Both the position numbers and the translations under genes were made by a program. Shown one piece after another: positions 1 through 64,000 of a DNA stretch of 64,000 nt. The notes beneath the pieces were generated by a model. The model was given only the letters and a program-made list of their open reading frames with translations. It ran no database searches and was not told where the DNA came from. Source of the DNA: Chitinophagaceae bacterium (GTDB taxonomy: Bacteria > Bacteroidota > Bacteroidia > Chitinophagales > Chitinophagaceae); NCBI GenBank assembly GCA_947446645.1, contig CANFHA010000004.1, forward strand, positions 124,001 through 188,000, in the 5' to 3' direction. Within the stretch, counting starts at the first letter, position 1, and each line of letters starts with the position of its first letter.

Positions 1-78
1 CAGGGCGAAAAGTACATTGTCTACAATGGCAATTCTTATGGCGCCACTGGCACCGGTATTGCGAAATTGGTATCTTAA
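1..78 (+). CDS. C-terminal end of an unidentified protein (cut by window edge)
   Basis: Frame 1 is open from the first base to a TAA at 76-78 and encodes the last 25 residues of a protein, ending IAKLVS. The peptide is rich in Gly, Asn and Tyr. The short tail 'YGATGTGIAKL' faintly recalls the end of UDP-GlcNAc 2-epimerase-type proteins, but this is too little to name it. It lies 59 bp upstream of a membrane glycosyltransferase gene in the same direction, so the two could be co-transcribed. Confidence 0.45.
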   Translation, partial: QGEKYIVYNGNSYGATGTGIAKLVS

Positions 79-137
79 GCTTCAGAAAATCATTGCAGAC
101 TCCGATATATCGGCCGCTGCACAAAAACATATCTTGA

Positions 138-1445
138 ATGAAATTGAAAGCCGGGGCATTTCAGCTTACTGAAAAATATCTTTCATATGCTACCGGTATA
201 TTCATAGTGTTGGTGATACTATTAAGGTATTTTCATTTCCCTATCACCAGTCCCGGAGGCGGAGATGAACCTTTTTACACTCAGGAGGCAGATTATCTTG
301 CCAGGTACGGCTTTTACAAAGCGCTGTCTCAGGGCACTTCGTTCACGTACACTTTGCTTATTTTTTCGCTTGCCAAGTTATTTTCAATCAGCTTTCTGGC
401 ATCCGGCCGTATTCTGTCGGTAATATTTTTCATGGGCGGCTGCCGTTTACTCTACCTCTTTGTAGGTGCCTTTACCAATGTTGACAATACCGTAAAATAT
501 CTCGCAGTTATTTTTTACACCACCATGTCATCCAGCTGGCTATGGCGTTGCCTGCCCGATAGTACCTGTACTTTTTTTATCCTGGCCGCATTACACCTTG
601 TTTTCAGCAGCAAAAACTACCTGCGTCTTATCAGTGCAGCATTTCTTCTTTTTCTCGCATTTAGCACCAAGCCTGTAGCCATGTTTGTACTTCCAGGCCT
701 TTTCACCTACCTGCTCTTCCGCGGACTGAACAAAGCTACCTGGCTAAAAAACACCAAACAGCTTATCATATTTACATCAGTTTTTATCATCTGCTTTGTT
801 TCTTACCACCTGCCTGGCTACAACACCTATCACCGGCTTATGTTTGAAGACAAGGGGCACACCTACAACGGCGAAACAAGAATAGAAAGCGCAACCAGCT
901 GGACTGAACTAAATAATTATTTCCTCCTCTACAAAGACGTTTATAACAAGCAGAACAAATGGGCTGTCTCATTTGCAGAAGTAATAGAATTTAAAAGGCA
1001 GCACCCCGATGTTGTATTGCAGCTTGGTTACACTCAGTTCATAACTAAGCACCCTATTGTTTATCTAAAGAGTACCGCAGAAAAGTTTTTCTATTACCTG
1101 CCCTATCACATCCAGGGTGGGCTCTTTTTTGCCAAGTGGACTACAATCAACAAATGGGTAAAGAATCAAACGATTATCTACATCATTACGCTCGCGCTTA
1201 TCGCGGCTATTACTGTCTATTACAGGAAGTTCATAAAGGAAAATGCTTTACTTTTCCTCATACCGTTTCTATATTTTTCCGCACTTTCCTTTTACTGCAT
1301 TTCCCAGCTTGAGGATAACTGGTGTTTTTTCTGCCTGCCTTTCCTGGCACTGCCGGTATTAAAGTTCCTAAACAAGTACTTAAATACTTCTATATTAGTG
1401 TTACTCCAGTTCTTGTATACGGTCATACTCATTAAAAACGGCTAA
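138..1445 (+). CDS. Polytopic membrane protein, GT-C (ArnT/PMT-like) glycosyltransferase candidate
   Basis: The 435-residue protein is built of about ten hydrophobic segments, the first at roughly residues 15-35, with short polar loops. The first external loop carries an acidic motif (GGGDEPFY, about residues 40-48), as expected for GT-C fold lipid-linked sugar transferases, where an Asp/Glu in loop 1 is catalytic. A long soluble loop lies near residues 225-320. Such enzymes move a sugar from a polyprenyl-phosphate donor to an acceptor on the outer face of the inner membrane; donor and acceptor cannot be read here. The ATG at 138 precedes a basic N-terminus. It converges on the next gene, with 12 bp between the stops. 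Sequence identity to named families is weak, so the assignment rests on topology and the loop motif. Confidence 0.6.
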   Translation: MKLKAGAFQLTEKYLSYATGIFIVLVILLRYFHFPITSPGGGDEPFYTQEADYLARYGFYKALSQGTSFTYTLLIFSLAKLFSISFLASGRILSVIFFMGGCRLLYLFVGAFTNVDNTVKYLAVIFYTTMSSSWLWRCLPDSTCTFFILAALHLVFSSKNYLRLISAAFLLFLAFSTKPVAMFVLPGLFTYLLFRGLNKATWLKNTKQLIIFTSVFIICFVSYHLPGYNTYHRLMFEDKGHTYNGETRIESATSWTELNNYFLLYKDVYNKQNKWAVSFAEVIEFKRQHPDVVLQLGYTQFITKHPIVYLKSTAEKFFYYLPYHIQGGLFFAKWTTINKWVKNQTIIYIITLALIAAITVYYRKFIKENALLFLIPFLYFSALSFYCISQLEDNWCFFCLPFLALPVLKFLNKYLNTSILVLLQFLYTVILIKNG

Positions 1446-1457
1446 AAATGAGATACA

Positions 1458-2963
1458 TCACTTCTTATGAGCATGCCAAATCAATTCCTCTAGTTTACTT
1501 CTGGTTGGAATAATGCTAGCTCTATACGAACTCATCGGCCCCCATTCAGCTCGCTTGTCTTTTCTGTTCTCGGCCACTACGCTCCACAATATTCTCTTAT
1601 CCTTGCTTACTATATGAACTTTACTATAGGTCCCGCACATAGAGATGAAAAAAGAGGAATCAGGCAAAATCATAACATTTCCTCCTCTTCTGAATGAGGG
1701 TACTTTTTCAGGTGAATTGGGATCGGATTCAATAATACATGTATAGTCCCATACTTTTTCGGGAGCTATATTTTTCGCATTAGGGGGTGCCAGCACAACC
1801 ACATGCGGTATTCCACCAAGGGTACAGGATTTATTATTATAGAGGCACAAATACCCTTCTTGCGTCACCTTACAGCTGTGTTGACCGCAAAACAACTCAT
1901 TCGTCGCCACTTTATCTTTGATTCCTCCCTGGCCTCCTGAGTAAACGCTGCTTACAGTTCCTTCCGGATATTGTACCTTCAAAACACTATTTTCCATCCG
2001 TATACTGAAATATACACAATTCCTTTCTTCATCAAAATAAAATGAATTGCCTCCTCTACTTAAATTGAAAGTTCCTTTAGCATTTTTCATTTTGTTCATA
2101 TTTTCCCTAAAATAGGCAGCTGATTTCCATGACCAAACTATCTTCCCCCGGGCATCATATTCTATTAATGTGCCGTACTCTACTTTCTGAAAAAAATGAC
2201 CTTTCCCATCCCGAATTATTGACTGATCACTTTTATCGAAGAGGTTGCTGTCCTTCGCGTCTAATTCCCATATCGGATGTTCATTTCCTAAAACCATGTA
2301 ATTTCCATTGTTCAATCGCGTAAATTCATGATTATAATTTTCCGCTATTTCTCCACTGATCAAACCTCCGTCAGGTGCCCTCCATAATGTATCTCCGTTG
2401 TAATTAACCTCCAGCGGTACATTGTTAGACAGAAACGTTATTGTGCCTTGGGGTGTGATTTTCAAGTCTGAAACACTGACACCAGTGTCAGAGGGCAGGT
2501 ACCATACCGGTGCGCCAGCCATGTTATAAAGGACTTTACTTTTGTCCTGGAAAAAAAAGGCATCTTTGTATGTCTCAGCAGTCTTTAAAACCCTGCATCT
2601 GGCAAGGGAAGTGTCTACTCCGGGTACAATGCCGGTAGTGAAATGATGAAACTCCGCCAGTGTACTTTTGTGTAAGGACACAACACGCCATGTATAGCTG
2701 GTTCCCCATGATGGCACCTCAATCACTATCTTCTCCTGGCTGGCATTAATAGAGTTAATTATATTTCTTTTAAAGACATCCGCTGTATTAAAGTAGCCCT
2801 TAGCAATTTCAACGCGGTAATCTGCCCCGCTGTCTTCAGGAGGAAAGGAAAAGCCTATTATCCTGTAATTTAGACTCGCACCGTCTCTTGGAAAGATCTG
2901 TGCAGTGACTTTTGGCAGCCATATAAAGATAACTACTACTAATAATAAAAGTTTTTTATTCAT
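1458..2963 (-). CDS. Arylsulfotransferase-like (ASST) secreted beta-propeller protein, copy 1
   Basis: This 501-residue protein begins with a signal peptide (basic MNKK, hydrophobic core, VTA-Q cleavage near residue 21). A beta-sandwich-like N-terminal part follows (LNYRIIGFSF), then a propeller with motifs of the arylsulfate sulfotransferase family: HEFTRLNNGNYMVLG around residue 215, EYDARGKIVWSW around 270-280, and a GQHSC segment near residue 355 that could hold a catalytic His. ASST enzymes transfer sulfate between phenolic compounds in the periplasm through a His intermediate. The gene is a tandem paralogue of its upstream neighbour, with the same start motif and order of blocks. Base composition is more AT-rich than around lipA. 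Substrate is unknown, and a non-catalytic propeller role is possible. Confidence 0.6.
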   Translation of the reverse strand: MNKKLLLLVVVIFIWLPKVTAQIFPRDGASLNYRIIGFSFPPEDSGADYRVEIAKGYFNTADVFKRNIINSINASQEKIVIEVPSWGTSYTWRVVSLHKSTLAEFHHFTTGIVPGVDTSLARCRVLKTAETYKDAFFFQDKSKVLYNMAGAPVWYLPSDTGVSVSDLKITPQGTITFLSNNVPLEVNYNGDTLWRAPDGGLISGEIAENYNHEFTRLNNGNYMVLGNEHPIWELDAKDSNLFDKSDQSIIRDGKGHFFQKVEYGTLIEYDARGKIVWSWKSAAYFRENMNKMKNAKGTFNLSRGGNSFYFDEERNCVYFSIRMENSVLKVQYPEGTVSSVYSGGQGGIKDKVATNELFCGQHSCKVTQEGYLCLYNNKSCTLGGIPHVVVLAPPNAKNIAPEKVWDYTCIIESDPNSPEKVPSFRRGGNVMILPDSSFFISMCGTYSKVHIVSKDKRILWSVVAENRKDKRAEWGPMSSYRASIIPTRSKLEELIWHAHKK

Positions 2964-3030
2964 AATTATTTATAAGCATTTATAGTAAAAATATTCTTTT
3001 CCTTCTACCCAACTTCCTCCTTTTACTTGA

Positions 3031-4497
3031 TTATTTCACTCTTTTTCCTACCACATTTTTACTACCATCAGTTGGTATCCATATCAACCGCTCAAGATCC
3101 TTTCGGGTAATTATACTAGACCTATATAGCACCACTTCCTCCCAGTTAGGCTGAGAAGGTTTTCGCTTTTCAAAATCAGCACTCCATAACACTTCCTTAC
3201 TGCGACCAACAATAAAAACCTTCCCGAATGGCACGGAAACAAACAAACAAGAATCTGGCAACTCTATAACGTTACCCCCCTTGTCATACATGCCTTTTTT
3301 TTGTGTCTTGCCCGCATCGTTATCTCTCGTACATTCATAATCCCATACGTTAACTGCTCTATTTTTTCCCGACTCCTTCATTAACATCACTTTTGAGGAC
3401 GATTCCGGATGGCAGATATTATTATTAAAAATATAGAAATAGCCAGGGGTAGGACTACTGCAGCTATGCTGGCTGCAAAACAGGTTTTTATCCGGATCCT
3501 GCATACTGGCATAATCGGTTGCGCCAAAAGCATCCAAGACGATTCCTTCAGGGTACTTAATTTTCAATATCGTGTTAGTGTTCTTAAAGCTGAGGTAAAT
3601 AACACCAAGCTTTTCATCAAAATAAAACGCATTTTCGTGTACGTTTACACTTGCTTGAGAATGAGAAAAAAAATCCGTTGTTTTATAATATTTGGACGAA
3701 TTCCACGACCAGATTTCTCTTCCGGTTGAATCCAATTCAACAACTGTACCGAAATCAATTTTTCTTTCTGCCGTTCCTGCACTATCAGCGGGTGCTGGCC
3801 ACACCATTGTTTCTGTTCCAAGGGTCATGTAATTGCCGTTTGTTAAACGACAGAAAGAATGATGAAATTCATTTTTTTTGCTGCCTTGTTTTGTATCATC
3901 ATCCTCTATCGGTCTCCATAGAGTATCACCACTATAATTTATTTCAATTGGGTGATTATTTAATAACAACGTAATGGTTCCTTGTGGAGAGAGTTTCAGG
4001 TCGCGAACATAACTTTCCTGGTAAGGAAGGTACCACACAGCATTGCCGTTCATATCATAGAGGGCCGTAGTAGCGTCTGAAAAAACATAGCTATCCATAT
4101 ATTTTGGGCCTTTTTTCAATACCCTGACACGTGAAACGGCTGTATCCACCCAGGGTACACTGCCTGTACTAAAGTGATGGAGCGGCCCCATCTTTATTGA
4201 GTTATTTTTTACGCAAATAGTTCTCCACGTATATTGCTTACCAAAAGCAGGCACCTCTGCTATCACTTTTTCTTCATTGCAGTTAATTGTCTTAATGATG
4301 TTGTCCTTAAAAGCACTTTCCAAAGAATAATTACCATCTGCAATTTCAAGTCGGTATTCTTTGGTCTTTTCGGCTGGGGAAAGAGAAAAGCCTATGATCC
4401 GGTAGTTCAGTATACTGCCTTCTTTTGGCAATACCTCTGCCCACACCTTTGACGGCATGAATAAAACAATAAAAAGTATACTCGTAATTATACGCAT
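3031..4497 (-). CDS. Arylsulfotransferase-like (ASST) secreted beta-propeller protein, copy 2
   Basis: The protein is a paralogue of the gene at 1458-2963. It shares the LNYRIIGFS start of the mature region, a DTAVSRVRVLKKG-type block, HHSFCRLTNGNYMTLG, ELDSTGREIWSWNSS, FYFDEKLGVIYLSF and the CSQHSC segment. I chose the ATG at 4495-4497, giving 488 residues. It begins a clean signal peptide (MRIITSILFIVLFM...VWA) and lies 28 bp after the lipA stop, whereas the longer frame would run deep into lipA. The two copies are separated by 67 bp and probably arose by tandem duplication. Presumed role is periplasmic or surface sulfate transfer, or a non-enzymatic propeller. Confidence 0.6.
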   Translation of the reverse strand: MRIITSILFIVLFMPSKVWAEVLPKEGSILNYRIIGFSLSPAEKTKEYRLEIADGNYSLESAFKDNIIKTINCNEEKVIAEVPAFGKQYTWRTICVKNNSIKMGPLHHFSTGSVPWVDTAVSRVRVLKKGPKYMDSYVFSDATTALYDMNGNAVWYLPYQESYVRDLKLSPQGTITLLLNNHPIEINYSGDTLWRPIEDDDTKQGSKKNEFHHSFCRLTNGNYMTLGTETMVWPAPADSAGTAERKIDFGTVVELDSTGREIWSWNSSKYYKTTDFFSHSQASVNVHENAFYFDEKLGVIYLSFKNTNTILKIKYPEGIVLDAFGATDYASMQDPDKNLFCSQHSCSSPTPGYFYIFNNNICHPESSSKVMLMKESGKNRAVNVWDYECTRDNDAGKTQKKGMYDKGGNVIELPDSCLFVSVPFGKVFIVGRSKEVLWSADFEKRKPSQPNWEEVVLYRSSIITRKDLERLIWIPTDGSKNVVGKRVK

Positions 4498-4525
4498 AGG
4501 ATCAGCTTTTAAAGAAGAGCGGTGC

Positions 4526-5452
4526 CTACCCTTTTGCTTCTTCCCATTTCCGCCTGCCCTCACCTGCAAATACATGCCGCTCGCTATGGTAAGATGAGCG
4601 CACCAGCGGACCGCTCTCCACATAATCAAGCCCCATACGGTAGCCTTCTTCACGATAAAATGCAAACTCATCAGGATGCACAAAACGAACTACCGGCAAA
4701 TGCTTTTGAGTCGGTTGCAAATACTGCCCCATTGTCACCACATCACAGCCATTGTCGGCTAGGTTTTGCAGCGATTGTAATACCTCTTCTTTTTCCTCTC
4801 CCAGGCCCAGCATTATACCACTTTTTGTACGCATGCCGCCATCCTTAAGCCTCCGGATCACCTCCAGACTACGGTGATATTTCGCCTGTATACGTACTTT
4901 TTTAGTTAGCCTTTCTACAGTCTCCAGGTTATGAGATACAACATCGGGAGCCACATCTATCACACGCTGCAGATTTTCCCAGTCACCCTTAAAATCAGGT
5001 ATCAGTGTTTCAAGTGTGGTATCAGGGTTCAGCGCGCGTACCGCTTTTATCGTATTAGCCCATATGATAGAACCGCCATCCTTAAGCTCGTCACGGTCTA
5101 CAGATGTAATTACTGCATGCTTCACCTTCATCAGGTAAATAGCCTCTGCCACACGTTGCGGCTCATCCCAGTCCACAGGTTCGGGTCGCCCGGTAGCTAC
5201 TGCGCAAAACCCGCAGGAACGTGTGCAGACATTGCCAAGTATCATAAACGTTGCAGTGCCCTCACCCCAGCATTCACCCATGTTGGGGCAGTTTCCGCTC
5301 TCACAGATTGTATGAAGTTTGTGCGTATCCACCAGCCCGCGCACATGGCGGTAATTCTCGCCCATGGGCAGTTTCACCCTTAGCCAGCTTGGCTTCTTCA
5401 CACGTGTATCCTGACTTATATCTACAGAACTAATAACCGGCAATTCCTGCAT
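4526..5452 (-). CDS. lipA: Lipoyl synthase
   Basis: LipA is a radical-SAM enzyme that inserts two sulfurs into octanoyl groups on lipoyl domains of 2-oxoacid dehydrogenases and the glycine cleavage H protein. The 308-residue product has both cluster motifs. The auxiliary-cluster cysteines are C50, C55 and C61 ([12 protein letters not shown]). The SAM-cluster CxxxCxxC is C76, C80 and C83 (CTRSCGFC). The conserved serine motif RSSYHS, whose Ser ligates the auxiliary cluster, is near residue 290. Length is normal for the family. It is the first gene of a run continuing into the two ASST-like genes, 28 bp downstream, although a functional link is not evident. A weak promoter-like TTG-N21-CAATTTTG lies upstream of the ATG. 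Confidence 0.96.
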
Positions 5453-5572
5453 AGAAAGCGAAATTAAACCAGTTTTTGCAAAATTGAACAGAATTTGCGT
5501 AATGAAGCAAGTACAATTATTTATCGGACTATATCAGGTTGATCAAATAAATCAGGAAAATCAAGGTTCAAA

Positions 5573-6415
5573 CTACCACCTCTTGCCAAACTGAAACGCA
5601 ACGTAAGCATCTAAAAAGTAGGGAGTGCCTTTCCTGTTCGCCATCAGCGAAATGTCTTGCGAATAATACTCGAAGTTGAGCCCGGTCTCAGCCCCTATTA
5701 CATTTTTCCGGTTTGCTGAAAAATCAAAATGAAGAGCCGATTTTATATGGCCACCCGGTATGAATTTCATTTCGCCCAGGCCTTTGCTGAATCCTCCGCC
5801 TCCTTGTATCAGGTTCCTGTTTAGGAAAGCAGACCCGGTAGTTTCTGAATACTTGATCGCATTTCCTGCGGTTGCCGTTCCCGGGTCGGTTGCTACATTC
5901 ACATAGTACGGTTTCTCCATCCCTAGCGAAACGCCTATTACATTCAACCAATGTATAGATACCGCACCCGGATCTGGTTTGCCAGCTATCATTCGCATTG
6001 AGCCTACACCAAATTTAAGGGCATAAAAATTATTGATTTTACCGTAAATATACTTTGGGCTACCACTACCACCCGGTAAGGGCGAAGTAATTTTCTTTTC
6101 GGAATTATCTTTCTTTTCAGTGAATTCAAGCTGCATAAGTCGCACCTTGTAAAACATGTCCTTTCGTTTTCCGTCAAGAGATTTCACTTTTCCGAAATCG
6201 GTATAAGCACTCCATCCGTTCGTATTCAGGCATATCCCGAAGCTAAGTTCATTTTTGATACCTGCTGGCCCCTTGCGTACCACGGGTTGCCGTATTTGCT
6301 GCACCTTATTTTTCCTCGTAGTATCTACCGGACGGGCTGTCGTTTGCGCATATGTTTGTACTGCTGCAGTGCAGCTCGCCAACAACAATATGCTTGCTTT
6401 AAAAACCCGGTTCAT
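5573..6415 (-). CDS. Secreted, probably outer-membrane beta-barrel protein of unknown function
   Basis: The protein has 280 residues with a signal peptide (MNRVFKASILLLASCTAAVQTYAQ). A low-complexity basic linker (TTRKNKVQQIRQPVVRKG) follows, and then alternating polar/aromatic strands such as ELSFGICLNTNGWSAYTDFG, NNFYALKFGVGSM and GLNFEYYSQDISLM. It ends in the aromatic strand AYVAFQFGKRW. An aromatic last residue pair and amphipathic strands point to an outer-membrane barrel, a common uncharacterised class in Bacteroidota. It stands alone, with 120 bp to lipA and a divergent OsmC gene 97 bp away. I do not recognise a specific family. Confidence 0.65.
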   Translation of the reverse strand: MNRVFKASILLLASCTAAVQTYAQTTARPVDTTRKNKVQQIRQPVVRKGPAGIKNELSFGICLNTNGWSAYTDFGKVKSLDGKRKDMFYKVRLMQLEFTEKKDNSEKKITSPLPGGSGSPKYIYGKINNFYALKFGVGSMRMIAGKPDPGAVSIHWLNVIGVSLGMEKPYYVNVATDPGTATAGNAIKYSETTGSAFLNRNLIQGGGGFSKGLGEMKFIPGGHIKSALHFDFSANRKNVIGAETGLNFEYYSQDISLMANRKGTPYFLDAYVAFQFGKRW

Positions 6416-6512
6416 AAATTAGTTACAGCAATTTACGAATAATATTTAATATGGTCCGCAACCAATTTACGGAAGATCCATTTTCATTAGTAATTTTAAC
6501 AAAAATTCTGCC

Positions 6513-6911
6513 ATGACAGCTAAAGTAACATACATAGGAGACCTCCGTACAACAGCCACACACACACGCTCGGGGAATGCCATAGAAACCGATGCCCCGG
6601 TGGACAACCACGGCAAAGGCGACCGCTTCTCACCTACTGATCTCGTAGCTACCGCCCTGGCTTCATGTATCGTTACTACCATCGCCATCCAGGCGCCATC
6701 TATAAATATTATGGGTGCCGAATGCGAAGTGGAAAAAATAATGACATCAAATCCACGCAAAATTGGCGAAATAATTGTCACCATCAGCTTCCCCAAAAGC
6801 GGCCCTTATACTGACGAAGAAAAGACACGCCTTTACGATATCGCAGTACATTGTCCCGTGCACCAAAGCTTACATCCTGACTGCAAAAGGACGATCATAT
6901 TTAACTGGTAA
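6513..6911 (+). CDS. OsmC/Ohr family protein (peroxide reductase-like)
   Basis: The 132-residue length and layout fit OsmC-like hydroperoxide reductases. The two redox cysteines are C52 in ASCIVTT and C114 in HCPVHQSL, the pair used to reduce organic hydroperoxides with dihydrolipoamide or a similar thiol. The motif FSPTDLVATALASC is typical of the family. The neighbourhood includes lipA about 1 kb away, which supplies lipoyl groups, but no operon is formed because the genes are divergent. Short members like this form obligate homodimers. Whether it is a true Ohr or an OsmC-like thiol protein of another role cannot be settled from sequence. Confidence 0.88.
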   Translation: MTAKVTYIGDLRTTATHTRSGNAIETDAPVDNHGKGDRFSPTDLVATALASCIVTTIAIQAPSINIMGAECEVEKIMTSNPRKIGEIIVTISFPKSGPYTDEEKTRLYDIAVHCPVHQSLHPDCKRTIIFNW

Positions 6912-6955
6912 GTCGATAGAAAATAAGAGGAGGGAAAAACAGGCATACGGTGCAG

Positions 6956-9187
6956 TTAGGCATGTAGTTCTGCTTTAAGCTGATTATACTCAGCTATCAG
7001 AAACATAAGCTTGCTTACATCGTTATTTTTGCGCGTAATAAGTGCATCAAATAGGTCTTTATGCACTTCCAGGTTTCCAGCTAGCTGCTGGGCTGCTTCT
7101 TTATTAATGCCAGTAATAGCCGCACTCAGTTGCGTACTGGCATTCCTCGCCTCGCCTATCAGCTCAGCTTCAAGCAAATTATATTTTTCAGAAACGGTCT
7201 TGGTTATCGCACTTCTATCCTGGTCATACTTGCTGATCTTCGTATCTACAGCCACAGCTGCCAGTTTATACTCTTCACCCGCTTTTGCTATATAACTGCT
7301 GTGAGTTTGTTGCAGGTCAGCAAGCTTCCGGTTCACAATCGGCAGTTCTTGATTATAGTGCATGTTCGCATTGGCAACAATATTATTGTTCTCCTGCTTG
7401 TCAAGGTCATCCCGCCATGCTTTCAATAATACAGCCCTCACTTTACCTATCGCCGGCACCTTTACGAATGCCTTTTTACGATCCTTTATAGCTCCATTTT
7501 GTGAATTTACATCCAGCACATCCGCCGCCGTCACAAAGCCATGGGCATGCAGGTTACCCAACATGTTCACGTTTAAAAATCCGAATATTTTTTCGAAGTT
7601 ATCCTTGATACTATATGCAACTAATTTATCCGGATCGGTGGTCCGCCGCAAAATATCCTGGTCCCTTCTGTTGATCAAAGTTCTTTGCTCTTCCTCCAGC
7701 ACAGCCCGCATACTATGAAACTGTGTCGTAGGCGCTTCTATCAACCTTTTATAAACCTCACTCTTCTCCGCTTTCAGCTCTGCTATTTTGCTCAGTATTT
7801 CCTGCGTTGCTATTTTCCGCTCATCGCTTTCCGCTTCAAATAGCCGCTTCGCCTTTTCGTCTACAGCGTCTAGACATTTCCTGGTTTCCAGCGCAGCGCT
7901 CCTGCTATCTGCAGCCTCCTTGTCTAATATTGATTTTTGCCCAGACCGAAAATCAGAAATAATATTGTTCAGGCTCGCAGCATATACCTGCTCCCCCTTC
8001 AATACAAGGTTTATTTCACGTCCCTTCACCCTTATTTTTTCAAGCAATATATCCTTCTGCGATTGGCCAAAAATTTTTTTTATCACAGCAACGATCTCCG
8101 ACCCCATCTTTGCAGGTAGCAGATATACTGCCGGAAAGTTCACAGTAATAGTCGGTGAGAATACCAATGAGTTACTCCCGCTTGCCGCCGGTAAAAGAAT
8201 GTTCTTAGACGGTAGTTTTCTCTTTAAAAATGTAATTTCCGGTGGCGCCAGCACACGGCACCAGTCGTCGGCCGATGGTCTGGCCATGGGGTTAGTATGC
8301 CCCTCGGTAAAGCAGGCAATAAAAAGCTCCTGCACATTTGCCGGCAACAATTTAAATCGGTTATGCGGCGGCGGCACCACCTTGAAAAACTGGCGCTTGT
8401 TTCCATTCGGAAACAGCCCATTCTGAACCATCTCTGCCAGTCCGTTGCAATTGCTATAAGGCGGATTGCAACTACCCGTGAACGGATGTATACCACACAG
8501 CAAACGGTAAAAGATTACAGCCATGCTGAACCGGTCCCAGCAATCGTCAAGTGAGTCTTCAATGTTAAAATGGCTGTTATACGATTCAGGCGGCGAATAC
8601 TCCGGTGTGGCCACAGGCGCTTTAAAGATCATCTTCCTGTCACTAACCACGCCTATGCTGTCAATATCTATAATGGATATCAATCCGTTGGGCTGAATTA
8701 TAACATTCTCTGGCTTCATATCTACCAGCACATATCGCTCTGTGCTGTGCAGGTGATACATGGCCACTGCTATATTAAAGCATATCTTGCTTCTCAGCTT
8801 TATGGTATCAGGCGTATTAAAATCGAACTTAGCCCATTCATGGGGCAAATGTTTGTGGCGCGCAGGGTGACAAAGAAACTCTAGTTTCACTCCCTTGGCA
8901 TAGGGTATTATTATACCAGCAAATTTCCCATTCTCAACCACTATTTCATCAATCCATATTATAGCCTGGCTATTACCTTGCTCCGCTCTTATCGGATTGT
9001 CAATCAGGTATTCGATCTTCTGCTGTCGGTGTATATCCCTCTTCTCAGGTTTGAAGATCTTAACCACATGATTGGCATATTCAGCTGGCTTCAGTATTCT
9101 GAATAGATCACCCTCCCCTCCGCTGGCAAAGGCCACATCCTCTATAGTAACACTGATATTTTTCCGGGTCTGAATCACCTTAGACAT
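6956..9187 (-). CDS. TerY-P-type protein kinase with C-terminal coiled-coil / HhH-like region
   Basis: Residues about 15-300 form a eukaryotic-like kinase. The glycine-rich loop is GGEG (23-26) and the ATP lysine K43 lies in VVKIFKP. The catalytic loop is VDMKPEN, with D156, K158 and N161, and lacks the usual HR before D. The metal-binding motif is DID (174-176) in place of DFG. A region of long charged helices with coiled-coil character follows. It is interrupted around residues 540-600 by a helix-hairpin-helix-like stretch (MLGNLHAHGFVTAADVLD...VPAIGKVRAVLLKAW), a feature linked to TerY-P kinases. Only 19 bp separate it from the PP2C gene upstream, and the vWA gene precedes that: the kinase/phosphatase/TerY set. 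Substrates are unknown. Confidence 0.85.
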   Translation of the reverse strand: MSKVIQTRKNISVTIEDVAFASGGEGDLFRILKPAEYANHVVKIFKPEKRDIHRQQKIEYLIDNPIRAEQGNSQAIIWIDEIVVENGKFAGIIIPYAKGVKLEFLCHPARHKHLPHEWAKFDFNTPDTIKLRSKICFNIAVAMYHLHSTERYVLVDMKPENVIIQPNGLISIIDIDSIGVVSDRKMIFKAPVATPEYSPPESYNSHFNIEDSLDDCWDRFSMAVIFYRLLCGIHPFTGSCNPPYSNCNGLAEMVQNGLFPNGNKRQFFKVVPPPHNRFKLLPANVQELFIACFTEGHTNPMARPSADDWCRVLAPPEITFLKRKLPSKNILLPAASGSNSLVFSPTITVNFPAVYLLPAKMGSEIVAVIKKIFGQSQKDILLEKIRVKGREINLVLKGEQVYAASLNNIISDFRSGQKSILDKEAADSRSAALETRKCLDAVDEKAKRLFEAESDERKIATQEILSKIAELKAEKSEVYKRLIEAPTTQFHSMRAVLEEEQRTLINRRDQDILRRTTDPDKLVAYSIKDNFEKIFGFLNVNMLGNLHAHGFVTAADVLDVNSQNGAIKDRKKAFVKVPAIGKVRAVLLKAWRDDLDKQENNNIVANANMHYNQELPIVNRKLADLQQTHSSYIAKAGEEYKLAAVAVDTKISKYDQDRSAITKTVSEKYNLLEAELIGEARNASTQLSAAITGINKEAAQQLAGNLEVHKDLFDALITRKNNDVSKLMFLIAEYNQLKAELHA

Positions 9188-9206
9188 ACATAAAATATTT
9201 TCACTT

Positions 9207-10046
9207 TTATGGATATCTAACGGCCAATATCAGCGTCTTGTCGTCAGACTCTATCTTAAGTTTATCGGTGCCGGCCGCGAGGAAAGTTTTCCAGAGCTCG
9301 TTGATCTCGGCCTGGGGCTTCTCTTCGGTGGCTAGTTGAGTCAGTATTTTCAGATTGCTGTTGAAGAACTGCGGGAAAGGTCGGTTGGGGTCATAGTATT
9401 GCTCCTTTGCAGGGTCATATATATTACATTCAAAGGCCGATTTCTCACATCCATCTGACATGAGGCAAAAGGCATGAACGTCGTCTTTGATAACCGTGCT
9501 TCTCACAAAATTATCAACAACATCATCGTCCCAGATATACGATGTAATGAACACAGTTTGGTTAGCTTCCTCACCATGAAAAGGCGTTAGCATTGGTTTC
9601 CATTCAAGCTCCCGGTTACAATACCCCGCCCTGCCATCGCCAATATGCGAAACCAGTAAACCACCTTCAAAAGCAACAACAACAATAACCGTACATGAGA
9701 GCGATTTAAAGTCAAGGTTGCTATTTAAGCTATATTTCTCAATATCGTCCCTCACTTTTAGAAAAGCACCCTTCGCCTCTCGGTGCCATTCATCAAGTTC
9801 CGGAACGGTATCAGCGCACCAGCCCTTGTTCTTGATCAAACCAGCGAACTGAAAATTGCAAAATTCCACTGCTTGTGCTGACCCTATGTGAGAGTTGGCG
9901 CAAGACCCTGCACCATCAGATACAATAGCAATATCAAACCCGGGATAGCTGCATACGCTGCAACTATCCTGGCAGGGAATATCTTCTGCTATATGACCAT
10001 TACCAATGGCTGATGCATATGCAAAGACCCATTTTCTTTCCTCCAT
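9207..10046 (-). CDS. PP2C-family serine/threonine phosphatase of the TerY-P triad
   Basis: This 279-residue protein has PP2C metal-binding motifs in order: the QDS motif at Q26-D27, SDGAGS with D44-G45, a GDGRAGY block around residues 137-143, and SDGCEKS near residue 198. These bind the two metal ions that activate water for phosphoester hydrolysis. The start codon overlaps the stop of the vWA gene by one base (TAATG), so the two are probably translationally coupled. The kinase follows after 19 bp. It most likely reverses phosphorylation by that kinase, perhaps on the vWA protein or on the kinase itself. No membrane segment is present, so it should act in the cytosol. Confidence 0.88.
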   Translation of the reverse strand: MEERKWVFAYASAIGNGHIAEDIPCQDSCSVCSYPGFDIAIVSDGAGSCANSHIGSAQAVEFCNFQFAGLIKNKGWCADTVPELDEWHREAKGAFLKVRDDIEKYSLNSNLDFKSLSCTVIVVVAFEGGLLVSHIGDGRAGYCNRELEWKPMLTPFHGEEANQTVFITSYIWDDDVVDNFVRSTVIKDDVHAFCLMSDGCEKSAFECNIYDPAKEQYYDPNRPFPQFFNSNLKILTQLATEEKPQAEINELWKTFLAAGTDKLKIESDDKTLILAVRYP

Positions 10047-10705
10047 TACATCTGTATTTGTGTCCAGTCGCTCACCGGGGGCAAAGCTAGCCTGTCTCCC
10101 TCTGTAGATTTCGTAATAATGCCAATACTGTTACTAAGCCACCTGAAAAATTCAGAGAACTTTTTGGCGTCTAGTGGCAAAGGCGGCGGTGTGGAACAAA
10201 CCTGCAGCAGTTTTTGATGATTGTACCCCTGCACGCCCAATGCATAAAACATGAATTTCTTTGCATTTATAGCCGAAGACACCTCCTGCGAAAGCCCTGC
10301 CACATCTTGGTCGCTATCAGGCTCCCCATCGGTTATCAGTACTATCATTGGCCGGTAGTAGGTCTGCCCGGTATTCTTATACCATTGTTTCCTGTTTTCT
10401 ACTATGCGCATTGCTTCCCGCACACCGTCTACTAGCTTTGTGCTTCCATACACGCTGAGAGATGGCATCAAAAAATTACCTATCAGCGCCGGTTCCTGTA
10501 TACATTCTATTTTGCTTCCAAAAGTTACAATGCTTATTTCCAGCCGTTGCGAAGCAACAAAATCCTTTTCTATTTCCTGTTGAAATGCCCTGAGCCCGGC
10601 ATTTAGCTCCCGTATAGACTCTCCCTCCATTGAACCGGATACATCAAGCACCAATACGCACAAACACTTTTGCTCATAGTTTTCCGGCGATACTCCCTCA
10701 AACAT
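10046..10705 (-). CDS. TerY-like von Willebrand factor A domain protein
   Basis: This cytosolic vWA domain has a complete MIDAS: DVSGS (D21, S23, S25), the conserved Thr in YGSTKLVDG and the Asp in LITDGEPDSD. The frame stays open upstream only through a TTG at 10783. I place the start at the ATG at 10703-10705 (219 residues) because it is the first ATG, follows an A/T-rich leader and leaves the vWA fold intact. In TerY-P systems the vWA protein is thought to be a metal-dependent adaptor or a phosphorylation target. The gene is followed by PP2C (TAATG overlap) and the kinase. No TerD, TerC or TerZ genes are nearby, so this triad stands apart from a tellurite-resistance cluster. Confidence 0.87.
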   Translation of the reverse strand: MFEGVSPENYEQKCLCVLVLDVSGSMEGESIRELNAGLRAFQQEIEKDFVASQRLEISIVTFGSKIECIQEPALIGNFLMPSLSVYGSTKLVDGVREAMRIVENRKQWYKNTGQTYYRPMIVLITDGEPDSDQDVAGLSQEVSSAINAKKFMFYALGVQGYNHQKLLQVCSTPPPLPLDAKKFSEFFRWLSNSIGIITKSTEGDRLALPPVSDWTQIQM

Positions 10706-10805
10706 AAAATATAGTTTATCGATTAAAAATTCAGTCTTCGAAATTACAAAACTGCCCCCGTACCTCCGGAAACATTCCTGCAAAACGGCAAAAAAAACAT
10801 AAATA

Positions 10806-12077
10806 TTAACTTGCCGCTTTAATAATGTTTAACCCCACAGCACACTCCAGGCATCGCTTTGATGAACAATAGTTGTTGTACAGCTGTAACAATGCCTGCG
10901 ACTGCGCCGCATTTTCAGGCACCCAGCCATTCTCAGCCCACAGTCGTGTTATATTATTTTGCTCTGCAGGCACAGCCTCCAGCAGTTGCAGCGCGCGCTC
11001 TTGCAGCTTATGCGTGTCTTGCCGCGCAGCAAAGAGAAACTGGATAGGAGCAACCGTATTAATAACAATGTTCTGTATCGAAGTTTTGCCCAGCGACTTC
11101 TTGCTCACTTGCTTCTGTAACGCATCAAATTGGAAATGAGTATCCCAATATTCGCTGGCAGTCAATTCAAGCAGTGGCTCTATTTCCTTTACGGTATGGG
11201 TTTCCACTATCTGCGAAAACAAGTGAATAGACCTGTGTATCAGCGCAGCAAACTGCGCTATACGCACTGTAGGAAAATTAGCAGGCCTCATTCTCAGAAA
11301 TTTCCAGAGATGTTTGGCAATAGGTTTCAGTTGGTATTTCTTCCGTAGATAGTCATATTCCCGCTGCAATTCCCTGGGGTAGTCTTCCTCAAAATCCTCC
11401 TCAAGCATACCCGCCTGCCCAAACAGCAGTGCCTCTATCTGCATCAGGTTCTCCTTGTGCTTGGTAGGTATATTTATCGGCAGCGACTGAGCCAGCATCA
11501 GGAAGGGCGCTGCATTCGTCTTAAACCCGAAGTTAGCAGCCATGCGCCAGTACAGCAGGTTTCGCCAGTCCTCTGCCGAGTTCTCAAGCATCACATTCCA
11601 GTCAGCAAGCTTCTGTTCCCAGCGCTCAGCCAGCAGCCTGCTCATCCAGCTCTCTTTAGTTATTTCCCTCACTTGCTGGTGTTGCCCTGCACAGGGCAGT
11701 TTCTGAGCTGCCTGCATCAGTCCGGCATAGTGTCCTATTACGTGAGCAGGTATGTGGTCCTTCAGCTCTAGTGTAGGCGTATTTCTGGCCACATCTTTTA
11801 CGTCGTTTTCATACACCACATGCAGTATCAGGTTTTGGTAGGCAGCGTCGTTCTGGTGCCCGTGCCGCAGCCAGTCGCTGCTTTTTACGTGGTGCTCAAT
11901 ATTGCCCACCAGCAAGGTCTTCCCAATCTTGATTTTCCCTTCCAGGAAATCCGGTCCGGCATCCCGGTTCAGCTTTCCACCATGAATTACAGTTATTGGT
12001 TCACCATCCACCGTCTGCAGTCCGGTGGGCTGGTAGAGGCTATATTGCCAGATGAATTGAAATAAGGCTTCGTTCAC
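10806..12077 (-). CDS. DUF2851 family protein
   Basis: The 423-residue cytosolic protein matches the DUF2851 family by its start (a LFQFIWQYSLYQ-like opening, then VIHGGKLNRDAGPDFLEGKI) and its NIEHHVKSSDWLRHGH motif. Family members are widespread in Bacteroidota and have no proven function. The GNIEHHV...W block with clustered acidic and His residues recalls nuclease-like active sites, but that is inference. The start codon is GTG. It ends 100 bp before the vWA start, in the same direction, so it may be co-transcribed with the TerY-P genes, although functional coupling is unknown. Confidence 0.8.
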   Translation of the reverse strand: MNEALFQFIWQYSLYQPTGLQTVDGEPITVIHGGKLNRDAGPDFLEGKIKIGKTLLVGNIEHHVKSSDWLRHGHQNDAAYQNLILHVVYENDVKDVARNTPTLELKDHIPAHVIGHYAGLMQAAQKLPCAGQHQQVREITKESWMSRLLAERWEQKLADWNVMLENSAEDWRNLLYWRMAANFGFKTNAAPFLMLAQSLPINIPTKHKENLMQIEALLFGQAGMLEEDFEEDYPRELQREYDYLRKKYQLKPIAKHLWKFLRMRPANFPTVRIAQFAALIHRSIHLFSQIVETHTVKEIEPLLELTASEYWDTHFQFDALQKQVSKKSLGKTSIQNIVINTVAPIQFLFAARQDTHKLQERALQLLEAVPAEQNNITRLWAENGWVPENAAQSQALLQLYNNYCSSKRCLECAVGLNIIKAAS

Positions 12078-12342
12078 AGTTACTTGGTTTATTTATAGAG
12101 ATCTTCAAAGCAAGATAGTATTATTAGGTTAATTCGCTTTTGTCCAATAGATGCGCAATAAACACTATTTTATGAAAAAGATGTCTCTATCGCTTTCCTC
12201 CTGTTGCGGTTCTTGCTCGTCACTGTATATGGTTCAGGAATTCCAGAATCTGCTTACCTATACTCAATACCAGAAGTATCAACAAACCGCTCAATACCCC
12301 GATGGGTACATAAATCCAATCTCCGGCAGGTAGAATATAAGA

Positions 12343-13143
12343 CTAAAAGAAAACCTCCATTTCCTTTTGGTATTTCCTCGCCTCCTCATTTGCGCGTTCA
12401 GCAAATGAAATACTGCTATCCGCAAATATTATCCCACGCGAAACGTTTATCAGCAACCCGGCATCCTTATTAAAAGCATTCCTGCAAACAGTGTCCACAT
12501 CCCCACCCTGCGCACCTACACCCGGCACCAGGAAGAAATGGTCGGGCAGCAAAGCCCTTACTTCCTGCAGCTGCTCCTTACGTGTAGCGCCTATCACAAA
12601 CATAATGTTCTCCGTAGTACCCCACGAGGCCACGGTCTTCAATACCTTTTGGTAAAGCATTTCATCACCACATTGTTGCAGCTGAAAATCAGCACTGCCT
12701 GCATTAGACGTCAGTCCCAGTACTATGCTCCACTTACCTTCAAACTGCAAAAAAGGCTTCACACTATCTGCCCCCATGTACGGTGCCACAGTTACGCTGT
12801 CATACGGATAAGTATGAAAAAATGTGCGCGCATACTGCTCAGAAGTATTGCCTATATCACCACGTTTTGCATCTGCAATGGTAAATATGCCATCTGGAAT
12901 ATAGTTTAGGGTGCGCTCCATACTTATCCATCCCTTTACCCCTTGCGCCTCATAAAACGCTGTGTTTATTTTGTAAGCTACCGTATAGTCTTTGGTAGCA
13001 TCTATAATAGCCTTATTAAAAGCAAACGCAGGATCTTCCTCACCTAAGAGATGCTTGGGTATCTTACTTAGGTCCGTGTCCAGCCCTACACATAGCACCG
13101 ACTTCTTCGTAAAAATTGAAGCAATTAATTCTTTCCGATTCAT
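12343..13143 (-). CDS. pyrF: Orotidine 5'-phosphate decarboxylase
   Basis: This enzyme catalyses the last step of UMP synthesis, decarboxylation of OMP. The catalytic array DAKRGDIGN is present at residues 91-99 (D91, K93, D96), with GLDTDLSKIP near the start and FLVPGVGAQGGD in the phosphate-binding C-terminal part. The NVSRGI segment completes the phosphate site. The length and sequence style fit the longer 'type 2' family. I use the ATG at 13141-13143 (266 residues). The open frame upstream of it carries no plausible protein and the MNRKEL start fits the family. It stands alone, with 265 bp of mostly empty DNA downstream of it. Confidence 0.95.
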   Translation of the reverse strand: MNRKELIASIFTKKSVLCVGLDTDLSKIPKHLLGEEDPAFAFNKAIIDATKDYTVAYKINTAFYEAQGVKGWISMERTLNYIPDGIFTIADAKRGDIGNTSEQYARTFFHTYPYDSVTVAPYMGADSVKPFLQFEGKWSIVLGLTSNAGSADFQLQQCGDEMLYQKVLKTVASWGTTENIMFVIGATRKEQLQEVRALLPDHFFLVPGVGAQGGDVDTVCRNAFNKDAGLLINVSRGIIFADSSISFAERANEEARKYQKEMEVFF

Positions 13144-13325
13144 GCGATAAAGATAATTGAGAATTTGGGATCTTGATTTGCCACAAGAGCAATCAGTTTT
13201 AAAAACTACAGAAAGGGAATCCACCCCAAAAGACATGACAAAAATCAAACACAATGCTGACAGCCGTCAGTTTTCACGCCACACACTAGCCCCACCTTTG
13301 CACCCTACCAATTAACAAAGGATTT

Positions 13326-13538
13326 ATGAAACCAAACATGCTTTTTGCCGACAGACTGATCAGAACGCTTGTAGCACTAACATTTATTGCAATTTTTGCT
13401 GCTAACGTTTTACCATTTCCCATTGCGTCACTTATCCTCGTGGTATCTATTGTTTTCCTGTTTACCAGTTTCACTGGCTTTTGCCCTATCTACTGGCTGT
13501 TTGGCAACCACGGCCTGAAGCACGCCCGTGTTAAATAA
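13326..13538 (+). CDS. Small DUF2892-like inner-membrane protein
   Basis: The 70-residue protein has two membrane helices (about residues 12-33 and 35-52). It carries the family signature in which a Gly-Phe-Cys-Pro motif (TGFCPIYWLFG) ends the second helix. DUF2892 proteins are often fused or linked to rhodanese domains, with the Cys possibly involved in sulfur transfer; here it stands alone. A short palindrome (CTGAC-AGCC-GTCAG) lies upstream around 13257-13271 and a strong hairpin terminator lies just after the stop, supporting a monocistronic gene. Confidence 0.82.
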   Translation: MKPNMLFADRLIRTLVALTFIAIFAANVLPFPIASLILVVSIVFLFTSFTGFCPIYWLFGNHGLKHARVK

Positions 13539-13561
13539 TTTGACGCACTTTGTATTGTTTT

Positions 13562-13591
13562 CGGCAGCTCCTAAAGGGAGATGCCGATTTT
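13562..13591 (+). terminator. Intrinsic terminator of the DUF2892 gene
   Basis: CGGCAGCTCC (13562-13571) pairs with GGAGATGCCG (13577-13586) through nine of ten bases around a five-base loop. ATTTTCTC follows on the plus strand. It begins 24 bases after the stop of the DUF2892 gene. On the minus strand it lacks a T-run, so it probably does not serve the PIN gene. Confidence 0.7.
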
Positions 13592-13618
13592 CTCAAGCAA
13601 CAGTAAAACGCTATTCAT

Positions 13619-14002
13619 TTATTTGAACAATTGAAGTCCCGGAATAAAATTAAAATCCGCTTTATTGTCTGTGTAAAGCGAAATATCGTAATGAATTGCA
13701 GCAGATGCGATAAGCATATCCGGAACCGAAGGACGATGACTGATCGAGAACTTGTCAAATATTTTATTGAAAACTTCAGTTACTGGTTCATTCAGAGACA
13801 ATACGGTGAACTTACCGATCAACTTACGGCACTTTGCTAATTCGGCTTTATTTCTTGCACCTCTGTAAAATTCTGCAATAACTATTGGCGTGACAAATAT
13901 ATTATGCTGCTCCAGTTCAGAAACTCTGTTGATTATATCCTTATTTCCTCTTTGTAGCTCAATTACGATACAAGTATCAAGTATTACCTTTTGTCCGGCC
14001 AT
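13619..14002 (-). CDS. PIN-domain ribonuclease toxin (VapC-like)
   Basis: The 127-residue PIN domain has the acidic active-site set: D9 in ILDTC, E44 in IAEFYRG, D95 in SVPDMLIA and D112 in TDNKADF. PIN toxins of the VapC type cut RNA, often tRNA or rRNA, in a Mg-dependent reaction. The start overlaps the upstream gene by 19 bases, the usual organisation of antitoxin then toxin. The pair is more AT-rich than pyrF and mqnE beside it, in line with transfer. Target RNA cannot be read from sequence. Confidence 0.88.
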   Translation of the reverse strand: MAGQKVILDTCIVIELQRGNKDIINRVSELEQHNIFVTPIVIAEFYRGARNKAELAKCRKLIGKFTVLSLNEPVTEVFNKIFDKFSISHRPSVPDMLIASAAIHYDISLYTDNKADFNFIPGLQLFK

Positions 14003-14199
14003 CCTTCTTTACGTATTTGTTCAATAGATGGAAAATCGGGAATGGGATCAATATCAGCTAGAAAATTCTTTTTGCTTTTAGGTATTTTCTTTTCCTCACC
14101 TATCTCAAATGCAATGACTTCCACCTGCTTTCCGTATAGATCAGGCGGTAACTCTATATTGTGTTTTTTCTCTGTCGGTACTAAAATTTGCCTGTACAT
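13984..14199 (-). CDS. Antitoxin of the PIN toxin, SpoVT/AbrB- or DUF2281-like
   Basis: The 71-residue protein starts MYRQILVPTEKKHNIELPPDLYG. That pattern, a short strand followed by 'I.LP..L.G..VEVI.', resembles the DNA-binding part of small swapped-hairpin or DUF2281 antitoxins. The charged C-terminal half (IPKSKKNFLADIDPIPDFPS) would be the toxin-wrapping tail. It precedes the toxin with a 19-base overlap, so synthesis should be coupled. The family name is uncertain; the antitoxin role rests on size, order and overlap. Confidence 0.7.
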   Translation of the reverse strand: MYRQILVPTEKKHNIELPPDLYGKQVEVIAFEIGEEKKIPKSKKNFLADIDPIPDFPSIEQIRKEGWPDKR

Positions 14200-14479
14200 A
14201 AATCAATCATTTGATAATGCAATTTAATTAATTTTAAACATATTGTCTTCGCCCGCCGTTTAGAACACCCTTCACGCCCCCCGCACTCACAATATCTCGT
14301 AGCTGTGTATCAATAATACGTGAACTTATATCTTTTTGTCTATGTAAAAAGGAGTACATACAGCGCAACCCTTTGCGCGTGCGCAACTACAACAACTTAA
14401 AAAGCGATGTGCACCAAAGAACAGCGCTTCAAGTGTTTGCGAATGAGTGGATATAGGATTTGCAACTTCATTTGTCATT

Positions 14480-15634
14480 TCATACTATTGCTTCGTTTGT
14501 ATACACCTTAATCTCATTATACAGCGTACCTCTTTCCACCGGCACACGGCGCACAGCAGTTATCATATCACACAGTTCTTCCGTGCTCAGCGATGGCCGC
14601 TGCTCTTCAGCACCAGCCATTGAGTATATTTTGGTAGTATCATCTATCGTACCGTCCAGGTCATTTACACCAAACGAAAGGGTCAATTGTGCCGTCTGCC
14701 GTCCCAGCATTGGCCAGTAGGCTTTGAGGTTCCGGAAGTTGTCCATAAACAGGCGGGAGATAGCGTAGAGCCTTAAGTCCTCTACTATAGTTGATTCAGT
14801 TATGTGAGACATATCATTGTCCTTATTCCTGAATTTTAGCGGTATAAAGCAGTTAAATCCGCCCGTCTTATCCTGCAGTTGGCGCAGGCGGCTCATATGG
14901 TCTATGCGATGCTCATACTTTTCTATATGGCCATAGAGCATAGTAGCATTTGAGTGCATACCCAGGTTATGTGCCACCTCGTGTATATGCAGCCAGCCGG
15001 TACCGTCCACCTTATCCGCACATATCACGTTGCGTACATCAGGGTGAAAAATTTCCGCACCACCTCCCGGCATAGATTGCAGGCCCGCATCATTCAGTTT
15101 CTTCATGCCATCCTCAATGCTCAGCTTTGCCTTGCGTATCATATAGTCAAGCTCCACTGCCGTAAAGCCCTTTATATGTAGGTCTGGCCGGTGCGCCCTT
15201 ATCTTGCTCAGCAGTTCGCAGAAGAATTCAAGGTTCATCTTTGGGTGCACGCCACCCACTATATGCACTTCGGTAACAGGCTCGCCATCATACTTGCGCA
15301 CCATGTCCATCATTTGCTCCATGCTCAGCTCCCAACCGTCATCCCGGTGCTTATACTGGCGCGAGTAAGAGCAGAAGTTACATGTAAACACGCAAACATT
15401 CGTAGGCTCTATATGAAAGTTGCGGTTGAAATAAACCTTGCCGCCATGCAGCCGCTCGGCTACATAGTTGGCCAGGGCGCCTACAAAACCAAGCTCCCCT
15501 TTCTCAAAAAGCAAAACGCCCTCCTCTTCCGAAAGGCGTTCGCTGTTCTGTATCTTGTCTGCTATCCTCAGCAGGTTACTATCTAATTTTCCTTGTTTTA
15601 AAACTTCAGCTAAGTTCAGTGGCTTCACAATCAT
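14480..15634 (-). CDS. mqnE: Aminofutalosine synthase
   Basis: MqnE is a radical-SAM enzyme of the futalosine pathway to menaquinone. It joins SAM-derived adenosine with 3-[(1-carboxyvinyl)oxy]benzoate to form aminofutalosine. The SAM cluster cysteines are C81, C85 and C88 (CVFTCNFC). The block KVYFNRNFHIEPTNVC, the SMPGGGAEIF motif near residue 200 and the NATMLYGHIE segment fit MqnE better than its relative MqnC. The 384 residues are full length. The start codon overlaps the stop of the M43 protease gene (ATGA), an unexpected pairing. No other mqn gene is in the window. Confidence 0.9.
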   Translation of the reverse strand: MIVKPLNLAEVLKQGKLDSNLLRIADKIQNSERLSEEEGVLLFEKGELGFVGALANYVAERLHGGKVYFNRNFHIEPTNVCVFTCNFCSYSRQYKHRDDGWELSMEQMMDMVRKYDGEPVTEVHIVGGVHPKMNLEFFCELLSKIRAHRPDLHIKGFTAVELDYMIRKAKLSIEDGMKKLNDAGLQSMPGGGAEIFHPDVRNVICADKVDGTGWLHIHEVAHNLGMHSNATMLYGHIEKYEHRIDHMSRLRQLQDKTGGFNCFIPLKFRNKDNDMSHITESTIVEDLRLYAISRLFMDNFRNLKAYWPMLGRQTAQLTLSFGVNDLDGTIDDTTKIYSMAGAEEQRPSLSTEELCDMITAVRRVPVERGTLYNEIKVYTNEAIV

Positions 15635-17097
15635 TGTAACAATATTTTCCGGGTAACACTTCCGGATGCAAAGTTACATTTTACGAAATAAATACCCTTA
15701 CTCATTCCTGATAAGTCTATAGAATAATACTCTTTACCGCAGCTTACTGTTTTCACCGTTTGTCCAAGAATATTCACTATAGCTATATCATTAAGCTGCT
15801 CACCAGCTCCCTCTACCGTTATAGTTATTTCGCCTGTCGTAGGATTAGGGTAAATACTCAGCCCGCTCCTTGTTTCAATGGTAGAGCTAACCCCCAAAGG
15901 ACATGCTACAAGCAGCGACGGGTTTTGCGTAAGACTATAATTTTCGCCTATAGACCCCGTACCGGAGGTAATGCCACCGCTGCCCGTTGGCACCAGCGTC
16001 ATTCCAGCCATTACTTCTGCTTCCATAGTTGTGAACAGGTGCATCGCATTGTCATCTGTATAGTCCATATAGCTCAGGCAGGCTATACCAACAGGCTGCT
16101 TTTCACTGGCTGCATTAAATTCGCAGCCGTCATGAATAGTACCACCCGCTATGGTATAAGTGGGATTACCATAGGTATAGTCTGCTTGTGGTGGTGTGTC
16201 TGATAAACCATCATCAAAGCCGCTGCTCCATGGGCAAGCACCCCCATCGTCACCAGAGGGATGCCAGATCTCAAAGAAGTGGCCGGTCTCATGTGTCAGT
16301 GTCCTGCCGAGGTTAAACGGATTGTACCAGCTGCCGGTACCGGCCGGAGGTATATTCGTTGGCCCTGTAGAACCCAGCAGGGTGTAAAGCATTACTACGC
16401 CTACCTCGTACGACGAATTCCAACCGGCTACCACATCGCTCTTACATACGGTTATACCAAGCAGGTCACTGGAGCTACCTGTAAAATTCACGCACCATAC
16501 GTTGTAATATTTCGAATTATCCCACGGTGCAAGTCCACTGCCGGTAACCTTCGCAGATGTAAATTCGTCTCCACCATCATATCCTGCATCGGTCAGGGTA
16601 TTACCGGCAATGATCTTTACCTCATATCCCGGCGAGCAGTTTCCACTGGCGTCCTTGCGCGCCAACCCGAACCGGATACCTGAATTTCCGTACAGCGATT
16701 TCCAGCCCGATGGTATCTTAAATGAGTCTGCATTCTCCCGGTTAAAGTCGTGGTTCAGCACTGCTATCTGTGAGTCGCAGCGCTTTGCAATACCCGTGGT
16801 GCCGCCCATGTTCACAAATTGGGCCGAATCTAAAATAATGTGGAAAATCACTGGTATCGCAGATACGGCAGTGGTCCTTTCGCTGCCGGCATTAGCCTTA
16901 TACTGCCTGTAAAAATCCGCTACCCCTTGCAGCGATGCACGCTGCGCACGTAGCTTTTCAGCATATTCCGGGTGTTTGACTATTATATTCTGGTGCATTT
17001 GCGGCACACCACATCTTATTGGGTGTCCTGTTTGTGCTGATAGGGATGTATGCAGGAGAATTCCTCCCACTACTCCAAATAAGATCTTTCTCATCAA
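15631..17097 (-). CDS. Secreted M43 (cytophagalysin/pappalysin-like) metalloprotease with T9SS sorting domain
   Basis: The 488-residue protein has a signal peptide (MMRKILFGVVGGILLHTSLSA), a short pro-region and a metzincin catalytic domain. The zinc motif HETGHFFEIWH and the Met-turn CLSYMDYTDD are both present. The C-terminal 80 residues (from SGLSIYPNPTTGEITIT to KILLQ) are a type A sorting domain, so the enzyme should cross the outer membrane by type IX secretion and be attached or released. M43 proteases cut extracellular proteins. The stop overlaps the start of mqnE. No inhibitor gene is visible nearby. Confidence 0.9.
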   Translation of the reverse strand: MMRKILFGVVGGILLHTSLSAQTGHPIRCGVPQMHQNIIVKHPEYAEKLRAQRASLQGVADFYRQYKANAGSERTTAVSAIPVIFHIILDSAQFVNMGGTTGIAKRCDSQIAVLNHDFNRENADSFKIPSGWKSLYGNSGIRFGLARKDASGNCSPGYEVKIIAGNTLTDAGYDGGDEFTSAKVTGSGLAPWDNSKYYNVWCVNFTGSSSDLLGITVCKSDVVAGWNSSYEVGVVMLYTLLGSTGPTNIPPAGTGSWYNPFNLGRTLTHETGHFFEIWHPSGDDGGACPWSSGFDDGLSDTPPQADYTYGNPTYTIAGGTIHDGCEFNAASEKQPVGIACLSYMDYTDDNAMHLFTTMEAEVMAGMTLVPTGSGGITSGTGSIGENYSLTQNPSLLVACPLGVSSTIETRSGLSIYPNPTTGEITITVEGAGEQLNDIAIVNILGQTVKTVSCGKEYYSIDLSGMSKGIYFVKCNFASGSVTRKILLQ

Positions 17098-17275
17098 GGA
17101 TATTTTATGAATTTGCTAAAATGTGATAACACTAAAATTACCTAAAATAAGGCTTCCATACGTTATGTATTGTCTTACAGTGGTAAAACTTTTGAGCAAT
17201 GTGGCGAACACGCAACTTAATGTGGTTTACGCCATGTAGATAACCCTAAATGCAAATCCTATGATAAGAAAGCTA

Positions 17276-17884
17276 TTACTTCTTCTTTCGGGTATTGATC
17301 TCGTCACGAATGTGAATAGCCCGCACATAATCTTCCTGTTCAAGCACTTTTTGCAGCAGCTCGTTCAGTTCGTCCAGGTTCATGCGCTTCATTTCAGCAT
17401 CGGCAACAGGCTTGTTGCCCACCGGCACCTGCGAAGGTTTAGTCTCCGCAGCAGCATCAGCAGCGCCTTCTGGCTGGTCCAGGTACAGGCCTGCAGTTTC
17501 AAGTATATTTTCGTAAGTGTATATTTTGCAGCTTGCACGCACCGCCAGCGCCAGCGCATCTGATGTGCGGGAGTCTATCTCTACGTTCTCTCCATCGTGC
17601 AGGCACATGAGTTTAGCAAAAAATATTCCTTCCTCAAGTTTATAAATAACCACCTCTGTAAGCTCAATGCCGAAAGTGATCATAAAATTGGCAAACAGGT
17701 CATGAGTAAGCGGGCGGCTAGGCTGCATACGCTCCAGCGCCACGGCTATAGCCTGCGCTTCAAAACCACCTATCACTATTGGTAAGCGGCGAAGCCCGTT
17801 TACCTCACCAAGCACCACAGCGTACGAATGCGTCTGGGTAATACTATGTGATAAAGCAACAATTTCTAATTCTATCTTTTTCAT
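17276..17884 (-). CDS. Bifunctional nuclease (DUF151) protein with UVR motif
   Basis: Residues 1-140 form a DUF151/BFN domain with the family sequence LPIVIGGFEAQAIAVALE and the DSRTSDALALAVR block. A linker rich in Ala and Pro follows. Residues about 165-202 form a UVR helix pair (LDELNELLQKVLEQEDYVRAIHIRDEI), the element that mediates contacts in UvrB/UvrC and Clp adaptors. BFN domains were described as nucleases acting on RNA and DNA, but their role in bacteria is poorly known. The gene stands alone and has an ATG start at 17882-17884. Confidence 0.88.
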   Translation of the reverse strand: MKKIELEIVALSHSITQTHSYAVVLGEVNGLRRLPIVIGGFEAQAIAVALERMQPSRPLTHDLFANFMITFGIELTEVVIYKLEEGIFFAKLMCLHDGENVEIDSRTSDALALAVRASCKIYTYENILETAGLYLDQPEGAADAAAETKPSQVPVGNKPVADAEMKRMNLDELNELLQKVLEQEDYVRAIHIRDEINTRKKK

Positions 17885-18020
17885 CTATCTGTTATCGCTT
17901 GCTAACTAAACATATTACTTCGTGAAGATAATATTTTTTATAAAAATCGTTCCTCTATCTTAATATTTGGACAACATCCTAATTTCAGTTCCACAATCCG
18001 CAGGTAGCCGCACAACACAC

Positions 18021-18077
18021 TCCCCTCATTTTTTTAAGGAGGGGATGCCCGAAAACACCGCGAAGCGGTTTTCGGGC
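18021..18077. repeat. Composite palindromic intergenic element
   Basis: Two hairpins lie side by side. TCCCCTC (18021-18027) pairs with GAGGGGA (18039-18045). Then GCCCGAAAACACCGC (18047-18061) pairs with GCGGTTTTCGGGC (18065-18077), with a two-base bulge and a GAA loop. The surrounding words (CTCCCCTC...AAGGAGGGGATGCCCGAA) look like a repeat family I associate with Bacteroidota intergenic DNA. Neither strand shows a T-run after the stems, so this is not a plain terminator. Confidence 0.6.
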
Positions 18078-18140
18078 TGGGGTCGTTGCCTCACACAGTG
18101 CCCATCCGCCCCATAGATATTACATTCTCACGACCCACCA

Positions 18141-20672
18141 CTAAAACAATGTCGGCGCCTCTGGCTCCCCATTCTCATCCACAGCTTCCGATATCAGCGA
18201 CACCTCTTTCAGATCATCTGCAGATAAGAAACTGCCCACGGTCTTCCACCCCGTTATGTCCACCGTTTCATGCAGCGCCACCGTTTCTTCCTTCCAGTCT
18301 GTCTTTTTCTTTCCTTTCCTCAGTATCACCACAGGTTCCTGCTGGGTGGTCACAAGTTCCAGGTAGTTGCCCGGACCATCTTTAATAAAGGTATACCTGC
18401 TTCTCAGCGTCTGGCTCTCTATAACAAAACGCTTCACATTGAATTTCTTAGAGTTCGCATCAAAATATATCGCCGTCACCACCTTTTCAGGATGGAATTT
18501 CTGTATGAGCACCACATTATCTGCGTCATACCGGTTCGTCGTATCAGCGCTGGTCACTTCATACGTCCCGTCCTTGTAGAATGCGATGATCCTGTCCGCC
18601 TCGTCAAACCGGCCCAGCAACAACCCGTGCCCATCTTTGTTCAGCCTGCCCACACTGTCATCATACCATATCTGCGGTGCAGATAGTGTTGATTTTCCCT
18701 TCTCCTTAAACTTCACACTTTTCACCGGGTACTTCGTCACCTGGTTGCCCTGCGCTCCCCTGCTCTTTATCTCCAGGTCGGCAAACGACCAGTCGTATAC
18801 CTTGGTTCGCGCCTTTGAGTCAGGGAACAGATTTAGTGTCACCGTCTCAGCCTCGCCGTTCAGGTTCACAGAAAAATACTGCACCTTGCTCCCTGTGTGG
18901 CCCTTCGTAAGGTCATATTCCTTATCACGGGTTATCCCTGTCACGTTAAACCGTTTAGCATAAGTGATGCCGGTCTTCCCATCCATGTACATCAGGTTAT
19001 AGGTAGTGCGTTCATCATTCTTCTGAAAAATGGCTATATGCCTTATGTCTTTCCCCACAAAGCTTTTGTCGGCCACCTTTGTCACCAGCATTTTTCCGTC
19101 CTTGCGGAATACTATGATATTATCTATATCTGAGCACTCAAAGGCAAACTCGTCCTTCTTAAGCCCGGTACCTATAAATCCTTCCTTGTAGTTTACATAC
19201 AGCTTAGTATTAGCTATGGCTACCACATTGGCATTGATATTCTCAAACGGACGTATCTCTGTCTTGCGCTCCCTGCCCTTTCCATATTTTTTCAGCAGGT
19301 TCTCATAATATTTTATAGCGTAGTCATTCAGATGGGCTATGTTATGCTCCACCTCAGCTATCTCTGCTTCTACCCCCCTTATATGCTCATCAGCCTTAAA
19401 GGTGTCATATTTCGATATGCGCTTTATCCTTATTTCTGTAAGTCTTATTATGTCTTCCTGCGTCACTTCTCTGCGCAACTTCTTTTTAAATGGCTTCAGG
19501 CCGTCATCTATGGCTTTCAGCACACCTTCCCACGTAGTCTGCTCTTCTATATCACGGTATATGCGGTTCTCTATAAATATTTTCTCCAGCGACGAGTAGT
19601 GCCAGTCTTCATTCAGCTCACCAAGCTTTATCTCCAGCTCACGCAGCAGCAACTGCTTTGTCAGGTCCACAGAGTGCTTCAGCAGATCACTGGCCCCTAC
19701 AAAGTGTGGCTTATCGGCTATAATGATACAAGCGTTTGGCGATATCGATATCTCACAATCTGTGAACGCATATAGCGCATCTATCGTTTGGTTTGTAGAT
19801 ACACCCGGTGCCAGCTGCACATTCAGCTCCACATCCTTCGCCGTGTTATCCGTTACACTCTTTATCTTTATTTTACCGCTGTCGTTGGCCTTCAGTATGC
19901 TGTCTACAAGCTGTGTAGTGGTTATGCCATACGGCACATCCTTTATTATCAGCGATTTTTTGTCTGCCTCCTCTATCCGTGCTCGTACACGCACCTTGCC
20001 GCCCCTCGCACCATCATTATAGTTACTCACATCTATCATCCCGGCGGTCAAAAAGTCGGGAAATAGCTCAAACTTCCTGCCCTTCAGATGCTTTATAGCA
20101 CTCTCAATGATCTCGCAAAAATTGTGTGGTAAAATTTTAGTACTAAGCCCCACCGCAATACCCTCGGTTCCCTGTGCCAGCAGCAGCGGAAACTTCATGG
20201 GCAGTGTCACCGGCTCTTTCTTACGGCCGTCATAGCTCAGTTGCCACTCGGTCGTCTTGGCATTAAACGCCACCTCCAGCGCAAATTTCGACAACCTTGC
20301 CTCTATATACCTCGCAGCCGCCGCGCTGTCACCCGTGCGCGCATCGCCCCAGTTTCCCTGCGTCTCTATCATCAGGTCCTTCTGCCCCAGGCTTACTATA
20401 GCGTCACCTATCGATGCATCACCATGCGGGTGGTATTGCATCGACTGCCCTATCACGTTAGCCACCTTGTTAAAGCGGCCATCGTCCATTTCCTTCATTG
20501 CGTGCAGTATGCGCCGTTGCACCGGTTTCAGGCCATCCTCTATTGCCGGCACCGCACGCTCCAGTATCACATAGCTCGCATAATCCAGGAACCAGCTTTC
20601 ATACATCTGGCCTATCATCACCGCGACATCTCCTGACCGCTCCCTACTATTTTCATTTAACAGATCCACCAA
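18141..20672 (-). CDS. parC: DNA topoisomerase IV subunit A
   Basis: The protein is a type IIA topoisomerase subunit of 843 residues. The catalytic tyrosine is Y122 in AAARYIEARLS and the DNA-binding core around QYHPHGDASIGDA is complete. The C-terminal region (from about residue 500) has a degenerate beta-pinwheel without a clear GyrA box, which together with GDARTGDSAAAARYIEA favours ParC over GyrA. With ParE it decatenates and relaxes chromosomes. The first codon is TTG at 20672 with GTG immediately after it; there is no nearby ATG. A TATTTTTG sequence at 20694-20687 (minus strand) could be its -7 box, but no good -33 box was found. No parE is present here. Confidence 0.9.
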   Translation of the reverse strand: MVDLLNENSRERSGDVAVMIGQMYESWFLDYASYVILERAVPAIEDGLKPVQRRILHAMKEMDDGRFNKVANVIGQSMQYHPHGDASIGDAIVSLGQKDLMIETQGNWGDARTGDSAAAARYIEARLSKFALEVAFNAKTTEWQLSYDGRKKEPVTLPMKFPLLLAQGTEGIAVGLSTKILPHNFCEIIESAIKHLKGRKFELFPDFLTAGMIDVSNYNDGARGGKVRVRARIEEADKKSLIIKDVPYGITTTQLVDSILKANDSGKIKIKSVTDNTAKDVELNVQLAPGVSTNQTIDALYAFTDCEISISPNACIIIADKPHFVGASDLLKHSVDLTKQLLLRELEIKLGELNEDWHYSSLEKIFIENRIYRDIEEQTTWEGVLKAIDDGLKPFKKKLRREVTQEDIIRLTEIRIKRISKYDTFKADEHIRGVEAEIAEVEHNIAHLNDYAIKYYENLLKKYGKGRERKTEIRPFENINANVVAIANTKLYVNYKEGFIGTGLKKDEFAFECSDIDNIIVFRKDGKMLVTKVADKSFVGKDIRHIAIFQKNDERTTYNLMYMDGKTGITYAKRFNVTGITRDKEYDLTKGHTGSKVQYFSVNLNGEAETVTLNLFPDSKARTKVYDWSFADLEIKSRGAQGNQVTKYPVKSVKFKEKGKSTLSAPQIWYDDSVGRLNKDGHGLLLGRFDEADRIIAFYKDGTYEVTSADTTNRYDADNVVLIQKFHPEKVVTAIYFDANSKKFNVKRFVIESQTLRSRYTFIKDGPGNYLELVTTQQEPVVILRKGKKKTDWKEETVALHETVDITGWKTVGSFLSADDLKEVSLISEAVDENGEPEAPTLF

Positions 20673-20835
20673 AATAATTTATAGCGCAAAAATATTGATC
20701 GGCGACCAACAACGCGCTTTTTTTATGCACAGGGTGTGCGAATCGGCATATTAGTTGAATAGCTTATTTGTGGTTTACTTGCTCATTCGGCTTTGTAATC
20801 CGAATGGTATGGAGAGGGATTTTTGCAATTCCCTC

Positions 20836-20871
20836 TCAAAAAATCAAAGGCCACCTGTTTCCAGGCAGCCT
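20836..20871 (-). terminator. Intrinsic terminator of the ice-binding protein/ompA unit
   Basis: On the minus strand AGGCTGCCTG, a GAAA tetraloop and CAGGTGGCCT form a ten-pair stem with two G-U pairs. TTTGATTTTTTG follows. It lies 60 bases after the ompA stop, which makes it the end of that transcript. Confidence 0.8.
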
Positions 20872-20930
20872 CCAACTCACACACACTTCTTCAATTACTC
20901 TTTCAATTTAATGACACATATATTAAACGT

Positions 20931-22922
20931 CTATTTCCCGGTACTATTCATCTCCATTATAGCACGTCTGTCTTCAGCCCTGCCTTCAGGTGTGCTGTTA
21001 GGTGCTACCGGGTTATTCTCACCATGGCCTACTATTTTCAGCCTGCGCGGGTTGATGCCATTTTTAATTAGATAAGCTTTCACTGACGCAGCACGCCTTA
21101 CCGACAATGCCTTGTTGTATTCTTCAGTACCTATCTTATCAGTATATGCATCTATCGTTATGGTTGAGCTCTTATCCTTCTTCATTTCACGTACCGCTTC
21201 ATTCAGCTCTGCATAAGAGCTGGTTTTGATAACAGACTGGTCAAAGTCGAATAAGATCGGTGCTGAAATGCTCACACCATTACGCGTCCGGGTTATCGTA
21301 GTTGTCTTGGTGGTCACCTCAGTTTCAACCGCAGGTTTTGGCGTCTCCACAGGCACAGGTGCTGTCAATGTAAAATCGTTCGCAGCTGCCGAGCAAGACC
21401 CTGCTGTTGCCACTATACCACTGTAAGTACCTTCGCAAAGCATATTAATAGTAAATGAACTATTCGCACCCACCACACCCGTAAAGGCTGGCTGTGGCGT
21501 TCCGTTCAGACTATACTTAATGTTCACGTCTTTACCGGCATACAATCCGTTAAAGGTAACCGAACCATCACAGGCGCCTTTTACAGTAGGGTTTGTTGTT
21601 CGTTGCGATGAGATCGTCATCGTTACTGCGGCAAGTGCCACATCAGTGCCTTTAGCCTTTCTCCTTTTTATCTGGGCTGTTACACCTGTATAGTTCCCCG
21701 CACATAGGTTGGGCACTTTTACCTGGCCATCCGGCTGCACCTTCGCTTCATACTCCACTCCCGCAGTCCCGTTCACCATGTAGTCCACAGCTACTGACTC
21801 GTTAGCAGGCAAACCATGCAATATTATACTGCCGTCACATAGGCCGCATTGTGTTGGGGCGTTTGCATCGGTAGAGGTGATAATAAGAGGCTTTTCCTTC
21901 TTTCCAAACAGGAAACGCACTCCAAGATTCACACCATACTGATGGTCGTTGGCGGCTGTCACATTTCTAAGGTTAGAGGTGTAAGTTCCCATTCCCTCCG
22001 TTAAGCGGTAGCCGCTCTGTGCATTGTTCTTAAATGGCTGGAACATATAATACAACCCCATATTAAGGGCCACATGATCAGACAAGAAGTAGTTGAACGA
22101 TGGCTGCAGAATAAACCCGACTGAATTTTTCACATAGTCAGCATTGCCCGTACGGCTGCCGGGGCTTACACCCTGGCCTACATTGTAGCCAAGCGCACGC
22201 TTTGCATCCACATAAGCCTGGTAATTACCTCCGGGGTTATTTCTCAGGAATTCTGCCTTTGTTATAAACCAGTCATTTACAGACGGAATAGCAGCATTGT
22301 CATACACCGACACTGTGCCACCATCCGTACTAGGTACGAGTTTATAGATAGCCTCATAGTTAAAGTTAGCATGTGTCGTATAGGCATTGCTCATCTGCAG
22401 ATTCAGCAGCGCGCCCGCATCAGCCGTAAAGCCCCAGTGTTTGGAAAACCGGTTCTTATATTTCAGCACAAATGGTATGCTGATGTTTGTTGATATCACA
22501 CCTTCCCTTACGTCATTACCTGTTACTACCTGCCTGAAAATATTTCCAGCTCCATCCGTAGCCTGGTACTCAGTGTGGTAGTTGCTCAGTTCAGCATCAC
22601 CGTGCTGCTGCATGTAAATTATACCTGCTCCTAGTCCAAAGTGGCGTTTCCTGCCAAAGAAGAACCCCAGTTGTGCGTCACCGCCAAATGAATATCCGTT
22701 CCTGTACTTAAGTTCGCCCGTGTTTGTGTTCAGGGTATTTGGGTAACTGTTGTTGGTATTCGCCAGGGTAAAATCCTCGTTGGCAAGTCCTCCCATCAGG
22801 TTCAAATCAATTACCCACCTGGATAGTTCGGCATCGGTTTTATAGCTGCGTATTTTCTTCTCCTGGGCTACGGCCGGTAATATACCGCCCGTAGCTATCA
22901 GCATCAATAATAGTTTTCTCAT
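20931..22922 (-). CDS. OmpA-family outer-membrane protein with inserted Cys-rich repeats
   Basis: The 663-residue protein has a signal peptide (MRKLLLMLIATGGILPAVA-Q). A beta-barrel-like N-terminal domain of about 320 residues (porin-type strands such as AQLGFFFGRKRHFGLGAGIIYM) follows. Next come two repeats of about 90 residues, each with paired cysteines and a CDGSI/CDGSV start. A C-terminal OmpA domain completes the protein (ILFDFDQSVI, SVRRAASVKAYL, VGHGENNP, about residues 540-655) and would bind peptidoglycan. The middle repeats resemble SprB-type Ig-like modules. It starts 40 bp after the giant ice-binding gene and shares its terminator, so the two probably form an operon. It may help anchor or export that protein; this is inference. 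Confidence 0.85.
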   Translation of the reverse strand: MRKLLLMLIATGGILPAVAQEKKIRSYKTDAELSRWVIDLNLMGGLANEDFTLANTNNSYPNTLNTNTGELKYRNGYSFGGDAQLGFFFGRKRHFGLGAGIIYMQQHGDAELSNYHTEYQATDGAGNIFRQVVTGNDVREGVISTNISIPFVLKYKNRFSKHWGFTADAGALLNLQMSNAYTTHANFNYEAIYKLVPSTDGGTVSVYDNAAIPSVNDWFITKAEFLRNNPGGNYQAYVDAKRALGYNVGQGVSPGSRTGNADYVKNSVGFILQPSFNYFLSDHVALNMGLYYMFQPFKNNAQSGYRLTEGMGTYTSNLRNVTAANDHQYGVNLGVRFLFGKKEKPLIITSTDANAPTQCGLCDGSIILHGLPANESVAVDYMVNGTAGVEYEAKVQPDGQVKVPNLCAGNYTGVTAQIKRRKAKGTDVALAAVTMTISSQRTTNPTVKGACDGSVTFNGLYAGKDVNIKYSLNGTPQPAFTGVVGANSSFTINMLCEGTYSGIVATAGSCSAAANDFTLTAPVPVETPKPAVETEVTTKTTTITRTRNGVSISAPILFDFDQSVIKTSSYAELNEAVREMKKDKSSTITIDAYTDKIGTEEYNKALSVRRAASVKAYLIKNGINPRRLKIVGHGENNPVAPNSTPEGRAEDRRAIMEMNSTGK

Positions 22923-22962
22923 TTTTTATATTTTTATTGTTCCCTTTTCTGGTTTGCAGGGA

Positions 22963-25900
22963 TTAGTTTTTAATAAATGTTGCACCGCCTATTTTAATAC
23001 CTTCCTGGTTGCAGATGATGAGGTAAGAGCCGGCTGCTAACGCTGCCACATCCACACTCACTTTGTTATCTGTAGCCATCACCGTACTAAGCTTCTGACC
23101 GACCAGATTATATACCACTACTTCTACAGCCGCTGTATTGTTTGTGTTGATCTTTACGTTCACCACGTTATCAGCAGGGTTGGGATATATGGTGATACTT
23201 GTAGCATTATTCACATCTGTCACTACAGTTGGCGTTAGGTAATACGTCTTCTGCATACAGCTTCCCGCTGTAGTCATAACCCAGTAAGATTTGTTACCAA
23301 AATCAGGACTTTCATTCACATAATCCTGGTTGATCTCTCCGCCAAGTATGGTGGAGTCAAGCGAAGAAATGTTATCATATCCCCACTGGTAGCTGCTCTC
23401 ATTGCTCGGCAGGCATACAAAGTGATTATTGAAATAATTCACCTGTGCCACCTGTGCCACATCTGTACTCACAGTTACAGTTGCCGTAGCATGTTTAGCA
23501 CAGCTGCCCGATGCGCTGGTAGCCGTCAGCGTCACATTCGCTACGCCAGACTCATTGAAATCAACAAGTGAATATTGGTGCATTGCACCCTGCGCCCACA
23601 CTGCTGCATTTTCAGCAGACCAGGTATAGGTCGTACCTGCCTCAGGTAGCGCTGCTGCGCCAAAGTTCTGGTACCTGGTACCACGGCAAACTACCAAAGC
23701 CGAACGTGTAGAGATAACCGGCATCATTGGCGCAGCCTCTACTGTTACTATTAGGGCAGCCACATTTGTGCCGCAGCTATTGATTACTGTATACATTATA
23801 GTATCAACACCTGGTACAAGTCCTGTCACCGTTCCTCCGGTTACCGAAGCGTTAGCATTACTGCTGCTCCATGTACCGCCGGTCTGTGTATCCGAAAGTA
23901 TTGCTACAGATCCCACGCATACAGTCGGTGGGCCGGTTAGTATGCCAGCATCCGGCAAAGGATCTATGGTAATTGGTTTCCTGGCGGTTGCAGAGCAAAA
24001 CGCACTGCTTACCATATAGTTTATTGTATCCGCTCCGGCGTTAATACCGGTTATCAGGCTTCCCAGCGCAGAAGCATTACCATTGGTCGTACTCCACACA
24101 CCACCTGTTACCGTATCTGTAAATATTACAGATGATCCTGCACACAAGTTAGAGGGACCATTGATGACCCCTGCATCAGGCGTGGCATTGATGTCTATTA
24201 TCTTTATCGCCGTATCTGTTCCGCAAATATTATTTATCGTATAAATAATACTGTCTGTGCCTGCAGCCACACCGGTTACTATGCCGTCTGTTACCGTAGT
24301 ATTTCCATTGCTCGCTGTCCATGTGCCACCTGTTACATCATTCGTCAACACTATAGATGAACCGGTACACACTGTTGAAGGTCCGTTTATCACACCTGCG
24401 TTAGGCAGCGCATTCACAGTAATGGCTTTGTAAGCCGTATCTGCACCACATATGCCGGTAACGGTATACAGTATAGTATCTACACCACTGCTCACACCGA
24501 ATACAACACCGTCAGATACCACCGCATTTGCATTTGTCGCACTCCATTCACCACCTGATACTGAATCAGTCAGGACCGTTGAGGACCCAACACATACATT
24601 CGATGACCCCATTATAGCGCCTGCATTAGGAGCAGAGTTAATGGTCACAGTATGTGTTGCCGTACTCGAGCCACATGTATTACTGAGCACATAGCCTATT
24701 GTATCTACTCCGGCCATTATACCGGTTACAACACCGTCAACTACCGTTGCTGTAGCATTGCTGCTCGTCCAGCTTCCACCAGTTGGGAAAGCATCCAGAG
24801 TTATCGAAGATCCCATACAAACTGTTGATGGCCCTGTGATAACACCAGCCGTCACTACAGAATCTATTGTTATAGCCTTTATAACGGTTGCCGTACATCC
24901 CAGGTTCGTTACTGTATACCTTATGGTATCAGTTCCGGGTGCAATAACAGTCACCACGCCGCCTAACACGGCTGCATTTGCGTTATCGGCAGTCCATATA
25001 CCACCGGCAGCCGTATCGGTCAATGTGATTGTTGAACCGACACAAACATTTGATGGACCATTAATAACACCAGCATTCGGCGTGGCTTCAATGGTAATTA
25101 TCTTCGTTGCTGAGTCAGTACCGCATGTATTAGTTACCTTATAAATTATTGTATCAATACCAGCAGTTATACCAATTACAATACCATCCAAAATTGCAGC
25201 GTTGGCATTGCTGGCACTCCATGTACCACCTGGCACAGCATCCGTCAATACTATTGATGAACCGGTACACACCTTTGATGGGCCACCGATCACACCTGCA
25301 TTAGCTAATGAGTCAATAGTGATAACCTTTGTGGCTGTAGACGTGCAGCTTAGATTTGTTACTGTATAGCTGGCTGTATAAATTCCGGCTGTTACACCCG
25401 TTACTACTCCACCCACATTGGTTGCATTAGCATTGCTCATACTCCATACACCACCAGGTGCAGGGTCTGTCAATGTTATAGTAGAGCCAACACATACATT
25501 CGAAGGTCCGCTGATAACGCCTGCACTGGGCGTTGCGTTTACAGTTACTGCCTTCGTTGCAGTATTGGTGCCACATGCATTGGTAATTGTATACCTGAGG
25601 GTATCAACACCGGCTGTTACACCCGTTACTATACCACCCACTACGTTTGCATTGCCATTACTTGTGCTCCACGTTCCACCTGCGGCCAAGTCTGTTAGCG
25701 TTATCGAAGAGCCAGTACATACAACTGACGGTCCGGCAATAATACCGGCATTTGCCAAAGTATCAATAATAATAACCATAGTTGCGGTAGATGTGCAGCT
25801 TAGATTTGTTACAGTATATCTGGCAGTATCTATTCCGCCTGTTACACCAGTTACCACTCCACCTACATTGGTTGCGTTTGCATTGCTCATAGTCCATACA

Positions 25901-28875
25901 CCACCCGGTGCAGGGTCTGTCAATGTGATCGTAGAACCTACACATACGTTCGAAGGTCCACTGATAACACCTGCATTTGGTGTTGTGTTTACGGTCACCG
26001 CTTTCGTTGCAGTACTTGTACCACACGAGTTTGTAATGCTATACCTGATGGTATCAACACCCGCTGTTACGCCCGTTACTATACCACCCACTACGTTTGC
26101 ATTGCCATTACTTGCGCTCCATGTACCACCCGGCGTAAGATCAGTCAATGTTATTGAAGAGCCAGTACATACAACTGACGGTCCGGCTACAACACCAGCA
26201 TTTGCCAAAGTATCTATAGTAATAACTTTCGTCGCCGTCGATGTGCAGCTTAGATTCGTTACAGTATATCTCGCAGTATCTATTCCTGCCGTTACACCCG
26301 TTACCACTCCGCCTACATTAGTCGCATTTGCGTTGCTCATAGTCCATACACCACCTGGTGCAGGGTCTGTCAATGTAATTGTAGAGCCAACACATACATT
26401 TGAAGGACCATTAATAACACCTGCATTTGGTGTAGGGTTCACTGTTATTGTCTTATTAGCCGTGGCCGTGCCGCAGCTATTGGTCACTGTATACCTTATG
26501 GTATCTATGCCCGCTGTCACACCCGTAACTACCCCGCCCACTACTGAGGCATTGGTATTACTTGCGCTCCAGGTTCCACCCGGTGCAAAATCGGTCAGTG
26601 TTATCGTGCTACCCGTGCACACTGTGCCCGGGCCTGATATACTCCCTTCATCCGGCAACGGATTCACAGTCACAGTCTTAGTTGCCGTAACAGTCCCGCA
26701 TACATTAATAACCGTATAGCGTATTGTATCTACACCTGCGTAAACTCCGGTCACAATACCGCCTATTACAGTTGCGCTCGTATTACTCGCGCTCCATATG
26801 CCGCCAGCTGCTGTGTCTGTAAGTGTAATAGTCGATCCGGCACAAACACTCGACGCGCCATTAATAACACCCGCCTGTGCTGTAGTGTCTATCGTCACCA
26901 CCTTCGATGCCGTAGCTGTGCCGCATAAATTGGTAACAGAATAAAATATAGTATCCACACCGCCGGTAATACCGGTTACCACACCACCTAAAACAGTTGC
27001 ATGCCCATTGCTCGCACTCCATGTACCACCTTCTACTGTATCTGTAAGTACTATCACAGACCCAATACATACATTTGATGGCCCGTTAATAACGCCTGCA
27101 TAATTGCCCACTACTATACTCTTGGTCGCTATACAGCTGTTAGGTGCCGTATAGGTAATTGTAGGCGTACCATTTGCTACACCAGTAACTACACCAGTTG
27201 CGGAGCCGGTAGTTGCCATTGCTGGGTTGCTGCTGCTCCATGTTCCACCCGGTGTCAGGTCTGTAAGCGTAATAGAAGAGCCCACACAAACACTACCTGG
27301 GCCTAGAATAAGAGAAGGGGAAAGAGTCACCGTAACCACAGCCATGCTCATACAGCCGGCCGCTGATGTATAAGTAATATCAGCAGTGCCTGCAGTAATG
27401 CCCGTTACAACACCTGTTGCAGAGTCTATTGTAGCTACAGCTATATTTCCGCTGTTCCATACACCCGCTATAGAATCAGTAAGTGCCGTTGTCGCACCGG
27501 TACATACCGTGCGCATACCATTTATAGGCGGCGCCGCACATGCTGGCGTTACAGGGAGAGACAAATTAATACCATTTACGGTTATCACGCCATTAGTTGC
27601 AAGCGCCCTGCCGCTGAATGTGCTGCCGGGGTTTAGGTTTATCGCGGCATTATTAGCTACTATCGTACCATTAAAAATCGAATTGTTGTTGATATCTACG
27701 GCGCCATCTACTTTCCAGTACACGTTTTTTGCCTGCGTGCCATTTAATAAGATCACTTTAGCAAACGTGCCGGTAGAAAGAGCGCCATTTATTTTAATGA
27801 CAAATACGGCATTGCTGTTGCCTTGTGCATCCAGGTGTACATTCCCGTTGAATGACGGTGCAGATGCCATCAGATACGTATGCGGCGTAAGCGTAAGCTC
27901 GTTGCCGAATTGTGCCGGGTAAAGGAGTTCAATGTCCGTGCCCAGCGTGTTTAAATAATTATATACCACAGGCAGGCTCGCAGCCGCTGCAGCAGTGGAG
28001 TCGTCCGGTATGGGATGAATACTGCCGGTTACAAATGCAGAATCAAAACCCGCAGTCAAACCTACATTGGTACCTACATCACCCACCACATGGGTGATAC
28101 CTGTATTGGTCACATTCCCGTTAGCAGAAAATATTCCAAACCGGGATGTTGACGCCAGTATAGGAGCCGCAGGTCCCGTAAGCAATACACTTCCGCAGCC
28201 TATAGGCGTGTAGGCAAGTATACCATCTACGCTCACCGCGCCTGCAGTAGATAGCGCCCGGCCTTCCAGTGTGTCACTTGGGCTCATATTTATCGCCGCA
28301 TTATTAGCCACAATAGTTCCGCGCATAAATACGGAAGAAGCCATGCTTACCATGCCTTCCACTTTCCAGAATACATTACACGCGAGTGCGCTGTTGATCA
28401 GCTTTACCTTCGAAGAAGCATTTATCGTAAAGCTGCCTTGTATCTGGAAGATAAAAACAGCATTTGGGTTTCCCTGTGCATTCAGCACCAGTTTACCATT
28501 CAGCGTCGCCGCGCTCGATATATGGTATACCCCCGGAAGCAGCGTATCGCCATTTCCCAGCAAAGGAGCGGGGAATAGCGTCGGCACTGCTATATTCAGC
28601 TGGTTATAGGCGATCAGAAGGCTTGCAGCAGCAGCGCCGCTACCCCCATCACCATCATGCATCACACCATTCACATTCCCGAATCCCGTACTGGATCCCG
28701 TATTCGTGCCCACATTTCCCGTCAGGTGCGTAATGCCGGTATTGTTAACCGCCCCCACCGATGTAAAAAGAACAAAATTTGCGGCAGACCCTAAAGCAGG
28801 CGCCTGTGCAAAAACCACACCGGGTAATAGGAACAAGCCTATCACCACAAATGCACTCAGTAATTTGTTTACCAT
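22963..28875 (-). CDS. Giant ice-binding surface protein: two DUF3494 domains, ~17 Ig-like repeats, T9SS sorting domain
   Basis: The 1970-residue protein begins with a signal peptide (about residues 1-25). Two tandem ice-binding DUF3494 domains follow at about 27-225 and 235-440, each with the beta-solenoid pattern AANFVLFT...GNVGTNTG and NVFWKVEG/NVYWKVDG. Residues about 445-1712 hold some 17 Big-like repeats of 74-75 residues with the signature GPSNVCVGSTITLTD...GG.W, and a second Cys near CGT. Some repeats alternate in two-domain blocks. A PKD-like region and a type A sorting domain (SITIYPNPADNVVNV to ATFIKN) end it. DUF3494 proteins bind ice or inhibit recrystallisation. The layout of binding head plus long spacer plus surface anchor suggests an adhesin; targets other than ice are possible. 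Confidence 0.9.
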   Translation of the reverse strand: MVNKLLSAFVVIGLFLLPGVVFAQAPALGSAANFVLFTSVGAVNNTGITHLTGNVGTNTGSSTGFGNVNGVMHDGDGGSGAAAASLLIAYNQLNIAVPTLFPAPLLGNGDTLLPGVYHISSAATLNGKLVLNAQGNPNAVFIFQIQGSFTINASSKVKLINSALACNVFWKVEGMVSMASSVFMRGTIVANNAAINMSPSDTLEGRALSTAGAVSVDGILAYTPIGCGSVLLTGPAAPILASTSRFGIFSANGNVTNTGITHVVGDVGTNVGLTAGFDSAFVTGSIHPIPDDSTAAAAASLPVVYNYLNTLGTDIELLYPAQFGNELTLTPHTYLMASAPSFNGNVHLDAQGNSNAVFVIKINGALSTGTFAKVILLNGTQAKNVYWKVDGAVDINNNSIFNGTIVANNAAINLNPGSTFSGRALATNGVITVNGINLSLPVTPACAAPPINGMRTVCTGATTALTDSIAGVWNSGNIAVATIDSATGVVTGITAGTADITYTSAAGCMSMAVVTVTLSPSLILGPGSVCVGSSITLTDLTPGGTWSSSNPAMATTGSATGVVTGVANGTPTITYTAPNSCIATKSIVVGNYAGVINGPSNVCIGSVIVLTDTVEGGTWSASNGHATVLGGVVTGITGGVDTIFYSVTNLCGTATASKVVTIDTTAQAGVINGASSVCAGSTITLTDTAAGGIWSASNTSATVIGGIVTGVYAGVDTIRYTVINVCGTVTATKTVTVNPLPDEGSISGPGTVCTGSTITLTDFAPGGTWSASNTNASVVGGVVTGVTAGIDTIRYTVTNSCGTATANKTITVNPTPNAGVINGPSNVCVGSTITLTDPAPGGVWTMSNANATNVGGVVTGVTAGIDTARYTVTNLSCTSTATKVITIDTLANAGVVAGPSVVCTGSSITLTDLTPGGTWSASNGNANVVGGIVTGVTAGVDTIRYSITNSCGTSTATKAVTVNTTPNAGVISGPSNVCVGSTITLTDPAPGGVWTMSNANATNVGGVVTGVTGGIDTARYTVTNLSCTSTATMVIIIDTLANAGIIAGPSVVCTGSSITLTDLAAGGTWSTSNGNANVVGGIVTGVTAGVDTLRYTITNACGTNTATKAVTVNATPSAGVISGPSNVCVGSTITLTDPAPGGVWSMSNANATNVGGVVTGVTAGIYTASYTVTNLSCTSTATKVITIDSLANAGVIGGPSKVCTGSSIVLTDAVPGGTWSASNANAAILDGIVIGITAGIDTIIYKVTNTCGTDSATKIITIEATPNAGVINGPSNVCVGSTITLTDTAAGGIWTADNANAAVLGGVVTVIAPGTDTIRYTVTNLGCTATVIKAITIDSVVTAGVITGPSTVCMGSSITLDAFPTGGSWTSSNATATVVDGVVTGIMAGVDTIGYVLSNTCGSSTATHTVTINSAPNAGAIMGSSNVCVGSSTVLTDSVSGGEWSATNANAVVSDGVVFGVSSGVDTILYTVTGICGADTAYKAITVNALPNAGVINGPSTVCTGSSIVLTNDVTGGTWTASNGNTTVTDGIVTGVAAGTDSIIYTINNICGTDTAIKIIDINATPDAGVINGPSNLCAGSSVIFTDTVTGGVWSTTNGNASALGSLITGINAGADTINYMVSSAFCSATARKPITIDPLPDAGILTGPPTVCVGSVAILSDTQTGGTWSSSNANASVTGGTVTGLVPGVDTIMYTVINSCGTNVAALIVTVEAAPMMPVISTRSALVVCRGTRYQNFGAAALPEAGTTYTWSAENAAVWAQGAMHQYSLVDFNESGVANVTLTATSASGSCAKHATATVTVSTDVAQVAQVNYFNNHFVCLPSNESSYQWGYDNISSLDSTILGGEINQDYVNESPDFGNKSYWVMTTAGSCMQKTYYLTPTVVTDVNNATSITIYPNPADNVVNVKINTNNTAAVEVVVYNLVGQKLSTVMATDNKVSVDVAALAAGSYLIICNQEGIKIGGATFIKN
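23740..27540 (-). repeat. Tandem Ig-like repeat region inside the ice-binding gene
   Basis: About 17 units of roughly 222-225 bp encode the GPS.VC.GS Ig-like domains. Units 6/7 and 8/9 form blocks of about 450 bp, and unit 10 repeats unit 8, so DNA from about 25.4 to 26.4 kb looks recently duplicated. The reverse strand shows a 433-residue open frame in the same stretch, which is a by-product of the repeat. Confidence 0.85.
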
Positions 28876-29205
28876 GTATTTGTTTTAATGAAAATTTTGA
28901 ATATACAGATACCAAAGGCTAACAACCATGCCATATACTCCCGCCATTGTGCTTAATTAATTAGTATACGAACGCTACCAAAGCCTTACAGCTGATCTAA
29001 CTCAGAATATGCCGCTAAATCCACAAACAACTAAGGGGGCACTATAGCCCCAGTATGTGGCCACAGGCAGTCCCCATCTACCCGCGATTCCCGATCACCC
29101 ACGTTTCCTGGGTTCATTAGCGCAGCAGTCACCATCCATACACTTTTGAGCTTAATTAGCCCACAAAAGAAAAGAAACCCACAATACCGCTATAAATAAT
29201 TCGTC

Positions 29206-29236
29206 TTGTCCCGCATCACATCCCATCGTAAATTTG
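29206..29236 (+). promoter_or_regulatory. Bacteroidota-type promoter motif facing into gene-free DNA
   Basis: TTG at 29206-29208 and TAAATTTG at 29229-29236 are separated by 20 bases, close to the TTTG-N19-21-TAnnTTTG consensus. No open frame begins downstream for at least 300 bases, so it may drive a noncoding RNA. Confidence 0.5.
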
Positions 29237-29512
29237 TGCCGAAAAGAGAGGTATCTGACCCTCAAAATTGAAGAAAATAATATCTGAAAAATCGCAAGAT
29301 CAGCCAAATCCGCGATTCAGGCAGTGGGTAAAAATGGGGCATAAATTTAGATAATCAATCCAGCCAACACAATTCGAATAATTTTAAAATCCCAAAATCC
29401 AGGTCAGAAAAATACCCCACCCGGGGAAAAGTGAGGCAAAATGGGAAATTTCACAAACTATAATATATCCCTGTAAACCAATAAATACCAAGACACTATA
29501 TGAATATCAACC

Positions 29513-29562
29513 AAAAAAAATGCCCCATATAATCAACATTTTCATTTGATCATAATGGGGCA
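29513..29562 (-). terminator. Hairpin with T-run, possible minus-strand terminator
   Basis: TGCCCCAT (29521-29528) is fully complementary to ATGGGGCA (29555-29562), with further pairing inside the loop. On the minus strand the stem is followed directly by eight T. It lies 450 bases beyond the prolyl oligopeptidase stop, so it would end either a long 3' UTR or a separate small transcript. Confidence 0.6.
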
Positions 29563-29660
29563 TTCACTATCGCGCTAAATACTACCAATTCAACGTCGCA
29601 AATCGGCATACACGGACATAGTCGCGCTTTGCGGCCTTTAAAACAAAATAAGTGAAGCCG

Positions 29661-29685
29661 CGCCTTTGCGCCTTTGCGTGAGACT
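29661..29685. repeat. CGCCTTTGCGCCTTTGCG word repeat, copy 1
   Basis: CGCCTTTGCG is iterated with a GTGAGACT tail. A closely similar copy with the GAGAGACT tail occurs at 29994-30018. Confidence 0.6.
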
Positions 29686-29839
29686 TTTCACAAAACATTT
29701 CCCTTGCCGGAGTTCAAGGTTTAATCGGTTTATGCCAGAGCCTTCTGCTCCACTGCATCCTCGCCTACCGGCAAGCAAAATAGTGGTTAAAAAATCTCAA
29801 AAAAACAAACCCGCAATCACCCGGAAAAAACCGGAAATT

Positions 29840-29880
29840 CCAGGTAACTAACTCATTGATTACCAAACACAATGTGTGCA
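29840..29880. repeat. Dispersed element, copy A
   Basis: The 41-base stretch running from CCAGGTAAC to AATGTGTGCA matches the stretch at 49373-49412 in 34 positions with one gap. Near each copy are CCGGAAA words, at 29821, 29831 and 29901 here. Copy A lacks the left TGCACACAT arm found at copy B. Confidence 0.65.
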
Positions 29881-29993
29881 AAAAGCAATTTCCCTCCAAA
29901 CCGGAAAATCTTAGCTACAAATAGCTATTGTACCATCCTGCTAATACCCGCATTAACACCTTGCCGCCTTAAACACACATCCCGGAGAAACTG

Positions 29994-30018
29994 CGCCTTC
30001 GCGCCTCTGCGAGAGACT
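29994..30018. repeat. CGCCTTCGCGCCTCTGCG word repeat, copy 2
   Basis: This is the same family as 29661-29685. It sits immediately after the stop codon (minus-strand TAG at 30017-30019) of the prolyl oligopeptidase gene, an arrangement shared by other iterated words in the window. Confidence 0.6.
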
Positions 30019-32134
30019 AACCTTTATAAGAAAGCCCCATGTTCCAGAACAAAAACGCCCATTTATCCGCCTGCTCAGCTATTATCATATCTGTAGGCTT
30101 GCCCGCACCATGCCCTGCTTTGGTCTCTATGTTTATCAGCACTGGGTTTTTACAGCTCTGTGCAGCCTGCAGCGAAGCCGCAAACTTAAATGAGTGAGCC
30201 GGCACCACCCTGTCGTCATGGTCGCCAGTGGTCACCATCGTTGCCGGGTAGCACTGTTTTTTGGTATTATGCACAGGTGAATATTTGTAGAGGTACCCAA
30301 ACATTTCTTTACTATCCTCAGCAGTGCCATAGTCATAGGCCCAGCCGGCACCGGCGGTAAACTTATTATAACGAAGCATATCCAGCACACCCACCGCAGG
30401 GAAACAAACCTTGAACAGGTCAGGCCGCTGGGTCATGCACGCCCCCACAAGCAGTCCCCCGTTCGATCCCCCGGAAATAGCCAGGTACTCTTTCGATGTA
30501 TATTTCTCATGTATCAGAAATTCACCTGCACCTATAAAATCATCAAACACATTTTGCTTCTTCATCTTTATTCCCGCATTATGCCATTCATCCCCATACT
30601 CACCACCGCCCCGCAGGTTAGCCACTGCATATATCCCGCCATTCTCCATAAACACCATATTGCTCACGCTAAACGATGGAGTAAGGCTTATATTGAATCC
30701 ACCATAGCCATACAGCATCACTGGGTTCTTGCCGTTCAGCTTCATACCCTTCTTATAGGTTATGATCATGGGTATCTTTGCACCGTCCTTCGACTTATAA
30801 AAAAGCTGCTTGCTCTCATATCCTTTAGGGTCAAACTTCACACCCGATGTCTTGTACAGCTCTGACTTCCCGGTACCAATATTATACTTAAAGATCGTTG
30901 ACGGATAAACATAAGAAGTGTATGTATAGTAGGTTTCAAGCTCATCCATTTTGCCACCAAAGCCGCCGGCCGTACCTAATCCCGGTAGCTCTATGGTCCG
31001 CTCCTTCTTCCCGTCCAGCCCATACTGGTACACCTTCGACACCGCATCCTCCAGGTAATGGGCGAATATCTTACGCCCGCAGGTCGAAATACTCAGCGGG
31101 AATTTCGTCTCCGGTATCAGCACCTTCCAGTGTTCCTTGGTTGGTGTCGCAGCATCCGTCACCACCAGCTTCCGGTTCGGCGCGCCCTGGTTAGTCTCTA
31201 TGTACAGCTTGCCATTTTCACAGTAGGCCAGGTTCTGTTCAAAGTCAAAACCGGTAACTATAGGCACTATCGGTGCATCCCTTTTCGATAGGTCCTGTAT
31301 ATATAGCTCATTGCCGTAGGTAGCATTGGCAGCTGTTATTACCAGGTATTTTTCATCCTCGGTCACACCGCCACCCACATATCTGCGTGGTGTTGCCTCG
31401 CCACCAAATATAAGCCTGTCATCGCCTTGCGGTGTACCCAGCTTATGAAAGAAAAGTTTGTGTATCTGCGTTTTTTCAGATAGCTGGCTTCCCTTTGGCT
31501 TATCATAACTGCTATAGTAAAACCCTTCATTATGCAACCACGACAACCCGCTGAACTTTACGTCCCGCAGCGTATCATCCACTTTCTTACCTGTTTTGGT
31601 ATCTATCACTATCACCTTGCGCCAGTCACTTCCGCCCTCGCTTATCTGGTAGGCCGCCATAGATCCGTCTTTCGTAAAGTCAATTCCTTGCAGCGATGTA
31701 GTGCCATCCGTCGAAAACTTATTTGGGTCCAGGAACACCTCAGGCTTGTTGTCCCCTTGTTGCCGGTATAGAATACTCTGGTTTTGCAGCCCGTCATTAA
31801 GGTAAAAGTAGGTATACCCGCCTTCCTTAAAAGGCGCACTATACTTGGCATAGTTCCAGAGTTCGGTAAGCCGCTTCTTTATCGCGTCTCTGAAGGGTAT
31901 CTGCGCCAGGTAGGCATTGGTCACTTTATTCTGCTCCACTACCCACCCTTTCGTCTCGTCCGACATATCATTCTCCAGCCACCGGTATGGATCCGACACC
32001 TTGGTGCCAAAGTATTCGTCTACCTGTTCTGTTTTCTTAGTATCAGGATAGCTACCTGTAAACGCTGTCTTGTTTTGTGCATGTGCTGCCATACCTATCA
32101 TCAGTAACGAGGTGCAAAAAGATCGTCTTTTCAT
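30017..32134 (-). CDS. Prolyl oligopeptidase family serine peptidase (S9A)
   Basis: The 705-residue protein, from the ATG at 32132-32134, has a signal peptide (MKRRSFCTSLLMIGMAAHA-Q). The N-terminal half is a seven-bladed beta-propeller, starting YFGTKVSDPYRWLEND. The C-terminal alpha/beta-hydrolase has the catalytic Ser in GGSNGG, Asp in DHDDRVVPAHS and His in KAGHGAGK. Such enzymes cut proline-containing peptides up to about 30 residues. The frame continues 17 codons further upstream, but the signal peptide favours this start. A secreted location is expected, as for many Bacteroidota members. The divergent tamB gene starts 67 bp away. Confidence 0.94.
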   Translation of the reverse strand: MKRRSFCTSLLMIGMAAHAQNKTAFTGSYPDTKKTEQVDEYFGTKVSDPYRWLENDMSDETKGWVVEQNKVTNAYLAQIPFRDAIKKRLTELWNYAKYSAPFKEGGYTYFYLNDGLQNQSILYRQQGDNKPEVFLDPNKFSTDGTTSLQGIDFTKDGSMAAYQISEGGSDWRKVIVIDTKTGKKVDDTLRDVKFSGLSWLHNEGFYYSSYDKPKGSQLSEKTQIHKLFFHKLGTPQGDDRLIFGGEATPRRYVGGGVTEDEKYLVITAANATYGNELYIQDLSKRDAPIVPIVTGFDFEQNLAYCENGKLYIETNQGAPNRKLVVTDAATPTKEHWKVLIPETKFPLSISTCGRKIFAHYLEDAVSKVYQYGLDGKKERTIELPGLGTAGGFGGKMDELETYYTYTSYVYPSTIFKYNIGTGKSELYKTSGVKFDPKGYESKQLFYKSKDGAKIPMIITYKKGMKLNGKNPVMLYGYGGFNISLTPSFSVSNMVFMENGGIYAVANLRGGGEYGDEWHNAGIKMKKQNVFDDFIGAGEFLIHEKYTSKEYLAISGGSNGGLLVGACMTQRPDLFKVCFPAVGVLDMLRYNKFTAGAGWAYDYGTAEDSKEMFGYLYKYSPVHNTKKQCYPATMVTTGDHDDRVVPAHSFKFAASLQAAQSCKNPVLINIETKAGHGAGKPTDMIIAEQADKWAFLFWNMGLSYKG

Positions 32135-32200
32135 TATTGGAAGATTAGAAAGTATAATTCCCCGCGAATCTACGAAACATACCATTAAAGCAAAATATAC

Positions 32201-35200
32201 ATGAGGTTTAACACTTTATTCTATGCTTTTAGGCTATATGAGGTTACTTTTGTAAGGACCATTAAAACTACAAGAGGGCCTCTGAAACGCTTATTCAAAA
32301 TACTACGTTATACAGTGGCATCGCTGCTCTCGCTGGTCTTGGCTGTAGTAGTGATGGTCAACCTCACGCCTGTTCAGAATATTATCGCGCGCAAAGGCGC
32401 AGATATGCTGTCTAAAAAGCTTAAAACAAAAGTCTCCATAGATCACATTCGGCTCGACTTTTTCAGTCACATTTTACTGCAGGGCCTGTACGTGGAAGAC
32501 CAGTCACACGATACGCTCCTGTATGCAGGTGAAGCCCAGGTAAGGATAAACGACTTTATTTTCACTAAGAACAAGCCCGTACTGCATTACTTCGGACTCA
32601 AAAACACCTACGTCCATCTATACCGCACAGCACTCGCGAATAGCTGGAATTCAGATTTTATCGCTGACGCTTTCAGCACCAAGGCCAGTCCTGAAGACAC
32701 CATTAGCAAAAAGCCATTCGAACTGGACCTTAAGAAGATTGAGCTCGAGAATATCCGTTTTCACATGGACGACAAATGGATAGGTCAGGACCTGGACTTC
32801 GACATCGGTGGCTTCGTTATAAATACAAAAGGACTGGACATCAACAAAAAGTTCATCGATGTTGACAACATCGAGATCAAAAACGCAGTCGTATATGTCG
32901 GCATGTATAAGGCCGGCAAGCCAAAAACAAAGCATACCCAGGAAGTTTACGAATTCGATACCACTCCTTTCAACCCGGACAATTGGTCTGCAAAGGTCGC
33001 ATCTCTTTCACTCGCAGACTGCTCGTTCAACCTGAAGATGGACGATAAGATCCCTGTGCCCAATTTGTTCGACGAAAACCACCTGGCTATCCGCGATATC
33101 AACGTGTCGGTTAAAGATGTTGGAGTAGTCGGAGACACCATCCATGGCAATGTACTTCATTTGTCGGCTCACGACCGGTGCGGCATAGCTATAAAGGCAA
33201 TGCGTAGCAAGGTCTCTATTTCTCCCGTTGCCTCTATCTGCGACGATCTTTATCTGGAAACCGGCTATAGTAAAATACAGAACTACTATGCCATGCATTA
33301 CAAACACTTCCCTGATTTCACGTCATATATAGACAGTGTTACCATGGTAGGCCACCTTAAAGATGCGGTTATTGACGCGCGCGATATAGCCTTTTTCGCC
33401 CCCCAGCTTAATAAGTTGCCGCATGTCATTCTCCACGCCAGCGGCGAGGGCCAGGGCACTGTAGCTAACCTTTCGGCACAGCACTTGAATGTATCTGATG
33501 GTAATACCGTCGTTACAGGTAACATCACCATGAAGGGATTGCCGGATATCTACAAAACCTACATCACCTGGTCTGATGGGCAGTTGCTGACCACAGGCAG
33601 CGGCATACTCCGCTATGTGCCTGACCTTAAAAATAGCCCCAACATAGCATTGGAGCGCCTTACCTATGCTTATTTTAATGGCAAGTATGAAGGATATATA
33701 GAAAACTTCGCAGTAAACGGTGCTCTGAAAACAAATCTCGGCACTGCCGCTTTAGCAGTAAAAATGAATATACCGGGCTTCAATAGCAGCACTGCAGCCT
33801 ATTCAGGTAAAATTGCTACAAATGACCTTCAGCTTGGCATTTTGCTCAAACAACCGTTATTAGGTGGTATCACACTTACCGAAAACGTAACTGGTAATTC
33901 GTTCGACCCGGATCGTATCCAGGTTGACGTAGACGGCACCATCAGTGCGCTCACGCTCAACGGGTACAATTACCAGAATATCCTCACACAGGGCAAAGTG
34001 GCAAAAAAGCAGTTCGTTGGCAAGCTCTTGGTGGATGATCCGAATCTAGCCCTGGAATTTGATGGCGGTATCGACTACTCTAAAAAGGACTTTAATATTA
34101 ACGCCACCGCACACCTGCTGGGTAGCAACTTTAAGGCGCTGAACCTTACTACCGATACCGTTACCGTCTCTGCCGACTTCGATCTTAACTGCACAGGTAG
34201 TAACATCGATCAGTTTTCCGGCTACGCAAAGCTTTTCAATATAGACCTCAAGCGAAATGCACACAAAGTAGCGCTCGACTCCGTATACGTCCGCTCCACA
34301 GGCGACAGCACAAAGCGATTGCTAACCATTCAGAGCAACGATCTGCTGGCCAGTATCAAAGGCAGTTACCAGCTCAGCAAGTTACCGGCATCTGTGCAGT
34401 TCTACCTCTCCAGGTATATACCCAACTATATAAGCGCCCCCACAAAATTTGCACCCGATCAGAACCTGGAGTTTACCATCAATACCGGTAGTATTGATAG
34501 TATCCTTGCGGTTACCGTGCCCATAATGCGCGGCTTCGATTCATCAACCATTAGTGGCTCGTTCAATACCACGGCGCAGAAGCTTACCCTCAATGCCAGT
34601 ATTCCTTATGGTAGTATCGGCACCTTCCACATGAATAACATTTCCATTCAGGGACAAGGCAACCTGGATATCATCGCATTAAACACGAACATCGACAATG
34701 TCTCGGTTGGCGATAGTGCGCTCAATGGCTCTTTAAGCCTCACAGCCTCACTCGGCAACGACTCCGTTGCATTTACCATTGCCACCACATCACCCGATAC
34801 CAGCAGCGCCATTACACTGAAGGGACAGATCATTGCCCGTAAAGATTCATTGTTTCTTACTGTTCTTCCTTCTCAGTTCTATCTCAACCAGGCAAAATGG
34901 GATATTGCAGGCGGCAGTAAGGTCGTTTATAGCAACAAATATCTTGATGTACAGGGCATCACGCTTACATCTGGCCTGCAGCGGATCACAGCAGCCACAC
35001 AGTTCCAGAATAGTGACCGGGCTATTCTTATCAACACGGAAAACCTTGATCTGGGCCAGCTGGGCAACTGGGCCGGCCTGGCCGCATACCAGCCAGATGG
35101 TCGTTTAAACGGAACGATCAGGATCGACAGAATATTCGACAACATGTTCATTAGCGCCAACATTCACGCTACTGATGTTAAGCTTGGTGCCGATACAGTT

Positions 35201-37096
35201 GGCATAGTCACCATCATTGGCGATTATGACGGTGTAAAAAAATTGCTGCGCCTCGACCCGCAAACCGGCATTTTCCATGGCAATGCTTCTGCAATTGCCC
35301 AGGGCAATATCTCATTCGATAGTACTACTCACCAGAAACTGGATGGCAGCATACAGTTTTACAACGCACCCGTTGTCTGGGCATCACCCTTCCTTTCTGG
35401 CCTCATGAGCCATCTTTCAGGCACGCTCAATGGTAATGTGGCGTTTAACGGTAGTTCTTATGCCCCGGAAATGAATGGCTCAGTAAACCTGTTAAATGCC
35501 GGCGTAAAGCTCGACTACACAGGTTGCACATACACCATACCTGCCGCCACCGTTACCATCAACAACCGCAGGATCAATTTTGGAACCATCGAATTGTTTG
35601 ATGCCTATAACAACAGGGCAACGCTCAAAGGACACTTCTCGCACAATCTGTTTAAGAATATGCGAATGCACCTTACGCTGTCGTCAGAAAAATTTGAAGT
35701 ACTTAAACTAACCTCAAATGACAACAACATATTCTACGGAAACATTGTTGCCGGCATGGATTCTTTCACAGTAAGAGGACCCTTCACAGATATCCGCATG
35801 GAGGCCTTCAATGCATATCCATCAGCAGACTCCCGTATTTTTATACCTATCAGCAGTGGCTCGTCCGACATTTCCGGTTATAGCTATGCATCCTTTAAAA
35901 CCTATGGCAAAACTCAGGAGAAAATTGTACATCGCATAAAGAACAAACTGAGCATCAAAATAGATGCAAATATCAATCCCATGGCTGAGATGCACATTGT
36001 GCTCGACCCCTCCACTGGCGATGAGATAATGGCGCGCGGCAACGGGCGCATACAGCTGGATATTCCGCCAAGTAACGATATGCGTATTACTGGCCAGTAT
36101 GTGATAGATGATGGTACGTACACCTACACCTATAAGAAGCTCCTCCTGACCCGCCAATTCAGGCTGGAACCAAATGGCGCCATCAGTTTCAACGGACCAT
36201 TTTCATCCACTTCGGTAAATGTCGATGCCCTCTATTCTACCAAAGCCCGCCTGTACGATATGCTCACGGAGCAGCAAAAGGGCCTCATCCCTGCAGGCAC
36301 TGAGCTCATAGATGCCCAGACACCACAGGTAGTTAACGTCATCCTCCACATGAAAGGCCCGCTCACCAAACCTAACCTGACCTTCGATATAGACCTTGCC
36401 GAAAACCACTCGCAAGGCACGCTCGCCTACCGGCAGCTAACTTTGCTGAACAATGATCCGCAGCAGCAAACCACCGAAGTAGGAGCACTCCTGTTGTTCA
36501 GTGCATTTGTCTCGCCTGAAAATCTCGGCGGCGCGGTTACAACCGGCGCTATCAATAACATTAACCAGATTCTATCCAGTACCACTTCCACCGGCCTTAC
36601 TAATCTTATAGCCAAGGTCACCGGAGATAAACAATTGAATGTTGCTGTGAGGTATTCAAATTATAATTACGAGCAAAGTGCCGCGGCTGGATCTACTACC
36701 CGCAGCCAGGCCTCTGTAGATGTTAGCAGGAATTTCTTCAACAACCGGCTTATTGTAGAAGGCGGCAGCACCTCCGACTGGGGAAAGCCCGCAAATGCCA
36801 GCTCATCTACCAACTTCAATATCACGGGCGATTTCCGTATACAGTACCAGGTACGCGAAAACAGCGGGGTCAGGATCAACGCATTCCGCACCAGCGACTA
36901 CGATGTCACGCTCGACCGTAATATTGTACGCAGTGGCTTTGGTGTCAGCTGGCGCAAGTCATTCGATAACTTCAACGAGTTTTTCCGCGGCAACAAATAC
37001 GCGGCAAAACAGAAGGAAGAACAACTACTGAAAGCAAAGCAGGACGCTTCAGACAGTATCCAGTCCAACATGAAAAAGACCTCCGGAACAGATTAA
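32201..37096 (+). CDS. tamB: TamB-like translocation/assembly module protein
   Basis: This very long protein (1631 residues) has a basic N-terminus with a membrane anchor (about residues 38-58, TVASLLSLVLAVVVMV). A long stretch of AsmA/TamB-type beta strands follows, forming the taco-shaped lipid groove. The C-terminal TamB (DUF490) domain lies at about 1180-1600, with the block ELIDAQTPQVVNVILHMKGPL. TamB homologues span the periplasm and carry phospholipids or help outer-membrane assembly. The size is close to other Bacteroidota homologues (about 1450-1700). No BamA-like partner gene is adjacent. It diverges from the prolyl oligopeptidase gene. Confidence 0.9.
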   Translation: MRFNTLFYAFRLYEVTFVRTIKTTRGPLKRLFKILRYTVASLLSLVLAVVVMVNLTPVQNIIARKGADMLSKKLKTKVSIDHIRLDFFSHILLQGLYVEDQSHDTLLYAGEAQVRINDFIFTKNKPVLHYFGLKNTYVHLYRTALANSWNSDFIADAFSTKASPEDTISKKPFELDLKKIELENIRFHMDDKWIGQDLDFDIGGFVINTKGLDINKKFIDVDNIEIKNAVVYVGMYKAGKPKTKHTQEVYEFDTTPFNPDNWSAKVASLSLADCSFNLKMDDKIPVPNLFDENHLAIRDINVSVKDVGVVGDTIHGNVLHLSAHDRCGIAIKAMRSKVSISPVASICDDLYLETGYSKIQNYYAMHYKHFPDFTSYIDSVTMVGHLKDAVIDARDIAFFAPQLNKLPHVILHASGEGQGTVANLSAQHLNVSDGNTVVTGNITMKGLPDIYKTYITWSDGQLLTTGSGILRYVPDLKNSPNIALERLTYAYFNGKYEGYIENFAVNGALKTNLGTAALAVKMNIPGFNSSTAAYSGKIATNDLQLGILLKQPLLGGITLTENVTGNSFDPDRIQVDVDGTISALTLNGYNYQNILTQGKVAKKQFVGKLLVDDPNLALEFDGGIDYSKKDFNINATAHLLGSNFKALNLTTDTVTVSADFDLNCTGSNIDQFSGYAKLFNIDLKRNAHKVALDSVYVRSTGDSTKRLLTIQSNDLLASIKGSYQLSKLPASVQFYLSRYIPNYISAPTKFAPDQNLEFTINTGSIDSILAVTVPIMRGFDSSTISGSFNTTAQKLTLNASIPYGSIGTFHMNNISIQGQGNLDIIALNTNIDNVSVGDSALNGSLSLTASLGNDSVAFTIATTSPDTSSAITLKGQIIARKDSLFLTVLPSQFYLNQAKWDIAGGSKVVYSNKYLDVQGITLTSGLQRITAATQFQNSDRAILINTENLDLGQLGNWAGLAAYQPDGRLNGTIRIDRIFDNMFISANIHATDVKLGADTVGIVTIIGDYDGVKKLLRLDPQTGIFHGNASAIAQGNISFDSTTHQKLDGSIQFYNAPVVWASPFLSGLMSHLSGTLNGNVAFNGSSYAPEMNGSVNLLNAGVKLDYTGCTYTIPAATVTINNRRINFGTIELFDAYNNRATLKGHFSHNLFKNMRMHLTLSSEKFEVLKLTSNDNNIFYGNIVAGMDSFTVRGPFTDIRMEAFNAYPSADSRIFIPISSGSSDISGYSYASFKTYGKTQEKIVHRIKNKLSIKIDANINPMAEMHIVLDPSTGDEIMARGNGRIQLDIPPSNDMRITGQYVIDDGTYTYTYKKLLLTRQFRLEPNGAISFNGPFSSTSVNVDALYSTKARLYDMLTEQQKGLIPAGTELIDAQTPQVVNVILHMKGPLTKPNLTFDIDLAENHSQGTLAYRQLTLLNNDPQQQTTEVGALLLFSAFVSPENLGGAVTTGAINNINQILSSTTSTGLTNLIAKVTGDKQLNVAVRYSNYNYEQSAAAGSTTRSQASVDVSRNFFNNRLIVEGGSTSDWGKPANASSSTNFNITGDFRIQYQVRENSGVRINAFRTSDYDVTLDRNIVRSGFGVSWRKSFDNFNEFFRGNKYAAKQKEEQLLKAKQDASDSIQSNMKKTSGTD

Positions 37097-37226
37097 TGCC
37101 AGATAGACATTAATAAAACCCCATGAACTTAGCGACCATTGCTTTACCTCCTTTATTTGCGTGAAATATCCCTTGAGATACGTTAGCGAAGCAAGTTTAT
37201 TGGCGATGCTTAGCCACGCAAAACAA

Positions 37227-37862
37227 ATCCCGACGGGATAACATTATTATAGACAGGCATTACATAACATATTAGAACTCCGAAGGAGTGACATATTGCA
37301 CGGAAACACTAATCCTTACCTAAATGACATCGGTGCTAGCCCAATCAATCACTTAAGCAAAACCAATCCCGAAGGGAGACATTATTATAGAAAGGCATTG
37401 CAGTACATATTAGAACTCCGAAGGAGTGACATATTGCACGGAAACACTAATCCTTACCTAAATGACATCGGTGCTAGCGCAATCAATCACTTAAGCAAAA
37501 CCAATCCCGAAGGGATGACATTATTATAGAAAGGCATTGCATTACATATTAGAACTCCGAAGGAGTGACATATTGCACGGAAACACTAATCCTTACCTAA
37601 ATGACATCGGCGCTAGCGCAATTAAACAACTAAGCAAAACCAATCCCGAAGGGATGACATTATTATAGAAAGGCATTGCATTACATATTAGAACTCCGAA
37701 GGAGTGGCATATTGGCCGGAAACACCTATCCTTACCTAAACGACATCGGATCCAGGGCAATCAATCACTTAATCAAAACCAATCCCGAAGGGATGACATT
37801 ATTATAGAAAGAGAATCACATAACGGATTTGAACTCCGAAGGAGTGGCATATGCCACGAAAA
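37227..37862. repeat. Array of five ~139 bp units with paired REP-like palindromes
   Basis: Units start at 37227, 37366, 37504, 37643 and 37782. Each carries ATCCCGAAGGGAT (first unit degenerate) and, 47-49 bases later, GAACTCCGAAGGAGTG; both are hairpins with a GAA loop. A conserved tract (TGACATTATTATAGAAAGGCATTGC) lies between them. The rest of the unit (CACGGAAACACTAATCCTTACC etc.) is also well conserved except in the last unit. The array fills the 823 bp between the convergent tamB and glycosyltransferase genes, and no gene is present. Confidence 0.85.
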
Positions 37863-37919
37863 CACAAATCTCTACCGGCTCATTAAAACTTCAATAGTAA
37901 CGCGTTTGAAGTATAACTT

Positions 37920-40900
37920 TTATTCCTTCTCAGGAAACGCTGCCTTAGCACGTTCGTAATAGTCTTCAGCTTTCACCTGGTCCTTCATTTGCTGCGAAAG
38001 CTGCATACCCAGCTTATAGGCCTGTTGATTATACTTATCGGCTTCAATGGCTGCATCGATCTCATTAAACGCCTTGCTGCCATTGCCGGTAGTTGCATAA
38101 CCTATCGCCTGGAAATAGTGGCTGTAGCTTTCATTATACGGTGCCAGGCGCTTGTACAGATTCATTGCGCTATCCACCTTACGGGCCTTAAGAAAAGCGT
38201 TACCCATTATCTGATAGGCTGTAATATCACCAGGATAGTGTGCCAATGTCTTGTAGCCTGCATATATCGCTGAGTCACTATTACCTTCAGCATCATATAT
38301 CTCGGCCAGCGCTTCCCACACCAGCTCGTTATCAGGGTACTCCTGCAGCGATGCCAGGAAGGCCTCTTTAGCAGCAGGAATATTCTTTTCCTTCATCAGC
38401 TGAAAACCGGCAAGGTCCTTCTTGGTCTTCCTTTTCAGTACGGCAGCAATAGGCACACCGTCTACCTTTACGGTATAGATGGTTTCCGGCGGGGGCCAGT
38501 TTCCTGATGTCAGCTTACTTGGATCCTCATCACGCGAGAACAATATTGCATAATCCCAGTCTTTTGAATACCGGTTAAACGACTTCACATAATTGCAGCT
38601 CACCGGGAAGGTATCTTTCATAAAGCCAGGGTACATACCTGCATAAATCTTATTAAAAGAATCAGTAGCCGGGTCCTGTACGAATTGCGACGTGCGCTCA
38701 TACAGCTGCTCATATGGCCGCTCGTATTTATAGGGTTCCGTCTTGTAATGTCCCAGGTACAGATAGGCCAGTAGCGGGTTCACACAGTTGGTAGATATTA
38801 CCACCTTCTTATTCCCCAGGTGCTCATTAGCCAGCAGCCACTCTGCAGCAGGCTTTATGCCCAGCATGTAGTAGTCCGTCTCGTACTTGCCATACATGTT
38901 CTTCAGTCCACCCGGCACCTCGTTATAGTAGAGTGACTCAAATGTATGGTTGGCCACGGCAAACTTCACCGGAGATATCAGCCCCACCACGATCAATGCC
39001 AATACCGCATACTTCACAGCCACATGCCGGTAATTCATAAGAGAAGTAAGCCCTACAGAAGCCAGTATCACCAACGGCGGATAAATGAACAGGAAATGTC
39101 GCCAGCCATCATACAAAGAGGATTTCTGATAAATAGCGTACGCCACCGGAAACACGCATGCAAACAACACAAAAAGAGCAAACAGCAGCCCCTTAAAGTT
39201 CTTTCTGTATACCACAGGCAGCGACACACAGCCTATTGCAAAGCCAACAAGCACAATAATAGGCGCGGTATACATCACATACTTCGGTATGTAATACCAG
39301 GGTATCTGGTTGCTGAATATCTTCTTCCCTTCATACAGCAAGCCTATGTTTATGAAGAAGTGTGAGAAGATCGTCAGGGCCTCCAACGGTTTATTGATGA
39401 TGCCCAGGTGCGCATAGGGCCAGCAAACAATAGCAATTATATACGCTACCACGGACACAATAATTACATGCTTTATCAGGCGCAGATTCAGAATAGCTTT
39501 TAACTGCCCGGTAAGCACAGCATAACTACCTATAAATAGCACCAGGTAAGCAATAAGCAAAAAACCACCTATACGCACACCCATAGCCCACCCAATGCTG
39601 AGTATCAAACCAAGTATATGCTTAAAGCTTGGGTTAGGCAGCGACTTTATAAAAAGCAGTATGTAGTAGATACCCGCAGTATAACCCATAGAAAAGGGTA
39701 TATCCTTAGGATTAGCAAAGTTGTGACCAAACCAGCTGGGAGACAATACAAGAAATACCACCGCAAGTATTCCCGCATTCCAGTTTCCCGTCAGCAATTT
39801 CGCCAGTTTACCAGCAAATATGATACCTATTGCACCAACAATGGCATTTATAAAATGCATGGTAGTATAGTGGTCCCATATATGGAATACATGGTAAAAG
39901 GTAGCGGTGATAAAGTCAAAAAGACCGCCGTAGTATTGTATACCAGAGGTTGCGGTTTGTGCTGTAGTATCACCGTGGAAGAAATAGTTATAAATATCGT
40001 TGCCGTAGTCAAAGTGCCAGTGCTCATCACCCGTCACCGCATACTGAAAGCTCATTGCCGGCATTACGATTACCAGCAGTACCGCCAATACATTAAAGAT
40101 GGCCCTGTATTGTATATGTTTTCGCTGATCAGGCCCTGCTGTTGCCTGGATCCGGAAGGGCAACAAAAACGTATTGTAAAACCATATCCTCAGTGAAATA
40201 GCGAGTACTCCAATGAACATCATAAAAGAATCCTTTACCACATTCACCTTACTCTCTGGCTGGTTCACCCAGTTTATGGGCATCTCTACTATCTTATAGT
40301 CATTGAGGTCTGCCTGGTACAGCAGCTCCACATCATGCTCCCAACCCTTGCTCTGCATATTGCCAAACAACAGTGTGGCGGCATCCCTGGGGTACAATTT
40401 AAATCCGCATTGCGTATCCTTAAGCCTCAGCGAAGTAAATACCTGCACCAGGCCATTAAACACACCTCCAATCAGCCTGCGGCTTTGCAGCGCCTCCACC
40501 TTACCCTCGGTATGCCTGCGCGATCCTATGAAAATAGTATCGTCCGTAGTAAATACATCTTTGTCCTTTTTCTGCCAGTTGAGTAGCTCGGTCGGCCTCG
40601 TGGACATATCTGCATCCAGTGTAAGGATATAGTCACCTTTTGCGAGGCTCACACCCTTTTTAAGCGCACTACCCTTACCTCCGTTGGCCGGCATTTTCTC
40701 CAGCCTTACCTTATCTTTTAATGAACTGTATTTAGTGCTAAGCGACTCCTCGATTTTAGCAGTGGTATCATCCTTACTGCCATCATCTACAATAATGACT
40801 TCATATTCCCCTTTCCATTTTTCGTCAAATTCAGCCAGCCCTTCCAGCATTATATCCGTGCGCTTAGATTCGTTGTAGCACGGTATGATCAGAGATAACA

Positions 40901-40970
40901 CAAAATTCCTGTTAACAGGCGCAGCTACTTTTGCCACCTGTGCACTCGGATTGGGTTGGGCCTTCTTCAT
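37920..40970 (-). CDS. Three-part fusion: GT2 glycosyltransferase, GT-C-like membrane domain, C-terminal TPRs
   Basis: The 1016-residue protein has residues 1-270 as a GT2 domain like dolichyl-phosphate glucosyltransferases (SLIIPCYNESKRTD, VIIVDDGSKDD, LTLDADMSTRP, a QCGFKLYPRD motif). Two membrane helices follow. Residues about 290-690 are a polytopic GT-C-type domain with an acidic loop motif (TGDEHWHFDYGNDIYNY). Residues about 830-1010 have TPR-like helical repeats (AYQIMGNAFLKARKVDSAM, AAIEADKYNQQAYKLG). The single chain could make a lipid-linked sugar and transfer it to a protein or surface polymer, with TPRs docking partners; this is inference. It lies 12 bp after the methyltransferase gene. 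Confidence 0.85.
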   Translation of the reverse strand: MKKAQPNPSAQVAKVAAPVNRNFVLSLIIPCYNESKRTDIMLEGLAEFDEKWKGEYEVIIVDDGSKDDTTAKIEESLSTKYSSLKDKVRLEKMPANGGKGSALKKGVSLAKGDYILTLDADMSTRPTELLNWQKKDKDVFTTDDTIFIGSRRHTEGKVEALQSRRLIGGVFNGLVQVFTSLRLKDTQCGFKLYPRDAATLLFGNMQSKGWEHDVELLYQADLNDYKIVEMPINWVNQPESKVNVVKDSFMMFIGVLAISLRIWFYNTFLLPFRIQATAGPDQRKHIQYRAIFNVLAVLLVIVMPAMSFQYAVTGDEHWHFDYGNDIYNYFFHGDTTAQTATSGIQYYGGLFDFITATFYHVFHIWDHYTTMHFINAIVGAIGIIFAGKLAKLLTGNWNAGILAVVFLVLSPSWFGHNFANPKDIPFSMGYTAGIYYILLFIKSLPNPSFKHILGLILSIGWAMGVRIGGFLLIAYLVLFIGSYAVLTGQLKAILNLRLIKHVIIVSVVAYIIAIVCWPYAHLGIINKPLEALTIFSHFFINIGLLYEGKKIFSNQIPWYYIPKYVMYTAPIIVLVGFAIGCVSLPVVYRKNFKGLLFALFVLFACVFPVAYAIYQKSSLYDGWRHFLFIYPPLVILASVGLTSLMNYRHVAVKYAVLALIVVGLISPVKFAVANHTFESLYYNEVPGGLKNMYGKYETDYYMLGIKPAAEWLLANEHLGNKKVVISTNCVNPLLAYLYLGHYKTEPYKYERPYEQLYERTSQFVQDPATDSFNKIYAGMYPGFMKDTFPVSCNYVKSFNRYSKDWDYAILFSRDEDPSKLTSGNWPPPETIYTVKVDGVPIAAVLKRKTKKDLAGFQLMKEKNIPAAKEAFLASLQEYPDNELVWEALAEIYDAEGNSDSAIYAGYKTLAHYPGDITAYQIMGNAFLKARKVDSAMNLYKRLAPYNESYSHYFQAIGYATTGNGSKAFNEIDAAIEADKYNQQAYKLGMQLSQQMKDQVKAEDYYERAKAAFPEKE

Positions 40971-40982
40971 TTCTTAGGGGAA

Positions 40983-41693
40983 TTATTTATTAAGTTTACC
41001 TATGTACACCCAGTCGCCTTGCAGGTCTTTGCAGATGTTATCTTTTATCTGTATAGCCTGCTGCAAATAGACAGCTATAGGGTAAAAATTCAGGTGGTGG
41101 TCCATGGTGAAGTAATAATAGCGTTGGCGCGGAGTTACAATGATAAGTTGCTTTCTGGCCACTCGCTTCATTTCCTCAATAGCCGAAGGCACCTCCCTCA
41201 GGTGTTCTATAGTGTGGTGACAGGTTACAACATCAAAAGCATTGTCTGCAAATGGAAGTTTGTAAATGCTGCCCTTCACATAGTCCGAATTCTTCAGCGT
41301 GGCAACATTATCATACAGGTCGCAGCCGGTCGTTTTCAGGTTTTTGTTGTTGTCATTCACACAGTTCAGCCAGTAGCCATTTCCGCAGCCTACATCCATA
41401 AGCGTCTTTGCAGTTGGGTCTATATTCTCCAGCATAAACTTTATACAGGCATTGTTCAGGTCCGTCGGCCGGTCTCTCGCCATGCTCTCTATATTCCGGT
41501 ATACCTCTGTAAACTCCTCCTCAGTCATCTCAAATGCACGATCCTTAAAATCCATATAAAGGCGTATCACCTTTGTGTTGCCTTTATACCATATATAAAA
41601 GAAAGGATACATAAACCACCTCGCATCTCTCAGTACTGGTGGTAAAAGTTCATCCAATACATACCTTATCGCATTAGTCAGACTACGATTCAT
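40983..41693 (-). CDS. Class I SAM-dependent methyltransferase
   Basis: This 236-residue Rossmann-fold enzyme has motif I LMDVGCGNGYWL, the acidic residue GCDLYDN after strand 2, a GSIYKLPFADNAFDVVTCHHTIEHL block and a conserved PR motif (IIVTPRQRYYYF). It resembles ubiquinone/glycan-type methyltransferases of envelope clusters. The acceptor is not known. It is translated 12 bp upstream of the GT2/GT-C/TPR fusion and is probably co-transcribed with it, so the product may be a methylated sugar or lipid-sugar. Between it and rpsP lie 188 bp with a terminator. Confidence 0.85.
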   Translation of the reverse strand: MNRSLTNAIRYVLDELLPPVLRDARWFMYPFFYIWYKGNTKVIRLYMDFKDRAFEMTEEEFTEVYRNIESMARDRPTDLNNACIKFMLENIDPTAKTLMDVGCGNGYWLNCVNDNNKNLKTTGCDLYDNVATLKNSDYVKGSIYKLPFADNAFDVVTCHHTIEHLREVPSAIEEMKRVARKQLIIVTPRQRYYYFTMDHHLNFYPIAVYLQQAIQIKDNICKDLQGDWVYIGKLNK

Positions 41694-41781
41694 CTATTTA
41701 TTAAATTATTAAGAGGCGTGAAGTAAATCAAGGGAGTAAAAATACATACTGGAAGCAGATTTTCCAAGTTGGCACAAAAGT

Positions 41782-41811
41782 AAAAAGCAATCCCGCACTA
41801 TGCGGGATTGC
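41782..41811 (-). terminator. Intrinsic terminator of rpsP
   Basis: GCAATCCCGCA (41787-41797) and TGCGGGATTGC (41801-41811) form a perfect 11-bp stem with a three-base loop. On the minus strand TTTTTA follows. It is 71 bases beyond the rpsP stop. Confidence 0.85.
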
Positions 41812-41839
41812 CCTTATAATAATCTCTCTACCAGACCGA

Positions 41840-41877
41840 TCAATTAATCAACAAATCAACTAATTAACGGTCAACAG
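41840..41877. repeat. TTGATTAGTTGATT-type word after the rpsP stop
   Basis: On the minus strand the sequence after the TAG of rpsP has TTAATTAGTTGATTTGTTGATTAATTGATC, an iterated GTTGATT pattern also seen after the DUF4199 gene and the ABC ATPase gene. Confidence 0.5.
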
Positions 41878-41881
41878 TAAA

Positions 41882-42403
41882 CTATCCTTCTGTTTGCTCT
41901 TCAGTTGCTGGAGCAGCGTCGTCAGACTGAGAGTCAGCTTCTGCTTCAGCTATCTGTGCAGCCCTTGCAGCGTTCTTCTCTTCTACCTTACGTACTGATT
42001 CCTTCATCGCTTCGTGGCGCTTGTCGCTCTTGTGCTTGCGGTGAGTTTCTTCACGTTTTGCTACCAGTTCTTCATGCTCGCCATTCCACTTTTCAAATTT
42101 TTCCATTGCTGTTGGCTCGTCAAACAGGCCAAGAGATACACCCCTCATAAGGTGTTTCAGGAACATTACGCCCTTAAACGACAGGATACGACGGCAGGTG
42201 TTGGTTGGTTGTGCACCCTTATCCAGCCAGTGCAGTGCACGTTCGCGGCTGATGCGTACCGTTGCTGGTACAGTCAGTGGGTTGTAAGTACCCAGCTTTT
42301 CAATGAATTTACCGTCACGTGGTGCAGTTGTGTTTGCCACTACGATGAAGTAGAAAGGGCGCTTTTTAGACCCATGTCTTTGCAGACGAATTTTTACCGA
42401 CAT
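41882..42403 (-). CDS. rpsP: 30S ribosomal protein S16 with extended C-terminus
   Basis: Residues 1-80 match S16 ([52 protein letters not shown]). A lysine- and acid-rich tail from about residue 100 to 173 follows ([31 protein letters not shown]). Most bacterial S16 proteins are about 80-100 residues; the long charged tail is usual in Bacteroidota. Unlike many genomes, rimM and trmD are not downstream. It has its own promoter (42451-42481) and terminator. Confidence 0.95.
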
Positions 42404-42450
42404 AATAATAGAAATTATTAATGGTTAACAATAAATTTTTTTTCGGATGG

Positions 42451-42481
42451 CAAAGATAGAATAGTTTGAGGAATTCTGCAA
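42451..42481 (-). promoter_or_regulatory. rpsP promoter, -33/-7 of Bacteroidota type
   Basis: On the minus strand, TTG (42481-42479) and TATCTTTG (42458-42451) are separated by 20 bases. TATCTTTG matches TAnnTTTG exactly. The expected start site would give a 5' UTR of about 40 bases to the rpsP ATG at 42403. Confidence 0.72.
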
Positions 42482-42524
42482 GCATTTTAAACTCGCTTTT
42501 AGCAATTTCCATGTAAAATTCAAA

Positions 42525-43859
42525 TTAAGGGGATATTAAAATCTTTTCAATCCATTTATTATCGCGGGTAGTTGCAGAAAGGACGTACACGCCTGGAGGT
42601 TGATTCAGAGTAATTTCTATATCATTATTGGTGACCACATCCATTTCCTTTATAAGTCGACCAACAACATTGGCAATAAAAACATGTAAAGAGTCTTCCG
42701 TTCGGGAAGAAATATTAACAGTAAAAGTCCCTCGCGAAGGGTTGGGATAAACGGAATGCGATGGGCCTGCATTTAGAATAGTACTAACACCTGTAACTTC
42801 AGCAATCTTTCTGATACGAAAATTGACGCCATCGGCAATAAAAATATTTCCGGCATTATCCACTTTCACGTCCCTTGGTCTGCCTAAGCATGCATCTGTT
42901 GCTGGCCTGCCGTCACCAGCTTCATATGGCGCGCAGGTTCCGCCACCTGCAATTGTAGTTATTATACCAATTGAGCTAACTTTACGTATCCGCATACCCC
43001 ATTGTTCGCAAACAAATATATTACCATCATTGTCAGCGGCTAACCCAACAGCGAAATCTAATTGAGCATTAGTGGCAGGTCCACCATCACCGCTAAAACC
43101 AGTACTACCATTCCCTGCAATAGTATTGATTGTACCCGTGGTATCTACCTTACGTACAACATTAGAATCGGATAAAAATAGCTTGCCAATAGCATCTATA
43201 GCAATTCCTAATACACGTATTTCAGCAACCGTAGCAGGTCCACCATCTCCACTATATCCACCAACCCCAGTTCCCGCGAACGTTGAAATGTTGCCGGCAC
43301 TGCTGATCTTACGGACAACATAGTTACTCGAAAAAAGTATATTTCCTGAAACATCTATAGCGATATATGAAGGTCGTCCAATACCCGCGGCCGACGACGG
43401 CCCACCATCACCTGTGTTAACATTTATACCTGTCCCTGCAATTGTTGTGATAATACCCGCCGTGTCAATTTTCCGGAGACGGTGATTTACAGCATCTGCA
43501 AAATAAACATTACCAGCCCCGTCTACAGCAATACCTTGCGGACCATGTATTTGCGCATTAGTAGCAGGGCCTCCATCGCCACTAAAGCCGGCCGTTCCAT
43601 TGCCTGCAATTGTTGTGATAATTCCGGCCGCATCAATTTTCCGAACCCTGCTGTTGCTACCCTGGATACTGCTAAAATAGATATTGCCAAAGTTGTCCGT
43701 AGCAACAGCATCTGCCTGGCCGATCTGTGCTAAAACTGCAGGCCCTCCGTCTCCTGTATTGCCTCCGAGACCCGTACCCGCAATAGTCGTAATGACCTGC
43801 CCATTACCGCGAAAGAAGCAAAATGAACAGACAGCAACTAGTAAAAGTGTTTTTTTCAA
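42525..43859 (-). CDS. Secreted six-NHL-repeat beta-propeller with T9SS sorting domain
   Basis: Six NHL repeats, each with a TIAGxG...GDGGPA and IAVDxxGNxYxAD signature, run from about residue 22 to 365. The C-terminal 85 residues (SHSVYPNPSRGTFTVN to EKILISP) are a type A sorting domain. I start at the TTG at 43857-43859 (about 444 residues) because the preceding frame has no ATG. The TTG opens a clean signal peptide (LKKTLLLVAVCSFCFF). The function is not known; such propellers bind proteins or carbohydrates outside the cell. It is not linked to a neighbour by an operon. Confidence 0.85.
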   Translation of the reverse strand: MKKTLLLVAVCSFCFFRGNGQVITTIAGTGLGGNTGDGGPAVLAQIGQADAVATDNFGNIYFSSIQGSNSRVRKIDAAGIITTIAGNGTAGFSGDGGPATNAQIHGPQGIAVDGAGNVYFADAVNHRLRKIDTAGIITTIAGTGINVNTGDGGPSSAAGIGRPSYIAIDVSGNILFSSNYVVRKISSAGNISTFAGTGVGGYSGDGGPATVAEIRVLGIAIDAIGKLFLSDSNVVRKVDTTGTINTIAGNGSTGFSGDGGPATNAQLDFAVGLAADNDGNIFVCEQWGMRIRKVSSIGIITTIAGGGTCAPYEAGDGRPATDACLGRPRDVKVDNAGNIFIADGVNFRIRKIAEVTGVSTILNAGPSHSVYPNPSRGTFTVNISSRTEDSLHVFIANVVGRLIKEMDVVTNNDIEITLNQPPGVYVLSATTRDNKWIEKILISP

Positions 43860-43930
43860 TATCAATATATTGTGGTTAATAAATCCTTCTAAATATAAGA
43901 CGTATAAAAATAACAAAATCTTAGGTACCC

Positions 43931-43964
43931 GACTAATCAACCAGTTAACAATTCAACCAATCAA
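43931..43964. repeat. TTGATTGG-type word after the DUF4199 stop
   Basis: On the minus strand, TAGTTGATTGGTTGA begins at the stop codon and continues AATTGTTAACTGGTTGATTAG. The first 15 bases are the same as those following the ABC ATPase gene at 63060-63075. Confidence 0.55.
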
Positions 43965-44489
43965 CTAAACCACCCGCTTCTTCAATCTCACCAAAAACGC
44001 GCAAACAACCGAAACTATTATACCCACCGGTGTTGGCTCTATAGAATACATCAGGAACGCCATAACAGGATTCTTTAATAGCTCCTTCATGTTATTCGTC
44101 TCAGCTATTTTCGCATCTATTTTCGCAGCAGAGGCACCGCCCTGTCTTGCTTCATCAACCATATAAGCACAACACTTATCCATAAAATCCGGCAACATGG
44201 TATTACTAATTATGATCCACGCCAGCGAATAACAGATGCATGAAATAACAGTGATCAGCAAGCCAATGGACAGGGCACGCCAGTAGTTTATTTGCCCGCC
44301 GCCAACATGGTCTCTGTAATTTGCCATCCCAAAATAAATAACAAAAAATGACAACAGCATGCAGCTATACCCTATCAGAAAACCATGACTAAAGTCGTAG
44401 CGTTTATAGAATACCATACTTACAAAAAACAACAGCGCTGCCGAAATAGCGCCTGAAATAAGACCATACTTAATTACTGCATTTTTCAT
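43965..44489 (-). CDS. DUF4199-family membrane protein
   Basis: The 174-residue protein has four hydrophobic segments with the DUF4199 layout: IKYGLISGAISAALLF, then YGMANY/RDH after helix 2, a long cytosolic or periplasmic loop (about 95-130) and a final helix PTPVGIIVSVVCAFLVRLKKR. I prefer the ATG at 44487-44489 over the frame start at 44534 because MKNAVIKYG fits the family. Members are common in Bacteroidota with no known function. It follows the PagL-like gene by 106 bp in the same direction. Confidence 0.85.
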   Translation of the reverse strand: MKNAVIKYGLISGAISAALLFFVSMVFYKRYDFSHGFLIGYSCMLLSFFVIYFGMANYRDHVGGGQINYWRALSIGLLITVISCICYSLAWIIISNTMLPDFMDKCCAYMVDEARQGGASAAKIDAKIAETNNMKELLKNPVMAFLMYSIEPTPVGIIVSVVCAFLVRLKKRVV

Positions 44490-44595
44490 ATTTCCAGCTT
44501 TTATAGAATTAATGTGCTCACCTTTATCGCACAAATTATAGATTGTCTTTGAGACTAAAATACAGTTAATACTGGACAGCAGGGGATCTTTTCGA

Positions 44596-45738
44596 TCAGA
44601 AACCGGCCCCTATCCCAAACTCCGCATACTCGGCTGTTATCTCATGGGTCAGCAGCATCGCCGAAAGAAATACTTCTTTCACTGGCCCGCGCTCATTTTT
44701 TACCACGTAAAAATTCAGCCCCAGCTTTTCATAAAACGGGTCAAACTTCAGAAACGTCTGGTGGTAATATACACCCACCTGCCCCACTATCCCTACCCGC
44801 CCCTCCAGGAATTCATTGCCCACAAAGCAGGCTCCGTCCCATGAATGCGCTTTTTCATGGCCATAGTTCACACCATAGTTAATGAGGAACGCATAAACAT
44901 CTTTATGGTAGGCATAGTCAGCGCCGGCAAATACCTTATTCTTCCCCCACCACCTGCGGCTTACGTAGGCAGTACCTATATATGCCGGCTCCGTAGGGTT
45001 GCCAGCTTTGGGCGCCCGCGACTCCTTAAAGGCCATTCCATACCTGAACTCAATCAACCAGCGGTTACTGAGCTTAGGCAATTCATGCTCCAGCACCTTA
45101 GGGCAGCAGGTTACCGGAAAATACTGCACACCAAAATGCAGCCCGGCCATATTTATACCAAGATTGGGCTGGTGAAAACTTGCATCGGATATGTGTGTAA
45201 AGTTGGCACCTACCTGCACCTGCCAGTGCTCATCTATATGAAACCGTACATCGGTCATAAATATCGCAAAGTCATTCAGGTGGCTGCCTATGGCGTTGTT
45301 CAGCGTGTCTATGGGCGATGTTTCCTGGTATTTCCGGGTCACATAGCCCAGCCCGTCGCCTATGCGCATGGTCCATTCCACGTATTTGCGTTTCAGTAGG
45401 GGAAACTGGATATTGGGATAAACACCCACGCAATTGCCCAGCACCTGGCTCAGCCCATAGTCGGTATAAGTGACACCAATACCCACCTGCGGATAACGCC
45501 TTCTAGCCTGCCAGTCCCGCTTTCCGTAGGTCTTCCACAGAAAATTCATATCTATCGCTGATGAAAGCGGCGGTATGGGCGCCCTGAATTTAACCGTATG
45601 CTTCACCACCCTGCCCCCAAGCACATTAGCTTCCACACCAAATCCCTGCATAGGATTTATCTCCTGCGCACAGCATGGAACCACAAATATGCGCCCTAGA
45701 AAAAGGGCTGCAGCTAAAACAAAACACCGGATGATCAC
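44596..45738 (-). CDS. PagL-like acyloxyacyl hydrolase / lipid A 3-O-deacylase
   Basis: This outer-membrane beta-barrel has a signal peptide (VIIRCFVLAAALF...CCAQ). The frame upstream of the GTG at 45736-45738 starts only with TTG, so I use the GTG (380 residues). The conserved triad region is likely in NFTHISDASFHQPNLGIN (about residues 190-206), where PagL-family enzymes have the His-Ser pair. The protein is larger than E. coli-type PagL (about 180) but matches the longer Bacteroidota acyloxyacyl hydrolase group. It would remove a 3-O-linked acyl chain from lipid A. Confidence 0.75.
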   Translation of the reverse strand: MIIRCFVLAAALFLGRIFVVPCCAQEINPMQGFGVEANVLGGRVVKHTVKFRAPIPPLSSAIDMNFLWKTYGKRDWQARRRYPQVGIGVTYTDYGLSQVLGNCVGVYPNIQFPLLKRKYVEWTMRIGDGLGYVTRKYQETSPIDTLNNAIGSHLNDFAIFMTDVRFHIDEHWQVQVGANFTHISDASFHQPNLGINMAGLHFGVQYFPVTCCPKVLEHELPKLSNRWLIEFRYGMAFKESRAPKAGNPTEPAYIGTAYVSRRWWGKNKVFAGADYAYHKDVYAFLINYGVNYGHEKAHSWDGACFVGNEFLEGRVGIVGQVGVYYHQTFLKFDPFYEKLGLNFYVVKNERGPVKEVFLSAMLLTHEITAEYAEFGIGAGF

Positions 45739-45838
45739 AAGGCGGCAAAAATAATCAAATTTTAAAAAGTAAACATTCAAAGATGCAACGCGGTTTAAGA
45801 ATCTGGTGTCCTTAGCTATCTTTGATAAAACATCCGCA

Positions 45839-46231
45839 ATGTTCCGCTACCTGGCCGCTTTTATACTGTCTGCTATGCTCTCGCCTGCCTATGCCCAAAA
45901 CAAAGCATCGTTTCACAACATAAAGCCCGGCATTAAAGATGAGTGGCTGGAACACCAGGCGCTGCGTGTAGCCAATGAGCGCGCCACCAATATGCACTGG
46001 CTGGCGGAATACAAAAAAGCTAAAATAATATCTCAAAACTGGGAAGTAGTGCGCGACTACGATGGTTATCCCCTTGGCCGCGTCATCAACATGGAACTAT
46101 ACTGCGAAAAGCCAAACGGCGACTGCGCCATGGTTGCCTTTGCGTTCAAACAGAAATACAAAGACGAAGAATATAGCGACCACCTCATCTGCCTCCACGT
46201 CGGCGACTTCATCAATATCGACTGCGAATAA
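45839..46231 (+). CDS. Small secreted protein of unknown function
   Basis: The 130-residue protein is read from the ATG at 45839, with a signal peptide (MFRYLAAFILSAMLSPAYA-Q). The mature part contains four cysteines, including the widely spaced pair in ELYCEKPNGDC and a C-terminal FINIDC. I do not recognise a family. It lies divergent to the PagL-like gene, 100 bp away. Confidence 0.6.
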   Translation: MFRYLAAFILSAMLSPAYAQNKASFHNIKPGIKDEWLEHQALRVANERATNMHWLAEYKKAKIISQNWEVVRDYDGYPLGRVINMELYCEKPNGDCAMVAFAFKQKYKDEEYSDHLICLHVGDFINIDCE

Positions 46232-46318
46232 AATACGCAGAATAACCGTAAAGCAACCATACTAATACCTCCAAAGCACCTGAACTCATGAATCATTAAA
46301 CTGACAACCCATTACCCC

Positions 46319-46386
46319 CATTGAGCCATGGAGCAATTAAGCCATTGAGCCATTATCCAAATTGAGCCATTAAGAGTTTGAGCCAT
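46319..46386. repeat. Iterated TGGCTCAA word downstream of the GNAT gene
   Basis: On the minus strand TGGCTCAA or TGGCTTAA recurs five times over about 65 bases. It covers the last codons of the GNAT gene (DGSNS) and continues past the stop. Confidence 0.6.
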
Positions 46387-46873
46387 CCAGTTTCATTCCA
46401 TAATACACATGCCCGCACTCCACCCCATCAAAGTCTGCCACACCCGGCAGCATAGCCCACTTATGAAATCCGAACTTCTCCATCAGTTTCATACTGGCCA
46501 CATTCATGTCCAGCACTATAGCCACCAACGTTTTATAGTGCAGCTGCCTGCAGGCATTTATGCCAAAAACCAGTAGCTGTGATGCCACGCCCATTTTCCG
46601 GTAGTCTGCATGTACAAAGTAACTGATCTCTGCGGTATACCTGAATGCGCCCCTGCCTGCCCTGTAAGGACTAACGCTAAGCCAGCCCGCCACCTTATTA
46701 TCCATTTCATATACAAACAGCGGATACTTATCCGGAGCATGATCGTAAAACCATGCTGCCCGTTCCTCCAGCTTCACCGACTCTGTAAACCCCGTCTGAA
46801 ATTTAGCCGCTATAGCCTGGTTATATATCTCTATTATGCGCTCAAGGTCGCCATGCTGTGCTATCCTGATCAT
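46370..46873 (-). CDS. GNAT N-acetyltransferase (phosphinothricin/Bar-like)
   Basis: The 167-residue protein matches the Bar/PAT group in layout: IRIAQHGDLERIIEIYNQAI at the start, a SVSPYRAGRGAFRYTAEISYFVH block, the acetyl-CoA loop RKMGVASQLL and the C-terminal MEKFGFHKWAM. Substrate can be an amine such as an amino acid or aminoglycan; the true one is unknown. The last residues DGSNS lie in an iterated TGGCTCAA repeat, so the natural stop may have shifted. It lies upstream of the AT-rich island. Confidence 0.82.
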   Translation of the reverse strand: MIRIAQHGDLERIIEIYNQAIAAKFQTGFTESVKLEERAAWFYDHAPDKYPLFVYEMDNKVAGWLSVSPYRAGRGAFRYTAEISYFVHADYRKMGVASQLLVFGINACRQLHYKTLVAIVLDMNVASMKLMEKFGFHKWAMLPGVADFDGVECGHVYYGMKLDGSNS

Positions 46874-47038
46874 CGTGAAATAGTTGATCTACGAATATAG
46901 ATAGGATTTTAGCACATAGGCGAACTAACTGACGGCTCGTTAACTTATCATATTTGAAATATATCTAAACGCTACTCTTTTTTGAAAGTTGTTATGTTCA
47001 ACTGTAGTGAAAACAATCAATACTAGTATTAGAATAAC

Positions 47039-47752
47039 CTAAAAATTGACTAAATGATCGGGCCTTTTCTTGCAATTATGGTCATTAAGTGTTCTGAATA
47101 TAGAGTCCGCAAGTCTTGTTCCAGTTGACACTAATTTCGAAAGTACTCTCAATTGCTCTTTGCAAGCAATATCAGAAGTCGGATGTGGATAATTTATACT
47201 GTGGTCAATTTCCCCCCAAATTTCTTCAAATAAAGTTCTAACTTGTATTTCGCAACAAACAGGATTGGGATTTGTATTATTCGGTTTTACTAAATAATGA
47301 ACACTCGTATAAAATGTTTCCCTAACTTCATTTTCAATTTCCAATCTGTCATACATGATTTTAGATTCTGGATCCCAAGTGAATGCCTTCGGTGGTTCGA
47401 CAAATTTCCAATCTCCTTCACCGATATACTTCATAATCTGTTCGTGAATCGAAGGGAATTGGTCTTGATATAGATGTAAAACTCTAAAACCGATTAAATC
47501 CGTAATTTCAGTGCAAAGATTTTCCTTGGTTACGGTCTTACCCTGTTTAAATTTCCGTTCAATTTTATCTTTTAAATGATTTGGGTCTTTAATCCTTGTT
47601 TTTACAGAATGAATTACAGGCAACGGTTTAGCATTTAAAACAGGGTGTCTTAAGAAAAATGTTTCAACGGATGCTTGAAACTGTTGAAACCGATGTTGGT
47701 TCTCGCTATAGTAGGCCACAACAGAGTCTATATGATCGTTTAACTCACTCAT
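47039..47752 (-). CDS. RelA/SpoT synthetase-domain protein (small alarmone synthetase-like)
   Basis: The 237-residue protein consists of one RelA/SpoT nucleotidyltransferase domain. Motifs seen: VKTRIKDPNHLKDKI (R53, K55), TDLIGFRVL (D85, R90), the guanine-stacking Y148 with S150 and H152 (FYTSVHYLV), and EIQVRTLFEEIWGEIDH (E168, R172, W179). These fit an active (p)ppGpp-type pyrophosphokinase; there is no hydrolase or regulatory domain. Its start overlaps the ParA stop by four bases (ATGA). It could act as an alarmone synthetase, a toxic synthetase, or a tRNA-modifying relative. The gene is AT-rich against its surroundings. Confidence 0.85.
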   Translation of the reverse strand: MSELNDHIDSVVAYYSENQHRFQQFQASVETFFLRHPVLNAKPLPVIHSVKTRIKDPNHLKDKIERKFKQGKTVTKENLCTEITDLIGFRVLHLYQDQFPSIHEQIMKYIGEGDWKFVEPPKAFTWDPESKIMYDRLEIENEVRETFYTSVHYLVKPNNTNPNPVCCEIQVRTLFEEIWGEIDHSINYPHPTSDIACKEQLRVLSKLVSTGTRLADSIFRTLNDHNCKKRPDHLVNF

Positions 47753-48879
47753 AGGGAATTAATTCTTGTTAACAAATCTCTTGTAAATATTATGTACTTT
47801 TCTTTAATCTCTCTTAGCCTACCATTGTTACCTCTATTGTATTCAAACCCATTCTGATTTAACAATGCAAAATATTGTGGATTTGTTCTTTCTAGAGCAG
47901 CATACACTTCTGGCACTTTCCACATTGGACATTTTAAAGCCTGTGCCATAGCGGGAAACGTATTGTGAGAGTGGATAATTGAATCCCCTCCAACCGGCTT
48001 GTCAATTATTTCAGGAGGGACTCTAGTTCGATTACTTTCCTTAATAAATTGCATAATAATTTCAGGAATACGGCTTACGTACTGATAATGAGCTTGTGCT
48101 AAATTATATTCGTTAAAAGGCTCATTATCCCTTGTATACTTTTTAGCATTATAAATCGTATATCCTAGAAATTGAACAAAATGCAATGGAAACTTCGCTC
48201 TCTTTTCTTCAGAAATCAATGAATAAATTGAAATAAATTCTCGTTGCCACACTTGCAATGCACTTCCGATATTTCTAATTCCATATAAACTAAACATATC
48301 TGGCTGAGCAGGTATGAAAAAGCCATCAACTGTCGACATAATCACCTTATTTAGTATACCCAAACTAGGAGAGGTGTCGATTAAAACATATTCATAACTA
48401 TTAGTTTCTGCATACTGCAGGCATATATTTCGAATATTTGTTACGGTTCTAATCGCTAAGTTATCACCTTGATAGACCCCACTCCACCTTTCTGCAATTT
48501 TATTTTCATATTTATGCAATGAAAGTCTACCTGGTAAGAGGTCTATATTATTCCCAATAGAAAAGGGCGGTGGTAAGTTTGCTGGTTCACTTATCCCATC
48601 TTCTGTAGGTTTAAGGATGAAATGAATGCTTCTTGGTGAGTTAATAATATCAGGATTTTTGGAAAAGGCTCTCTCATAGTCATCAATGTAGCTATCTTCT
48701 TCCTCCCAGATTTGATGCAGTCTCTCTTCCATCATTGCACATATGGTTAAATTGCACTGAGGGTCTAAGTCAACCATCAGAACCTTATGTCCGAGTTCCG
48801 CTAGCGTATTTCCTAGATGATAGGTTAAAGTTGATTTACCAACTCCGCCTTTATTATTGAATACTGAAATTATTTTCAT
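47749..48879 (-). CDS. ParA-type (MinD/Soj) ATPase with C-terminal extension
   Basis: The 376-residue protein has the deviant Walker A KGGVGKST (K10 and K15), VDLDPQCN (D37, D39) and LIDTSPSLG as Walker B-type motif. A PAQPDMFSLYGI segment completes the ParA fold. Plain ParA is about 260 residues; here an extra region of roughly 100 residues (about 250-376) carries no motif I recognise. No parB or centromere-like repeat is near. It is followed with a four-base overlap by the RelA/SpoT gene and has a 9+9-base inverted repeat just upstream. It probably senses, localises or controls the synthetase; this is inference. Confidence 0.85.
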   Translation of the reverse strand: MKIISVFNNKGGVGKSTLTYHLGNTLAELGHKVLMVDLDPQCNLTICAMMEERLHQIWEEEDSYIDDYERAFSKNPDIINSPRSIHFILKPTEDGISEPANLPPPFSIGNNIDLLPGRLSLHKYENKIAERWSGVYQGDNLAIRTVTNIRNICLQYAETNSYEYVLIDTSPSLGILNKVIMSTVDGFFIPAQPDMFSLYGIRNIGSALQVWQREFISIYSLISEEKRAKFPLHFVQFLGYTIYNAKKYTRDNEPFNEYNLAQAHYQYVSRIPEIIMQFIKESNRTRVPPEIIDKPVGGDSIIHSHNTFPAMAQALKCPMWKVPEVYAALERTNPQYFALLNQNGFEYNRGNNGRLREIKEKYIIFTRDLLTRINSL

Positions 48880-48905
48880 TAGTTTATTTTTTCACGTTAT
48901 AGATG

Positions 48906-48926
48906 TTTAATTTTATTAAAATTAAA
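48906..48926 (-). promoter_or_regulatory. Inverted repeat, candidate operator of the ParA/RelA-SpoT operon
   Basis: TTTAATTTT (48906-48914) and AAAATTAAA (48918-48926) are perfect inverted arms around ATT. The site ends 27 bases upstream of the ParA ATG, where an autorepressor would bind. AT-rich background can create such symmetry by chance. Confidence 0.4.
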
Positions 48927-49354
48927 ATTAATATGTATTATTTATATTAGGATGCCGAGTGAAACAAAATCGCTGGTACAAACATACACAATAGAAAGTT
49001 ATAATTCAACACAACCAAACTAACACATTGCTTTTAGATACTGTACAAAGACAACTGAGACCTTGCGGATCGTATAAAGGCAGAGAAAAATGATATGTTA
49101 CATTGAAGTCGTCCGTCACATCCAATAAATCCCCAAAAACATAAGTTCCTAAACCCACGTTAAAACCTACAACATATCCACAAAGCTTTGCCGAAACAGT
49201 GATGTGCATTTACCTTTGTACCGCAGAAGCTACCTATCAACAATAGTAAACCCGATATGAGAATCATCCTCACTTATTTTGAAAATAATTCATTTACCAC
49301 TAAGCATCCCGGCAAACATTCTCGACGATTTCGACGAATTATTTTTTCAAAAAA

Positions 49355-49412
49355 TGCACACATGCGCAAAAACCAGTAACCAAATCATTGATTTTCAATC
49401 AAAATGTGTGCA
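49355..49412. repeat. Dispersed element copy B with 9-bp inverted arms
   Basis: TGCACACAT (49355-49363) and ATGTGTGCA (49404-49412) are perfect inverted arms about 40 bases apart. The right part (49373-49412) matches 29840-29880. AATTATTTTTTTATT follows on the plus strand, so the whole could work as a terminator-like structure. Confidence 0.65.
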
Positions 49413-49534
49413 ATTATTTTTTTATTGCAGGTTGTCCAATTTTCCACGGCAATAAACGCGACTACCGGTTTCCGCAACCGGAAACCAACCGGAAAAAACC
49501 GGAAAAGCAAACCTAGTAACGCTATCATTATCAT

Positions 49535-49550
49535 CCCGATAGCTATCGGG
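49535..49550. repeat. Perfect 16-bp palindrome CCCGATAGCTATCGGG
   Basis: The palindrome has no mismatch. Its inner half (GATAGCTATCGG) recurs at about 54017-54028. I associate this word with highly repeated palindromes in Bacteroidota genomes. Confidence 0.7.
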
Positions 49551-49628
49551 AGCGCCCAAAAACCAATTTCCACCGCCACCGGAAAACTACAACTACAACC
49601 ACAACTAAATACCCAAACACACCACCCT

Positions 49629-49668
49629 CACGACTTATGACTTACGACTTATGACTTACGACTCATAA
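49629..49668. repeat. Iterated GACTTATGACTTACG word
   Basis: Four GACTTA(T/C) words occur in tandem, covering the last codons (MSRKS and stop) of the hypothetical gene at 49649-50218 and the bases after it. Confidence 0.6.
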
Positions 49669-50218
49669 GCGCCATCACCTCGTTGCCTTTTTCAAACAGT
49701 GGGATCCACGGAGAGGTCCCGTCGGTGATGTGGGAAAGTTGCTCTTGTGCCGCATAGCTCCCTTGGTTGGTGAGCAGCTGAAATCTTACACAGTTGTGCG
49801 GCGGTAGCTGTGCAGGAGCATGTATAGCGCGGTTTATATAGTGCTGGGCTGTAGTTACAAATTCCACTGCAGCCTCACCCACTTCAGGGTGCTTGCCGCC
49901 ACCCGTTTTGCGGGAGCCATCGCTAAAGTATATGTTGGCAGCGCCGGTTATGTATGCGGCCAGGGTTACAACGCCATTGCCCAGGTTACAGTCCATCACC
50001 ACGCCATACACTAACAGCTGTGTGTCGGGTATCAGCAGCTTCAGCTGCGCGGGGGTCACGTTTAGTGCTATGTCTCGCAGAGCGGCAATAGAGTCAGTAT
50101 CTGTCGCAGGAGCCACAGTCACAGGCTTCTTTTTCGCGAAGCGCCTGTTCACCAGGTACAGTACCACTGCCGCCTGTATCAGCACTACTACCAGGTATAT
50201 GATGTTCTTATTGTCCAT
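49649..50218 (-). CDS. Hypothetical protein with N-terminal membrane anchor
   Basis: The 189-residue protein has a single membrane helix (about residues 7-23, IYLVVVLIQAAVVLYLV) followed by a basic RRFAKKK stop-transfer. A soluble part of about 160 residues contains AALRDIALNVTPAQLKLLIP and a GSRKTGGGKHPEVGE segment. I do not recognise a family. The next gene (50413-50928) also has one membrane helix, but at its C-terminus. The final residues overlap an iterated repeat. Confidence 0.65.
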   Translation of the reverse strand: MDNKNIIYLVVVLIQAAVVLYLVNRRFAKKKPVTVAPATDTDSIAALRDIALNVTPAQLKLLIPDTQLLVYGVVMDCNLGNGVVTLAAYITGAANIYFSDGSRKTGGGKHPEVGEAAVEFVTTAQHYINRAIHAPAQLPPHNCVRFQLLTNQGSYAAQEQLSHITDGTSPWIPLFEKGNEVMALMSRKS

Positions 50219-50412
50219 TGGCCGCTTGATTGCTTTTCCCCTTTGTTATTATATCGGGCATTGGCTATCCGTTGCGCACTAATCGTGTACAGTTGGGCTG
50301 CGAATATATAGCAAAACTCTTTGCTGAACGAAAGCATGCATCCGGTCGGATAGAATACCGATCATGAACTTATGCCATTGCTCCGCCAAGTTCTGCCATA
50401 CTTCAGAATTAC

Positions 50413-50928
50413 CTAATTGAACTTATGATATTTACCTATAAAAAAGAAGGCCGCTATGGCTATAATAATGAGTACGTAGTATATAAGGTGGCTCTTGCGC
50501 TCCTGGCTCATGTGGTGCGTGCCCAGCTCTGCGGGGGTGGGTTGCTCACGCTTCAGGTAGCCTTGTTTTTCTATGGTGTGCATCTCATCTATCAATACTG
50601 CATTACGGTCTTTTTCCCATGCCACATATTTTTGCACTGTGCCCTGCTGCTTCAGGTGCTTACCCTTTTCCGTAAGCGCAAACACCTGCCCGTCCCGGTC
50701 ATGAAAAAAGCCATATTGCATCAGGAACTTGTCTATGTGATCCACGCTCCGGTTAGTGAAGGTTTCAAACTCCGCTTCAGTGGTTTCGCCCGCGCTTATT
50801 ATTTCATTCTTGCACTCCCGCATCTGGTTGCGCATGGTCACGCGCATCGCGCCCAGGTCATTGAATGTCTGCATAGGAATGTACCTGTTCAGTAGATCTA
50901 TTTCAAAGTCGGTGAGCGTTACAGTCAT
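50413..50928 (-). CDS. Tail-anchored hypothetical protein, winged-helix-like
   Basis: The protein is about 171 residues from the ATG at 50926-50928. The cytosolic part contains a short winged-helix-like pattern (HIDKFLMQYGFFHDRDGQVFALTEKGKHLKQQG) and a helical region. The C-terminus is one membrane helix (LIYYVLIIIAIAAFFFIG) with a short basic end, a tail-anchored arrangement. No family is recognised. A role as membrane-bound regulator is possible but not shown. Confidence 0.65.
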   Translation of the reverse strand: MTVTLTDFEIDLLNRYIPMQTFNDLGAMRVTMRNQMRECKNEIISAGETTEAEFETFTNRSVDHIDKFLMQYGFFHDRDGQVFALTEKGKHLKQQGTVQKYVAWEKDRNAVLIDEMHTIEKQGYLKREQPTPAELGTHHMSQERKSHLIYYVLIIIAIAAFFFIGKYHKFN

Positions 50929-51013
50929 AAGCGATGGTTTTATCAAACATAATCAGCTTTTCACATGAAAACAATACCTTGCAGCCGGTAGGCACAAAAA
51001 TATTATTTACTCC

Positions 51014-51745
51014 ATGATACGATTACTGCTCCTCGCTCTGCTTCAGTTATTTATATATCACAACTGCTTTGCACAGGCGCTAAAGGATACAATTATTATA
51101 CTGCCTTTAAAAACTGCGCCAACAGTGACCGGCCACAAAATCGGCCACCTCAAGGCGGGCAACAATGCCACGCAAACCCACTGCGACTATGAAGCACTGG
51201 TGCTCGATGCCAAAGAACAGGCCGCAAAGATGGGTGGCAATGTGGTTAAGATAACCGAGCTGATACCGCCCGCACTGGTGAGCAGGTGCTACAAAATAAA
51301 GGCCGAGGTATACTACGCGCCCTCATTTCGCGACTCTGTGTTAGCCTCTCTAAATGCTGCACCCAGCGAGCCGGCTACCTCTGCGCCACACGCCACACTG
51401 CGGCTATACCGCCTCCGCGACACAGTAGCATTCTCCACAGCCTACTTCCTGCACCTGGATGGAGACACCATAATAGGGAAAGCAAAAAGCAGGTGGGCTC
51501 AGGAAATAAAACTGTATAAAGATGGCCCGGTGACGCTTTGGGCAAAAACAGAAGCGAGGAAAGAATTGAAACTGGAAGTAAACGCCGGCGAAACATACTA
51601 TATACGGTGCGGACTGGTAAAGGGCAACCTAAGGAATGTGCCGGTGCTGCAGCTGGTGGATAAGAAGACTGGTGAAGCAGAGTATAAACTGCCAGAAAAG
51701 AGTGAATTGAACACCGACATTAAATACCTGCAGCATATACGCTAG
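51014..51745 (+). CDS. Secreted hypothetical protein with DUF2846-like C-terminal domain
   Basis: The 243-residue protein has a signal peptide (MIRLLLLALLQLFIYHNCFA-Q). Residues 22-110 contain an HCDYEALVLDAKEQAAKMGGNVVKIT block similar to stress-related YdgH-type small domains. Residues 130-215 fit DUF2846 (FLHLDGDTIIGKAKSRWAQEIKLYKDGPVTLWAK, then ETYYIRCGL). The molecular role is unknown. It is followed at 47 bp by the haem_bd gene. Confidence 0.65.
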   Translation: MIRLLLLALLQLFIYHNCFAQALKDTIIILPLKTAPTVTGHKIGHLKAGNNATQTHCDYEALVLDAKEQAAKMGGNVVKITELIPPALVSRCYKIKAEVYYAPSFRDSVLASLNAAPSEPATSAPHATLRLYRLRDTVAFSTAYFLHLDGDTIIGKAKSRWAQEIKLYKDGPVTLWAKTEARKELKLEVNAGETYYIRCGLVKGNLRNVPVLQLVDKKTGEAEYKLPEKSELNTDIKYLQHIR

Positions 51746-51792
51746 GAATCGCGAAATTTGATAAGATTATTTACAACATAAAAATCGGGTAA

Positions 51793-52281
51793 ATGGAAAC
51801 AGGCAAGAGAAATTACATAATAAAAAAAGGATTCGTTTGGCTTTTGGCAGCGTTCCTTGTCATACAGTTCATACATCCGGCGAGAAATGAAAACACCACT
51901 GTAAGCGCAAAAGACATAGACGTGCTTTACCCTGTGCCCGACAGTGTGAAGCTGGTGCTGCAAAAGGCCTGTATGGACTGCCACAGCAATAACACCCGTT
52001 ATCCCTGGTACAACAAAATACAGCCCGTAGCATGGTGGCTGAACGACCATATAAACGAAGGGAAGGGCGAGCTCAACTTCTCAGAATTTGGCACCCGCAC
52101 ACCCGAGAAACAAGCTAAAAAATTAAGGAAGGTAGCTAAGGAAGTGCAGGAAGGCGGCATGCCGCTAAGCAGCTATACATGGATACACAAAGACGCAAAA
52201 CTCACCGCGCAGGAAAAAGACATGCTTATAAACTGGGCTAACGGACTGGCCGATAAGATACAGCCCAAGACCACCATGTAG
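51793..52281 (+). CDS. Haem-binding domain (haem_bd) protein
   Basis: The 162-residue protein has an N-terminal membrane anchor or signal (VWLLAAFLVIQFIHP) and a single CxxCH motif (C60-MD-C63-H64). The following conserved NNTRYPWYNKIQPVAWWLNDHI block defines the haem_bd family. It should bind one haem c on the periplasmic side and take part in electron transfer, although no partner is nearby. It is in the same direction as the DUF2846-like gene, which ends 47 bp before it. Confidence 0.9.
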   Translation: METGKRNYIIKKGFVWLLAAFLVIQFIHPARNENTTVSAKDIDVLYPVPDSVKLVLQKACMDCHSNNTRYPWYNKIQPVAWWLNDHINEGKGELNFSEFGTRTPEKQAKKLRKVAKEVQEGGMPLSSYTWIHKDAKLTAQEKDMLINWANGLADKIQPKTTM

Positions 52282-52423
52282 ATACGAAGCAAGCATAAGC
52301 GCTATATCCTATCAATATGTTATTGCAAAAATTTAGCTGTTATTTGTTTTTAAATTTACCCCATAATTAAGCGCTGTAACTTTACCTTTCTTAACACCAT
52401 AACAAAATATTAAAAGGCAAAAA

Positions 52424-53092
52424 ATGAAACAAACCAGACTTTTTTTAATGACCTGCCTGCTGACCGTTTCGGCATTCGTAGCCATCATGTATACCTCTTC
52501 TTGCAGAAAAGATAAGTGTAAAGGTGTCGTTTGCCAGAATACTGGCCTTTGCTCTGGCGGCTCATGCTCATGTCCCACGGGTTATTCAGGCGCTCACTGT
52601 GAGAACTCTACAATTACTTACCAGAACAATTCATTTACTGATCTTAATATGACCATAAACGGAACTGCTTATGTTATTCCAGCAGGTTCATATACCGATT
52701 TTGTCGGAGTTGCAGGTACTTCCATCAGCGTTAGAAACATATACACCGGCGGAGGTTATGGCCAGTTTATTGATTGGGTAGACTTTATCGACCATTTCCC
52801 TACTAATGGTGATCACCTCACAGAACCATTCAATGTTGCGGCTGGATACGTCTATCTGCAGATAAGAAATATATCGTTATACAATATCAACTCTTTATTT
52901 GTAAACTATAATGCCCCTGGAGAATCTCATGAGTACCCCTACCTTCCTAATGATGGGGTGACTTATGGTATCGGCTATTATTCAGCATCTACTGGTTCTG
53001 AAATTCTTGCTGAGTCTGGTACATTTCAGTTTAGCTGGTATCCAGCAATTCCTTATACCGTAAACTCAACCGTTATTTTAACAGCTGATTAA
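52424..53092 (+). CDS. EGF-like lipoprotein, copy 1
   Basis: The 222-residue protein begins with a lipoprotein-type signal (MKQTRLFLMTCLL...YTSSC; lipid Cys at about residue 27). A Cys-rich EGF-like module follows (CKGVVCQNTGLCSGGSCSCPTGYSGAHCE). The C-terminal beta-rich domain of about 160 residues has no known family (TYQNNSFTDLNMTINGTAY). Its C-terminal part is very similar to the next gene. Cell-surface exposure and a binding role are inference. An upstream terminator for the haem_bd gene was not found. Confidence 0.8.
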   Translation: MKQTRLFLMTCLLTVSAFVAIMYTSSCRKDKCKGVVCQNTGLCSGGSCSCPTGYSGAHCENSTITYQNNSFTDLNMTINGTAYVIPAGSYTDFVGVAGTSISVRNIYTGGGYGQFIDWVDFIDHFPTNGDHLTEPFNVAAGYVYLQIRNISLYNINSLFVNYNAPGESHEYPYLPNDGVTYGIGYYSASTGSEILAESGTFQFSWYPAIPYTVNSTVILTAD

Positions 53093-53123
53093 GAAAACCT
53101 AGAAAAACTTCAAACGAAATTCC

Positions 53124-53900
53124 ATGAAAAAACTTCGATTTATTCTCACTGCGGTACTGGTTACCCTTACTTCGGTATTTACCATCATGTACACCTCCTG
53201 TAGGCCCGATGCCTGCAGTGGCGTTGCGTGCTCTAATGGAGGTACTTGCTCAGGTGGTACCTGCTCATGCCCGTCCAACTATACCGGCAGCCGCTGCCAA
53301 ACCTATCTCGACCCTTGCTCATCAGTCACCTGTTACAATGGTGGCACCTGCGCGGGCGGCTACTGCACCTGCCCTACCGGCTACACCGGGCCCAACTGCG
53401 AATACGCTGTCAATACTACACTCACTTATAGGAACAACTCATACACAACTCTGCACTTAACTATAAATGGTGCTTCCTATACTATTCCTGCGCTTACAGC
53501 ATCCTCTTTTACAGGCACGGCGGGTAGCTCTATCACTGTGTCTGATATCTACACCTATGGCAGTTTTGGCGAAACAATAACCTGGTCCACCTTTGGCGAT
53601 AATTTCCCCTCTACTGGCGAGATCGTAGAACAATTCAATGTTTCCGCAGAATACTTTTTCCTCCAAATGAGAAATATCAGTTCCTACAGCCTCAATTCAT
53701 TGTATGTGAATTATAATAGCTCTGCAGAAACTCATGAGTTTCCCTATATACCAAATGACGGGGTAACCTACGGTGTAGGCTATTATCTGGCATACTCAAA
53801 CACAGAGGTGTATGCTGAGTCGGGAGGATTTTATTGGGACTGGTTCCCCACTATCCCGTACACGCAGAATGCTTTCGTTACCGTAACTGCCACAGACTAG
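53124..53900 (+). CDS. EGF-like lipoprotein, copy 2, with two EGF modules
   Basis: The 258-residue paralogue of the preceding gene has a lipobox-like MYTSC (about residue 26). It has two EGF-like modules (CSGVACSNGGTCSGGTCSCP and CSSVTCYNGGTCAGGYCTCP) instead of one, and the same C-terminal domain (TYRNNSYTTLHLTINGASY, DGVTYGVGYY). Only 31 bp separate it from copy 1, so the pair arose by tandem duplication and gained or lost one EGF module. Confidence 0.8.
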   Translation: MKKLRFILTAVLVTLTSVFTIMYTSCRPDACSGVACSNGGTCSGGTCSCPSNYTGSRCQTYLDPCSSVTCYNGGTCAGGYCTCPTGYTGPNCEYAVNTTLTYRNNSYTTLHLTINGASYTIPALTASSFTGTAGSSITVSDIYTYGSFGETITWSTFGDNFPSTGEIVEQFNVSAEYFFLQMRNISSYSLNSLYVNYNSSAETHEFPYIPNDGVTYGVGYYLAYSNTEVYAESGGFYWDWFPTIPYTQNAFVTVTATD

Positions 53901-53924
53901 TTCAAAAAATTTAGTATGATTTTT

Positions 53925-53950
53925 GATGCCGGATATAAACCTCCGGCATC
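53925..53950 (+). terminator. Terminator-like hairpin after the EGF pair
   Basis: GATGCCGG (53925-53932) and CCGGCATC (53943-53950) form a perfect eight-pair stem with a ten-base loop. The bases after it (TTATACC) give only a short T-run, so termination would be partial. Confidence 0.5.
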
Positions 53951-54193
53951 TTATACCAGCTATACATTAAAAGCTCAGCAAGTAAACTCGCCTATGCGTG
54001 GCGCATAGCTTAGGCTGATAGCTATCGGATTGCATAGCTGCAACAGAGCAATCTATCGTGACACCAAAAGCACTATAATAGACCACCATCGATAATGCCA
54101 ACTTGTAAAATATAAGTGTTAGCTGCGCTGGGAAAGTGCTCCTTTAGCGCAGGCCATTTGTGTGTAGGGGCATTCTCGTGGTTAAACGAAAAA

Positions 54194-54263
54194 ATCCCGA
54201 AGGGATGAAATTATTATAGAAAGCATTATTGTATAACTGTTTGAACTCCGAAGGAGTGGCATA
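54194..54263. repeat. Single REP-like element related to the 37.2 kb array
   Basis: ATCCCGAAGGGAT (54194-54206) and GAACTCCGAAGGAGTGGCATA (54243-54263) are spaced 49 bases, as in the units at 37227-37862, with a shared ATTATTATAGAAA tract. It lies between convergent gene ends, like the array. Confidence 0.8.
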
Positions 54264-54376
54264 ACAGATGACATTGGAGTTAGAAGATGTCTTTTAATAA
54301 AATGATCACTCTTATTAGTGTAACATCAAATTCCTGGTATTAGCTTCCTTTAGTTCTGGTAATTTTAGCTAACCAC

Positions 54377-55279
54377 CTACTTAAACCGCGGATGAAATTT
54401 CTCTAGTGTCTGGCGCAGGTAGCTGCGGTCCAGGTGGGTGTATATCTCGGTGGTCGTTATACTTCTGTGGCCCATCATCTCCTGCACCGCCCTCAGATCA
54501 GCGCCGCCCTCTACCAGGTGAGTGGCAAACGAGTGGCGCAGTGTATGCGGGTGCACATTCTGCTTCAGGCCTATCTTCTGCGTAAGGTCTTTGAGTATCA
54601 TAAACACCATAACGCGGGACAGTGCCCCACCCCGCCGATTGAGAAACAGGATGTCTTCAAAGCCCTTCTTAATGACAGGCAGGTGGTTTCTGATGTGCTC
54701 GCGGTATAGCTGAATGTACTTCACCGCGGCATCACCTATAGGTATCAGGCGCTCCTTGTTGCCCTTGCCTATTACTTTTATGTAGCCCACATCCAGGTAT
54801 AGGTTAGATATGGTCAGCCCTATCAGCTCGCTCACGCGCAGGCCACAGCTATACATCGTCTCCAGCATAGCATGGTTACGCTGGCCTTCTGGTGTGCTGT
54901 GATCTATTGCGGCCAGCAACTGGTCTATCTCTTCCAGGCTCAGTACATGGGGCAGCAGCCGTTTCAGCTTGGGGGCTTCCAGCAGTTCGGTAGGGTCTTT
55001 CTTTACTACCTCTTCCAGCAGCAGGTAGCGGTAAAACGACTTGATCCCACTCAGCACCCGTGCCTGCGTACCCGCTGAAAGCCCAAGCTCATTTATGTTT
55101 ACCAGTAATGATTGTAAATGCTCAATCGTTATTTGCTCCACGCCCGCACCCGGGAAGGCATCTTGCAAATGGTCGCGCAACATAACCACATCGTGCAGGT
55201 AGGCCTCTATCGTATTCCCCGACATAGACCGCTCCAGCTGCAAATAGGCCTTAAACCCTTTCAGATATGCTTCCCACAC
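54377..55279 (-). CDS. xerD: Site-specific tyrosine recombinase XerD
   Basis: The 300-residue protein has an N-terminal SAM-like core-binding domain (AYLQLERSMSGNTIEAYLHDV) and a catalytic domain. The active-site set is the Arg in SCGLRVSELIGL, the Lys in IGKGNKERLIP, HTLRHSFATH, the GHRSITTTEIYTH His and its Tyr. With XerC it resolves chromosome dimers at dif. No dif-like site was recognised in the window. It faces aroQ divergently with 157 bp between. Confidence 0.92.
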   Translation of the reverse strand: MWEAYLKGFKAYLQLERSMSGNTIEAYLHDVVMLRDHLQDAFPGAGVEQITIEHLQSLLVNINELGLSAGTQARVLSGIKSFYRYLLLEEVVKKDPTELLEAPKLKRLLPHVLSLEEIDQLLAAIDHSTPEGQRNHAMLETMYSCGLRVSELIGLTISNLYLDVGYIKVIGKGNKERLIPIGDAAVKYIQLYREHIRNHLPVIKKGFEDILFLNRRGGALSRVMVFMILKDLTQKIGLKQNVHPHTLRHSFATHLVEGGADLRAVQEMMGHRSITTTEIYTHLDRSYLRQTLEKFHPRFK

Positions 55280-55302
55280 GACAACTAATTTTAATATTTG
55301 AG

Positions 55303-55417
55303 GATTTGAAAATTTGAAAATGAATGCTAAGCTTAATTGTTTTGCGTAAATTACTCACTAATTCTAATTAGTCATTTGATATTTGTAAACGTAAAGCCCT
55401 TTTCAAATTTTCAAATC
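55303..55417. repeat. 18-bp perfect inverted repeat in the xerD-aroQ gap
   Basis: GATTTGAAAATTTGAAAA (55303-55320) and TTTTCAAATTTTCAAATC (55400-55417) are exact reverse complements, about 80 bases apart, between two divergent starts. Confidence 0.7.
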
Positions 55418-55436
55418 AGTCAATTTTCAAATTAGT

Positions 55437-55880
55437 ATGTTACATCTTGCAATTGTAAACGGGCCCAACCTGAACCTGCTGGGAACAAGAGAGCCACACA
55501 TCTACGGCAACCAGTCTTTTGAGCACTACCTGGCGCAGCTGAAAGACCGTTTTCCGCTTGTACAGTTGCACTGCTACCAAAGCAATGTGGAGGGCGAACT
55601 CATCAACTACCTGCATGGCTGCATGGGCACCAAGCACGGCATTATACTCAATGCAGGCGCTTACAGCCACACCAGCATTGCGCTGGCGGATGCGGTCAGC
55701 GCTATAGGCATACCCGTGGTAGAGGTGCACATCTCCAATATCCTTGCGCGGGAGGACTACCGCAAAACCTCCTTTATCGCGTCAAAGTGCGTAGGCGCTA
55801 TCAGTGGGCTGGGCATGGAAGGCTACGCGCTGGCTATACAATATTTTGTAAACAGGCCGCTTGTAAAACAGGGAGCCTAA
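55437..55880 (+). CDS. aroQ: 3-dehydroquinate dehydratase, type II
   Basis: The 147-residue length fits the dodecameric type II enzyme of the shikimate pathway, which removes water from 3-dehydroquinate. Conserved NGPNLNLLGTREPHIYG (catalytic Arg18 and Tyr23), NAGAYSHTSIALADA and VEVHISNILARE are all visible. Its last four bases overlap the convergent fmt gene. Confidence 0.95.
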   Translation: MLHLAIVNGPNLNLLGTREPHIYGNQSFEHYLAQLKDRFPLVQLHCYQSNVEGELINYLHGCMGTKHGIILNAGAYSHTSIALADAVSAIGIPVVEVHISNILAREDYRKTSFIASKCVGAISGLGMEGYALAIQYFVNRPLVKQGA

Positions 55881-56815
55881 GACGTTGGTCGGTACCCCCT
55901 TAGAAAGTCGGTAACATTCATTCGCTTCTTCCCTTCCAGCTGCAGCTCATCAATATACACCCAGCCGTTTGCTGCCGCATACCGCAGGTAAGTAGCATTG
56001 TCTGACTCATGTAAACCAGGAGTAATTTCGACTGTCGCTGGCTCAACGTGAACTTTATATACCTTCAGCTGCTTGCCCCCAAGGCTTGTAAATGCTGCGG
56101 GATAAGGTGATAGCCCGCGAATAAAGCTATCTGTTTCATCTATAGTTTTATTCCAGTCTATCTGCAAATGCTCTTTAAATATCTTAGGGGCGTGCTTTAA
56201 CTCGCCTGCGGGAATATGGCTTTGGGGTATTTCCTGCAGGCTGCCATCGGCAACGCCTCTGACAGTTTTAACCAGCAGCGCTGCACCTGCTTCCATTAGC
56301 TTATCATGCATGGTGCCGGCATTGTCGGTGGGTAATATAGGTACTGACTGATGCAGCAGTATGTCACCTGTATCTATCTCATGCTTTAGCTTAAAAGTGG
56401 TAACACCTGTTTCCTTTTCTCCGTTGATGATAGCCCAGTTTATGGGCGCAGCACCACGGTATTGCGGCAGCAGTGACCCATGTACATTTATAGTGCCCAT
56501 GGGGGGCATATTCCACACCACCTCCGGCATCATACGAAAAGCCACTACTACCTGCAGGTCGGCGGCAAGGGCGTGCAGTTCCTCAAGGAACTGAGGCGCT
56601 TTCATCTTTTCCGGCTGCAGCACAGGAATACCCTGGTCCAGCGCATATTGCTTTACCGCTGAGGCCTGCAGCTGCTGACCACGCCCCGCAGGCTTATCCG
56701 GCATGGTAACGGCAGCAACAATGTTTGCGCCCGCATCTACAAGGCCTTTAAGGCACCCTACAGCAAAATCAGGAGTGCCAAAAAATACTATCCTCAGTTG
56801 TTCAAAAGGTTTCAT
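55877..56815 (-). CDS. fmt: Methionyl-tRNA formyltransferase
   Basis: The 312-residue protein has a formyltransferase domain with IVFFGTPDFAVGCLK, the catalytic motif NVHGSLLPQYRGAAPINWAI and GVTTFKLKHEIDTGDIL. A C-terminal beta-barrel that binds the tRNA starts near residue 205. It formylates Met-tRNAi with 10-formyl-THF to start translation. The 3' ends of fmt and aroQ overlap by four bases. No def gene is next to it. Confidence 0.95.
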   Translation of the reverse strand: MKPFEQLRIVFFGTPDFAVGCLKGLVDAGANIVAAVTMPDKPAGRGQQLQASAVKQYALDQGIPVLQPEKMKAPQFLEELHALAADLQVVVAFRMMPEVVWNMPPMGTINVHGSLLPQYRGAAPINWAIINGEKETGVTTFKLKHEIDTGDILLHQSVPILPTDNAGTMHDKLMEAGAALLVKTVRGVADGSLQEIPQSHIPAGELKHAPKIFKEHLQIDWNKTIDETDSFIRGLSPYPAAFTSLGGKQLKVYKVHVEPATVEITPGLHESDNATYLRYAAANGWVYIDELQLEGKKRMNVTDFLRGYRPTS

Positions 56816-56932
56816 CGAGGCAGCAAAGTTAACCTCAAACGCTCAATGGGAATTGGAACAAATGAATATATTTATTTCAACCCGCGGCCAGGCAGAACAA
56901 TTGCGGTATCGAAGTATCTTTGCGGCCTGCAA

Positions 56933-58021
56933 ATGAAGCCAAAAAGAATAGTCTGCACCGTTACCAACGATCTGAATTACGACCAGCGCATGATACGTAT
57001 CTGTACATCCCTGGCCGGGGCAGGATACGATGTAACGCTGGTGGGCTTCAGAAAGAAGACGAGTAAGCCACTGGTGAAGCGGCCATTCCGGCAGGTAAGG
57101 CTGCCCATTATTGTGGAGCAGGGCAAGCTTATGTATTTCCATTATTGGCTGAACCTGTTTTTCTTCCTCCTGTTTCGCAAGGCAGACATTCTGTGTGCTA
57201 TAGACCTGGATACCATATTGCCGGTTTACTATGCATCAAAGCTGCGCGGCAGGAAAAGAGTTTATGATGCCCACGAGATATTTACCGACCTTAAAGAAGT
57301 AATATCACGCCCGGCAGTACATAAAATGTGGACCTGGATCGGCAACCACACCGTACCCCATTTTCCAGTAGGCTATACCATCGGTGAGTGCTATGCCGAT
57401 GAGTTCAGAAAGAGATATGGCGTTAACTATGGTGTAGTGCGCAATGCCACTGTGTTGAAACCGGTAATGATACCCGAAAAGAAGGAGCATTTTATACTGT
57501 ACCAGGGCTGGGTGAATGTAGGGCGGTGCTTTGAGCAGCTTATACCCGCCATGCAATTTATTGATGCAAAGCTCATAGTATGCGGCGAGGGCAACTTTTA
57601 CGCCCAGGCTAAGGAATTGGCCCACCAATACAAGGTGGAGGATAAAGTCATTTTCAAAGGTTATGTGCCGCCCGCTCAGCTCAGCGATTATACCATTGAT
57701 GCCTATATAGGCATCACGCTTTTTGAAGACACTAGCCTCAGTAACCGCTTGTCTCTGGCCAACCGTTTCTTCGACTACATGCACTATGGTGTGCCGCAAC
57801 TATGCATTAAATACCCTGAGTATGAGTGCATCAACGGGCAGTTTGAAGTAGCACAGCTAATCGCTGACCCAACGCCGGAAACCATAGCTGCAGCGCTGAA
57901 TAAAATGCTTTCTGATGATGAGTATTATGCCCGGCTGCAGCAGAATTGTCTGTTGGCACGGGAAACTTATTGCTGGCAGGAAGAAGAGAAAAAGCTGGTA
58001 GAAATATACAAACAACTTTAG
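56933..58021 (+). CDS. GT4-like glycosyltransferase
   Basis: I start at the ATG at 56933 (362 residues); the longer frame begins inside fmt. The N-terminal half has a Rossmann-like domain (IVCTVTNDLNYDQRMIRICTSLAGAGYDVTLVG) and a DAHEIFTDL motif typical of GT4 enzymes. The C-terminal half has the sugar-nucleotide site (LIVCGEGNFY, FKGYVPPAQLSDYT). The next gene, a GT2, follows 18 bp later. Both probably act on a surface polysaccharide; the acceptor is not known. Confidence 0.82.
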   Translation: MKPKRIVCTVTNDLNYDQRMIRICTSLAGAGYDVTLVGFRKKTSKPLVKRPFRQVRLPIIVEQGKLMYFHYWLNLFFFLLFRKADILCAIDLDTILPVYYASKLRGRKRVYDAHEIFTDLKEVISRPAVHKMWTWIGNHTVPHFPVGYTIGECYADEFRKRYGVNYGVVRNATVLKPVMIPEKKEHFILYQGWVNVGRCFEQLIPAMQFIDAKLIVCGEGNFYAQAKELAHQYKVEDKVIFKGYVPPAQLSDYTIDAYIGITLFEDTSLSNRLSLANRFFDYMHYGVPQLCIKYPEYECINGQFEVAQLIADPTPETIAAALNKMLSDDEYYARLQQNCLLARETYCWQEEEKKLVEIYKQL

Positions 58022-58039
58022 CCGCGCCCCGATAGCGAA

Positions 58040-58819
58040 ATGAACGAACAGAAACAACAAAACGCAATCAGATTCAGCGTCGTCATCCCGGTATATAACG
58101 GGGAGGCGACCATCGCGCGGGCCATAGATTGTGTTCTTGCTCAGTCCTACCCTGCGCTGGATATTATTGTGGTCGATGATGCCAGCCGAGACGGCACTGC
58201 CACCATAGTGCAGGACTATGGAGACAAAGTACAGTTCATACAAAAATTGAACAATAGCGGGAGCTCCGCAACACGGAATAATGGCATGGACGTGGCAAAG
58301 GGCGACTACATAGCATTTCTCGATGCAGATGATGTGTGGCACAACGACAAGCTGGCGCTCATGAACACTATTCTGCTTTCTAAGCCGGATATTACCCTGT
58401 TCTACCATCCTTATACGCAGGAAAATATACTTGGCAAAAAGCTGCCCGAAGACATTGTTGTATACAAGTTTCCTTTTGTGAAACTCTTGCCCAGCAACCC
58501 TATTGCAACCTCCTGCATAGTAATAAAAAACAAACCTGAATTCCGCTTCGAGAGCAGCATGCGCTATATGGAGGACTTGGACCTGTGCCTGCAGGTGGGA
58601 TACAAGTACAAGATCTTTATGATAGACATACCGCTGACGCAGATCTTCCGGCCCTTTACTTCCGAAGGTGGAATTAGCGGTAACAAATGGAAAATGCGGA
58701 AAGGAGAAATGCTGGCCTATAGGAGACTCACAAAGCTGAATCCGCTGTTCGTAGGTCTGTTGCCATTCTTATGGCTATCCAGTATAGGAAAACACCTGGT
58801 AAAGAATTTAAAGAAATGA
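58040..58819 (+). CDS. GT2 family glycosyltransferase
   Basis: The 259-residue GT-A enzyme has FSVVIPVYNGEATI, IIVVDDASRDGT and the metal-binding DXD-like FLDADDVW. The C-terminus contains a hydrophobic segment (LNPLFVGLLPFLWLSSIGKHLVK) that may sit on the membrane. It is 18 bp after the GT4-like gene and ends one base before the convergent Spy-like gene. Confidence 0.88.
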   Translation: MNEQKQQNAIRFSVVIPVYNGEATIARAIDCVLAQSYPALDIIVVDDASRDGTATIVQDYGDKVQFIQKLNNSGSSATRNNGMDVAKGDYIAFLDADDVWHNDKLALMNTILLSKPDITLFYHPYTQENILGKKLPEDIVVYKFPFVKLLPSNPIATSCIVIKNKPEFRFESSMRYMEDLDLCLQVGYKYKIFMIDIPLTQIFRPFTSEGGISGNKWKMRKGEMLAYRRLTKLNPLFVGLLPFLWLSSIGKHLVKNLKK

Positions 58820-59248
58820 TCAGATAGAACCGGAGAAAGGTGACTTCTTCTCCACTATTACTTTTTCCTTGCGGGTCTTGTATTGCTCAAATTGCTCCTG
58901 GGAAAGCACCGCTTTAAACTCCGCCTCTTTGTTTTTTATTATCTCGCTTTTTTTCTTGGAAAGCTGCACCTTATCAGTTACATGCGTAAGACCATCCATA
59001 AGGCAAGTGTAATAAAGGTTCAGGTTCTTTACTTTATCATATTGTTCAGTGTTCAGGTACAGGTTCTTCGTCATCCAGCGTGTCTCGTCCTTAGCCTTCT
59101 CTTCACATTGTTTAGATATCTTCCCTATTTCCCGCTTTTCAACCTGCTCTGAGCGTACCTGTGAGACAACAAAATTTGGCGACGAAAGCATTACTGCCAC
59201 CAGCGAAGGAACCATGAACCAATAAGCCACTCTTCTTGTCAACACCAT
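58820..59248 (-). CDS. Small secreted Spy/CpxP-like helical protein
   Basis: The 142-residue protein has a membrane/signal segment (MVLTRRVAYWFMVPSLVAVML). It also has long charged helices with the pattern LNTEQYDKVKNLN...LSQEQFEQYKTRKEKV, which recalls the LTxxQ repeats of Spy/CpxP-type periplasmic chaperones. The family is not certain. It lies 115 bp after the M1 aminopeptidase gene in the same direction. Confidence 0.6.
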   Translation of the reverse strand: MVLTRRVAYWFMVPSLVAVMLSSPNFVVSQVRSEQVEKREIGKISKQCEEKAKDETRWMTKNLYLNTEQYDKVKNLNLYYTCLMDGLTHVTDKVQLSKKKSEIIKNKEAEFKAVLSQEQFEQYKTRKEKVIVEKKSPFSGSI

Positions 59249-59363
59249 GTATTAAAGTGTAAGCTCTTGATTGCCTACATTGTAAGCAAAATCATTATAT
59301 GCAAGATAAAAATTTAGTTCCAGAGAAAAAAATCAATTCAAAGCCATTAACACGCTGTTTAGT

Positions 59364-61259
59364 TTATTGTTTGGCGTATATAAGCTTATCAAGGCTTTCC
59401 TGCGCCAGGGGATGATAGTTCTTCCGGTATCTTTCATAAAGCATTCTCGCCATCTCAGCTCCCTTAGGTGTTTTCATCATCTCGCCATAAAGCGGCTCCA
59501 GGAATTTGCGGCGCCCTATTGAGGCCAGGAATGGTTCCATCTCCGGATAGGCAAATGTGTAGTTAGCGCGCACAGCCATTATAAACCAAAGATCAGCTAT
59601 TTCACTGTTGCCTGACTTGGTGAACTTATACGCCATATCCAGTGTCTTCATTTGGTTTGGGGAGAGTGCAGGAGGCATTTTGCGAAGAAAATGAAGCCAC
59701 TCATGAGTGGTCCACTCCGTGGTAACCAGCTGTGCCGGCGGCACATCGTTTAAGAACAGGTCGCGCGCATTATCCACTTTTGCAAACCGCTCCTGGCCGG
59801 CACGGGGGCAATTTGACGGAATGCCAGGTCCATACACCCACTCATTTATGTTCAGCTTCCTTCTCAGCGTGGTATCGTCTTTTATGAGGCCGGTATCCAG
59901 GTAAGTAAGGAAAGCTTCAGTCGTAATTGTCTTAAACGCATGGTCAAAAAAGTATCTTTTCAGGAATTTATCAAACCTGTCGCGGCCAGCCTGCACCTCT
60001 ATCAGCTTCAAAAAGTGTGAACCTTTCTCATAAGGAATATCTGTAAGTCCGTCATCCGGGTCGCGTCCTTTCAGGTCCAGCTTTAGCCACGTATCCTTGC
60101 TCTTTTCGCCTAGTGATTTCACATTTTCTACAAGGTCCTGGTAGCCGAGCTCCCACAGCATATCTGAGTAGCTGCTGCCCATCATTTGTTCCATTATGCG
60201 GCGCTCAAAATAGTCTGTAAAGCCCTCATTCAGCCAGAAATCGTCCCACGTAGCATTGGTCACCAGGTTACCGCTCCAGCTATGTGCCAGCTCATGGGCT
60301 ATCAGGCTCACCAGCGATCTGTCTCCGGCTATTATAGTAGGCGTGCAGAAGGTAAGCCGCGGATTTTCCATACCGCCTATCGGGAATCCTGCAGGAAGCA
60401 CGATAACATCATAACGGCCCCAGCGGTAAGCACCATAGAGCTGCTCGGCATTGTTCACCATCTTACCCACATTTTCAAACTCCCAGCGGGCACGCTCTAT
60501 CATCCCCGGCTCCGCATACACCCCTGTGCGTTCATCTATACTTTTGAACGTTACGTCGCCTACTGCCAGTGCCATAAGGTAGGCAGGAATAGGCGTGTTC
60601 ATCCTGAAATGATAGATGCCACTGTCGTTTTTCTCAGAGTGGTTCTCTGCGCTCATCAATGCCATAAGCCCTGTCGGCACGGTGACACGGGCATTGTAGG
60701 TAAAACGGATACCGGGCCCATCCGCACAAGGTATCCATGACCGTGCGTAGATAGATTCCGATTGCGTATATAGGAATGGCTGCGCTTTGTCATGCGTCTG
60801 GTCGGGGCTCAGCCATTGTAGCGCGCGCGCCTCTGTGCCTGTCTTATAGGTTACTTTTACCAGCCTGCTTGCTGGCTGAATGGGTATATGAAGCGCACTA
60901 CCCAGGAATTGGATCCGGGGATCGAGCCGGAACACTACAGCTTTACCATCTACCGTTACGGTGTCTATGGAAAGATCGTAAGTGTCAAGAACCAGTTCCC
61001 CGGCCTTTGTCTTGTTGTTTATTTGCCACAGCGCAGTACCCGCAATTTGCTTCTTTGCCATATCTACTGCTATATCCAGGTCCAGGTGCCGCATCTCTAT
61101 ATACGCAGCATTAGACAATGTATGTACATCCCTCAGTACCATAGAATCAACCGGGCTGGAATTCATAGCGCTTGCTTCTGTTTTTTTGTTCTTACATGCA
61201 GTAAAAGCAACAAACAAAAGAAGTAAGCCAACGACATTTTTTAGTATGTATCTGTTCAT
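59364..61259 (-). CDS. M1-family metallo-aminopeptidase (leukotriene A4 hydrolase-like), lipoprotein
   Basis: The 631-residue protein has a lipobox (VAFTAC, lipid Cys about residue 22). The M1 signature includes GGMEN (in place of GAMEN) and the zinc site HELAH with a distal NEGF glutamate. The C-terminal helical part fits LTA4 hydrolase-type enzymes. It removes N-terminal residues from peptides in the periplasm. It follows the ABC permease by 38 bp and is probably in the same operon. Confidence 0.92.
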   Translation of the reverse strand: MNRYILKNVVGLLLLFVAFTACKNKKTEASAMNSSPVDSMVLRDVHTLSNAAYIEMRHLDLDIAVDMAKKQIAGTALWQINNKTKAGELVLDTYDLSIDTVTVDGKAVVFRLDPRIQFLGSALHIPIQPASRLVKVTYKTGTEARALQWLSPDQTHDKAQPFLYTQSESIYARSWIPCADGPGIRFTYNARVTVPTGLMALMSAENHSEKNDSGIYHFRMNTPIPAYLMALAVGDVTFKSIDERTGVYAEPGMIERARWEFENVGKMVNNAEQLYGAYRWGRYDVIVLPAGFPIGGMENPRLTFCTPTIIAGDRSLVSLIAHELAHSWSGNLVTNATWDDFWLNEGFTDYFERRIMEQMMGSSYSDMLWELGYQDLVENVKSLGEKSKDTWLKLDLKGRDPDDGLTDIPYEKGSHFLKLIEVQAGRDRFDKFLKRYFFDHAFKTITTEAFLTYLDTGLIKDDTTLRRKLNINEWVYGPGIPSNCPRAGQERFAKVDNARDLFLNDVPPAQLVTTEWTTHEWLHFLRKMPPALSPNQMKTLDMAYKFTKSGNSEIADLWFIMAVRANYTFAYPEMEPFLASIGRRKFLEPLYGEMMKTPKGAEMARMLYERYRKNYHPLAQESLDKLIYAKQ

Positions 61260-61297
61260 CGAGCGGTAAAAATAACCAAATCATTTATAGATGCGCA

Positions 61298-62980
61298 TCA
61301 ATCAGGCTCACCCTTTATCATATTTTCCCAGCTCACGTTGGCGTAGCTGTCCCATACCAGCCACAGCAGTATGGACGATAGCCCTAAAAAGATAAGTTTC
61401 AGCCACCAGACTTCCACAGCCAGGTAATGCGCTCCGCCAAGTATTGCCGGGATAAGCATCAGCAATAACGACTTTAAAAAGCGACCGCCTTTTTCCTTCA
61501 TCTGCTCCATAATGGAAAATGGCAAATGCCGGTGACTAATGCGCCCGATACAGGAAACGAATAAAGTAACATTCACAAGAACAAGGAGTACGTCAATCAC
61601 CACTCCGCTTCCCCACACGTAGAGTGTAAAAATGGAAATTATACAGTAGAACGGTAAAAAGAATTTTACCCATATAGCTTTAAACGCGCCTATCATTATT
61701 TTCCCGGGTGTTTGCAGCGGGCTGGCGTAGTATACCCACGCCGCTTTATATTGATCAGACATCGTGAGATAGGTCAGCGCGGATATTATCACAAAAGAAG
61801 ACATATAGAGTAGTGCCAGATGGCCCGGATGGTCAGACAGGTGCCGCCATGCATAGCTGAGAGAAGTTTTGTTTGGGGTAAGGAAAACAAAGAAATACAA
61901 AGGAATAAATGCAAAAGATGGATATACCCTCATACGGAACGACCGGCTTCGGGAAGTCTGCAACCAGGCTATCATAAACCCGGCCCGGGCATCGTCAGTA
62001 TTATTGAATGCATAGCCTAGTTTTTGGTAGAAGCGTCCCGATGACTGTTTCCTTACACCGCTGCCAGGGCGGTATTCAGCCACCTCTACAGAATCGATAC
62101 CGGCTATGCGCCTTGAAAAAGATGGGGCCAGCCAGCGCACAAGCGCATACATGCATAGCAGCGGAAAAGCTACCGCAAATATGCTGTAAAATGCAGCGCC
62201 GGCAACAGGAACAGCAAAACCTATCCATGACCAGCAACTGGCCAGCCAGTAAGGAGGCAAATATTGAACCCAGGGATATTTCAGGATGTTGAACTCATGC
62301 ACATGCTCTGAATCAAATACACGGGGCAGCAAGTAGGCGCTTGCAAAATATGCCACGGACACCACTATCTGGAAGTAGCTGATAACGTCTTTAAACTTTT
62401 CCGGTTTTACTATATTAAGAACAAGCAGATAAATACAGTTTACAAAAAACAACACCATGAATACCAGCAGCAGCAACGGTAATGGAAATAACAGCGCGGA
62501 TTTCCAGCCATCTGTTATACCCAACACTACCCATCCCGGCAAAGACATCGGGAGCACAATACGGAAAAGGTAAATAAATACATGTAGCATGCGGGCCAGC
62601 ACAAGTGTTCGGTCACCTACCGGCCTGGGAAAAAGAATGTATTTATCACGCGAATCGAATAGCACATTGGAAAAATCAGTTATAAGTAATAAGGTAAGTA
62701 TGCCAAGCAGGATGAAAAAGTAAATAGCGAGGGAAAATGTGCGGTCTGAGACCACTACAAGCGGAAGCATGTACACGCAACCCAATGCCGCATTCATCAC
62801 ACTTGCAAGTAAGGTGCGATTCTTACCACCCTTCTTCTGCTGGCGGCCTATCCCCACAGGCTTGCGATCGTCCATGGTAAGTCGAGCGTACAGGATCGCG
62901 CGCAACTGCGCTGTATCCGCACCCATACTCCGCCACAGGCCGGAGAGAAGCATCACCATATTGAGCAATAACTTGTTCAT
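61298..62980 (-). CDS. ABC-2 type exporter permease-like membrane protein
   Basis: The 560-residue protein has about ten to twelve membrane helices and no known enzymatic motif. The position, 92 bp after an ABC ATP-binding gene and in line with it, identifies it as the permease part. The substrate is unknown. A cytosolic segment (VRWLAPSFSRRIAGIDSVEVAEYRPGS) lies near residues 280-310. Confidence 0.7.
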   Translation of the reverse strand: MNKLLLNMVMLLSGLWRSMGADTAQLRAILYARLTMDDRKPVGIGRQQKKGGKNRTLLASVMNAALGCVYMLPLVVVSDRTFSLAIYFFILLGILTLLLITDFSNVLFDSRDKYILFPRPVGDRTLVLARMLHVFIYLFRIVLPMSLPGWVVLGITDGWKSALLFPLPLLLLVFMVLFFVNCIYLLVLNIVKPEKFKDVISYFQIVVSVAYFASAYLLPRVFDSEHVHEFNILKYPWVQYLPPYWLASCWSWIGFAVPVAGAAFYSIFAVAFPLLCMYALVRWLAPSFSRRIAGIDSVEVAEYRPGSGVRKQSSGRFYQKLGYAFNNTDDARAGFMIAWLQTSRSRSFRMRVYPSFAFIPLYFFVFLTPNKTSLSYAWRHLSDHPGHLALLYMSSFVIISALTYLTMSDQYKAAWVYYASPLQTPGKIMIGAFKAIWVKFFLPFYCIISIFTLYVWGSGVVIDVLLVLVNVTLFVSCIGRISHRHLPFSIMEQMKEKGGRFLKSLLLMLIPAILGGAHYLAVEVWWLKLIFLGLSSILLWLVWDSYANVSWENMIKGEPD

Positions 62981-63059
62981 TCCTTATTCAGCAGATAGTA
63001 GTTGATAGCAAATAAATATTTAGAGCAAAATACAATACGAAACGTCCCCGAGGCAACAA

Positions 63060-63075
63060 GTCAACCAATCAACTA
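63060..63075. repeat. TTGATTGG-type word after the ABC ATPase stop
   Basis: On the minus strand the stop codon and the following bases read TAGTTGATTGGTTGAC, nearly the same as after the DUF4199 gene. Confidence 0.55.
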
Positions 63076-63849
63076 AATCCTGTCATTCATGGCTGCCGCA
63101 AGATCATCAGCCCGCTGCACTTGGCTACCGGTTGATGTAAGGCGGGAGAATATTTGTTCCAGCGTGTCTGCACTGTTTTGCCTCAGTTCCTCAATAGTTC
63201 CATCGGCAATTATAGAGCCATTGTTTATTAGCACTATCCTGTCTGAAACTTTCTCCACCACATCCATCATGTGTGAGCAATAGAATATTGTTTTCCCTTC
63301 CTGCTTAAGTGCCTGCAACAGTTCTTTCACTAGAATTACGGCATTTGCATCAAGCCCGGACAATGGCTCATCAAGGATAACTATAGAGGGGTTGTGCAGT
63401 AAGCCTGAGGTAATAAGCACTTTTTGCTTCATGCCCTTGGAAAAGCTATCCATCCTTTGATCTATATTGTCACTCAACCCAAAGGATGTAAGCATCTTTC
63501 TCGACCGTTCTTCTATAATATCATCCTGCAAGTGATATAGCTTGCCGATAAACGAAAGGTATTCTCGCGGAGTAAGAAGGTCATAGAGCTCTGCCAGCTC
63601 AGGAATATAGCCCACCTTACTTTTCACGTCCAGTATATTTTCGCGCAGGTTCTTACCAAATACGGTCACCTGTCCTTCATAGTCCTGTATGATACCGGTA
63701 AGTATTTTTACCGTGGTAGATTTGCCGGCTCCATTCGGGCCTATGTAGCCAATGATCATTCCTGGATATACATCCAGGTCTATACCCTTCAGCACCATCT
63801 TTTCTCCATATTGCTTGGTTAGCCCGCGCACTGTTATTATTGGTTCCAT
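63073..63849 (-). CDS. ABC transporter ATP-binding protein
   Basis: The 258-residue ATPase has Walker A GPNGAGKST (37-45), signature SFSKGMKQK (around 136), Walker B IVILDEPLSGLD and the H-loop His in YCSHMMD. The GIIQDYEGQVTVFGKNL region fits the ABC-2 exporter class. It precedes the permease and, further on, the M1 peptidase and Spy-like genes. Confidence 0.92.
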   Translation of the reverse strand: MEPIITVRGLTKQYGEKMVLKGIDLDVYPGMIIGYIGPNGAGKSTTVKILTGIIQDYEGQVTVFGKNLRENILDVKSKVGYIPELAELYDLLTPREYLSFIGKLYHLQDDIIEERSRKMLTSFGLSDNIDQRMDSFSKGMKQKVLITSGLLHNPSIVILDEPLSGLDANAVILVKELLQALKQEGKTIFYCSHMMDVVEKVSDRIVLINNGSIIADGTIEELRQNSADTLEQIFSRLTSTGSQVQRADDLAAAMNDRI

Positions 63850-63940
63850 GCTGTAGTCCCGTTAAAAATGAAAAACTTATACCAGCGCGAATTGTAAGCA
63901 CCGGTATAAGTATACAAGTTAAGAAGTTCCCATGATACGA

Positions 63941-64000
63941 TCAGGCCTTGATCAAACGGAATGCATGATTCCACTGCCCCTGTAGTATACCCGGAATGCA
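63941..64000 (-). other. Possible C-terminal end of another gene at the window edge
   Basis: One minus-strand frame entering from the right edge ends with QWNHAFRLIKA and a TGA at 63941. A second frame stays open further, to the start of the ABC ATPase gene, with a protein-like composition. Sequence beyond 64000 is needed to choose between them. Confidence 0.3.

Follow-up and report, generated by a model that had tools for sequence, protein, structure and literature searches.

A ParA-type ATPase coupled to a stand-alone RelA/SpoT synthetase, a probable mobile immune module of bacteria

The 64,000-nucleotide stretch of a Chitinophagaceae genome analyzed here (hereinafter the window) contains two adjacent genes for proteins of well known families in an unfamiliar combination, which raises the question of whether they form a functional unit and what such a unit might do. 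The first gene (47749..48879, minus strand) encodes a ParA/MinD-type ATPase of 376 aa with a deviant Walker A motif, recognized from the open reading frame, Pfam, a PDB profile search and a structural model, and is the proposed sensor or regulator. The second gene (47039..47752, minus strand) encodes a stand-alone RelA/SpoT synthetase domain of 237 aa, recognized from the open reading frame, Pfam, an alignment and a model, and is the proposed effector. In the list of open reading frames of the window, the two genes share four bases, ATGA, the same stop/start overlap that was described in the initial annotation, where the pair was put forward as a candidate undescribed stress or defence module.

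The pair is located within an AT-rich insert (46874..49648, 35% GC, with approximate edges) that was delineated by the positions of the flanking genes in relatives and by composition. The initial annotation had this DNA as richer in AT than its flanks, and the numbers agree: the pair has a GC content of 35.2%, whereas that of the window without the insert is 45.8%, all 576 segments of equal length taken from this remainder are higher in GC than the pair, and GC3 is 0.29-0.30 in the genes of the pair compared to 0.49-0.65 in six other genes. The insert is flanked by a GNAT gene and a gene for a 189-aa protein, which are 2.8 kb apart here and at most about 65 bp apart in 19 of the 21 informative same-genus genomes, that is, those other genomes among the 35 of the genus (own genome included) in which the flanking GNAT gene is strongly matched, for part of which the sequences themselves were examined. 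In the remaining two genomes (G008 and G029), the flanking genes are on different contigs. The distance of 2.8 kb compared to about 65 bp in the relatives indicates that the module is an insert, and the composition indicates that it is foreign. Besides the pair, no open reading frame of at least 80 aa lies wholly within the insert, so there is no parB gene in it, as previously noted; a single ParB_N match is present in the genome, on another contig. Two RelA_SpoT genes are present in the genome, one of which encodes a long RSH protein and the other the synthetase of the window. No long terminal repeat was seen at the insert. A 14-base tandem duplicate (49627-49654) is present at the end of the gene for the 189-aa protein, at the edge of the insert.

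An inverted repeat had also been reported 5' of the ParA start. The repeat exists (48906..48931, with arms 48906-48915/48917-48926 and also 48907-48915/48923-48931), and the weight that might be attached to it does not stand: the arms contain no bases other than A and T, 2.5% of 2,000 simulated sequences include a perfect 9+9 repeat whose spacer does not exceed 7 bases, and six relatives have no 9+9 repeat within the 120 bp that precede ParA. For these reasons, the repeat is disregarded here and its interpretation as an operator is rejected.

The link between the two genes was assessed from both sides. A search of 84,980 species genomes with an alignment of the synthetase only produced 176 confirmed relatives, the best 80 of which were taken. 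A ParA-family match is located upstream on the same strand in 78 of the 79 evaluable loci among these best 80, and within 200 bp of the synthetase in 77 of them; the remaining locus, L086, has no DNA upstream and is not evaluable. Four loci (L030, L041, L064 and L091) start inside ParA at a contig edge, ParA is divergent in four others (L062, L065, L079 and L092), the two genes of Xanthomonas hortorum (L092, 6942-7922) are separated by a transposase-like gene, and in L101 ParA is reduced to its end next to an intact synthetase frame. The only evaluable locus without a ParA match, L050, encodes a synthetase fused to a methyltransferase domain (6310-7734) that is related to the clade of the pair. 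With the start codons chosen by a script, the intergenic gap is between -14 and +17 bp in 65 of the 71 loci with two full open reading frames, and 16 of the 71 share the -4 overlap of the window. Among the 76 intact synthetases, no two are 95% identical. In the Caballeronia ParA region L003:6800-7977, no single open frame spans the first codons and the Walker A motif, so this copy may be broken or misread.

For the reverse search, viral contigs were queried with an alignment of the window, prophage and SIR2-linked ParA proteins (see below), which matched where a scan of these contigs with the window ParA alone gave no match; of 221 confirmed relatives, the best 80 were taken. ParA proteins scoring at least 338 bits were classified as RelA type and those scoring at least 220 bits as SIR2 type, with the cut read off the score table. 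A synthetase match is located downstream in all 20 RelA-type loci with downstream DNA (17 clusters at 95%), including L122, where the synthetase frame is only 84 aa; three further loci of this type stop at a contig edge. Furthermore, protein distances of ParA and the synthetase correlate across 71 loci (r = 0.56, above 999 of 999 permutations), and the correlation rises to 0.73 without the four rows with a divergent ParA. Thus, the two genes are rarely apart and are transmitted as one unit. The initial annotation had left room for chance neighbours, found apart as often as together; nothing beyond the first locus speaks for that explanation, the counts from both sides, the correlated distances and the Escherichia coli carriers described below speak against it, and we reject it as having a vanishingly small probability.

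The hosts of the pair span ten phyla, namely Bacteroidota, Bacillota, Pseudomonadota, Campylobacterota, Acidobacteriota, Elusimicrobiota, Myxococcota, Thermodesulfobacteriota, Poribacteria and Methanobacteriota, the latter represented by two archaeal loci; because many of these hosts are metagenome-assembled genomes, single host assignments may be wrong. Among close relatives, the distribution is sparse. No synthetase match was detected in the other 34 genomes of the genus, and among 60 related genomes (own included), a close match is found in the own genome only; two others contain weaker synthetase matches, with no ParA match within the short loci around them. The module also occurs in prophages and on a plasmid record. 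The DNA of the pair from Edwardsiella matches 7 of 5,426 complete E. coli genomes, and in all seven the pair and the P2 portal gene are covered by one 2.8-kb match at 99.8-100% identity, so these copies represent one event, the cargo of one prophage. The RefSeq names of the E. coli proteins are family names only.

The first protein of the pair is a ParA-type ATPase, as initially annotated (Pfam AAA_31/CbiA, E 1.2e-31). Its Walker A motif, KGGVGK, is intact and is invariant in 45 of 45 aligned rows, including four SIR2-linked ones, with little or no variation at other positions of the core in these rows. With 376 aa compared to 255-276 aa in Soj-type PDB chains, the protein has about 100 additional residues, again as had been stated. 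In the profile of this ParA family, 346 of 363 positions are covered by the match to 3pg5 (E 3.9e-69), which is followed by Soj/ParA, and the structural model (mean pLDDT 93.2) has 3pg5/DIP2308 as its best Foldseek match.

The synthetase is not the only partner of this ATPase family. In plasmid-collection records of Salmonella, Burkholderia, Photobacterium and Neorhizobium, ParA is followed by an overlapping SIR2 gene, and a SIR2 gene is located downstream in all 22 SIR2-type loci of viral contigs with downstream DNA (19 clusters at 95%), three further loci being cut by a contig edge. The three SIR2 proteins examined match Pfam SIR2_2, and two SIR2 partners match ThsA in PADLOC (1.2e-21 and 1.2e-19). 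In the ParA tree, the SIR2-linked proteins form one clade (100/100), and the RelA/SpoT label requires two changes that are forced by the starred branches; the two groups with this label are the main clade and the group of L062, L065, L079 and L092, so the synthetase was joined to two ParA lineages. Neither a synthetase nor a SIR2 gene is found beside ParA in 32 of the 80 viral-contig loci, all of which score below 200 bits; ten of these (178-199 bits), together with L017 and L018, make up a third ParA group. In three viral contigs (L130, L178 and L182), a gene that on visual inspection resembles a DNA adenine methylase gene adjoins ParA on the opposite strand. In L127 (8001-11293), the gene of a more distant ParA family member overlaps one for a 771-aa protein with a PglZ match just below the Pfam cut-off, which is a possible further partner.

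The interval between gpA and gpQ of P2-like prophages is described as an anti-phage hotspot in the accessible text of PMC9122126. In two inspected E. coli carriers, the prophages of which are P2-like, replication endonuclease and DinI-like genes are found on one side of the pair and the portal gene on the other. Among viral loci, the pair is located between gpA and portal matches in only 6 of 20 (L108, L112, L113, L114, L120 and L121), and the same holds for the genome locus L056, which L112 and L113 seem to duplicate; the pair adjoins the portal gene in L066 and L106. The SIR2 form occupies the gpA-portal interval in 5 of 22 loci (L140, L141, L149, L164 and L180), four of which are distinct, L140 and L141 being near-copies. 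This placement is shared by some relatives but not by the window copy. The latter has a small insert to itself, flanked by two ordinary chromosomal genes and outside any defence island, and this isolation of the window copy, like the low share of viral loci in the interval, counts against a defence function.

The wider neighbourhoods were scanned in 47 of the 71 full pair loci, those with at least 3.5 kb on each side, taking up to three open reading frames per side (110-1,200 aa, called by a script, 275 in total). At 1e-8, PADLOC matches comprised 151 and 99 families in the two halves of this set (families, not proteins), and the matches listed include pAgo, GajB, LmuB, a type I specificity subunit, RTasHel (DRT), KwaA, KwaB, PtuA, ZorD1 and PDC candidates. 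A control of 131 open reading frames from arbitrary places in 20 carrier genomes, a smaller set than the neighbours, matched 31 families; those listed are mostly generic (mad ATPase-like, RtcR, MotB-like and helicases), along with AriA and PDC-S09, and mad3 appears in both sets. In Pfam, the neighbours include phage and transposition genes, but also many ordinary metabolic genes.

The prophage locations and the ParA fold could also be explained if the ATPase were a true partition protein that maintains the prophage or plasmid, with the synthetase tuning host growth for replication or lysogeny. A putative plasmid partition system is indeed reported at the same P2 locus in about one quarter of P2-like phages, according to the accessible text of PMC9122126. 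However, the insert lacks parB, the only ParB_N gene of the genome being elsewhere, the window copy is embedded among ordinary chromosomal genes, 3pg5 is a closer relative than Soj/ParA among the solved structures, and SIR2 can replace the partner. The partition system as such is rejected because there is no ParB nearby, and we consider a partition or maintenance role of ParA improbable.

The second protein is a member of the RelA_SpoT family (E 5.6e-16), and, as initially annotated, a stand-alone domain with the main synthetase motifs. Eight residues, R53, K55, D85, Y148, H152, E168, Q170 and R172, to which we assign catalytic roles by presumed analogy with the RelA and small alarmone synthetase (SAS) enzymes, are invariant in all 68 aligned rows (the window and 67 of 93 extracted frames), as are W126 and D127 between the two halves of the domain; the corresponding stretches of CapRel can be aligned. 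The model (mean pLDDT 93.9) has Staphylococcus aureus RelP/SAS2 as its best PDB match in Foldseek, followed by RelQ enzymes, with CapRel at rank 37, and in the PDB profile search RelP and RelQ score 41-47 bits compared to 13 bits (E 0.46) for CapRel. By profile and predicted fold, the synthetase is nearer to the housekeeping RelP/RelQ enzymes than to CapRel. In a tree of 92 rows, one side of a branch (88/93) holds all 78 rows of the pair, which stem from 76 of the 80 loci, from the window and from L003, apart from the RelQ-like and long RSH references. A placement with such housekeeping enzymes, which the initial annotation had named as refuting, is thus not seen with the references of this tree, among which there is one RelQ-like enzyme and no RelP. 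The references, one RelQ-like enzyme on a long branch, long RSH and CapRel on a very long branch, make the deep placement unsure. Six enzymes, from four plasmid records, a Vibrio phage and a viral contig, are the nearest outsiders to the pair clade, and none of their loci contains a ParA match. Two of the sister-group plasmid synthetases (L004:5818-6849 and L006:1712-2881) extend 136 and 181 residues beyond the Pfam domain, compared to 47 in the window synthetase, and by analogy to CapRel might be self-controlled fusions. A RelA/SpoT-type synthetase is also encoded in a small Vibrio phage of the Vinavirales (L023:5001-5465), where the record annotates only a short hypothetical gene.

The similarity of folds and profiles to RelP and RelQ, along with the intact catalytic residues, would fit an ordinary small alarmone synthetase with a general stress function unrelated to phages, the activity or cell location of which is set by ParA. 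The patchy, mobile distribution of the pair, with a close match in only one of 60 related genomes and, at the sensitivity of the search, in 7 of 5,426 E. coli, speaks against this explanation, as do the prophage hotspot and the swapped effector, and it appears very improbable. The SIR2 swap and the P2 hotspot favour defence over general stress, and the initial proposal of an undescribed stress or defence module is supported, given that the two outcomes named as refuting it were looked for and did not refute it.

We therefore consider the pair to be probably a bacterial immune module, given that its genes travel together between distant microbes and are found at prophage sites where anti-virus genes are kept. 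More specifically, judging by the sequences, it is fairly likely to act against phages through an effector that stops growth and is held or triggered by the ParA-like ATPase. The linkage of the genes, the intact active-site residues, the exchange of effectors and the prophage hotspot on which this proposal is based are directly seen. In the mechanism that we infer, from ParA as the sensor through the direction of control and nucleotide-dependent switching to the product and the abortive outcome, the ATPase would use its nucleotide switch and extended C-terminal region to keep the co-made synthetase inactive or to recognize an infection cue, for which replicating phage DNA or a phage protein are candidates. 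The activated synthetase would transfer pyrophosphate from ATP either to a nucleotide, producing (p)ppGpp or (p)ppApp, or to tRNA, growth would stop and the infection would be aborted; the SIR2 form might attain the same end via NAD+ consumption.

The ParA-like protein could instead merely neutralize a toxic synthetase, so that the pair would be an addiction module of the toxin-antitoxin type that stabilizes a mobile element without responding to phages. The overlap of the genes, their occurrence in prophages and on a plasmid record, and the absence of an upstream ParA-family match in only 1 of 79 evaluable loci (L050) are all compatible with this possibility. Conversely, the intact synthetase frame next to a ParA remnant in L101 implies that cells can sometimes survive without ParA, an ATPase of this size would be unusual as an antitoxin, and the hotspot and the effector swap point to defence, though the two functions overlap. 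We regard the toxin-antitoxin explanation as rather unlikely; it differs from the immune module mainly in the role of ParA, and sequence cannot separate the two.

In a broader proposal, for which we consider the chances about even, the ParA/MinD-type family represented by 3pg5 would be an unrecognized, modular class of phage sensors that prophages and small islands have carried across bacteria and archaea. Its nucleotide-attacking effectors would be interchangeable, being either a SIR2 NADase or a RelA/SpoT synthetase. To our knowledge, this would be the first case of a ParA nucleotide switch used as an immune trigger. The new kind of partner would thereby link the alarmone enzyme superfamily to immunity, and a role in immunity would become possible for a cytoskeletal-type ATPase. 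Since two unrelated effectors are coupled to a single ParA family, ParA lends itself to study as a general sensor. With a copy available from an E. coli prophage, at a known hotspot, laboratory strains offer a direct test of the proposal.

As in the initial annotation, which knew of no named system with this pair, neither protein matched a defence model over its length in PADLOC-DB 2.0.0: the window synthetase gives a 12-bit PtuB match and that of L027 none, and ParA matches mainly a Walker A stretch of PDC-M28B. Among the matches listed in a search of full-text literature, with bioRxiv, most subscription papers and supplements outside its scope, no recognized ParA-RelA/SpoT or ParA-SIR2 defence system was found, and as far as searched the pair has not been named; because supplements such as Table S5 of PMC9122126 fall outside that scope, an earlier listing of the pair is possible.

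Among known systems, the pair shares with the ParA/Soj partition ATPases the deviant Walker A motif and the core fold, but its ParA has about 100 extra residues and an effector gene in place of the adjacent ParB of ParABS systems, which is absent. The near-full-length homologue 3pg5 (DIP2308 of Corynebacterium diphtheriae, structural genomics, 2010) is listed merely as an uncharacterized protein. RelP (SAS2) and RelQ (SAS1), the best PDB matches of the synthetase, have the SYNTH fold and the catalytic residues in common with it, whereas the pair synthetase is only 15-22% identical to them in the Foldseek rows, is mobile and is almost always adjacent to a ParA gene; the sole RelQ-like reference in the tree is outside the pair clade. 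CapRel and the toxSAS enzymes FaRel2, PhRel and FaRel use the same RelA/SpoT-type catalytic domain as a growth-stopping enzyme, and a SYNTH domain with intact active-site residues is present in the pair. The antitoxin types of toxSAS are a zinc-finger-like domain, ATfaRel2, Panacea and Tis1, according to the accessible text of PMC11782079, and no known type is found beside or within the synthetase; in contrast to the fused zinc-finger-like, Panacea or Tis1-type antitoxins, the partner here is a separate ParA-type ATPase, and the pair synthetase does not group with CapRel, a very long branch, in the tree. The ParA-SIR2 pairs have the same arrangement as the ParA-synthetase pair, a homologous ParA immediately followed by a toxic-type effector, but the effector is a ThsA-like SIR2 protein and the ParA proteins are only 28-29% identical.
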